Below are positions 1-43,642 of a DNA stretch of 43,642 nucleotides, in pieces (the stretch's first letter is position 1; each line of letters begins with the position of its first letter). Below the pieces are notes generated by a model, which worked only from the letters and a program-made list of their open reading frames with translations, searched no databases and was not told the origin of the DNA. The stretch lies in contig PHDM01000030.1 of assembly GCA_002840985.1 (NCBI GenBank), positions 1 through 43,642 of the forward strand. Reading direction: 5' to 3'. The position numbers and the translations under genes were made by a program. This DNA is from Bacteroidetes bacterium HGW-Bacteroidetes-17 (lineage in GTDB: Bacteria; Bacteroidota; Bacteroidia; Bacteroidales; GCA-2711565).

Positions 1-705
1 CATTCGGAAATCATCCAAGCGACCTATGACTTTTTAGGTGGAATCAACCCCCAAGGGATCTGTTTAGTTGAAGGATTAGGAACTTATAACTATCTTGAGT
101 ATCACACCCATGATCATGGTGCAAAAAATCTTACGGTGGTAAGTAATAACACCGGTAGTGGCCATGTGGGACTTGCGGCATTGATCGAAAACCGGCAAGT
201 CAAAAAAATGATTTGTTCATTTCCACGCACTTTAAATTCTACAGTTTTCCCTGAATTATATCACAATGGAGAAATAGAATTGGAACTTGTGCCACAAGGT
301 ACGCTGGCAGAACGAATCAGGGCCGGTGGAGCCGGAATTCCGGCATTTTATACCCCTGCTTCGGTAAATACACCACTTGCGGAAGGTAAGGAATCCCGTA
401 TATTCAACGGTGAAACTTATGTTATGGAATATGGCATCAGAGCTGATTTTTCGTTGGTAAAATGTAAAGCTGCCGACCGTTACGGAAATCTGATCTATAA
501 TAAAACTGCCCGAAATTTTGGTCCTATTATGTGCACGGCAGCCGAAGTCACCATTGTTCAGGCAAAAAAAATTGTCGAATTGGGCGACCTGGATCCTGAA
601 TGTGTCGTAACCCCGGGCGTTTTTGTAAAAAGAGTAGTTGAAGTAACAAACCCTGCTGAAGAATCCAAACTGGTTAAAGAAGATAGGAGGTATCCATGGC
701 AATAA
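1..705 (+). CDS. 3-oxoacid/3-oxoadipate CoA-transferase subunit A, 5'-truncated by window edge
   Basis: Frame 1 is open from base 1 to the stop at 705; the listed ORF starts at an internal GTG. SNNxGxGxxGLAxLI and GIPAFYTPA...GxxYVMEYGIRADFSLVKxxxADxxGNLIYNKTARNFGP are typical of CoA-transferase A subunits. Followed by subunit B. Confidence 0.9.
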   Translation, partial: HSEIIQATYDFLGGINPQGICLVEGLGTYNYLEYHTHDHGAKNLTVVSNNTGSGHVGLAALIENRQVKKMICSFPRTLNSTVFPELYHNGEIELELVPQGTLAERIRAGGAGIPAFYTPASVNTPLAEGKESRIFNGETYVMEYGIRADFSLVKCKAADRYGNLIYNKTARNFGPIMCTAAEVTIVQAKKIVELGDLDPECVVTPGVFVKRVVEVTNPAEESKLVKEDRRYPWQ

Positions 706-1358
706 ATGAAAATATTAATGGTTGGGACCGAAACCAAATGGCACAAAAAGTTGCATTGGACATTCCGGATGGATCCTATGTAAATCTTGGAATTGGGATT
801 CCTGAATTGGTTGCAGGTTTTGTTCCTGAAGGACGTGAGTTTATTTATCATACCGAGAATGGTTTGCTCGGAATGGGACCTGCTCCCGAAAAAGGCTATG
901 AAGATCTTGAATTAATTAATGCAGGAAAAAAACATGTTACGAGTATTCCAGGTGCATGCTATTTTCATCATGCAGATAGTTTTACCATGATACGCGGAGG
1001 CCATATTGATGTATGTGTGCTTGGTGCGATGCAGGTATCCGGAGATGGTGATTTGGCAAATTGGTCGACCGGCGAACCCGGAGCAATCCCTGCTGTTGGC
1101 GGAGCCATGGATCTGATAGCCGGAGTAAAAACGATTTTCGTGATTACCCAACATAATACAAAAACGGGTGAGCCTAAAATAGTGAATGAATGTACTTATC
1201 CACTCACCGGTAAAAAAGTTGTCGATACAATTTATACCGACCTCGCTATCATTGATGTTAAAAAGGAGGGCCTTTACGTGAGGGAGCTTGCACCCGGAGT
1301 AAGTTTTGAATATTTGCAGGAGAATACAGGAGCCAAACTACTTCAGTATTCTAAATAG
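696..1358 (+). CDS. 3-oxoacid/3-oxoadipate CoA-transferase subunit B
   Basis: VNLGIGIPELVA, ENGLLGMGPAP, INAGKKHVT, GGHIDVCVLGAMQVS and GDLANW are family B motifs resembling PcaJ. Overlaps subunit A. Strong AGGAGGT Shine-Dalgarno just upstream. Confidence 0.92.
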   Translation: MAINENINGWDRNQMAQKVALDIPDGSYVNLGIGIPELVAGFVPEGREFIYHTENGLLGMGPAPEKGYEDLELINAGKKHVTSIPGACYFHHADSFTMIRGGHIDVCVLGAMQVSGDGDLANWSTGEPGAIPAVGGAMDLIAGVKTIFVITQHNTKTGEPKIVNECTYPLTGKKVVDTIYTDLAIIDVKKEGLYVRELAPGVSFEYLQENTGAKLLQYSK

Positions 1359-1415
1359 TAAATTTGTGACATAGTTAATAATTAGTGAGGTTCCGGTTCT
1401 GCCGGAAATAAAAAT

Positions 1416-2768
1416 ATGGATACTCATATCCTTGACTCAAAAGAGCAAAGAAGAACAAGTGAAGAAATCTATCAGCAAGCTTGTAATGTACTTCCGGGGG
1501 GCGTAAGTCGAAATACGGTTTTTCGAAAACCCTATCCAAATTATGCTGCGACTGCCTCCGGGATTCATGTTACAGATATCGATGGTGTGCAACGGATTGA
1601 TTTTGCCAATAATATGGCATCGTTAATTCATGGCCATGCACATCCGGCAATTGTAAGTGCCGTTATCGAACAACTTTATAAAGGAACTGCTTACACTTTG
1701 GCTTCTGAAATTGAAGTCAAATATGCTCAATTATTATGTGACCGCTCGGTTGGATTTGAAAAAATCCGATTCGTAAATTCCGGTACCGAGGCAGTTATGA
1801 CGATGATTAAAGCTTCAAGAGCTTTTACCGGACGGCCAAAAATCGCTAAAGCCGAAGGGGCGTATCACGGCACCTATGATTTTGCTGAAATCAGCCAAAC
1901 TGCGAACCCTACAAATTGGGGAGATCTCGATCACCCAAATAGTGTTCCGCTTGCAAACGGAACGCCTCAGGGTGTTTTAAATGATGTAATTATTTTCCCG
2001 TACAACGATATTGAAAGAACCATTGCAATTTTAAATCAGCAGGCCGATCAGATTGCCTGTGTGTTGATCGATCCGGTACCTCACCGCATTGGTTTACTGC
2101 AGGGTACGAACGAATTTATTGAGGCACTTTATAAATGGACCCGTGAAAACGGTGCTTTATTGGTGTTTGATGAGGTCGTGACTTTCCGTGTGAATTATGG
2201 GGGTACTCAGGATAATTTTAAGGTCAAACCCGATCTTACGGCATTGGGTAAAATAATTGGTGGAGGATTTCCTGTGGGTGCACTTGCCGGTCGTTCAGAT
2301 GTGATGAAAGTTCTTGATCCCCGCGAAAGCAAACTTTTATTTCCTCATTCAGGCACTTTTTCAGCCAATCCAATAACAATGACTGCAGGTTATGCTGCCA
2401 TGAGTTTATTCGATAAGGAAGCAGTGCTAAAACTAAATGCTTTAACTCAAAAGGCGATTGATCAAATTCAGGAAGCCATTAAAATTGCAGATGTTCCGGT
2501 TTGTATTACCGGAGCCGGATCAATGTTCCGGATTCATCTTAAACCCAAAGCTCCAACAACTTACCGTGAGGCTTATCAAACAAAAGAAGAAACTGCTTTG
2601 GTGAACGAATTGCTAGATCATCTTTACTTCAAGGAAAACTTAATCATGATCAATACCTGTGCCTGCATGTTTTCGACTGTTCTGACACAACATGAGGTAA
2701 ATAAATTGGCCGAGGCTTTATTAAATGGATTCAGAATTATAAAGCCTAAACTTGAAAAATTATTTTAA
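1416..2768 (+). CDS. Class III PLP-dependent aminotransferase, GSAM-like / beta-amino acid aminotransferase-like
   Basis: VNSGTEAVMTMIKASRAFTGRPKIAKAEGAYHG, LLVFDEVVTFR and DLTALGKIIGGGFPVGALAGR (PLP lysine) are class III/GSAM-type motifs. Confidence 0.88.
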   Translation: MDTHILDSKEQRRTSEEIYQQACNVLPGGVSRNTVFRKPYPNYAATASGIHVTDIDGVQRIDFANNMASLIHGHAHPAIVSAVIEQLYKGTAYTLASEIEVKYAQLLCDRSVGFEKIRFVNSGTEAVMTMIKASRAFTGRPKIAKAEGAYHGTYDFAEISQTANPTNWGDLDHPNSVPLANGTPQGVLNDVIIFPYNDIERTIAILNQQADQIACVLIDPVPHRIGLLQGTNEFIEALYKWTRENGALLVFDEVVTFRVNYGGTQDNFKVKPDLTALGKIIGGGFPVGALAGRSDVMKVLDPRESKLLFPHSGTFSANPITMTAGYAAMSLFDKEAVLKLNALTQKAIDQIQEAIKIADVPVCITGAGSMFRIHLKPKAPTTYREAYQTKEETALVNELLDHLYFKENLIMINTCACMFSTVLTQHEVNKLAEALLNGFRIIKPKLEKLF

Positions 2769-2785
2769 ACCATAAAAACTAAGTT

Positions 2786-3988
2786 ATGACCGAAGTGTAT
2801 ATCTGTGACGCAATCAGAACTCCAGTAGGCCGATATGGCGGAGCTCTTTCATCTGTAAGGGCTGATGATCTTGCTGCAATTCCACTAAAAGCATTGATGG
2901 AAAGAAATCCAAATTTGGATTGGCTGGCTGTTGATGATGTAATTTTGGGATGTGCGAACCAGGCAGGCGAGGATAATAGGAATGTTGCACGGATGGCGCT
3001 TTTGTTGGCAGGGTATTCAGAAACCATTTCCGGAACAACAATGAATCGACTTTGTGGTTCTGGGATGGATGCCATTGGCACGGCTGCCAGAGCCATCAGA
3101 GCAGGAGAAGCGGAATTGATTATTGCAGGTGGAGTCGAAAGTATGTCGCGTGCCCCATTTGTAATGGGAAAAGCCGAAAGTGAATTCTCAAGGGAACAGA
3201 AATTTTATGATACTACCATGGGCTGGCGTTTCATTAACAAAGCCCTTGATAAAAAATATGGTACTGAATCTATGATTCATACCGCTGAAAACATTGCAAA
3301 AGATTTCAATATCAGTCGCGAAGATCAGGATAAATTTGCCCAATGGAGTCAGGAGAAAGCTGCAAAAGCACAAGCCGATGGGTCAATGGCCAGGGAAATC
3401 ATTTCCGTTATAATTCCTCAACGTAAGGGAGATCCAATTGTTGTAAGCAAAGATGAACATCCACGTTTATCAAGTTTGGAGAAGATGGCATCCTTGAAGC
3501 CTGTTCTGGGTCCCGACTGTGTTGTTACAGCCGGAAATGCTTCAGGGATTAACGATGGTGCGGCCGCATTAATTATTGCTTCCGAAAAAGCAGTAAATAA
3601 GTATAATTTAAAGCCGATTGCCAGAATTCTTGGAATGAAAACTGCCGGTGTTCTTCCCCGGATTATGGGAATGGGACCGGTTCCTGCTACCAACAAACTG
3701 TTAAAGCATCTTGGCTTAACCCTTAATGATATGGATCTTATTGAATTGAATGAAGCTTTCGCAGCACAGGCTTTAGCTTGCTGCCGCGAACTTGGTTTGG
3801 CTCACAATGACCCACGAATAAACCCACAAGGCGGGGCAATCGCGTTGGGACATCCTTTAGGAATGAGTGGTGCAAGGTTGATAACAACAGCCGTTTATCA
3901 GATGCAAAATTCAGATGCGAAAAAAGCACTTTGTACGATGTGTATTGGTGTTGGACAGGGTATAGCTGTAGTACTTGAGAAAGTATAG
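2786..3988 (+). CDS. Acetyl-CoA acyltransferase / 3-oxoadipyl-CoA-type thiolase
   Basis: RTPVGRYGGALSSVRADDLAA, NRLCGSGMDAIGTAARAIRAGEAELIIAGGVESMSRAPFVM, NEAFAAQAL, GGAIALGHPLGMSGAR and CIGVGQG are thiolase active-site motifs. Confidence 0.93.
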   Translation: MTEVYICDAIRTPVGRYGGALSSVRADDLAAIPLKALMERNPNLDWLAVDDVILGCANQAGEDNRNVARMALLLAGYSETISGTTMNRLCGSGMDAIGTAARAIRAGEAELIIAGGVESMSRAPFVMGKAESEFSREQKFYDTTMGWRFINKALDKKYGTESMIHTAENIAKDFNISREDQDKFAQWSQEKAAKAQADGSMAREIISVIIPQRKGDPIVVSKDEHPRLSSLEKMASLKPVLGPDCVVTAGNASGINDGAAALIIASEKAVNKYNLKPIARILGMKTAGVLPRIMGMGPVPATNKLLKHLGLTLNDMDLIELNEAFAAQALACCRELGLAHNDPRINPQGGAIALGHPLGMSGARLITTAVYQMQNSDAKKALCTMCIGVGQGIAVVLEKV

Positions 3989-4018
3989 TACAATCTGCAA
4001 AACAATAAAATTATTTAT

Positions 4019-4052
4019 AAAAAAAGCTGCCCTGATTTAGGCAGCTTTTTTG
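4019..4052 (+). terminator. Rho-independent terminator after the thiolase gene
   Basis: AGCTGCC-N8-GGCAGCT hairpin followed by TTTTTTT. Confidence 0.85.
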
Positions 4053-4106
4053 TTATACCAATTGTTAATTAAAATACGCCTTATGTACATTTTGATATTA
4101 CAATGG

Positions 4107-4184
4107 TTAATGCCGACGCTAGTTCAAAGTGGCTTTAAGAATAAAATGAATTAAAGGCGCATTTTGAACTGCATTCGGTATTAG
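4107..4184. repeat. Long imperfect intergenic inverted repeat (core), possible MITE remnant
   Basis: Left arm TTAATGCCGACGCTAGTTCAAAGTGGCTTTAA (4107-4138) against right arm TTAAAGGCGCATTTTGAACTGCATTCGGTATTAG (4151-4184); weaker symmetry extends outward. Confidence 0.5.
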
Positions 4185-4357
4185 TGGTACATTTTTTTTA
4201 TCATTAATGCGTAAACTCATTTTTATTAATCACAATTACAGCAATTGTTTAAACTGTTCTATTCTATAATTTTATTGTACCGAAATGAAACAACTTACAA
4301 TTGTAATACAGCCTTCATATATGTATAATAGGCAGATAAACAGACATATAAATCGAA

Positions 4358-4373
4358 TGGCACATGGTTTGCA
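4358..4373 (+). promoter_or_regulatory. Sigma-54 promoter upstream of the FtsX-type permease
   Basis: TGGCACATGGTTTGCA fits TGGCAC-N5-TTGCA with GG-N10-GC; about 43 nt before the ATG at 4417. Confidence 0.75.
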
Positions 4374-4416
4374 AAATGCTTAAATTACAAATTAGAAATC
4401 TTGAAAGAATATAGGA

Positions 4417-6819
4417 ATGTTTAAAAATTATTTAACCTCAGCTTTGCGAAATTTAATTAGAAATAAATCTTTTTCTATCATTAATATTTTAGGACTTACA
4501 ATCGGAATCACTACATGCATCATGATTTTTTTGTTTGTTTTTGATGAACTGCGGTATGGACAAGAACATCCTGAAAAAGAAAATATATACAGAATTTTAC
4601 GCGGAAGAGATGATTGGTCAGTTATCACACCAATGAAATTACTGCCTGTACTTATTGAAAATATCCCAGCTATTGAATCTACAGCGAGGTTAAAGAAAAT
4701 GAGCAGCGTTGTAACCTTTGAGAATGATTTTTATAATGAAAACGAAGTTTTATATGCTGATACCAACTTCCTGGAATTTTTCGATTGTGATTTATTAATT
4801 GGCGATAGAAAAACCGCTTTAAACAAACCTAATTCAATTATCCTTACAGAAGAAATGGTTCGCAAGTATTTTGGCAATCAAGATCCCATGGGAATGGTTC
4901 TAAAAATTGATAATGAAGTTCCGGTAATTGTAAGTGGGGTTTTGAAGGAAAGTCCAAAATTCAGGCCATTTGCGTTAGATTTTTTAATTAATATTGAAGT
5001 ACTTAGATATAACAATTCTGGCGCTTTTACCAATTGGGATAATAATTCTTTTCAATCATACGTGCGATTGAATGAAAAGGCTAATGCTGAGGTCGTGGCA
5101 GAATCGATTCCTGAATTTGTGGCAAAAGCACGTGGTTGGGATAAAATAGGATATGCAAGATATCGTCTGCAACCTTACACAAATATTCATTTGCATTCAA
5201 AAAATTTGGGTTGGGATAATTTTAGCAGAGGGGATGCGACTAACGTTTTTAGTTTTTTAGGCGTCGCCATTTTAGTTTTGGTATTGGCTTGTTTTAACTA
5301 TACAAACTTGTCGACTGCCCAAGCTGCAAGAAGGGCAAAAGAAATTGGTCTCCGTAAAACCGTTGGAGCTTCAAAGTGGCAATTGATCATTCAGTTCTTA
5401 TTTGAAGTTTTTATTTTAGTCTGTAGCTCGGTCATCTTTTCTTTAATCCTTGTTGAGATGTTAATGCCATGGTTTAATCAGTTAACAAATAAAACTTTAT
5501 CGCTTTACGCATTAAATCCAGTAGTTATAATACTTTCAATTATGCTTTTCATCAGTTTTGTTTCACTGATGGCAGGTTTTTATCCGGCTTTTGTATTGTC
5601 AGGTTACCAACCCATCAAAGTATTAAAAGGTAGTGGCTCAGCAGGACTCGAAGTTATGAAAGGTGGAGGTATTGCTATTCGTTTCCGACAAATAATGATT
5701 GTGTTTCAGCTTGCAAGTTCTGTAGCCTTAATTATAATAGCTGTCCTCATAAAAAATCAAATTGATTTTGCAGGGAATAAGGATTTAGGTATGCAGCCAA
5801 ACCAGCTACTTGTATTAAATAATATTCGGGCAGATGGAATGCAACAGCGTTATGATAATTTAAAAGCTGATTTGAGTCAATATCCTGAAATTATTAAAAT
5901 TAGTGGAGCATTCAATGTGCCTGGAGAGGATCTTAATAATTGGTGTACACTGCGATTACGAGCTGCTGATAATAAAAGTAATATTAGTAGTGCATATATG
6001 TTTATTGATGAAGGTTATTTTGATTTAATCGGTGCAAAGATCCTAAAAGGGAGGACATTCATGAGCAATAGTGCTTATGAAGATGTCAACTCGTGTATTA
6101 TCAATGAAACTACTGCCAGAATGTTGAATATTTATGATGATCCCATTGGACAGCAAGTATTTGGATTTTTTGATGATACAGTTCGAACGGTAGTTGGAAT
6201 GGTGAATGACATCCATTACAAATCACTACATGAAGGGGTTCCACCCGTGGTTTATAGGTCGGGCGATGAATATCCGCCTTATTTTTACCGGTTAGTAATG
6301 AGAATTGACAGTAAAAATATATCTAAAACCATTAGTCTAATTGAGGATGTTTGGGAAAAACATGAACCTAATTGGCCTGCTCAAATACGACTTATTGATA
6401 AGGAATTTGAAAATATGTATTTAACAGAAAAAAAAGTCTCGAAACTGATCAGTCTCTTTACATTGCTGGCTATTTCCATATCCTTACTTGGCTTATTTGG
6501 CTTAATCGCTTTTGTTGCCATATCGCGGAGAAAAGAAATAGGTATCCGTAAAACGCTTGGAGCTTCAATGTTAAACATTGTGATGACAATTGGTAAAGAA
6601 TTTATTTTTTTAACTATGGTTGCCAATTTAGTAGCTTGGCCGATTATTTATTTCATCTCTATCAGATGGTTGGACAATTTTACCGAAAGTGTATCTATAA
6701 ACTTCTTGTGGTATCCTTTGTCAGGTCTTATTGTGTTATGGATTGTTCTAATTATTGTAGTCTATCATTCAATTCATACAGCAAATCAGAATCCGGTTAT
6801 AGCCTTAAAGTATGAGTAA
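4417..6819 (+). CDS. ABC transporter permease, FtsX/MacB-like, two FtsX domains
   Basis: N-terminal TM segment, MacB-like core regions, EIGLRKTVGAS and EIGIRKTLGAS FtsX motifs, C-terminal NPVIALKYE. Confidence 0.93.
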   Translation: MFKNYLTSALRNLIRNKSFSIINILGLTIGITTCIMIFLFVFDELRYGQEHPEKENIYRILRGRDDWSVITPMKLLPVLIENIPAIESTARLKKMSSVVTFENDFYNENEVLYADTNFLEFFDCDLLIGDRKTALNKPNSIILTEEMVRKYFGNQDPMGMVLKIDNEVPVIVSGVLKESPKFRPFALDFLINIEVLRYNNSGAFTNWDNNSFQSYVRLNEKANAEVVAESIPEFVAKARGWDKIGYARYRLQPYTNIHLHSKNLGWDNFSRGDATNVFSFLGVAILVLVLACFNYTNLSTAQAARRAKEIGLRKTVGASKWQLIIQFLFEVFILVCSSVIFSLILVEMLMPWFNQLTNKTLSLYALNPVVIILSIMLFISFVSLMAGFYPAFVLSGYQPIKVLKGSGSAGLEVMKGGGIAIRFRQIMIVFQLASSVALIIIAVLIKNQIDFAGNKDLGMQPNQLLVLNNIRADGMQQRYDNLKADLSQYPEIIKISGAFNVPGEDLNNWCTLRLRAADNKSNISSAYMFIDEGYFDLIGAKILKGRTFMSNSAYEDVNSCIINETTARMLNIYDDPIGQQVFGFFDDTVRTVVGMVNDIHYKSLHEGVPPVVYRSGDEYPPYFYRLVMRIDSKNISKTISLIEDVWEKHEPNWPAQIRLIDKEFENMYLTEKKVSKLISLFTLLAISISLLGLFGLIAFVAISRRKEIGIRKTLGASMLNIVMTIGKEFIFLTMVANLVAWPIIYFISIRWLDNFTESVSINFLWYPLSGLIVLWIVLIIVVYHSIHTANQNPVIALKYE

Positions 6820-6845
6820 TAATTGCTCATAATTCAAAGAAAAGA

Positions 6846-6882
6846 AAAACGCAGCTTTCCGATACGAAAAGCTGCGTTTTTT
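6846..6882. terminator. Bidirectional terminator between convergent permease and S9 peptidase genes
   Basis: AAACGCAGCTTTccgatacgAAAAGCTGCGTTTTTT hairpin with A and T tracts on either side. Confidence 0.85.
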
Positions 6883-6900
6883 AATCTGAGAATTTAAATG

Positions 6901-9348
6901 TTATTTTTTATTCTTCACATATTTCATTAACCATTGATCGGATTCCCATAAAACATGCAAAATGGATTCGTAAGCTGCATATCCATGACTTTCGGCCGGT
7001 AACATCACCAAACGAACGGTTGCACCGTGGCCCTTCAATGCATTGTAATAACGCTCACTTTGTAAAGGGAACGTACCTGAATTATTATCAGCCAAACCAT
7101 GGGTCATTAATAGCGGTGTTTTCATTTTATCGGCATGCATAAATGGTGCCATTTGGTTATAAACATCGGGTGCTTCCCAGTATGTTCTTTCTTCCGATTG
7201 GAAGCCAAATGGGGTTAAAGTCCTGTTGTATGCTCCACTACGAGCAAGCCCGGCAGCAAACAAATTGGAATGGGTCAATAAATTGGCGGTCATAAATGCG
7301 CCATAACTGTGACCTCCAACTGCAACACGCTTTCGATCAACAATGCCCATTTCGTCAAGTGCATCAATGGCAGCTTTTGCATTTGCAACTAATTGAGGGA
7401 TAAATAAATCGTTTGGCTCAGTGTCACCTTCGCCGATAATTGGAAATTCTGCATTTTCGAGAATTGCGAAACCTCTTTTAACCCAAAAAATTGGCGATCC
7501 GTAACTGATTCGTGTAAAACGATGTGGAGAGGTACGAACCTGACCTGCCGTTTTTGGATCTTTGTATTCACGTGGATAGGCCCACATCAGCATTGGTAAT
7601 CGCCCATCTTTTGCTTTATCATATCCTGCCGGTAAATACATTGTAGCAGTTAAATCTACACCGTCATCACGTTTGTATTTGATGAATTCTTTGGTTACGC
7701 CTTCCAGTGCTTTATATGGATTTGGGAAAAAAGTTATTTGTTTGGGAGCCTCTTTTTTCTTGAAGTTGCGCAGGTAGTAATTTGCATTTTCGGATGCAGA
7801 TTCAATACTGGTAATCATTACTCCTTTCTTTAAATCAATAAAAAACAAATTGCCTCTGAAACCAATACTCTCATAAGTGCTGATTCCGTCGGCACGCCAA
7901 ATTTCTTTGGTGGTTTTTTTTGTCAAATCATATTGATTCAGGAAGGGTCGGTTTCCTTCCGGAGAATATCCTTCACCGCTTAAATAGAGATATCGGTCTT
8001 TTTCGACAAGCAATACATTTCTTCCGAATTGATTTTCAACTGTTACAAAGCTTCCGGGATCCTGATAAATATCTTCAGAATTAAGGTTAAATAATATTTC
8101 GGGTTTAATGTTATCAATAGAGGGATTGATTTTATATACCAGTGATTCACGAGTACTCCTCCAATTATCGTACGCAATGGCAATTTTATCATTTCCCCAG
8201 GTCATGCCTCTGAATCGGTTTTTAACCGAAACAATATGGGTTTTATTATTCAGATCGAAAGGATAATCGGTTGTATAAACCGCGTCACGAAATTCTGCTT
8301 CTGTTTTGGGGTTCCCTCCATCCAGTGCTTCAATCCAATAGATCGAGGCTGGCTTATCAGATCTCCAACTTACCCTTCGTGGACCTTTCTCCACTGCATC
8401 AAAACCACTTGGGACTTCTTCTAGGAGAGGAATTTCCTGTATTACCCTGATAAATTTACCATCTTTATCCAGCAAACTTAATACTGTAGGGAACTGGTTA
8501 AAAGGAACTAAATAAGAATAGGGTTTCTTGATGGTTTCTGTAATAATATATTCACTATTTGGAGAAACAGAAAATCCACTATAGATATTTGACTCGGTTA
8601 AATTTATTGAATTACCTTCCAAATCTACTCTTACCAATAAGGAACTTGCAAAATAATCAAAATTGGCTTCATCGGCTTTGTTTTTAAGCAAATCCTGATA
8701 GGTTCTTGAAGGAGCTGTTTTTCCTAAGTTTTCCTGAACAACCGGTCCGGTAGGGGTTTCATCAGCTTCTGTCAGACTTCCACGATCGGGATTGATAAAA
8801 CTGCAAATGAAAGACTGTCCGTCAGCTGCCCAATTATAGCTGCCACCAAATACACCATTTAACACTGCTTTGGTTAACTTTTTGGCTTCTTTTGATTGAA
8901 CATCAAAATACCACAATTCAATACCTTTATTTGTGGTATTTGTGAAAGCTACTTTTTGGTAATCAGGTGACCATGATACATCACTTATGTTAGCTTTTTC
9001 CGGCAAGCCTGTTACCTGAAATTCTTCACCACTTGCAACATTTTTGATGGTGATATTTGTGTTGAAATTTGTTCGGCTGCCACCATTGGTTTTAGGATTG
9101 ATACGCAAACCGGCAAGCTTATACTCTAAAGCCGATACTTCGTCTATCGATTTAAAGGGAACATTTTCGAGCAGGATCATCCATACACCATTGTTATCTA
9201 ATCGAACAGATGGGGTTAATGGGCTGTTTATTAACTCCAGTATTTCTTTTGGTGGAGTTTGATATTTAAGGTCAACTTGGGCAATGCTTTGAAAGCTAAT
9301 AAGCAAAAATAAACCCATTAATAATTTAAAAATAAATTGTTTTTTCAT
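6901..9348 (-). CDS. S9 family serine peptidase (prolyl oligopeptidase type), secreted
   Basis: Signal peptide MKKQFIFKLLMGLFLLISFQSIAQ; beta-propeller; GGHSYGAF nucleophile elbow; HGLADNN and ESHGY for Asp and His. Confidence 0.93.
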   Translation of the reverse strand: MKKQFIFKLLMGLFLLISFQSIAQVDLKYQTPPKEILELINSPLTPSVRLDNNGVWMILLENVPFKSIDEVSALEYKLAGLRINPKTNGGSRTNFNTNITIKNVASGEEFQVTGLPEKANISDVSWSPDYQKVAFTNTTNKGIELWYFDVQSKEAKKLTKAVLNGVFGGSYNWAADGQSFICSFINPDRGSLTEADETPTGPVVQENLGKTAPSRTYQDLLKNKADEANFDYFASSLLVRVDLEGNSINLTESNIYSGFSVSPNSEYIITETIKKPYSYLVPFNQFPTVLSLLDKDGKFIRVIQEIPLLEEVPSGFDAVEKGPRRVSWRSDKPASIYWIEALDGGNPKTEAEFRDAVYTTDYPFDLNNKTHIVSVKNRFRGMTWGNDKIAIAYDNWRSTRESLVYKINPSIDNIKPEILFNLNSEDIYQDPGSFVTVENQFGRNVLLVEKDRYLYLSGEGYSPEGNRPFLNQYDLTKKTTKEIWRADGISTYESIGFRGNLFFIDLKKGVMITSIESASENANYYLRNFKKKEAPKQITFFPNPYKALEGVTKEFIKYKRDDGVDLTATMYLPAGYDKAKDGRLPMLMWAYPREYKDPKTAGQVRTSPHRFTRISYGSPIFWVKRGFAILENAEFPIIGEGDTEPNDLFIPQLVANAKAAIDALDEMGIVDRKRVAVGGHSYGAFMTANLLTHSNLFAAGLARSGAYNRTLTPFGFQSEERTYWEAPDVYNQMAPFMHADKMKTPLLMTHGLADNNSGTFPLQSERYYNALKGHGATVRLVMLPAESHGYAAYESILHVLWESDQWLMKYVKNKK

Positions 9349-9369
9349 GTGTTGGAATGTTTAGTTGGA

Positions 9370-10095
9370 TTAAGTTTTATTGCAATAAAGTTTTTTCATT
9401 TTCTCAATGTCCTTTTTGTCATTTTGTAACTTGACCTCTTTCCTGGGGGGAGTAAGGTTAAAGTTTTCAGGATACCTGGCAGTTATATGACGGTAAAAAT
9501 CCTGAATAATTTTTAAATCTTCCTCATAATTGCCACTAGGGTAGAGAACAGGTCCCACTCCGGCTTCTTTCTTTGCATAATCGGCATATCCCATGGCAAT
9601 GGGTACGTTGGCCCGTTGGGCAATATGGTAAAATCCTTTTTTCCAACGGTTAGATAATTTTCTTGTTCCTTCAGGAGTGATAAGAACATATAACGAATCA
9701 GTTTGGTTAAATAGTTCAACAACCTGATCAATCATATTATTGTTTTTTCCACGGTCAACCGCTATACCACCCCAAGCCCTTAAAATTCCTCCGAAAGGGA
9801 AAACGAAAACTTCTTTTTTGATCAGGAATGTCAGCTTCACACCAATGGCAAAATAGGCAAGTCGCCCAACGAAAAAATCGACATTACTGGTGTGTGGTGC
9901 TGCAATAACAACACATTTATCAACACCAGGAGGAATAATCCCGTTGAGTTTCCATCCCCAGATTTTTAAAATAATTTTAGCAATTAATTTCAAACCATGT
10001 ACGAATTGAGTTTTGTAAATATAAGTAAATATTCGCGAGGGATAATTTGATTCAATGCACAATTTGAAAAATCGTGAATTAAATATATAAAGCAA
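9370..10095 (-). CDS. 1-acylglycerol-3-phosphate O-acyltransferase-like (PlsC superfamily)
   Basis: AAPHTSNVDFFVGR (H-x4-D motif) and TPEGTRKLSNRWKKGFYHIA. True start may be downstream. Confidence 0.82.
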   Translation of the reverse strand: MLYIFNSRFFKLCIESNYPSRIFTYIYKTQFVHGLKLIAKIILKIWGWKLNGIIPPGVDKCVVIAAPHTSNVDFFVGRLAYFAIGVKLTFLIKKEVFVFPFGGILRAWGGIAVDRGKNNNMIDQVVELFNQTDSLYVLITPEGTRKLSNRWKKGFYHIAQRANVPIAMGYADYAKKEAGVGPVLYPSGNYEEDLKIIQDFYRHITARYPENFNLTPPRKEVKLQNDKKDIEKMKKLYCNKT

Positions 10096-10170
10096 TGAAT
10101 TGATTAGAGGAATGCAGGAATTTTGCTAATAAAAATTAATATTTTAACTAAATTGCTGATAGAGCATAAA

Positions 10171-11928
10171 TTAAAATTCAATCTCCAAATCCAGCTGATC
10201 CTTTAAGTCCTGAAGAGCCGGGTTTTTTTTCTTCATCTCATCAAATTTTTCTTCGTCGGTATAGGCCGTATTATTTTCTTCTTTTAAGGTAATAACCGAT
10301 TGTAAACTTAATTTTTGATTTTGCAGATGTTCTTTTAAATAAGCCTGAACCTTGTTTATATTCTGACGATCATTGGCAATAACCTTATTATCGGTTTTAA
10401 ATTCAACTAAATAATTATCCTTTAAGATAGGGGTGTATTTCCGAAGTGCGTTAACAAAACTGGGAGTTTGATCTGCTTCGGAAGATAAATAATTGCTCCA
10501 TTGGGTTTCCAAGTCTTCCTGTGTAAAATCGGTGTCGGGCAATGTATGAATTGTGCTTTTATAAGTGCTTGCTTCTTCCTCAACTTTATTGATATTTCCT
10601 TTGATTGAAATACTGCCCGGCATTCTGGGACCCGTCTTTTTTTGAACCGGTTTTGGTTCGGGATCCTTCACAGGTACTGTTTTAGGTTCATTTACAATGG
10701 TTGGCTGAGACACTGCTTGTGGTTCATTTGTCAATGGTTTTGGAATTGGTTCACTGACAATTGATTTTGTAGATTGGTTTTCAGTTTTTTTTTGAGGAGG
10801 AATGATGATCGGCTCAGATTGAGGATGTAAAGCTCCTGATTTTAATGAACACATTTGCATCAAACTTAATTCTAAACGCAAACGCTTATTGTTACTTCCT
10901 CTATATTCAATATCACAATGGTTGATAATTTCCAAACCTTTTATTAAAAACATGATATCTGCCTGTTTAGCTTGCTCGGCATAGCGACTTTTAATATTTT
11001 CACCTACCTCTAATAAGGATAAGGTTGCTTTATCTTTACAAACTAAAAGATTTCTTAAATGCTCGGCAAGTCCAATAATAAAATGCTGTCCATCGAAACC
11101 ATTTTCAAAAATATCGTTGAGGATAAGTAATGAATTGGTAATGTCATTTTTAAGTGTAGCATCAACGATTTTAAAATAATAATCGTAATCTAAGATATTC
11201 AGATTATCGATCACATTTTTATAAGTAATATTTGCACTTGAAAAACTTACAAGTTGATCAAAAATTGAAAGAGCATCTCTTAAGGCTCCATCCGCTTTTT
11301 GTGCAATAATATGTAAGGCATCTGTTTCGGCTTCGATATGCTCGTTTTGTGCAACGAATTTTAGATGATTCGCAATATCTTCAACCCCGATTCTTTTAAA
11401 ATCAAAAATCTGACAGCGTGATAAAATGGTTGGAATAATTTTATGCTTTTCGGTAGTAGCCAAAATAAATTTGGCATATGGAGGTGGTTCTTCTAAGGTC
11501 TTCAAAAAGGCATTAAATGCATTTGACGACAGCATATGAACCTCATCAATGATATAAACTTTGTATTTTCCTACCTGAGGGGGTATTCGAACTTGTTCAA
11601 CCAGATTTCGAATATCCTCAACTGAGTTATTAGATGCCGCATCCAATTCGTGGATATTGAAAGAAGCAGCGTTATTAAAGGAAGTACAAGATTCACATTT
11701 GTTACAGGCCTCAATGTTTTCCGATAGATTTTGACAATTAATTGTTTTTGCCATGATTCGGGCACAGGTTGTTTTACCAATCCCTCTAGGGCCGCAAAAT
11801 AAAAATGCCTGAGCTAAAATATTGTTTTTGATGGCATTCTTCAGTGTTGAGGTAATTGAGTTTTGTCCAACCACGGTGTCGAATGTGGCAGGCCTGTACT
11901 TTCGTGCAGAAACAATAAAATTTTCCAT
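10171..11928 (-). CDS. dnaX: DNA polymerase III subunit gamma/tau
   Basis: ARKYRPATFDTVVGQ, GPRGIGKTTCARIMAK (Walker A), four Cys zinc module, DEVHMLS, TLEEPPPYAKFILATTE. Start trimmed from the ORF-track start to MENFIVSARKYRP. Confidence 0.96.
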   Translation of the reverse strand: MENFIVSARKYRPATFDTVVGQNSITSTLKNAIKNNILAQAFLFCGPRGIGKTTCARIMAKTINCQNLSENIEACNKCESCTSFNNAASFNIHELDAASNNSVEDIRNLVEQVRIPPQVGKYKVYIIDEVHMLSSNAFNAFLKTLEEPPPYAKFILATTEKHKIIPTILSRCQIFDFKRIGVEDIANHLKFVAQNEHIEAETDALHIIAQKADGALRDALSIFDQLVSFSSANITYKNVIDNLNILDYDYYFKIVDATLKNDITNSLLILNDIFENGFDGQHFIIGLAEHLRNLLVCKDKATLSLLEVGENIKSRYAEQAKQADIMFLIKGLEIINHCDIEYRGSNNKRLRLELSLMQMCSLKSGALHPQSEPIIIPPQKKTENQSTKSIVSEPIPKPLTNEPQAVSQPTIVNEPKTVPVKDPEPKPVQKKTGPRMPGSISIKGNINKVEEEASTYKSTIHTLPDTDFTQEDLETQWSNYLSSEADQTPSFVNALRKYTPILKDNYLVEFKTDNKVIANDRQNINKVQAYLKEHLQNQKLSLQSVITLKEENNTAYTDEEKFDEMKKKNPALQDLKDQLDLEIEF

Positions 11929-12044
11929 AATCAGTTTCGGGTATAATTTTCTGGTCAAAAATAAGAAAAAAACAGCACTACTAACGCAATTAGATGATTA
12001 ATGACCGATTCAACAATGCTTTATTAGCAAGGATAGGATGGAAT

Positions 12045-12142
12045 GAATAATGGAAAATGATTAATGAAAAATGAAAAGTGAAGAACGAAAAGTGAATAAT
12101 CAATTATCATTGATCAATAAACATTAATCAATAATTATTAGA
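12045..12142. repeat. Degenerate heptanucleotide array with arms of opposite sense
   Basis: 14 consecutive 7-mers in exact register: GAATAAT GGAAAAT GATTAAT GAAAAAT GAAAAGT GAAGAAC GAAAAGT GAATAAT CAATTAT CATTGAT CAATAAA CATTAAT CAATAAT TATTAGA. Confidence 0.8.
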
Positions 12143-12189
12143 GGTTTTTCAAATCTGGTTTTTGGGTTTATTTTAGGCTCTTGAAATAC

Positions 12190-12217
12190 TTGTCAAGTAA
12201 TTTAAGAACTATCTTTG
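12190..12217 (+). promoter_or_regulatory. Candidate Bacteroidota sigma-70-type promoter for the deacetylase-like gene
   Basis: TTG (12190-12192) then TATCTTTG (12210-12217), matching -7 TAnnTTTG. Confidence 0.45.
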
Positions 12218-12248
12218 TTGTAAATAAGCACATTTTATTGAGGGTATT

Positions 12249-13544
12249 ATGATCCTGGTTTATTCAGATGTTAACTCTTCTCGGCTTAAATATGTTATAA
12301 GATTGCTCTTTAATGATATTTTAAGGACTGAATATCAACTATGCAATAATCTTGAAGAGTTTAAGGAGAGTAATGATGCAAAGATCAATTACTCCGATTT
12401 GCATATTCAAAATGCAATTTCAATTCGCCCATCATTGCTGCTTTTTGAATCGAACATTTTCGATAAGGAAATCATCGTTGAAGATTGGGAAGGCTTGCCT
12501 GTTTTTTTCCTGACAGATAAAAATGCGGATATTCCGTATGATATTTTTTCAGTAATATTTTATTTGGTTTCGCGATATGAAGAATATCTGGAACCCAAAA
12601 GTCTGGATCAGCATGGTCGGTTCAAGGCTGAATCATCGATTGCCTTTAAGCATCATTTTCTGGAACGACCATTGGTTAATCAAATTGCGCTGAAGCTTAA
12701 AGAAAAAATAACCTTAAAAAGTCCTGAAATCACCTTTTTTCAACCTAAGTATCAATATGTCCCAACTTTTGATGTAGATATTGCTTTTTCATATATTGGA
12801 AAGGGGTTTTGGCGAAATACCGGGGGTATGGTCAGGTCTTTTCTGAAGCTTGAATTCAAAAAGCTTACAGAACGATTTAATGTTCTACTTGGCCTCATCC
12901 CTGATCCATTCAATAATTTTGATTTTATCTTTGGCGAACTTGGGAAAGAAAATTACAATGCGATCATTTTTATGAATCTTGGGAAGTATGGGAGATATGA
13001 TAAAAATATATCCTTTCAGAATTTGAAGTTCTTCCGTTTACTTAAGAACTTAAATGAAAAAGCGCAAATCAATATTCACCCTTCGTATACTTCAAATTCG
13101 GATCTAAGTTTACTAAGAGATGAAATAGCAAAACTCGAGCATATTTTGGGGGGCGATGTGATTAGGTCGCGGCAGCATTTTCTGATTCTTAATTTTCCGG
13201 AAACATACAGAAATTTAATTGAACTGGGCATCATTGAAGATTACTCCTTAGGTTATGCGTCGCAATTGGGGTTCAGGGCAAGTATCTGCACGCCATTTAG
13301 GTTTTATGATTTATTGAATGAGGAAGAGACCCGATTGGTGATCAGGCCATTTGCTTTCATGGATGGGACGATGACCGATTACCTGAAGTTAAATCCGGAT
13401 GAAATGTTAATTCAGGTACAACGAATTTCCGATTCAGTAAGAAAGGTAGGAGGAGATTTGATCGGAATCTGGCATAATTCATCGATTGCCGAAGATGAAG
13501 GAATAGAAAAACTATTCGTAAAAACATTATCAATTTTGAAATAG
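12249..13544 (+). CDS. Polysaccharide deacetylase family protein (DUF7033-like N-terminus)
   Basis: FDVDIAFSYIGKGFWRN; NIHPSYTSN; RQHFL; overall resembles the Bacteroidota deacetylase-like family. Confidence 0.75.
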   Translation: MILVYSDVNSSRLKYVIRLLFNDILRTEYQLCNNLEEFKESNDAKINYSDLHIQNAISIRPSLLLFESNIFDKEIIVEDWEGLPVFFLTDKNADIPYDIFSVIFYLVSRYEEYLEPKSLDQHGRFKAESSIAFKHHFLERPLVNQIALKLKEKITLKSPEITFFQPKYQYVPTFDVDIAFSYIGKGFWRNTGGMVRSFLKLEFKKLTERFNVLLGLIPDPFNNFDFIFGELGKENYNAIIFMNLGKYGRYDKNISFQNLKFFRLLKNLNEKAQINIHPSYTSNSDLSLLRDEIAKLEHILGGDVIRSRQHFLILNFPETYRNLIELGIIEDYSLGYASQLGFRASICTPFRFYDLLNEEETRLVIRPFAFMDGTMTDYLKLNPDEMLIQVQRISDSVRKVGGDLIGIWHNSSIAEDEGIEKLFVKTLSILK

Positions 13545-14486
13545 ATGGAAATACGATATCTTAAAAATCATGAAATTGATAAAGTGAAATGGGATACCTG
13601 TATTTCCAAATCATTTAATGGAATTATCTACGCTTATTCGTGGTACCTTGATATTGTATGTGAGGATTGGGATGCCTTGATTGATGGAGATTATTTGCGG
13701 GTTTTTCCTTTACCTGTAAAACGAAAATTTGGGGTCAATCTGATATATCAACCATTTTTCACTCAGCAACTTGGCATAATTTCACAAAATATACTCACGC
13801 AAGAGGTGGTTACAGAATTCTTGAATGCCATCCCAAAAGCATTTAATTATATTGAAATTCAACTGAACAATTTTAATAAAGTTGATCATACTCAATTCGA
13901 AATTAAGCCATTATTAAACCATGAACTGGATCTGATCAATAATTATGAAAACATCAAAAAAAGATATGCGGAGAACTTAAAAAGAAAGTTGAAAAAAACT
14001 GCTGAATCAGGTCTCTTTATTAACATCAATGCCAATCCTGATGAAATAATCAAACTCTTCATCCATAATAAGGGAAAGCATATTCGCCATTTAAAAGAAA
14101 ACGATTATATAACCCTGCGTAGAATCATTTATACTGCAATTCATCGTGGCATTGCACAAGTTTATGGGGTTTACGATTCGGGTAATATCTTGTGTGCAGG
14201 TGGTTTTTTCCTTCTGTCAAATCGAAAATTGACCTTTCTTTTTTCGGGTTTAAGTAAGGAAGGCAGGGAAATGAATTCAATGGCTTTTTTGCTTGATCAA
14301 GTGATTAAAGTAAATAGCAACCAGCATCTGACTTTCGATTTTGAAGGATCAAACGATCCCGGGTTGGCAAAATTTTACAAGAGTTTCGGTTCAAAAGAAA
14401 TTATTTACTACAATTTGATCATAAGCAGATTAAATATGATATATAAAATTGGATTGAAGTTATGGCGTATAGCTAAGTTCAGGTAA
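13545..14486 (+). CDS. GNAT/FemAB-like acyltransferase-fold protein
   Basis: Starts directly after the preceding stop. RYAENLKRKLKKTAESGL, AQVYGVYDSGNILCAGGFFL, DFEGSNDPGLAKFYKSFGS resemble FemAB/GNAT-like proteins. Confidence 0.7.
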   Translation: MEIRYLKNHEIDKVKWDTCISKSFNGIIYAYSWYLDIVCEDWDALIDGDYLRVFPLPVKRKFGVNLIYQPFFTQQLGIISQNILTQEVVTEFLNAIPKAFNYIEIQLNNFNKVDHTQFEIKPLLNHELDLINNYENIKKRYAENLKRKLKKTAESGLFININANPDEIIKLFIHNKGKHIRHLKENDYITLRRIIYTAIHRGIAQVYGVYDSGNILCAGGFFLLSNRKLTFLFSGLSKEGREMNSMAFLLDQVIKVNSNQHLTFDFEGSNDPGLAKFYKSFGSKEIIYYNLIISRLNMIYKIGLKLWRIAKFR

Positions 14487-14524
14487 ACATGACAATTTAA
14501 TCGAAGTGATAATTTTCTTTTTAT

Positions 14525-14532
14525 TACATTTG
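14525..14532 (+). promoter_or_regulatory. Candidate -7 element upstream of upp::permease fusion
   Basis: TACATTTG matches TAnnTTTG; clear -33 element not seen. Confidence 0.35.
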
Positions 14533-14545
14533 TGAATCACTAAAT

Positions 14546-16411
14546 TTGATGCATATGGTTTATATTCTGGGAAAACATAACAGTTTGTTAAATCAGTTTT
14601 TATCCGAGCTCAGAGATGAGCACATTCAATTGGATCGTTATCGTTTTCGAAAGAATCTGGAACGACTGGGTGAAATTTTTGCCTATGAAATCAGTAAAAA
14701 GCTGGAATATGAGCAGAAAGGTGTTACAACACCTTTAGGAGTAGCCAATGTATTTGTATTGTCCCAACATCCTGTTCTTTCTACAATTTTCAGAGCTGGT
14801 TTACCCTTGCATCAAGGGATGTTGAATTTCTTTGATCATGCTGATAATGCCTTTGTTTCTGCATATCGCAAGTATCATAAAAATCAAAAATTTGATATCC
14901 GGATCGAATATGCTTCAAGCCCCGATCTTGATGGTCGAATATTAATTCTTTCGGATGTGATGCTGGCAACAGGAGCATCGATCGTCTTGGCATACAGAGA
15001 ACTCCTTCATATGGGAAATCCAAAGCATACCCATATTGTAGCTGCCGTTGCAAGCGCAGAAGGGGTTGAATATATTAAGAAAAATTTACCATCGACCAAA
15101 GTTACCCTTTGGGTAGGTGCTGTTGATGATGAATTGACTGCCCAATCATACATTGTTCCCGGCTTGTTTATGACAAAATTTCTGATCATAGAAAATATTA
15201 AAATTTCACTTGAGTCTATTCGATCGCATATGTTGAGAAGCATTCTCACTGTTCTGATTATTGCATTTGGGATAATGGCCCTCGTTGGTATTCTAACTGC
15301 TATTGATTCAATTAAATACTCCTTAACCGATAGTTTCGCGATGATGGGTGCAAATACTTTTACAATTCGAAACAGGGAAATTATTATACGCATGGGAGGT
15401 GGAGGTAATGATGCAAAAAGATTCAGGTCAATTACGATAGATGAGGCAACTACTTTTAAAGAGGAATTTAAAATTCCTGCCTCTGTTTCGGTTTACACTT
15501 ATGGAACTAATTCTGCTACTTTAAAATTTGAATCCGAAAAAACAGATCCGAATGTTCCGGTAATTGGTTCTGATGAAGGTTATTTAATAACTTCGGGATT
15601 GGAGATTGAGAAAGGACGGAATTTTAATGTAAATGAAGTGCATTTCGGGAATAATGTAACTATTATAGGAAGCGAAGTTGCAAAACGATTGTTTAAATCA
15701 AATGTTGACCCTATCGACAAAATAATCTCAATTGGTCCTGGAAAGTATAAGGTAATTGGGGTGTTGAAAGAGAAAGGCTCAAGTATTGGGGCGAGTGATC
15801 GTTTGGCAGTCGTACCACTGACGAATGTTAGGCAGTATTTTTCCAGAGCAAACATGAATTATACAATCAATGTAATGACTTCCAGAGCGGAAGATACAGA
15901 GGCTGCAATAGGTGAAGCAACAGGATTGTTTCGTGTAATTCGCAAAGATAAACTTGGAGAAGTAGATACTTTTGGAATAGCCAAAAGTGACCTTATTGCT
16001 GATACCCTTATAAGTATGATGAGCTATGTTACCATGGCCGCAACATTTATTGGACTGATTACGTTGCTTGGAGCGGCCATAGGTTTAATGAACATCATGC
16101 TGGTGTCGGTGACCGAACGAACACGGGAGATTGGTATCAGAAAGGCCATGGGCGCGACAAGCATTACAATTAGGAATCAATTTTTTGTGGAAGCAATCGT
16201 AATTGGACAAATTGGTGGTCTTTTGGGAATTGTCCTAGGGATTTTGATAGGGAATATTCTTTCTTTATCCATCGGTAGTGCCTTTATCGTTCCTTGGTTA
16301 TGGATCTTATTGGGCGTTGTTTTGTGTTTTATCGTAGCCATTATTTCAGGAATTATTCCTGCAAATAAAGCAGCACGGCTTGATCCAATTGATGCTTTGC
16401 GATACGAATAG
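14546..16411 (+). CDS. Chimeric ORF: uracil phosphoribosyltransferase (to about 15166) fused in frame to MacB/FtsX-type ABC permease (from about 15170)
   Basis: N-terminal [45 protein letters not shown] and SYIVPGL are [53 protein letters not shown] to [12 protein letters not shown] and [12 protein letters not shown] is a MacB-like permease. Likely start ATG at 14549 or 14555. Confidence 0.9.
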
Positions 16412-16417
16412 GATAAG

Positions 16418-17749
16418 CTAATTGTTTGGCCCAATTATTTTTTCAAAACCGAGGAGTTGATCGTAGACCGAACCCGGGTCACGATAATATACAAAAATCG
16501 AATATTCATTGTTGGTTTCATAATGACTGCCCTCGGTTAGTAAAATGCTACCAGCTAATTCACCGTTTTCTTTAACAATGTATTGATAATCATAATAGCC
16601 TTGCTTTAACAACAAAAGGCCATCAAAACAATTATTTGCTGGATTAAAAACCATTTTGGTGGCTTCATTTGGCATCCCTTCAATGAGTGCCCCTGTTAAA
16701 AAAATATCCTTGTCCAGCAATTCTGGTATAGCTTGAAGTTTAAAATGGACCCAACAATAGTTTGCTTCGGTCGAACTGTTTTCATCATCTTCGGTTTTAA
16801 TAAGTTTTTTGCCGTTAAGGTCATTCTCAAAAGCATAATTGTTCCCATTCCTTGGCTTGTCTTCCAAAAGTGAAACATGATAACCATCCCTCAAATAGTC
16901 AATTGAATTTATGTTGATGGCTTTATATTTTAAACTCTTAATATTGAGGGCCCTATATTCATTTCCCCCATAAAAAATACTTTTATTATTGAAATGATAA
17001 TCCAGTATATCCCCTTGATTCCTTACCGGATTGATATCAGTAATCATATTATCATCCCTGTTATTTTGCCTTATAATAATCTTTAATGATGCCGCAGGAT
17101 TTGGGATGTATAGATTCTTGAGAATGATTTTAAATCCGATTTCTTGCTTTTCTAATTTCGATTTTAGGGCGAGAGGAGGTTTAATACTCGCTTCAATTTT
17201 TATTTCAGGATCGACAATGCTGAATGTCCTGATAAAAGCAGGCTCATTTTGATTGTTGTTTTCAAAAACTTTAATGATGTAGTTGCCCGATTTAGTCAAA
17301 CGAAGATAGTCCGTAGGAAAAATTAATTCATAATGAATATAAGAGGTTGTAGTGTTTAGCGAGAATTGATAATCGCTGATCCGGTCGTTTGAGAATCCAT
17401 CGATATATTCGGCCGTCATTAGATCAGAAGGCTCCCAGTTTGAATTACAATGCACAATCGTGTAATCATAACTTTTAACTTCATCTTCCAGATCATCAAA
17501 AGCAAGTAATAGTTTTTCACCGGAATAAAGCCGAATAATGGGGTCCGACAATTCAAATCCAACTCTGTGAAGGATGACCGATTTAATATGGTCCCTGTCG
17601 GCAGCAATAGGTTTATCATTAGAGAATGAATCAATTACCATCGCCATCATTGATTTATTTCCCTGAAAGGAAAATAATAACGCAACGAAAAGCATGATAA
17701 ATGTCATCCGAAAAGCTTGCGAATAAATTTTAATGTTTAGGTATGTCAT
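16418..17749 (-). CDS. DUF5103-like / type IX secretion system plug protein
   Basis: Signal peptide region followed by IKSVILHRVGFELSDPIIRLYSGEKLLLAFDDLEDEVKSYDYTIVHCNSNWEPSDLMTAEYIDGF, typical of the DUF5103 family. Confidence 0.85.
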   Translation of the reverse strand: MTYLNIKIYSQAFRMTFIMLFVALLFSFQGNKSMMAMVIDSFSNDKPIAADRDHIKSVILHRVGFELSDPIIRLYSGEKLLLAFDDLEDEVKSYDYTIVHCNSNWEPSDLMTAEYIDGFSNDRISDYQFSLNTTTSYIHYELIFPTDYLRLTKSGNYIIKVFENNNQNEPAFIRTFSIVDPEIKIEASIKPPLALKSKLEKQEIGFKIILKNLYIPNPAASLKIIIRQNNRDDNMITDINPVRNQGDILDYHFNNKSIFYGGNEYRALNIKSLKYKAININSIDYLRDGYHVSLLEDKPRNGNNYAFENDLNGKKLIKTEDDENSSTEANYCWVHFKLQAIPELLDKDIFLTGALIEGMPNEATKMVFNPANNCFDGLLLLKQGYYDYQYIVKENGELAGSILLTEGSHYETNNEYSIFVYYRDPGSVYDQLLGFEKIIGPNN

Positions 17750-17907
17750 TTTTATTAGTTATATTTTTGCGCTAAATTTATCGCTTTTTAAAGCTTATTT
17801 ATACAAAAGTAAAAATAAGGTGTTATATTACACTTTGCTTCTTGTAAAACAGCATAAGTTGAGGTTTATTTTGTAAAATTGCATTTTTTATATTGACATT
17901 AAAATAA

Positions 17908-19257
17908 ATGCCGAAAATGATAAAAATTAAGAAGGGGTTGGACATCAAATTAATAGGAGAAGCCGAGAAGGTCGTAGCCGAACTTGATGTCAAAAATTTC
18001 GCCATTAAACCAACCGATTTTATTGGTGTATTCCCTAAAATGATAGTAAAAGAAGGTGATTTTGTAAAAGCAGGGTCACCTTTATTTATTGATAAATATC
18101 GAGATAATATCCAGTTTACTGCCCCTGTGAGCGGGAAGATTACTGAATTGAAAAGAGGCCCTAAGCGTGTCCTACTCGAAGTAAAGATAGAAGCCGATGG
18201 TAAAAATGATTACATTGATTTTGGAAAAGCTGATCCTAAGAATCTGGATAAGAAAGACGTGATTGCTAAATTATTGGAAAGTGGTACATGGCCCTTTATT
18301 CGTCAACGCCCATATTCTACAATTGCAAATCCAAATGATGAGCCAAAAGCCATTTTTATTTCGGCATTTGATTCAAATCCATTGGCACCCGATTACGACT
18401 TGTTAGTTCATGGTCAGGGAGAAACATTTCAGGCCGGACTTGACGCGTTAGTTAAGCTGACTAAAGGTAAAGTTCATCTGAATGTGAATAACATGGCAGC
18501 TCCTTCAAAGGTATATAGTAATTCAAAAAATGTTCAGATAAATGAATTTTCAGGTCCTCATCCTGCAGGAAATATAGGGACCCAAATTGCGCATATCGAT
18601 CCTATTAATAAAGGAGATATCGTTTGGTACCTTTACCCACAGGATGTTCTGACAATCGGAAGATTATTTTTGGAAGGTAAATATGACACGACTCGATTGA
18701 TCGCTTTTACAGGCTCCGAGGTATTAAGTCCCAAGTATTATAAAACTAAATTAGGTGCCAGTATTGAAGCATTTGCAATTAAAAATGTTTCAGATGTCAA
18801 AAAACGGTTTATAAGTGGGAACGTATTGACAGGTACCAAAATTGAGAGTACCGGTTATGTTTGTTCATACCATACACATGTGACTGTTATTCCTGAAGGC
18901 GATCAACATCAGTTTATGGGGTGGTTAATTCCTAGTCCAAAGAAACATAGTTTTTATCGCACTGCTCTTTCCTGGATGACTCCAAATAAAAAATTCAAAT
19001 TGAATACCAATCTTAATGGTGGCATTAGGGCTTTTGTTATGACTGGTGAGTTTGAAAAGGTTTTTCCTATGGATATTTATCCGATGCAATTGATAAAAGC
19101 CATCATGGTTGAAGATATAGATGCAATGGAAAACCTGGGAATTTATGAAGTAGATGAAGAAGATTTCGCTTTATGCGAATATATCAGTACTTCTAAAATC
19201 GAAATCCAATCTGTTGTTCGACATGGATTGGATATGATTAGAAAGGAAATGAGTTAA
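17908..19257 (+). CDS. nqrA: Na(+)-translocating NADH-quinone reductase subunit A
   Basis: IKIKKGLDIKLIGEAE start, AFDSNPLAPDYD, FSGPHPAGNIGTQIAHIDP, first gene of a complete nqrABCDEF set. Confidence 0.96.
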   Translation: MPKMIKIKKGLDIKLIGEAEKVVAELDVKNFAIKPTDFIGVFPKMIVKEGDFVKAGSPLFIDKYRDNIQFTAPVSGKITELKRGPKRVLLEVKIEADGKNDYIDFGKADPKNLDKKDVIAKLLESGTWPFIRQRPYSTIANPNDEPKAIFISAFDSNPLAPDYDLLVHGQGETFQAGLDALVKLTKGKVHLNVNNMAAPSKVYSNSKNVQINEFSGPHPAGNIGTQIAHIDPINKGDIVWYLYPQDVLTIGRLFLEGKYDTTRLIAFTGSEVLSPKYYKTKLGASIEAFAIKNVSDVKKRFISGNVLTGTKIESTGYVCSYHTHVTVIPEGDQHQFMGWLIPSPKKHSFYRTALSWMTPNKKFKLNTNLNGGIRAFVMTGEFEKVFPMDIYPMQLIKAIMVEDIDAMENLGIYEVDEEDFALCEYISTSKIEIQSVVRHGLDMIRKEMS

Positions 19258-19284
19258 GATATTGTTTAACCATTATATAGATTA

Positions 19285-20421
19285 ATGAAAGCACTTAGAA
19301 AAATATTAGATAATATAAAACCGCATGTTCAAAAAGGTGGAAAATTTGAAATGTTCCGCTCTACTTTTGATGCCATGGAAACCTTATTTTTTGTACCTGA
19401 CCATGTAACCCTCAAGGGCAGTCACATTAGGGATGGGGTTGATATGAAGAGAACCATGATCACGGTTTTCATCGCCTTAATCCCGGCATTGCTATTCGGG
19501 ATGTGGAATGTGGGATATCAGCATTTTCGCTCACTCGGCGAAACCGTTGAATTATGGCCGGCATTTTGGTACGGATTTTTGAAGGTACTTCCAATCTTAA
19601 TTGTTTCGTATGTAGTTGGTTTGGGAATTGAAATCATATTTGCCCAAAAACGAGGACACGAAGTCAACGAAGGGTTTTTTGTTTCGGGATTATTAATTCC
19701 ATTAGTTCTTCCTCCGGATATTCCATTGTGGATGGTTGCTGTCGCAACTGCTTTTGCAGTAATTATTGGGAAAGAAGTTTTTGGTGGAACCGGTATGAAT
19801 ATCCTTAATCCGGCATTAACGGCCCGGGCATTCTTATTTTTCGCTTATCCTTCATTTATGTCGGGCGATAAAGTTTGGATTTCGGATAAAGCTGATGCTT
19901 TTTCGGGAGCCACTCCACTTGGGGATGCTTTAGTCGGACATATCGACAAACTACCCAATCCAATGGATATGATTATTGGGATTATTCCTGGTTCGGTAGG
20001 CGAAACTTCTATTATTGCAATCGGTATTGGAGCGTTAATACTTTTATATACAGGTGTTGGAAGTTGGAGGATTTTATTCTCAACAATTGCAGGTGGATTA
20101 TTCATGGGCTATTTATTTAATTTATGGGGATTAAATGATTATATGAACATTCCTCCTTATTATCACTTGATTATGGGTGGATTTGCTTTTGGTGCGGTTT
20201 TCATGGCAACCGATCCAGTTACAGCAGCACAAACCAATAAAGGAAAATACATTTATGGATTCTTAATAGGACTGATGGCTGTGCTGATCAGAGTGTTTAA
20301 TCCGGCTTATCCTGAAGGAATGATGCTTGCCATTTTATTGATGAACGTATTTGCACCTCTTATCGATCATTATGTGGTAGAAGCTAATATCAAAAGACGA
20401 CTTAAACGTGTTAAGGCTTAA
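19285..20421 (+). CDS. nqrB: Na(+)-translocating NADH-quinone reductase subunit B
   Basis: Polytopic; GFFVSGLLIPLVLPPDIPLW, SGATPLG flavinylation site, MATDPVTAAQTNKGK. Confidence 0.96.
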   Translation: MKALRKILDNIKPHVQKGGKFEMFRSTFDAMETLFFVPDHVTLKGSHIRDGVDMKRTMITVFIALIPALLFGMWNVGYQHFRSLGETVELWPAFWYGFLKVLPILIVSYVVGLGIEIIFAQKRGHEVNEGFFVSGLLIPLVLPPDIPLWMVAVATAFAVIIGKEVFGGTGMNILNPALTARAFLFFAYPSFMSGDKVWISDKADAFSGATPLGDALVGHIDKLPNPMDMIIGIIPGSVGETSIIAIGIGALILLYTGVGSWRILFSTIAGGLFMGYLFNLWGLNDYMNIPPYYHLIMGGFAFGAVFMATDPVTAAQTNKGKYIYGFLIGLMAVLIRVFNPAYPEGMMLAILLMNVFAPLIDHYVVEANIKRRLKRVKA

Positions 20422-20448
20422 TTATTAAGAGAAATAAAACATAAACAT

Positions 20449-21186
20449 ATGTATAGTAATTTTTATATTTTTCGATATGCAAGTGTGATGGTGATCATTG
20501 TGGCTGCCGTATTATCTTCGGCTGCAATGTTCCTAAAACCTTATCAGGAGCGAAATGAGGCAATTGAAAAGATGAAAGGAATTTTGGCCTCAGCCAAAAT
20601 TGATGCTACAACTGAAAACACGATTGAACTTTACGAAAAAAACGTGAATGAAGAAATCGTAATTAACAATGTTGGCGACATAGTATCAATATATAAAAAT
20701 GGCAATTTTGAATCCGGAGAAATCCGAGCCTTTAATCTAGACCTTAAAAAGGAATTGTACAAAAAAAGCAAAGGATTAGAATTCAATATCCCCTTGTTGG
20801 TTTCCGAATTAAATGGTGAAAAAATATATATTATTCCATTACGTGGTACCGGTCTTTGGGGCCCGATTTGGGGAAATATTGCTGTACAGGATAATTTCAG
20901 TACAGTCATTGGAGTAACCTTTGGACATAAGGGTGAAACTCCTGGATTGGGAGCTGAGATTGATACAAAGGATTTTCAATCACAATTTGTTGGAAAAGAA
21001 ATTTTTGAAGATGGTAAATTCCAATCAATAAGTGTGGTAAAAGGCGGCATTGTTAATTTACCCGAAAACATGAAAATTCACGGTGTAGATGCAATTTCAG
21101 GGGGTACAATTACAAGTAATGCGGTTACCGAAATGCTTGCAAATTGTTTAGAAAATTATGTTCCATTTATTACTAAAAATAACTAA
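20449..21186 (+). CDS. nqrC: Na(+)-translocating NADH-quinone reductase subunit C
   Basis: GHKGETPGLGAEI and DAISGGTITSNAV (SGxT flavinylation motif); position in operon. Confidence 0.95.
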   Translation: MYSNFYIFRYASVMVIIVAAVLSSAAMFLKPYQERNEAIEKMKGILASAKIDATTENTIELYEKNVNEEIVINNVGDIVSIYKNGNFESGEIRAFNLDLKKELYKKSKGLEFNIPLLVSELNGEKIYIIPLRGTGLWGPIWGNIAVQDNFSTVIGVTFGHKGETPGLGAEIDTKDFQSQFVGKEIFEDGKFQSISVVKGGIVNLPENMKIHGVDAISGGTITSNAVTEMLANCLENYVPFITKNN

Positions 21187-21189
21187 GCA

Positions 21190-21849
21190 ATGAATGTAGA
21201 GAAAAAAGAAAAAGAAGCTTTGTTTTCGATAAAAAATCGAAAACTCTTGATAAATCCCCTTCATAAGGACAATCCAATAACAATTCAGGTTTTGGGGGTT
21301 TGTTCTGCGTTAGCTGTTACTGCTAAAATGAAGCCTGCCTTTGTAATGACTTTATCTGTGATGGCAGTTGTAGCGGTTGCAAATGTGCTGATCTCAATTA
21401 TGAGAAATGGAATACCACCGCGAATCAGAATTATTGTTCAACTAGTGGTAATTGCAGCACTTGTAATTCTAGTTGATCAGGTTTTAAAAGCTTTTGTATT
21501 TGACATCAGTAAGCAACTGTCCGTTTTTGTCGGATTAATTATAACCAATTGTATCCTCATGGGTCGTTTAGAAGCTTTTGCAATGGCTAACAAGCCTTGG
21601 CCCGCATTCTTAGATGGGCTTGGAAATGGATTCGGCTATGGTTGGATTTTAATTGTGGTGTCTTTTTTCCGGGAACTTTTAGGCTCAGGGACCGTTTGGG
21701 ATTACCCGATCATGGAAAATCTGGGCGTTTATAATTTTGGGTATAAAAACAATGGATTAATGATACTGCCGCCAATGGCTTTAATTCTTATTGGGATCAT
21801 TATCTGGGTTCAGAAGTCAAAAGACAAATCATTAATTGAAGAAAAATAG
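21190..21849 (+). CDS. nqrD: Na(+)-translocating NADH-quinone reductase subunit D
   Basis: QVLGVCSALAVTAKMKPAFVMTLSV, FVGLIITNCILMGRLEAFAM, FRELLGSGT. Confidence 0.95.
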   Translation: MNVEKKEKEALFSIKNRKLLINPLHKDNPITIQVLGVCSALAVTAKMKPAFVMTLSVMAVVAVANVLISIMRNGIPPRIRIIVQLVVIAALVILVDQVLKAFVFDISKQLSVFVGLIITNCILMGRLEAFAMANKPWPAFLDGLGNGFGYGWILIVVSFFRELLGSGTVWDYPIMENLGVYNFGYKNNGLMILPPMALILIGIIIWVQKSKDKSLIEEK

Positions 21850-21865
21850 TAAATAAAATAACAAA

Positions 21866-22489
21866 TTGGTTATGCAAGAATTATTTAACATATTCGTAAA
21901 GTCCATCTTTATTGATAACATGATATTTGCCTATTTTCTGGGCATGTGTTCATACCTCGCAGTATCGAAAACAGTAAAGACTTCAATGGGACTTGGGCTG
22001 GCAGTTATCTTCGTACTTGTAATTACCGTTCCCGTCGATTATTTAATGCAAAAATACCTTCTCTCGGCAGGAGCACTAAGTTGGTTAAGTCCGGAATTTG
22101 CCGATGTGGATCTAAGTTTCTTAAGTTTCATCATGTTTATCGCTGTAATTGCATCCATGGTTCAGTTGGTTGAGATGATCGTTGAAAAATTTACACCTGC
22201 ATTATATAATTCATTGGGTATTTTCCTTCCATTAATAGCCGTAAACTGCGCAATTTTGGGAGGTTCATTATTTATGCAGGAGCGTGAATACGAAACAATC
22301 TGGCAAGCTACTTCTTTTGGTTTAGGTTCAGGCGTTGGATGGTTGTTGGCAATTGTTGGGATAGCAGCCATTCGTGAGAAAATCCGTTATTCAAATGTTC
22401 CGGCTCCTTTACGTGGACTGGGTATCACCTTCATTATTACCGGATTAATGGGAATTGCATTTATGAGTTTCTTAGGAATAAAATTATAG
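21866..22489 (+). CDS. nqrE: Na(+)-translocating NADH-quinone reductase subunit E
   Basis: [47 protein letters not shown]. Confidence 0.95.
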
Positions 22490-22514
22490 TCTTTAACAAG
22501 ATAATAAATTAGAT

Positions 22515-23771
22515 ATGATTTTAAATATAAGTATAGGATTGGTTGTTTTGATCAGCATCGCAGTTTTCTTATCCATTATTATGCTTTTGGTTTCCGTGCT
22601 GTTGTACGCCAGAAAAAAGCTCATGCCTTCAGGGGAAATTAAACTTGTAATCAACGACGAGAAAGAGTTTACTGTTGCCCCGGGTTCGACAGTATTGACA
22701 ACATTGGCCAACGAAAAAATATTTCTGCCATCGGCATGCGGTGGGGGTGGAACATGCGCCATGTGTAAATGCCAGGTGTTTGAAGGGGGAGGATCAATTC
22801 TTCCGACCGAAGTTGGGTATTTTACCCGTAAGGAGCAACAAAATAACTGGCGACTTGGATGTCAGGTTAAGGTTAAAGAGAATATGAAAATAGGCATTCC
22901 AAAAGAAATTTTTGGGATCAAGAAATGGGAGTGTGAAGTTATTTCAAATCGCAATGTTGCAACTTTTATAAAAGAATTTGTTGTTCGGCTTCCCGAAGGA
23001 GAAACACTGGATTTCCGTTCAGGTGGATATATTCAAATTGATGTACCAAAATGTGAAGTTGATTTTAAGGATATGGTAATTGAGGAAAAATATCGGGGCG
23101 ACTGGGATAACTTCAAAATGTGGGATTTAAAAATGAAAAATCCTGAACCTATTTTCCGTGCTTATTCAATGGCCAATCACCCTGCCGAAGGAAATATCGT
23201 GATGCTAAATATACGTATTGCTACACCACCTTTCGATCGGGTTGCCGGTGGATTTAAGAACGTGAATCCCGGAATTTGTTCTTCGTATGTGTTTTCACGA
23301 AAAGCAGGCGATAAAGTGACTGTTTCAGGCCCTTATGGTGAGTTTTTCATTAAACCTACCGAGCGGGAGATGATGTTTATTGGCGGTGGTGCCGGAATGG
23401 CTCCAATGCGTTCGCATATTTTCGATCAATTTAATACACGCAAAACAAACCGAAAAGCAACGTTTTGGTATGGCGGTCGATCTTCAAGGGAATTATTCTT
23501 TGTGGATCAATTCAGGGAAATTGAAAAGAATTTTCCGAATTTCAAATTCAATATTGGGCTTTCAGAACCTTTGCCCGAGGATCATTGGGATGGGTACACC
23601 GGATTTATTCATCAGATAATCATGGACAATTATTTAAAAACTCATCCTGAACCAGAAGAAATTGAATATTATCTTTGTGGACCGCCGATGATGAATGATG
23701 CTGTTCTCAAGATGCTTGATGATTATGGAGTACCTCAGGAAATGATTGCTTTTGATGATTTCGGAGGATAG
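22515..23771 (+). CDS. nqrF: Na(+)-translocating NADH-quinone reductase subunit F
   Basis: [2Fe-2S] CGGGGTCAMCKCQ, RAYSMANHPAE, GPYGEFFIK, GGGAGMAPMRSH, YYLCGPPMMNDAV. Confidence 0.97.
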   Translation: MILNISIGLVVLISIAVFLSIIMLLVSVLLYARKKLMPSGEIKLVINDEKEFTVAPGSTVLTTLANEKIFLPSACGGGGTCAMCKCQVFEGGGSILPTEVGYFTRKEQQNNWRLGCQVKVKENMKIGIPKEIFGIKKWECEVISNRNVATFIKEFVVRLPEGETLDFRSGGYIQIDVPKCEVDFKDMVIEEKYRGDWDNFKMWDLKMKNPEPIFRAYSMANHPAEGNIVMLNIRIATPPFDRVAGGFKNVNPGICSSYVFSRKAGDKVTVSGPYGEFFIKPTEREMMFIGGGAGMAPMRSHIFDQFNTRKTNRKATFWYGGRSSRELFFVDQFREIEKNFPNFKFNIGLSEPLPEDHWDGYTGFIHQIIMDNYLKTHPEPEEIEYYLCGPPMMNDAVLKMLDDYGVPQEMIAFDDFGG

Positions 23772-23790
23772 TGAAATCAAAATAAAAAAC

Positions 23791-23829
23791 AAGGCCCCGA
23801 TCACGAATTTACGAGATCGGGGCTTTTTG
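23791..23829 (+). terminator. Intrinsic terminator after nqrF
   Basis: GCCCCGATC (23794-23802) / GATCGGGGC (23815-23823) followed by TTTTT. Confidence 0.88.
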
Positions 23830-23870
23830 TTCTGTTCAAATTGTTAATTTTGAAAGTAAATTTTAACCCA

Positions 23871-24878
23871 ATGAAAAAAGTCACAATTCTTATTATTTGC
23901 ATTGCCATTTTTATTTCTTCATGTCAACTGAGAACAAAAGCTTTAGAAAAAATAAGTTTTCAGGGAGAAGCCCAGGGGACTTATTATATGGTCACCTATT
24001 TTGATGGGCAAAATAGAAATTTGAAAAAGGAGATTGATTCTATTTTAGTAGATTTTGATCAATCATTATCATCCTGGGTGCCTAATTCGATTTTATCACG
24101 GGTAAACAGAAACGAAGAGAATGTTCTGCTCGATCAATATTTTACCGACAATTTTAACTTATCTGAGAAGGTTTCCAAGGAAACTGACGGGGCATTTGAT
24201 TGTACCGTTGGCCCCCTGATTGAAGCGTGGGGATTTGGTTTTAGGGAAAAAGTGGACATCGATCAAAGAATGATCGATAGTATTCTAGCATTTGTTGGAT
24301 TTGAAAAAGCTAAAATTGAAAACAATGTACTGGTGAAATCAGATCCACGCATGGAACTAAGTTTTAATGCCGTTGCTCAGGGTTATTCTGTGGATGTGGT
24401 TGGCCGATTTCTGAAAAATCTGGGGATTCAGAATTTTATAATTGACATAGGTGGAGAGGTTTTGGCTTCGGGAAGCAAACCCAATTCAGAATTATGGCAG
24501 GTTGGGATTCAAAAGCCAACGGTGGATCAGAATGGAGAAATAGAAGCCGATGTAATAGTCAACCTAATGGATAAAGCACTGGTCACTTCAGGAAGCTATC
24601 GTAAATATTATGAGAAAAATGGCAAACGATATTCTCACATGATTGATCCCTCAACAGGATATCCGGTTAAGCATTCATTGCTTAGCGTATCGGTTTTAGC
24701 CGATAAATGTGCCGATGCCGATGCTTATGCAACCGCATTTATGATTATGGGTTTGGAAAAATCATTAGACTTCCTTGAAGGACGAAATGACTTGGATGCA
24801 TACTTTATTTTCGATGATGAAAACGGACAAATGAAAACCAATAGCACAAAAGGTTTTGAAAGTTTAATCAGTAAGTAA
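23871..24878 (+). CDS. apbE: FAD:protein FMN transferase (ApbE), lipoprotein
   Basis: Lipobox IFISSC; GTYYMVTY; DCTVGPLIEAWGFG; FNAVAQGYSVD; IDIGGEV; SGSYRKYYEKNGKRYSHMIDPSTGYPV. Start trimmed to MKKVTILI. Confidence 0.94.
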   Translation: MKKVTILIICIAIFISSCQLRTKALEKISFQGEAQGTYYMVTYFDGQNRNLKKEIDSILVDFDQSLSSWVPNSILSRVNRNEENVLLDQYFTDNFNLSEKVSKETDGAFDCTVGPLIEAWGFGFREKVDIDQRMIDSILAFVGFEKAKIENNVLVKSDPRMELSFNAVAQGYSVDVVGRFLKNLGIQNFIIDIGGEVLASGSKPNSELWQVGIQKPTVDQNGEIEADVIVNLMDKALVTSGSYRKYYEKNGKRYSHMIDPSTGYPVKHSLLSVSVLADKCADADAYATAFMIMGLEKSLDFLEGRNDLDAYFIFDDENGQMKTNSTKGFESLISK

Positions 24879-24905
24879 ATCTGTGGATATGAATATAAAG
24901 GACGC

Positions 24906-24979
24906 TAGATTTTAGACTTTAGATATTAGATAGAAGAATCCGTTTCTAGCGTCTAATATCTAGTTTCTAAAATCTAATC
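24906..24979. repeat. Degenerate heptanucleotide inverted array
   Basis: TAGATTT TAGACTT TAGATAT TAGATAG then TCTAGCG TCTAATA TCTAGTT TCTAAAA TCTAATC; 24906-24930 is complementary to 24952-24976 at 22 of 25 positions. Confidence 0.85.
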
Positions 24980-25159
24980 GTTATGACACGTGCTCTCCTC
25001 CGAGCCACAAGTACAACCCATTCGCTGACCGGTTCGGGGATCAACAGTACTGCATTGTTTGGTGAATTTCCCATCTTTTTTTACAAACATTTTAATGCCA
25101 ATAAAAGCGAAGGCCAGTGCCATCAGTACTACGGTTATAAGGATTAATTTGAGTAGCAT
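24974..25159 (-). CDS. Small single-TM Cys-rich protein, possible NqrM-like maturation factor
   Basis: 61 aa: N-terminal TM helix then FVKKDGKFTKQCSTVDPRTGQRMGCTCGSEESTCHND with four Cys; beside nqr-apbE; -7 box TATCTTTG upstream on the minus strand (25175-25182). Confidence 0.7.
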   Translation of the reverse strand: MLLKLILITVVLMALAFAFIGIKMFVKKDGKFTKQCSTVDPRTGQRMGCTCGSEESTCHND

Positions 25160-25249
25160 AATTTAGATTTTTTACAAAGATACGATCATTCATTTAATTG
25201 CCGACTGCCAGATGTAATTTAAATATAATTATAAATTGTGATTTGGTTA

Positions 25250-25277
25250 AGAATACAGAATAAAGAATTCAGAATGC
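25250..25277. repeat. Degenerate heptanucleotide array, single arm
   Basis: AGAATAC AGAATAA AGAATTC AGAATGC in exact 7-nt register. Confidence 0.75.
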
Positions 25278-25281
25278 AGTT

Positions 25282-26055
25282 TTAGGGATTAAAGGACCTG
25301 CGGAATTCTGCGCAAATAATTGCTGTTGCAACGGATGCATTTAGAGATTCAGCTTGATTTGTTAAATTTTGCGAATAGGATGGGATATTAACTCGTTTAT
25401 CAATCATTTTTTCGATTTCAGGAGAGATGCCTTGTGATTCATTGCCAATGATAATTAAACCTTTTTCGGTAAGTTTTTCGTCATAAATATTCATTCCATT
25501 CAGAAAGGTGCCATAAACAGTCACTTTTTCCGTTCGAGCTTTTTGAATAAAAGCTTTTAGATCTTGATAAATAACATTTACTCGCATAAAAGATCCCATA
25601 CTTGATTGGAGTACTTTTGGATTGTATAAATCAGCCGTGTTTTGAGAGCATACTATCGTTCTGATCCCGAACCAGTCAGTAGTACGGATAATGGTTCCTA
25701 AATTGCCCGGATCACGGATATCATCCAAAACAAGGATCAAATCATTAAAATTTATTTCTTGATCAAACCCGGCAGGAATTTGTGCTGTTGCCAGAACCTG
25801 GTTTGGAGTTTTAAATGAACTAATGCGTTCTAGCTCTTTTGGGGATATTTTTTCTGCATTTAATTGATTCTTTCTGATCAGTTCCTGATGAGCCTCCAGC
25901 CATGCAGGGAGTGCGTATAAAGCATTTACTTTATAATTGCTCATGATGAGTTCGTGAACCATTTTCTCACCTTCAACCACAAATTCTCCGGTCGCTTTCC
26001 TGAATTTTAAAAGCTTAAGGGAACTGATATGTTTTATCTGGCTTTTTGAGATCAT
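25282..26055 (-). CDS. TrmH/SpoU family RNA 2'-O-methyltransferase
   Basis: LDDIRDPGNLGTIIRTTDWFG, IIGNESQGIS, NIPSYSQNLTNQAESLNASVATAIICAEFRR (SpoU motifs). Confidence 0.93.
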   Translation of the reverse strand: MISKSQIKHISSLKLLKFRKATGEFVVEGEKMVHELIMSNYKVNALYALPAWLEAHQELIRKNQLNAEKISPKELERISSFKTPNQVLATAQIPAGFDQEINFNDLILVLDDIRDPGNLGTIIRTTDWFGIRTIVCSQNTADLYNPKVLQSSMGSFMRVNVIYQDLKAFIQKARTEKVTVYGTFLNGMNIYDEKLTEKGLIIIGNESQGISPEIEKMIDKRVNIPSYSQNLTNQAESLNASVATAIICAEFRRSFNP

Positions 26056-26074
26056 GTGATTCCGGCAAAAAAAT

Positions 26075-26098
26075 AAATCCCGATCGAAACCGGGATTT
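26075..26098 (-). terminator. Hairpin downstream of rplI
   Basis: AAATCCCG-atcgaaac-CGGGATTT; with T-rich flank on the minus strand. Confidence 0.6.
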
Positions 26099-26126
26099 AA
26101 AGATAATAAAATATTGTACTGAAAAC

Positions 26127-26576
26127 TTACTCGGCAATAACCTCGAAATTAATTTCGGCTGTGATCTCTTTATGAATTTTGATCGTAGCTTTATAAGTTC
26201 CAATTTCTTTAATTGAGTCGCCGTCGACAATAATTTTCTTACGGTCGATATCAAATTTGAATTGAGCTTTAAGTGCTTCGGCAATCTGTAATGCATTTAC
26301 AGAACCAAAAATCTTACCGGAAGTGCCGGCTTTGGCACCAATTTTAACGGTAACATCTTGAAGCGCTTTTAATAGGGTTTCAGCTTCTTTTCTAATTTTG
26401 TCCTCTTTATAGGCTTTTTGTTTTAGATCTTCATCCCTGACTTTTTTATTTGGTTCGGTAGCTAAAATTGCCAACCCTTGTGGGATAAGGAAATTTCTGC
26501 CATAACCATTCTTTACCGATACAAGGTCGTTGGTATAACCTAAGCCTTGAACATCTTCTTTTAAAATAACTTTCAT
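26127..26576 (-). CDS. rplI: 50S ribosomal protein bL9
   Basis: MKVILKEDVQGLGYTNDLVSVKNGYGRNFLIPQGLA; KIFGSVNALQIAEAL. Confidence 0.97.
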   Translation of the reverse strand: MKVILKEDVQGLGYTNDLVSVKNGYGRNFLIPQGLAILATEPNKKVRDEDLKQKAYKEDKIRKEAETLLKALQDVTVKIGAKAGTSGKIFGSVNALQIAEALKAQFKFDIDRKKIIVDGDSIKEIGTYKATIKIHKEITAEINFEVIAE

Positions 26577-26588
26577 GACTTTTTCTCC

Positions 26589-26858
26589 TTATTTTAGTAA
26601 ATCTGCAACATAAGGCATTAACGCAATGTGACGGGCGCGTTTAATAGCCTGCGATACTTTCTTTTGATATTTTGTTGAGGTACCTGTAAGGCGTCGAGGT
26701 AAAATTTTACCTTGCTCATTCACAAACTTCAAAAGGAAATTAGCATCTTTATAATCGATGTATTTTATTCCACTCTTTTTAAATCGGCAATACTTTTTCT
26801 TTTTAGTATCAACCGCTATGGGAGTTAGATATTTAATATCTGTACTTGACTGTGCCAT
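26589..26858 (-). CDS. rpsR: 30S ribosomal protein bS18
   Basis: [62 protein letters not shown]. Confidence 0.97.
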
Positions 26859-26882
26859 TTTGATAATTTAAAGGGTTAATAA

Positions 26883-27242
26883 CTATTTGCTTTCTTTTTC
26901 AACAGATTCTTCTTTTGCTTTTTTGCGTTTTTTCTCATTGTATGCAACTGCATGTTTGTCGAGTTTGACGGTTAAAAAGCGTAAGATTCTCTCGTCTCGT
27001 TTAAAAGCAACTTCAAAGTCACGAACAACCTGACCTGCATCTTTATACTCAATTAAGTGATAAAAACCGGTTGATTTTTTTTGAATTGGGTACGCTAATT
27101 TTTTTAAGCCCCAATGCTCTTCGTGAACAATTTCTGCCCCTTTTTCTTTCAAGAAATCCTGATACTTTTTTACCGCTTCCTTCATCTGGTCATCAGACAA
27201 AACGGGAGTCATAATGAAAACGGTTTCGTATTGATTCATCAT
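26883..27242 (-). CDS. rpsF: 30S ribosomal protein bS6
   Basis: [40 protein letters not shown]; rpsF-rpsR-rplI order. Confidence 0.96.
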
Positions 27243-27410
27243 TACTAGGATTAAATTTGTTTATACTTGATTTTGATTTATTTCCGGCTCATTCAAGCCT
27301 TTTCCATAAATGGAGTGCAAAAATAGAAAAATTATTTGATTATACCAACCCAAAATCATTGAAAATTTGATTTTCACGGGTTTAAAGTGGAATTATTATT
27401 GCGTGATTGG

Positions 27411-28106
27411 CTAGATTAAATTCTCGTCCGCAAAACTAAAGAAATTATTGTCGCCAATGATAAGATGATCCAGTACATTAATATCCAGCAATTGGCCCCC
27501 TTCAACAATTTTTTTTGTCAATTTCAAATCTTGCTCGCTGGGTTTTATGTTTCCTGATGGGTGATTGTGGCAAAGAACGATTCCGCTTGCTCCGTTTTCA
27601 ATGCTGAGTTTGAATATTTTTTTTGGATCAGCGATGGTTCCTGAAACTCCTCCGTCACTAATTTGTATATGTTTAATGATTTTGTTGGCGCGATTTAATA
27701 GCAGTACCCAAAATCCTTCATATTTATAATCTTCAACAATTGCCATGAAATAGTTGAAAACATCTTTTGATCCGCTGATGGATGATTTCTCAATAACTTC
27801 AGCACTTCGCCTTCGCCTCCCCAACTCCAGGGCCGCGATGATGGACAAGGCTTTAGCCTCACCAATTCCCTTAAAAGTAAGAAAATCGTTGGTCGTAAAT
27901 TTTGAAAGCTCGATGAGGTTGTTCTTGGCTTTTTCCAGAATTTCTTTTGATAAATCAACTGCTGTTGCTTCTTTATTCCCTGAACGCAATAATATTGCAA
28001 TGAGTTCGGCATCGCTTAGTGCATTTTTCCCTTTTAAGAGCAATTTTTCTCTTGGGCGGTCATCTTCGGCCCATTGTTTTATGGAGTGGTTTTTTTTCTC
28101 ACCCAT
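27411..28106 (-). CDS. radC: RadC family JAMM/MPN protein
   Basis: IKQWAEDDRPREKLLLKGKNALSDAELIAILLRSG; LCHNHPSGNIKPSEQD (JAMM); LDHLIIG. Confidence 0.95.
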   Translation of the reverse strand: MGEKKNHSIKQWAEDDRPREKLLLKGKNALSDAELIAILLRSGNKEATAVDLSKEILEKAKNNLIELSKFTTNDFLTFKGIGEAKALSIIAALELGRRRRSAEVIEKSSISGSKDVFNYFMAIVEDYKYEGFWVLLLNRANKIIKHIQISDGGVSGTIADPKKIFKLSIENGASGIVLCHNHPSGNIKPSEQDLKLTKKIVEGGQLLDINVLDHLIIGDNNFFSFADENLI

Positions 28107-28233
28107 ATCAACTTTTTTGAATACTGAACAAAGATAAGGTAAAAAGTAATTTAAATCATACCAATAAATGGATAACTCTTTGGATGGTAATAATTTATTC
28201 GTTAAAAGTGATGATGAGGTATCAGTCTTATTT

Positions 28234-28259
28234 ATCCCGATACGCTCCGCTATCGGGAT
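28234..28259. repeat. Perfect 9-bp inverted repeat, candidate dispersed REP-like hairpin
   Basis: ATCCCGATA-cgctccgc-TATCGGGAT between radC 5' end and the rpsT terminator. Confidence 0.6.
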
Positions 28260-28314
28260 TCGTTCAACTTTGAATTTTTATTGCGCTAACTCTTATAAAA
28301 ATTTAGTTTCACGA

Positions 28315-28345
28315 AAAAAAAGGTCCCTGAAACAGAGACCTTTGT
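28315..28345 (-). terminator. Intrinsic terminator of rpsT
   Basis: Minus strand AAAGGTCTCTGTTTCAGGGACCTTTTTTT. Confidence 0.8.
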
Positions 28346-28368
28346 GGATATGATGTTTTCGATAATAT

Positions 28369-28620
28369 TTACAAAGAATTTGTAAGCTTGGTTAATTTTG
28401 ATTTTAAATTACCGGCTTTGTTCTTGTGAAGAATAGATTTCTTAACAAGCTTATCAATCATCGATACTAACTTGGGAAGCTTTTCGCTTGCTTCGCTTTT
28501 TTCGGTAATTGCCCTAAATTGACGTACTGCATTTCTCATGGTTTTAGCATAATAACGGTTACGTAATCTTTTTAGGTCGTTAGTTCTGATCCTTTTAATT
28601 GATGATTTATGATTGGCCAT
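28369..28620 (-). CDS. rpsT: 30S ribosomal protein bS20
   Basis: [35 protein letters not shown]; ...[18 protein letters not shown]. Confidence 0.96.
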
Positions 28621-28665
28621 AGGTTCTTTTTATTAAATATCTATTTTACTTTCATTTTCGGGCTG

Positions 28666-28695
28666 CAAAGATACATAAATTTATTTTTCAACAAA
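28666..28695 (-). promoter_or_regulatory. rpsT promoter, Bacteroidota type
   Basis: Minus strand TTTG-N18-TATCTTTG. Confidence 0.7.
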
Positions 28696-28727
28696 ATTAT
28701 TGTTAATATTAATTTTTAATAGATTAT

Positions 28728-31142
28728 TTATTCGTACCGGATTGCATCAATAGGGTTTTTATAGGCTGCCTTAATGGAGTGAAAATAGACCGTAATATTT
28801 GCAATAATCAGACTTGAAATTGAAGAAACAAGAAAAACCCACCAAGGGATATTTATACGATATGAAAATCGTGATAACCATATATCTAAAAAATAGATTA
28901 CAACCGGAACCGAAACTATACTTGCAATGATAATCAGAGCAGAGTATTCTTTACACAATTGTAGTACAATACTCGAAACAGACGCTCCATATACTTTCCT
29001 TATACCTATTTCTTTTGTCTTTTGAAAAACCATAAATGATGCAAGTCCAAACAATCCAAGGCAAGCTATAAAAATGATGAGTAGTGATAAATAAAATAAA
29101 ATAGAATATAGCTTTTCTTCATTGGTGTACTGATCGTTAAGACGATTTATAAGTAATGAATATTCAAAAGGCGATTCTGGCGCAAATATTTTCCATGATT
29201 TTTCAATATGAGGAATCACTGTTGGGAGATATTTTTCATTGAATTTTATACTCGCTTGCCTATGGAACTGTTCATTCCAAAAAATAGCCATTGGAACAAT
29301 TGAATTGTGAAGTGACTCCACATGGTAATCTTTAAATATTCCGATAATTGTAAAATCATCAGGCACGATGGAGCCTGCTTTATTTACCTTTATGTATTCT
29401 CCAACGATTGTATCCCAACCAAGAAGTTTGGCTGCAGTTTCATTGATTAAACAGGTATTGATCTTATCTGTTTGTAAATCAGGATTGAAAAACCTTCCTT
29501 CTTTAATCTTGATTTGATACAAATCAAAAAAATCCGGATCAACGGTTGTAATCCTCATCGTTTCCTCTGTATCTTTCCATTTAAAAGAGACCGTGTTATA
29601 TGTATTTCCTGGTATTCCATGTGAAAATGAAACATTGGTGATATATGGAATTTTTAGTAGCTCTGCCTTAAATTCATTCCTGGAATTAACGATTTTAGTA
29701 GGTAGAAGAAGGTTGATTATATGCTCTTTTTTAAATCCAAGATCTTTGTTTTGCATATAATTATTTTGTAATGAAATAATGATTGTGCCGGCTATTAGTG
29801 AGCTTGTAATTGTAAATTGGAATAATATAAGTATGCGCCTGAATAGAAAAGAATTTGAGTTCCTGTTTTTACTATCCGTAAGTAGTTTTGATAATTTTGT
29901 TTGCGATAAATAGACAGCCGGATATAGACCTGAAATAATACCTAAAAAGAGTGTGAAAAGCAATATGATAGCCAATCCTGTAGTACTAAATATTTGAGAA
30001 AGGTCTATTGTTTTCGCGAAATAGTTATTGAATTCGGGTAAAATTCTTTGAAGAAGCGTCAATGCAATAAGCATTGCAAAAAGAGCAATAATGATAGATT
30101 CAAGTAAAAATTGAAGCTTAAGACTCAAATTTGGTGCTCCAACTATTTTTTTTATTGAAATCTCTTTTGTTCGTGTTGATGCTGTGGCAGTAGATAGGTT
30201 AATAAAATTTATAATTGCTATAAACAATATAAAGATGGCGATAATCATGAACACATTAATCATTTGTTTGTTTCCATGTTTAATGCCTGCAAACATCGAT
30301 GTGAACTCTTCATCCTTAGAAAAATAAATTTCGGATAATGATCTTAGAGATACAAAATCTTCACTTTCAAACTGATTTGTTCCATATTTTTTAAAAATAT
30401 CATGATCATAATTATCTAAATAATGATAAATTTTATTGCTTATTTTTTTAGAATCGTAATGACCATTTAGAAGAAGGTACGTGAGATAGTTATAAGAATT
30501 TAATTCAGCTAGATACTCCTTGCCATAGATATTACTTAGTGTTTGAAGAGAGAGTAGGGCATCAAATTGAAAATGTGATTTCTCAGGCCTAATAACTACA
30601 CCATCTATTCTATAGCTTGTATTTCTGATCTTAATGACCTTGTTTATGGGATTCTCTTTACCAAAAAGCTTTTCCGATACCTCGTCAGATAAAACACAAC
30701 TCATTGGATCTTTCAGGGCATTTGCAGCATTTCCATACTTAAATTCCAAAGTAAAAATGTCAAATATGGTTGAATCCACATATTGCCGGATATTGATATT
30801 CAAATTATGGCCTAATTCCGCATCATTGCTTGGACTAAAAGATATGGTAGCTTGCCCTAAATTTGTGGTGCGACAAGTCTTTTCAATTTCTGGAATTGAA
30901 TTCGCTAACAAATGCCCGATTCCAGCTGGTAAGATTGGAGATTCTCCAAATATGAGCCCATATTTCTCATCATATCTCTTATTGAATTTGTCATAATTAT
31001 ATTCATAAAGAGCATACATGCCAATAAGCAGAAATATGCAAATACCGATGGCTAAACCAAATATATTGATAAAAGAATAAAGCTTTTGCCGAAATATATT
31101 TCGAATGGCGTACTTTAAATAGTAATTATTCATTTTACTCAA
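28728..31142 (-). CDS. ABC transporter permease, FtsX/MacB-like, two FtsX domains
   Basis: YYLKYAIRNIFRQKLYSFINIFGLAIGI start; RTKEISIKKIVGAP and KEIGIRKVYGAS; NPIDAIRYE C-terminus. Confidence 0.93.
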   Translation of the reverse strand: MSKMNNYYLKYAIRNIFRQKLYSFINIFGLAIGICIFLLIGMYALYEYNYDKFNKRYDEKYGLIFGESPILPAGIGHLLANSIPEIEKTCRTTNLGQATISFSPSNDAELGHNLNINIRQYVDSTIFDIFTLEFKYGNAANALKDPMSCVLSDEVSEKLFGKENPINKVIKIRNTSYRIDGVVIRPEKSHFQFDALLSLQTLSNIYGKEYLAELNSYNYLTYLLLNGHYDSKKISNKIYHYLDNYDHDIFKKYGTNQFESEDFVSLRSLSEIYFSKDEEFTSMFAGIKHGNKQMINVFMIIAIFILFIAIINFINLSTATASTRTKEISIKKIVGAPNLSLKLQFLLESIIIALFAMLIALTLLQRILPEFNNYFAKTIDLSQIFSTTGLAIILLFTLFLGIISGLYPAVYLSQTKLSKLLTDSKNRNSNSFLFRRILILFQFTITSSLIAGTIIISLQNNYMQNKDLGFKKEHIINLLLPTKIVNSRNEFKAELLKIPYITNVSFSHGIPGNTYNTVSFKWKDTEETMRITTVDPDFFDLYQIKIKEGRFFNPDLQTDKINTCLINETAAKLLGWDTIVGEYIKVNKAGSIVPDDFTIIGIFKDYHVESLHNSIVPMAIFWNEQFHRQASIKFNEKYLPTVIPHIEKSWKIFAPESPFEYSLLINRLNDQYTNEEKLYSILFYLSLLIIFIACLGLFGLASFMVFQKTKEIGIRKVYGASVSSIVLQLCKEYSALIIIASIVSVPVVIYFLDIWLSRFSYRINIPWWVFLVSSISSLIIANITVYFHSIKAAYKNPIDAIRYE

Positions 31143-31160
31143 TTTTATTGAAAATATAAT

Positions 31161-33551
31161 TTATTCATGCCGGATCGCATCCACAGGATTGCAATGGGCT
31201 GCTTTTAGGGAATGAATACTGACAGTCAATAATGCAATAATTATAGTAACTATTAAGGCAAATGGGAAAACCCACCATTGTATAGATATCCTGTAAGGAT
31301 AAGCATCCAGCCATTTCGATAAAATGATCCAGGTGATTGGTACTGCAATAATATTAGAAATCAGAACCAAAATGGCAAATTCTTTTGAAAATTTGGCAAC
31401 AATTTGTATAATAGAAGAACCCAATACCTTTCTGATACCAATTTCTTTAAATCTTTTTTGAGTCATAAAAGCTGATAACCCTAACAAGCCAAGACAAGCG
31501 ATAAAGATTGCCAGAATTGAAAAATAGATAGCAATTTTTTGCATACGTTGTTCCGATTTGTACATTTGGTCAAACTGCTGGTCAAGAAAGGTATATTCAA
31601 ATGGGAATCCTGGGCTGTTTTTATTCCAAGTTTTTTCGATATAGTCAATTGTTTCGGGAATATTGGCAGATGAAATTTTGATGCTCGCTTTCCGGTAAGT
31701 ACTGTCTGCCCAAAAAACTGCCAGAGGAACAACTGGTACGTGTAAAGACTCCAGATGATAGTCTTCAAATAATCCAATTACTGTAAAACGTGCAGGTACT
31801 AAATAGTTTGAACTCTGCAACTGTACTGTTTTGCCAACCGGATCGTCCCATCCAATCATTTTAGCAGCGGTTTCATTTATCAGGCAGGTGTTTCTCCTGT
31901 CAGTAGATAATTCCCAGGAAAACGCCCTTCCTTCTTTAATTTTAATATTCAATGTTTCGAAAAAATCCGGATCTACTGAAGATATTCTCATGCCAATAGG
32001 TTCCTCTTTCCATATAAAACTCAAGGTAGTATTTGTATTACCAGGAATTCCTTCTGAAAATGACACCTTCGAAATATTCGGATATTGAAGCAGTTCTTTT
32101 TTAAAAGTTTCAGTTGATAAACGTAAACGGTCACTTAATTGCAAATTGAGAATATTTTCTTTGTCAAATCCTAAATCCTTGTTTTTGAGATAAGAAATCT
32201 GTTTGTAAATTAATAAAGTACCGGAAATCAAAATGGATGCAATAATAAACTGTAATATAATCAACACTTTACGAAAATAACCTATTTCCCCCCCAACATT
32301 TAAGATGCCCTTCAATACAATTAATGGTTTAAATAAAGACATGTATATGGCAGGATATAATCCTGCAAGTAACCCAACTACAATCGAAGTCAATAAAATT
32401 AGAATTATACCAGGAGTAGTGAAAATAGTATCATGCAAATTAAGATTTGTTAAAGTTAAATTGTTGAATTCCGGTAAAAGAACTTGAAGCATAGTGATGG
32501 CAAGTATTATAGCAATAAAACTTATAAATAGTGATTCTGTAAGAAATTGTAAAATCAGTTTTTGTTTTGAAGAACCAAGAACTTTTTTGACTCCAACTTC
32601 GCGGGCTCGATTTAATGCTCTTGCCGTTGTTAAATTGATGAAGTTTATCATGGCGATAACCAGTATAAAAATTGCAATGATAATAAATGCATTAACTATT
32701 GGTTTGTTGCCATGTTTTACTGCAAATTCATACTTAGCATCCTTAAAAAAGTAAATATTTTTTAAAGGCCTCAAAATAATATTTGATGAGGTCCAACTTT
32801 CTTTTATTAAGGTTTTTTGGTCGTCAAATTCTTTTAAGAATGTAAAAATTTTATCACGTACTGTTTCAGCATTGTAATCATCATAAAAAAGAAAGTAGGT
32901 GAGATAATTGCGATAACCAAGTGTTTCCATGCTTTTCTGACCCATAACATTGTACAAAGTTGTTATGGAAAAATATGCATCACATTGAATGTGAAAATTT
33001 TTCGGATCTTCAATTACACCGGTAATTTTCATATTAGCCCGATTATCATAATTGATTACTTTATTTAATGGATCCTCATTTTCGAATAATGCTTTAGCAA
33101 TTTTTTCAGTAATTACAATAGAATTGGGTTCTATTAGTGCTTTTTGAGGGTCACCTGAAATCAATCTTAATTTAAAAATGTCGAAAAATGTTGAATCTGC
33201 AGCCCCCATATTTTTTACTGTAACTGCTTTTTCCAGATCATTATTTTCGAGCGAAAGCTTTAACAATCCTCTTCCAAAACTTCTAAATCGACAAATTTTA
33301 TCAATTTCTGGGATTTTTCCATCCACTATCTTAGCTATTCCAGGTGGAATCACGCACCAATCATTTAATTCCATCCTGTAAATACGATTATAATTTGGAT
33401 TAAATCTGTCGTAGCTATATTCGTTTTTTACATAGAGTGCAATAATTAAAAAAACACATAGCCCAATGGCAAGACCTAAAATATTTATGATAGAATATAT
33501 CTTTTGTCTTCGGATATTTCTAATGGCCAATTTTAAGTAATACGGTATCAT
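31161..33551 (-). CDS. ABC transporter permease, FtsX/MacB-like, paralogue of preceding
   Basis: YYLKLAIRNIRRQKIYSIINILGLAIGL; RAREVGVKKVLGSS; KEIGIRKVLGSS; NPVDAIRHE. 18 nt from next gene, so likely operonic. Confidence 0.93.
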   Translation of the reverse strand: MIPYYLKLAIRNIRRQKIYSIINILGLAIGLCVFLIIALYVKNEYSYDRFNPNYNRIYRMELNDWCVIPPGIAKIVDGKIPEIDKICRFRSFGRGLLKLSLENNDLEKAVTVKNMGAADSTFFDIFKLRLISGDPQKALIEPNSIVITEKIAKALFENEDPLNKVINYDNRANMKITGVIEDPKNFHIQCDAYFSITTLYNVMGQKSMETLGYRNYLTYFLFYDDYNAETVRDKIFTFLKEFDDQKTLIKESWTSSNIILRPLKNIYFFKDAKYEFAVKHGNKPIVNAFIIIAIFILVIAMINFINLTTARALNRAREVGVKKVLGSSKQKLILQFLTESLFISFIAIILAITMLQVLLPEFNNLTLTNLNLHDTIFTTPGIILILLTSIVVGLLAGLYPAIYMSLFKPLIVLKGILNVGGEIGYFRKVLIILQFIIASILISGTLLIYKQISYLKNKDLGFDKENILNLQLSDRLRLSTETFKKELLQYPNISKVSFSEGIPGNTNTTLSFIWKEEPIGMRISSVDPDFFETLNIKIKEGRAFSWELSTDRRNTCLINETAAKMIGWDDPVGKTVQLQSSNYLVPARFTVIGLFEDYHLESLHVPVVPLAVFWADSTYRKASIKISSANIPETIDYIEKTWNKNSPGFPFEYTFLDQQFDQMYKSEQRMQKIAIYFSILAIFIACLGLLGLSAFMTQKRFKEIGIRKVLGSSIIQIVAKFSKEFAILVLISNIIAVPITWIILSKWLDAYPYRISIQWWVFPFALIVTIIIALLTVSIHSLKAAHCNPVDAIRHE

Positions 33552-33573
33552 CGTTTTTTATTTATTTTATATT

Positions 33574-33589
33574 TGCATTAAACATGCCA
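33574..33589 (-). promoter_or_regulatory. Sigma-54 promoter for the tandem permease operon
   Basis: Minus strand TGGCATGTTTAATGCA: GG-N10-GC spacing; about 23 nt before the ATG at 33551. Confidence 0.7.
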
Positions 33590-33603
33590 ATTTTGTTAAA
33601 GAA

Positions 33604-33624
33604 TTGTAATATAATGCATTACAA
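33604..33624. promoter_or_regulatory. Inverted repeat between permease operon and response regulator
   Basis: TTGTAAT-ataatgc-ATTACAA. Confidence 0.4.
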
Positions 33625-33661
33625 ATAATTGTTTGCAACTTCAGCAAAGGGTTGTGTCAAA

Positions 33662-33683
33662 ATGATACGCTATATTGTATCAT
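33662..33683. promoter_or_regulatory. Candidate activator binding site
   Basis: ATGATAC-gctatatt-GTATCAT perfect 7-bp arms; extra half-sites TGTGTCA upstream and TTGATACG downstream. Confidence 0.55.
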
Positions 33684-33705
33684 GTTGATACGTTTCGTAC
33701 ATTTG
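33675..33705 (+). promoter_or_regulatory. Candidate promoter of the response regulator gene
   Basis: TTG-N20-TACATTTG, 14 nt before ATG 33720. Confidence 0.45.
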
Positions 33706-33719
33706 TAAAAAATACATCA

Positions 33720-35093
33720 ATGGACGCCAAAATTTCAGGTAAAATTTTGTTTGTAGATGATGATGTGGATGTTTTGCATACCGCCCGCTTGATATTAAAG
33801 CCTCATTTTTCTGAAGTAATTACCCTTACCGAGCCTGATAAAATCCCTGATCTTTTACTCGAACATCATTTTGATGTCATCGTATTAGATATGAACTTTT
33901 CGTTTGGTCAGACGAGTGGAAATGAAGGATTATTTTGGTTAAGGAAAATCCTTTCAATTGATCCAGGAGCCCATGTATTAATGAATACGGCTTATGGCGA
34001 TATTCGGTTGGCAGTTGAAGCCATGAAAGAAGGGGCCATTGACTTTTTAGTTAAGCCCTGGGAGCAGGAAAGATTACTTGCCACTGTGCAATCTGTTTTC
34101 GAACTGAGCCGGGCTAAAAAGGAAAATAAAAACCTTACCCAGATCAAAAATGCCTTGTCTTTTGATTTAGACCAACCCTTTGGCGAACTTATCAGTAAAG
34201 CTAAAAGCATGCTGCCTGTTTTCGAAGCCATTAATAAAGTAGCCAAAACAGACGCTGATGTGTTAATTCTTGGAGAGAATGGCACAGGAAAAGAGTTGGT
34301 TGCCCGAAGTATTCATCGAAAATCAAAACGTGCTTCGGAAATGTTTATAAATGTTGATTTGGGTGCTATTCCTGAAAGCCTTTTTGAATCGGAGTTATTT
34401 GGGCATAACAAGGGTGCTTTTACCGATGCAAGTGAAGATCGAATGGGCCGATTTCAAATGGCAAATCGAGGTACTCTTTTTTTGGATGAAATCGGAAACC
34501 TAAATTTAAATTTACAATCTAAACTCTTATCCGTTATTCAAAACAGAGCGGTTTATAAAGTGGGTTCAAGTCAAGCTCAAAATATTGACATACGATTAAT
34601 TTGTGCAACCAATAAACCCATTTATCAAATGCTTGCCAGAGAAGAATTTCGACAGGATTTACTCTATCGTATCAATACTGTTGAAATAAATTTGCCACCT
34701 TTAAGACAGCGGACAGAAGATATTCCACTTTTGGTAAATCATTTTCTTCATCTCTTTAACAAAAAGTATGATAAAGTCGGACAAAAATTTACCGAAAAGG
34801 CGATTCGTAAACTGCAGTTGTACGATTGGCCGGGAAATATCCGTGAACTGCAACATTTGGTCGAAAGGGCTGTAATTATGAATAATGACATTTTCATTGA
34901 TGAAAATGCAATTCTGTTAAATGTCCCAAATGAACAACAAGATAAGGTAGTTAATTTTCACATTGAAAATGTGGAGAAAGAAGCAATACAAAAAGCCTTA
35001 AAAGCAGTGAACTGGAACATGACGGAAGCATCTAAAATACTGGGCTATGGACGAAGTACTTTATACCGGAAAATGAAAAAGTATGAACTTTAA
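33720..35093 (+). CDS. Sigma-54-dependent response regulator (NtrC family: REC-AAA+-HTH_Fis)
   Basis: ILFVDDDVDVLHTA receiver; GENGTGKELVARSIH Walker A; GAFTDA sigma-54 contact motif; WPGNIRELQHL; Fis-like ASKILGYGRSTLYRKMKKY. Start trimmed to MDAKISG. Confidence 0.95.
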   Translation: MDAKISGKILFVDDDVDVLHTARLILKPHFSEVITLTEPDKIPDLLLEHHFDVIVLDMNFSFGQTSGNEGLFWLRKILSIDPGAHVLMNTAYGDIRLAVEAMKEGAIDFLVKPWEQERLLATVQSVFELSRAKKENKNLTQIKNALSFDLDQPFGELISKAKSMLPVFEAINKVAKTDADVLILGENGTGKELVARSIHRKSKRASEMFINVDLGAIPESLFESELFGHNKGAFTDASEDRMGRFQMANRGTLFLDEIGNLNLNLQSKLLSVIQNRAVYKVGSSQAQNIDIRLICATNKPIYQMLAREEFRQDLLYRINTVEINLPPLRQRTEDIPLLVNHFLHLFNKKYDKVGQKFTEKAIRKLQLYDWPGNIRELQHLVERAVIMNNDIFIDENAILLNVPNEQQDKVVNFHIENVEKEAIQKALKAVNWNMTEASKILGYGRSTLYRKMKKYEL

Positions 35094-36438
35094 TTTCTTT
35101 AGGGTAAAACTGATTGTTTATATTGTATTGCTAATTGCCAGCAGTATTGCAAGCCTGTATTTTGCTATTGCTTCGCCCTTTTGGCTGTTGTCGGGTTGGG
35201 CTTTTTTGCTGGTAATTTTAAGTTCGGTTTTACTTATCCGCGAATCGGAAAGAAGCAAACGTGAACTACTCAACTTTATCAGTGCCATCACTTTCGGTGA
35301 GTTTAAAAATACGTATAAGTTAAAAAGCAAGAATGATGATCTTGCAAAAGCTTTTGATGATCTGATCAGTGTTTACCGTAATTTAAGCACTGAAAAAGAG
35401 CGCAATCATTCGTACTTACAAACCATTGTTGAACACATAAATATTGTTCTTCTTTGTTTTGATAAAGACGAAAACATTGTGATTTTGAATGAAGCAGCAA
35501 AACGGTTTTTTGATCGTTCCAATATTAAAAAAATAAATGTGATTGAACGGTTTGATCAGCCTCTCTCTTCGATTGTTAAAGAAATAAAGGGCGGTCAAAA
35601 AAAACTTTACAAATTTAGTAAAATGGGAAATGCCTATACCATTTCGATACAGGCTACAGAGTTTAAATTACAAGACAAGCCCTATAAATTAGTCTCTATA
35701 CAGGATGTTAGGTTTGAATTGGAAGAGCAAGAATTGGATTCGTGGCGTAAATTGGTAAGGGTTCTGACTCATGAGATTATGAATACGGCTATTCCGATCT
35801 CAACATTGGCAGGAGTTACAAATCAATTGTTGTTCGATGAAAAAGGAAATGAAAAAGATTTGACTTCTTTGAATCAGGAAGATCAAAGCGATTTAAGACA
35901 CAGTCTGAAAACCATAGAAAAGCGCAGCAAAGGAATCGTTGAATTTGTTAAAGCGACCAAAAGCTATACAAATATGCCTGCTCCGAAGTTCGAAAAAGCG
36001 AATCTTAAACAGATAATCCAAAATGTTATTGACTTACTGAGGCCAGGATTTGAAGATAAAAACGTTAAAATTGTTCTAGAAGCAAACGACGGGATAGCTG
36101 ATTTAGATTTGGATACTAAACTGATCGAACAATTGCTGATCAATATCCTTAAAAATTCGATGGATGCTTTAGAAAAATCTGAAAGCGGGTTGGTGAAAAT
36201 CAGTTTAAAAAGCGTTGATTTTGAAAACAGAACCATGGTTGAGATAGCTGATAATGGCTCTGGGATGAATCAGGATATTCTCGAAAATATTTTTATCCCT
36301 TTTTATACTACCAAAAGAGAAGGATCAGGAATAGGATTAAGTTTGTCAAAACAAATTATGAGAATGCATCATGGCACCATCGAGGCCAGATCTGTTGAAG
36401 AGAAAGGCACCACAATAATTTTAACTTTTCGGGATTAA
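35083..36438 (+). CDS. Sensor histidine kinase
   Basis: N-terminal TM pair; PAS-like region; VLTHEIMNTAIPIS H-box; LLINILKNSMDAL N-box; DNGSGM; GSGIGLSLSKQIM. Overlaps regulator by 11 nt. Confidence 0.94.
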   Translation: MNFNFFRVKLIVYIVLLIASSIASLYFAIASPFWLLSGWAFLLVILSSVLLIRESERSKRELLNFISAITFGEFKNTYKLKSKNDDLAKAFDDLISVYRNLSTEKERNHSYLQTIVEHINIVLLCFDKDENIVILNEAAKRFFDRSNIKKINVIERFDQPLSSIVKEIKGGQKKLYKFSKMGNAYTISIQATEFKLQDKPYKLVSIQDVRFELEEQELDSWRKLVRVLTHEIMNTAIPISTLAGVTNQLLFDEKGNEKDLTSLNQEDQSDLRHSLKTIEKRSKGIVEFVKATKSYTNMPAPKFEKANLKQIIQNVIDLLRPGFEDKNVKIVLEANDGIADLDLDTKLIEQLLINILKNSMDALEKSESGLVKISLKSVDFENRTMVEIADNGSGMNQDILENIFIPFYTTKREGSGIGLSLSKQIMRMHHGTIEARSVEEKGTTIILTFRD

Positions 36439-36475
36439 TGATAAAGAGAAAACAAGAGAATAATTTTAACGATTA

Positions 36476-38170
36476 CTATTTTCTGAATGCTTCCTGTTTA
36501 AGTTGATTAATAATTCCTGCATCTACCCAATAAATATCTTCGGTACCTTTTTTATTGCTGGTAAAGAAGAAATATTTCTCATCAGGTGAAACATTAGGAC
36601 AATACTCAGTTGTAGCAGTATTTATTTCTGGTCCCATATTGATTGATGGTGTCCAGCTATGGTCGTCTTTTCTGAAACTGATGTACAAATCACCACCTCC
36701 AAAATGATCTTCGAATCCGTGTGAAGTAAATATGATGTAGTCGCCATTGGGTGAAATCATTGCATTGTATTCACCATCAGCTGTATTTATTTCAGGCCCT
36801 AGTTTTATGGGATCAACTACTTTCCCATTTTCTATTTTTGAAAGGAACAGATCATTATCCACTCCGGTATATAGCAATTCTCCATGCTTCGTTAGGCTGG
36901 GATAAAAGCAACCTTTTAACTGTGTGGTGTCAAATAATCGAAAATTGTCCCAGTCGCCGTTAACGCGTTCGGCAATCCATATTTCCCAAGGAGAAGGATT
37001 TGCACTGCCATCTTGTGGGCGCTGAGAGATAAAATAAAGATTCTGATTATCGTGACTAATGAAACATTCGGCAGTGTTGAATTTACCTGAGAATACTGCG
37101 GCTTCAGGTTTTGACCATCTGCCGTTTTCATATTTCATCAGTTGAACGGTCATAGGCATTTGAGTGATTCGCGAATATCTTGTAAAATAAAACTCTTTAA
37201 AATCCGGTGAAAACATCACATCCCGCTCTTCAAAATCAGAAGTTGAAATTAAACCCGGTGCAAAAAGCTTTGGAGTTAATCCGGGAGTTTCAAAACCGGG
37301 ATACTTATCTTTTAAAATTAAATCATCATGCTGAATCGCACCTTTTAATTTGAGATAATCCGTGAAAGAGGTTGACTCAAGTTTTTGTGCAAAGCTTAAT
37401 GCATTTTGCCCGGCAAAGTTTTTTAAATGGATATCTGCCCCTAATTCAATCAATTTTTTCATGGCATCATAATTCTTATGGATAATGGAAATATGAAGGG
37501 CACATTCTCCAAAATCATTTAAAAGATTAAGATCTAATCCCCGATCAGATAGTTTTGAAATAAAATCAATATTGCCTTTAAGCGCAGCGGCAAGCAAAAG
37601 ACCCGATCCATCTTTGGTTAATTGTTTTAGATCGAAACCGGAGTTCAGGAATTTTTCAAAAATACCCTCAAACCCAAACATTGTTGAGAAATATAACAAT
37701 TCAAACGCACCATCTCCTTCAGTTTGGATTTCAGCATTTTGTGCCATTAAAAAATTTACACTTTCAGTGTGTCCCCTGGTCGCGGCCAGATACAATGGCG
37801 TTTTATTTGTTTCATCCTTCAGGTTTAAATCTGCGTCAATCGAATGCAGCCATTTAAGTATTTCGGTGCCTCCTGCGGCTGCAGCCCAGTGTATGGCTTG
37901 TCGTTTATTTGGCCCAACAATAAATGGATCGGCACCATTTTCAACCAGGAGTTTGGCAATTTCAAGTTGTTTAAAATTTGCCGCGAAATGAATTGGGGAA
38001 AACCCTCGGGGATTTTTAATGGTAGCATTAGCCGGGTCAGCCTCAATTAATTGTTTTGTTTTATCCAGATTGCCTTGCATGATGGCAGTAAAGATTTCTT
38101 GTGAAAACACAGAAGAGGATAATAAAATCGCAATTGTAATAAGAATTGGATTGAGACTTCTACTTAACAT
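36476..38170 (-). CDS. Exported ankyrin-repeat / PD40 (TolB-like beta-propeller) protein
   Basis: Signal peptide ILLSSSVFSQ; repeats such as GFSPIHFAANFKQLEIAKLLVENGAD; C-terminal MFSPDFKEFYFTR, ISHDNQNLYFISQR, VSPDEKYFFFTS PD40 blades. Confidence 0.85.
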   Translation of the reverse strand: MLSRSLNPILITIAILLSSSVFSQEIFTAIMQGNLDKTKQLIEADPANATIKNPRGFSPIHFAANFKQLEIAKLLVENGADPFIVGPNKRQAIHWAAAAGGTEILKWLHSIDADLNLKDETNKTPLYLAATRGHTESVNFLMAQNAEIQTEGDGAFELLYFSTMFGFEGIFEKFLNSGFDLKQLTKDGSGLLLAAALKGNIDFISKLSDRGLDLNLLNDFGECALHISIIHKNYDAMKKLIELGADIHLKNFAGQNALSFAQKLESTSFTDYLKLKGAIQHDDLILKDKYPGFETPGLTPKLFAPGLISTSDFEERDVMFSPDFKEFYFTRYSRITQMPMTVQLMKYENGRWSKPEAAVFSGKFNTAECFISHDNQNLYFISQRPQDGSANPSPWEIWIAERVNGDWDNFRLFDTTQLKGCFYPSLTKHGELLYTGVDNDLFLSKIENGKVVDPIKLGPEINTADGEYNAMISPNGDYIIFTSHGFEDHFGGGDLYISFRKDDHSWTPSINMGPEINTATTEYCPNVSPDEKYFFFTSNKKGTEDIYWVDAGIINQLKQEAFRK

Positions 38171-38410
38171 AACGATGTCGGTTTATGGATTTAAACTGAA
38201 TGAAAACCTGATTACTTCATTGTGCAAATACCCTATCGACATATAAATGATATTTTATGATTGATTGTTTATTCGATCGCATTAAATTTTACCTTAATTT
38301 TACCGCATGATAAATCAAAACCGAAATTACAATAATTGTTGTTGCCTTCTTTCTGAAAAAGGATGGGCTTATCTTATGATGTGATTTTGGTAAAAACATA
38401 TTATTAATTT

Positions 38411-38437
38411 AAAGGCCCTGAAATTCAGGGCTTTTTT
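38411..38437 (+). terminator. Intrinsic terminator-like hairpin just upstream of cysE
   Basis: GCCCTGAA-AT-TTCAGGGC-type stem followed by CTTTTTTT, ending about 12 nt before the cysE ATG. Confidence 0.7.
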
Positions 38438-38448
38438 TATATTTTAAA

Positions 38449-39252
38449 ATGAAAAAAGAAGAATTTTTTAGTCAGATAGGACAATTCAAAAAACGTGTGT
38501 ACCGAAAGCTTCCATCGATTAAACATAGCATTGCTTTTGCAGATAATTTAGTTGCATTTTTGTTCCCGGTTCGTTTAGAAATCATTTGCCAGAAACCCGA
38601 AAAGGAATTTGAGCGATTAAAATTAGAATTCAACTCAATTTTAATGGCAATGGGATACAATGAGGAAAATGCGTTTGAGGTGAGCAATGATTTTATGGAA
38701 ACCATGCCTGATATTTATGCTAATCTGATAACTGATGTCAGTGCAATTTATGAAGGTGATCCGGCAGCGCGTTCAATAGAAGAAATAATTATTACATATC
38801 CGGGATTTTTAGCTACTTGTATTTATCGATTGGCACATGAACTTTACAAGTTGCAAGTTCCTGTTATGCCGAGAATATTCTCCGAATATGCGCATAGTAT
38901 TACAGGAATCGATATTCATCCCGGAGCAACGATTGGCCAATCATTTTGTATTGACCATGGAACAGGGATTGTGATTGGCGAAACTGCTGAAATTGGAAGT
39001 CATGTTAAGATTTATCAGGGTGTTACGATAGGTGCTTTAAGTATTCAAAAAAATGAAACTTCTATCAAACGACATCCAACTATCAAGGATCATGTAATCA
39101 TTTATGCCGGTGCCACTATTTTGGGTGGAAATACAACAGTGGGCGAAAATGCAATAATAGGCGGGAATGTTTGGCTGATCGAAAGTGTCGAGCCACGTTC
39201 GGTGGTAACTCACAGCCATAAAGTTCAAATCCGACAGAAAAAAAAGAATTAA
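38449..39252 (+). CDS. cysE: Serine O-acetyltransferase
   Basis: DIHPGATIGQSFCIDHGTGIVIGETAEIGSHVKIYQGVTIGA hexapeptide repeats; HPTIKDHVIIYAGATILGG. Confidence 0.93.
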   Translation: MKKEEFFSQIGQFKKRVYRKLPSIKHSIAFADNLVAFLFPVRLEIICQKPEKEFERLKLEFNSILMAMGYNEENAFEVSNDFMETMPDIYANLITDVSAIYEGDPAARSIEEIIITYPGFLATCIYRLAHELYKLQVPVMPRIFSEYAHSITGIDIHPGATIGQSFCIDHGTGIVIGETAEIGSHVKIYQGVTIGALSIQKNETSIKRHPTIKDHVIIYAGATILGGNTTVGENAIIGGNVWLIESVEPRSVVTHSHKVQIRQKKKN

Positions 39253-39285
39253 TAAAAGTTATAAATCAGTTATAAATTATAGCAT

Positions 39286-40200
39286 TTGAAAATGAAAGCC
39301 GAGAATATTTTAAAAACAATCGGACAAACACCGATTATCAGGATTAATAAAATGTTCGAACCTGAACTAAATGTATGGATAAAACTGGAACATCTGAATC
39401 CGGGTGGAAGTATTAAAGACAGAATAGCACTTGCCATGATTGAAGATGCAGAAACACGGGGTTTGCTGGATCATTCGAAGACTATTATCGAACCAACCTC
39501 AGGAAATACAGGTATTGGCTTGGCAATGGTAGCCGCAGTAAAAAGTTACGATTTGATACTGGTGATGCCTGACTCCATGTCGGTGGAGCGACGAAATATT
39601 TTAACTGCATATGGCGCAAAACTGGTGTTAACACCAAGGACAGAAGGGATGAAAGGAGCCATTAATAAAGCAATTGAGCTTTCGAAAGTGCAGCCATCGT
39701 GGATGCCAATGCAATTTGAAAATACATCAAACCCAATGGTACATTACGCGAAAACGGCCATTGAAATTTTGAAGGATTTCGATGGAAGCATTGATTTTTT
39801 GATTACTGGAGTGGGAACCGGTGGGCATATTTCCGGTATATCCAGGGCACTGAAAAAAGAAATGCCGCAAATAAAAGTCATGGCTGTTGAACCCATAGGA
39901 TCTGACGTTATTGGGGGAGGAAATCCCGGACCACATGCCATACAAGGTATTGGCGCCGGGTTTATTCCTGAGAATCTGGATTTATCGATGATAGATGGTA
40001 CAATTTCAATTAGCAAAGAAGAAGCATTTGAATTTTGCAAAAACGCGGCTAAATTGGAAGGTTTGTTAGTTGGAATTTCAACAGGTGCATCCTTGGCAGC
40101 TATTTCTAAAATGTCAACGAAGCTTAAAGATAAAACAGTTTTGACCTTATCTTATGACAGAGGTGATCGTTATTTGTCGGTTGAAGGATTGTTTAATTAA
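39286..40200 (+). CDS. cysK: Cysteine synthase A
   Basis: [25 protein letters not shown] (PLP Lys), [32 protein letters not shown]. Confidence 0.95.
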
Positions 40201-40263
40201 TAAAATAAAAATAGTGATTAATAAAAAAGAGGACTTTAGTTTATTAACTAAAATCCTCTTTTG

Positions 40264-40337
40264 CGGTCCGGACGGGACTCGAACCCGCGACCTCCGCCGT
40301 GACAGGGCGGCATTCTAACCAACTGAACTACCGAACC
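40264..40337 (-). tRNA. tRNA-Asp (anticodon GTC)
   Basis: Reverse complement GGTTCGGTAGTTCAGTTGGTTAGAATGCCGCCCTGTCACGGCGGAGGTCGCGGGTTCGAGTCCCGTCCGGACCG folds as a cloverleaf; loop CTGTCAC. Confidence 0.97.
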
Positions 40338-40382
40338 AATATTTGTTTTAATGAACATCTAAACATCGCTGCTTAGAGCGGG

Positions 40383-40412
40383 CAAAGATAATTCAATTTT
40401 TTGTTCCACAAA
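40383..40412 (-). promoter_or_regulatory. tRNA-Asp promoter, Bacteroidota type
   Basis: Minus strand TTTG-N18-TATCTTTG, same spacing as the rpsT promoter. Confidence 0.7.
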
Positions 40413-40480
40413 ATAAATTATCAAAAAAAATAAAATTCATTTATCCTTTCTTTAGCTATTTTTGAAATAAAAATAAAAGG

Positions 40481-41239
40481 ATGTTTAAATACGCTTTAGT
40501 TCGTAAGCCTGCTGAATCAATGATTCATGGCATAACCCGCATGGATTTAGGTAAGCCTGAATTTCAGAAGGCATTAAATCAGCACGATGAATATTGTAAG
40601 GCACTTAAAAAGTGTGGGTTAGCAATTGTCGAGATACCTGCAGAACCTAACTTTCCGGATAGTGTTTTTGTAGAAGATACTGCCATTGTCACCGAAAAAT
40701 GTGCAATAATTACTTTTCCTGGTCATGTAAACAGGAGGGGTGAAGAGCTAAGCGTTGCCTCAAAACTTGCGGAATTTAGGACATTAGAATACATTAAATA
40801 CCCCGGAACATTGGATGGTGGGGATATCATGCGCGCGGAAAATCATTTTTTTATCGGATTGTCAGATCGTACAAATAAAGAAGGGGCGGAGCAACTGATG
40901 AAACTCCTTGCAAAATATGGCCATACCTCCTCCATGATAGCGATTGATAAGATGCTTCATTTAAAAACCGGGATTAACTATGTGGGTAATCAAACCCTCG
41001 TGATGATTGACAGCTTATTGTCGATGAAAGGATTTGATGACTATAAGAAGATTTCCATTCCGGATGAAGAAAGTTATGCAGCAAATTGTTTGTTGATCAA
41101 TGATTATTTATTGGTTGCGAAAGGTTTTGAAAGTGCCAAAAAAACTTTTGTAAATGCAGGCTTTAAGATTATTGAGTTGGAAATGAGTGAATACATGAAG
41201 CTGGACGGAGGACTGAGCTGCCTTTCACTCCGATTTTAA
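40481..41239 (+). CDS. Dimethylarginine dimethylaminohydrolase-like (guanidino-group modifying superfamily)
   Basis: EPNFPDSVFVEDTAIV, GTLDGGDIM, LHLKTGINYVG (catalytic His region), LDGGLSCLSLRF (catalytic Cys). Confidence 0.9.
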   Translation: MFKYALVRKPAESMIHGITRMDLGKPEFQKALNQHDEYCKALKKCGLAIVEIPAEPNFPDSVFVEDTAIVTEKCAIITFPGHVNRRGEELSVASKLAEFRTLEYIKYPGTLDGGDIMRAENHFFIGLSDRTNKEGAEQLMKLLAKYGHTSSMIAIDKMLHLKTGINYVGNQTLVMIDSLLSMKGFDDYKKISIPDEESYAANCLLINDYLLVAKGFESAKKTFVNAGFKIIELEMSEYMKLDGGLSCLSLRF

Positions 41240-41250
41240 TCAAAAGAATT

Positions 41251-41377
41251 CCTCGAAGCTCTGCTTCGTGGTAAGAATCCAGAATTCAGAATCCAGAAAA
41301 GGGATTAAAATATCCTCAAAAAAATTCTGACTTCTGACTACTGTATTCTAGATACCTCGCAGCTCTGCCGCGTGGTA
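41251..41377. repeat. Composite element: 23-bp direct repeats flanking an inverted heptanucleotide array
   Basis: CCTCGAAGCTCTGCTTCGTGGTA (41251-41273) and CCTCGCAGCTCTGCCGCGTGGTA (41355-41377), 20/23 identical; inside, AGAATCC AGAATTC AGAATCC AGAAAAG and TTCTGAC TTCTGAC TACTGTA TTCTAGA. Confidence 0.8.
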
Positions 41378-41383
41378 GTTCAT

Positions 41384-43477
41384 TCACAGCTTGATAATAC
41401 AAGCACCTGAATTGTTCACGGTATAAAGTGGAATCCCAATTTTTTCCGCTTCCGGTATTAATTTCTGGGCAAAATAGTTTGAGTTTGAAGAATCCAAGAT
41501 GATAAGTTTTGGAGAGAAATTAGCTTGCAATTCTTCTATCGAAATTTTTGGGTTATTTGAGATAATCAAGTAATCGACCGGAATCTGGAGCTCTTTTAGA
41601 ATGTCATCATTGTCTTTGTTAATTCTTAAAAAGGTTTGATTCTGAAAGAAAAACAAATCTCCATGCTTTATTAGTTGGATTGAAGAATCTTTATTTTCAT
41701 CAAAGGACATAATTTGAGGCTGACTAATGCCCGAATACCACCAATTGGTTGTTAAGTGATAATTGATTTTCTGTTGGTCGATGATCAGCGCTGAATCCAA
41801 CATTACAAAATTCTTTTTGTCTTGTTGAAACTCAATTGCAGAATAGTCCTGAATTTTATATACAATCATTTTATGCTGCCATGATTGTTCAATATTCCGG
41901 TAGCTAAATCCAAATCCTAAAATAACAATTGAAACTAAACTTATGACAAACCACGATTTCGATTTCTGTAGAATTGCTTGTGTGATACCGATAATTAAAA
42001 GATAGATGATGAACATCATCACAAAACTCAAAACCAGGCCTTTCAAGGTTGATCCGGGTAAAGATTCAATAAAAGCAACGTATTTATTCATAAAACCAAT
42101 GATCATCTTAAAAATAAATTGAAAACAAACCGAAATCAATGGAATGGATGAAAGCAGCAAATAGAGAAATCCAATGTTGATGATAAGCGTAGCTAATAAA
42201 ATGACCACTAAATTGGTAAATAAAAAATAAACCGGGAATTGATGGAAATAATAAATCGCCAAAGGGAATGTCCCCAGCTGTGCTGCAACCGACACAATTA
42301 AGATGGAAAGTGTTTTATCGATGATACGGTTTGGATGATAAAGTTGTTTTTTAATCTGCGGATAAAGAGATACGATTCCAATCACAGCTGCATATGAAAG
42401 TTGAAAACCAACTTCCATAATCATCAATGGATTAATTAAAAGCAGTAGAAAGGCTGAGGTTGCAATGGAATTATAAATATTTCCTTTTTTACCGAATGCT
42501 TCACCTACAATAATAAAACTGAGCATGACAGTCGCCCGCAAAACAGAAGGTGAAAAACCTGTTATCAAAGCATAACTCCAAATTAAAAGAATTAGTAACA
42601 TGGTTTTTATCATTTTTTGGGTTCCCTTTTTCTTTAAAAATGATAAGATGAGGTTGAATGCTAAAAAAATAATTCCGACATGTAAACCCGATACGCAAAG
42701 TACATGCATCGCTCCTGCACCTGCATAATCCTGACGGGTTTCATCATCAAGAATTTCATCCTGTCCAAGCAGAATTGCTGCTGCTACAGCGAATTCCGAT
42801 TCTGAAAGATTTGAATCTGTTAGGGTGTTTAGAAAATGTCGCCTGATTTTTAAAGCATAATATTTTATAGGATTAGCTTGTTTATGGTCAATGATCTGCC
42901 ACGCATCTTTATTCAAGTAGGCTTGATGATTGATATTGCGGTTTTTTAAATATTTTCGATAGTTAAATTCATGTGGGTTCTGAGGTGGATTGATCCCCGA
43001 CAATCGGGTGTTGATTTGTAAATGATCGCCATAGTTTAACATTTTGGCTAAACTATCTTTAGCGAGATAAATAAGGCATTTTGCAGAAGTTGAACTTGAA
43101 TTTTTATTTATACTCTGGATAAAAACATCACCCACGATTTTTATTGATTTTGCTGATTCAGAAGGTTCTTCAGTAATCATCAAAAGATATTCCTGTTTTT
43201 GATTAGCTGAAATAGCCAGTTGGCCTTTTGATTTTTGCATTGCAGTTAAGAGCATTCCCAATACCATAAAAATGATTCCAATAAAAAACCCGGGGATCAA
43301 TCGGAACCGGTAATTTAAAAACCTGGTAAAAGGCAGTAAAAATGAGCTGACAAGTACAATGATAATAAAGAATAATACAGGATGCAGTATCTTGATATTT
43401 GTATAATAAGCGATGAATACCCCAAGGAGATAAAATAAGAGTAAACGTACGTAAGGGAATTTATGCCAGAAGATCAT
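41384..43477 (-). CDS. comEC: ComEC/Rec2 family competence protein
   Basis: DUF4131-like N-terminus; GAGAMHVLCVSGLHVGIIF; TGFSPSVLRATVMLS; LINPLMIMEVGFQLSYAAVIGI; short C-terminal region. Confidence 0.93.
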   Translation of the reverse strand: MIFWHKFPYVRLLLFYLLGVFIAYYTNIKILHPVLFFIIIVLVSSFLLPFTRFLNYRFRLIPGFFIGIIFMVLGMLLTAMQKSKGQLAISANQKQEYLLMITEEPSESAKSIKIVGDVFIQSINKNSSSTSAKCLIYLAKDSLAKMLNYGDHLQINTRLSGINPPQNPHEFNYRKYLKNRNINHQAYLNKDAWQIIDHKQANPIKYYALKIRRHFLNTLTDSNLSESEFAVAAAILLGQDEILDDETRQDYAGAGAMHVLCVSGLHVGIIFLAFNLILSFLKKKGTQKMIKTMLLILLIWSYALITGFSPSVLRATVMLSFIIVGEAFGKKGNIYNSIATSAFLLLLINPLMIMEVGFQLSYAAVIGIVSLYPQIKKQLYHPNRIIDKTLSILIVSVAAQLGTFPLAIYYFHQFPVYFLFTNLVVILLATLIINIGFLYLLLSSIPLISVCFQFIFKMIIGFMNKYVAFIESLPGSTLKGLVLSFVMMFIIYLLIIGITQAILQKSKSWFVISLVSIVILGFGFSYRNIEQSWQHKMIVYKIQDYSAIEFQQDKKNFVMLDSALIIDQQKINYHLTTNWWYSGISQPQIMSFDENKDSSIQLIKHGDLFFFQNQTFLRINKDNDDILKELQIPVDYLIISNNPKISIEELQANFSPKLIILDSSNSNYFAQKLIPEAEKIGIPLYTVNNSGACIIKL

Positions 43478-43534
43478 AAAAAGAAAAACTTACTTTTCTT
43501 TTTATTCCGTTTTTACGATTTTGTCCAGTAAAAA

Positions 43535-43642
43535 TTATTGTAAGTGCGTGAATATATTAAGCGCAGCCCTTCCGGAAGCACCTTCTTCGCCCAATCGTTT
43601 TTTGAGCTTGATAAAATCAAGTTGCATTTTATCGCGATATTG
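43535..43642 (-). CDS. Probable lipid-A-disaccharide synthase, C-terminal end only
   Basis: Minus strand reads QYRDKMQLDFIKLKKRLGEEGASGRAALNIFTHLQ*; the LGxxGAS..AA..I ending resembles LpxB C-termini. Confidence 0.5.
   Translation of the reverse strand, partial: QYRDKMQLDFIKLKKRLGEEGASGRAALNIFTHLQ

Follow-up and report, generated by a model that had tools for sequence, protein, structure and literature searches.

The question raised by this locus is whether one open reading frame that joins a uracil phosphoribosyltransferase (UPRT, gene upp) to an ABC transporter permease encodes a functional fused protein, or whether it reflects a mutation or an error of assembly. The frame lies in a stretch of 43,642 nt (the window; contig PHDM01000030.1, assembly GCA_002840985.1) from Bacteroidetes bacterium HGW-Bacteroidetes-17, a member of Bacteroidales. 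This genome (G000) is a draft metagenome bin, which consists of 182 contigs and is 87% complete. As a preliminary description of this DNA correctly stated, a single unbroken frame of 621 codons, counted from TTG 14546, occupies 14546-16411 of the forward strand, and the UPRT part ends with SYIVPGL and is followed by a MacB/FtsX-type permease. In the alignment with same-genus genomes, ATG 14555 (ATGGTTTAT...) is conserved and is the likely start, giving a product of 618 aa. The Pfam domains of the 621-codon frame are UPRTase (13-207), MacB_PCD (232-459), and FtsX (501-614). Because both halves strongly match their families, a chance ORF is ruled out. The features of the locus are as follows.

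14525..14532, forward strand: TACATTTG, possible Bacteroidota-type -7 promoter element just upstream of upp, conserved in the alignment
14555..15166, forward strand: truncated uracil phosphoribosyltransferase of 204 codons, ending with SYIVPGL (Pfam PF14681 and NF001097)
15047..15222, forward strand: 176 bp that match G001 exactly except for the deletion; no identical run in the 12.7 kb compared is longer
15166..15167, forward strand: deletion junction, where 53 bp of G001 are absent (alignment with five same-genus genomes)
15170..16411, forward strand: full-length MacB/FtsX-type ABC transporter permease, with its own ATG and stop (PF12704 and PF02687)

The window was compared with five genomes of the same genus (G001, G002, G003, G004, and G005), of which G001 is the closest (89% DNA identity at the fused locus). 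The upp and permease genes are separate and adjacent in all five, as the preliminary description had suggested checking. The DNA alignment with G001 showed that exactly 53 bp are missing between 15166 and 15167, where the window reads GGC TTG/TTT ATG. In G001, the stretch between CCCGGCTTG and TTTATGACAAAATTTCTG is longer by these 53 bp, which comprise the upp codons GDAGDLAYGKKNNSDK, the TAA stop, and two spacer bases. Without them, the permease falls in the upp frame. A tail hidden in another frame, or a simple frameshift, was rejected by the alignment with relatives since the bases themselves are gone, which bears out the earlier reading that no other frame holds the tail. The clean deletion proposed at that time was right for the 3' end of upp and the spacer, but not for the start signals of the permease, whose own ATG is kept at 15170-15172; only the spacer bases upstream of it are gone.

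We also considered how the deletion might have arisen. Recombination between direct repeats was rejected: with a G001-like ancestral sequence, the two breakpoints have no base in common. An inverted repeat of 5 bp (CCGGC/GCCGG) lies across the left breakpoint but leaves the right one unexplained. In addition, the junction lies inside 15047-15222, which equals G001 letter for letter apart from the deletion, against a background divergence of about 12%; the next longest identical run in the 12.7-kb alignment is 89 bp. This identity fits either a recent gene-conversion tract that carried or preceded the deletion, or two strains mixed during assembly.

The UPRT half is a strong family member (PF14681, 98 bits, E = 5.7e-28; NF001097, 167.5 bits against a cut-off of 114). 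The UPRTase match covers profile positions 5-196 of 206, and the final 10 positions are missing. Up to SYIVPGL, the window copy is the same as the stand-alone UPRTs of the Bacteroidota branch, with the PRPP-binding loop and the position next to a permease. However, it lacks its own stop and the GDAGDLAYGKK... tail. All 28 related UPRTs that were compared end with GDAGDL(A/S)(Y/F)GxK, and thus a GDAGD-type uracil-binding C-terminus is what was deleted here. Among the near-invariant columns of these 28 relatives, 51 of 51 before the junction are kept, and the eight of the tail are lost. The half is 97% identical to the G001 protein, with a dN/dS of 0.083. By these measures, no decay was found beyond the lost tail. 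No relaxed selection was seen on this half, although only a few of the substitutions could be polarised. The PRPP loop (14954-14983) has a variant form in this genus, DVMLATGAS or similar (AVMLATG in G004), while most relatives have DPMLATG.

What the lost tail would mean for the enzyme can be judged from known structures, a comparison that the preliminary description had also proposed. In PDB comparison, the window UPRT ends (L204) at position 232 in a chain of 243 residues. With the first Met taken to be absent from that chain, we infer that this position is residue 233, and the fit of the GD(A/F) motif supports this numbering. The UPRT of Toxoplasma gondii contacts 5-fluorouracil through Y227, I229, G234, D235, and F236 (PMC10970046). 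Thus, G234-D235-F236 would be the three residues immediately after the junction, which are deleted here. Furthermore, UPRTs of higher eukaryotes without two conserved glycines of the uracil site show no activity in vitro (PMC4536494). Because the deleted residues match uracil contacts of the Toxoplasma enzyme and glycine-lacking UPRTs are inactive, the UPRT half has likely lost uracil binding.

Meanwhile, the permease half matches PF12704 (116 bits) and PF02687 (76 bits), both above cut-off and with MacB_PCD followed by FtsX. It shares 94-95% protein identity with the stand-alone permease of G001, and its dN/dS is 0.061. Like that MacB/FtsX-type ABC permease (G001, C93 12412-13656), the window copy is complete from ATG to stop. 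However, the G001 protein has a free N-terminus, whereas in the window 204 UPRT codons and one spacer codon run in frame into the permease. No partner ABC ATPase was found among the ten neighbouring proteins scanned. The fused locus is surrounded by a DUF7033 protein, a protein without family assignment, a T9SS plug protein, and the Nqr operon.

Two other parts of the window also differ from G001. First, 4052-6901 contains a duplicated MacB/FtsX permease of 800 aa (4417-6819). This copy was apparently gained in the lineage of the window or lost in G001, because the G001 blocks that flank the region lie only 19 bp apart. Second, about 30-70 of every 200 bases differ from G001 at 20433-22033 in the nqr region, compared with about 10-20 of 200 in the flanking genes. 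This excess divergence suggests that the stretch was replaced by recombination.

In most relatives that have the pair, both genes lie on one strand, with 0-34 bp between the upp stop and the permease start. Therefore, the two genes were very likely co-transcribed before the deletion, as judged from their arrangement. The preliminary description had considered that the permease captured the upp promoter. This idea is unsupported, and no such capture is needed because the gene pair is already operon-like. The Bacteroidota -7 promoter consensus is TAnnTTTG, and TACATTTG at 14525-14532 resembles it. We take this element, by its likeness to the consensus, to be a putative promoter; the alignment has TACATTTG in G001-G004 and TAGATTTG in G005. 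The adjacency of upp and permease is also seen in many genera of the order (for example, L011, L016-L018, L021, L024, L045-L047, and L054), and this conserved neighbourhood hints at a link between both genes.

To see whether the fusion occurs elsewhere, we surveyed the order (395 genomes) and the phylum (399 genomes), about 790 in all, with one genome per species. No fusion was found in another genome, and a full-length match (1-621) without a stop was present only in G000. Thus, the architecture was not seen in more than one species, and these surveys again gave separate upp and permease genes in relatives. Long permease matches in G213, G112, G351, G232, G307, G151, G289, and G369 were read singly; in each the two genes are separate, and upp has its stop and an intact tail. 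Among the papers searched, none mentions UPRT, gene fusion, and an ABC transporter permease together. The earlier remark that no such fusion had been described agrees with these surveys, the reason being a singleton mutation and not an overlooked functional architecture.

A different frame was found in G023 (locus L075, contig C33, 1122-2606, 495 codons). It encodes a UPRT with a complete tail; a partly duplicated copy of the tail comes next, and a glycosyl hydrolase family 25 (GH25) domain follows behind a probable membrane segment. Like the frame in the window, it has upp fused in frame at the 3' end to an unrelated protein. However, it differs in having retained and partly duplicated the UPRT tail and in having GH25 as the partner. 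L075 is another, independent fusion derived from upp in this order, also at the 3' end of upp.

A second intact upp had been named as something to look for in the genome. Searches with a protein query and the PF14681 profile found no second UPRT in this 87% complete draft, and a second upp may lie in the missing part; the other PF14681 matches are weak and below cut-off. The genome does contain uridine kinase (udk), type 2 OMP decarboxylase (pyrF), and a uracil permease above its cut-off. The strain could live without UPRT. With the uracil-contacting residues lost and no second upp found, the loss of uracil salvage foreseen in the preliminary description is supported as a likely outcome.

The comparison of the assembled sequences establishes that DNA present in G001 is deleted here, exactly how much is missing, that no relative examined has this deletion, that the permease is intact, and that the invariant tail is lost. 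The best explanation, which we consider probable, is a recent strain-specific deletion of 53 bp that inactivated UPRT and left the permease intact. The deletion would have taken the end of the upp coding sequence together with its stop codon and two bases of the spacer, and the downstream permease would by chance have been left in the upp frame. The UPRT half would then no longer bind uracil, and uracil salvage by the UPRT route would be lost in the strain. The permease would still be made, either as the C-terminal part of the fusion or by initiation at the ATG it has kept, and presumably works like an ordinary stand-alone permease. Pyrimidine supply would then depend on de novo synthesis and nucleoside salvage.

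The main rival is an assembly or consensus error, which we regard as rather unlikely. By this account, the strain has separate genes, and 53 bp were lost in the assembly of the draft bin, perhaps through the mixing of two related strains. The fusion is indeed seen in a single draft assembly, and strain mixing could give a junction surrounded by 176 bp that match G001 exactly. Furthermore, purifying selection on the rest of the UPRT half is clear, and the retained uracil permease agrees better with a working UPRT, which speaks for an artefact. Because the UPRT half has no further sign of decay and the uracil permease is kept, the event is either very recent or not real. However, the breakpoints have no direct repeat, so a collapse of the short-read graph has no obvious cause. 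In addition, the assembly is otherwise clean at the locus, because no second indel longer than 3 bp was found in the approximately 21.8 kb (three blocks) that can be aligned with G001. A random error is also expected to give an in-frame outcome only one-third of the time.

If the deletion is real, selection for UPRT loss is a special case of it. Loss of UPRT is a standard bacterial route to 5-fluorouracil resistance. Resistance to a toxic uracil analogue might have been favoured, and the in-frame fusion would have kept the permease expressed, as a deletion that keeps the frame does not harm the gene behind it. However, there is no evidence of exposure to an analogue, and one case cannot separate selection from chance; we consider this improbable. 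A functional fusion is the least credible account: the open frame, the kept PRPP loop, and the permease N-terminus expected from its inferred topology to be cytosolic would allow the PRPP-binding UPRT half to regulate or tether the permease, as a metabolite-sensing MacB-type transporter, or to stay catalytic through other residues, but there is no other case in about 790 genomes, though the genes adjoin in many, the deletion removed near-invariant residues that match uracil contacts, no linker was gained, and the recent origin leaves no trace of selection for fusion. The bifunctional or UMP/PRPP-sensing permease of the preliminary description is thus unsupported, being known from one assembly, with its uracil site removed and without conservation. 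As biology, a chance loss of function by recent deletion is most likely.

These results carry a caution. One small deletion can fuse operon-like genes, and the resulting frame in a draft genome then mimics a new domain architecture. The conserved pairing of upp and permease across the order is a more durable observation than the fusion. If the deletion is real, it would be a natural loss of UPRT in an uncultivated lineage of Bacteroidales.
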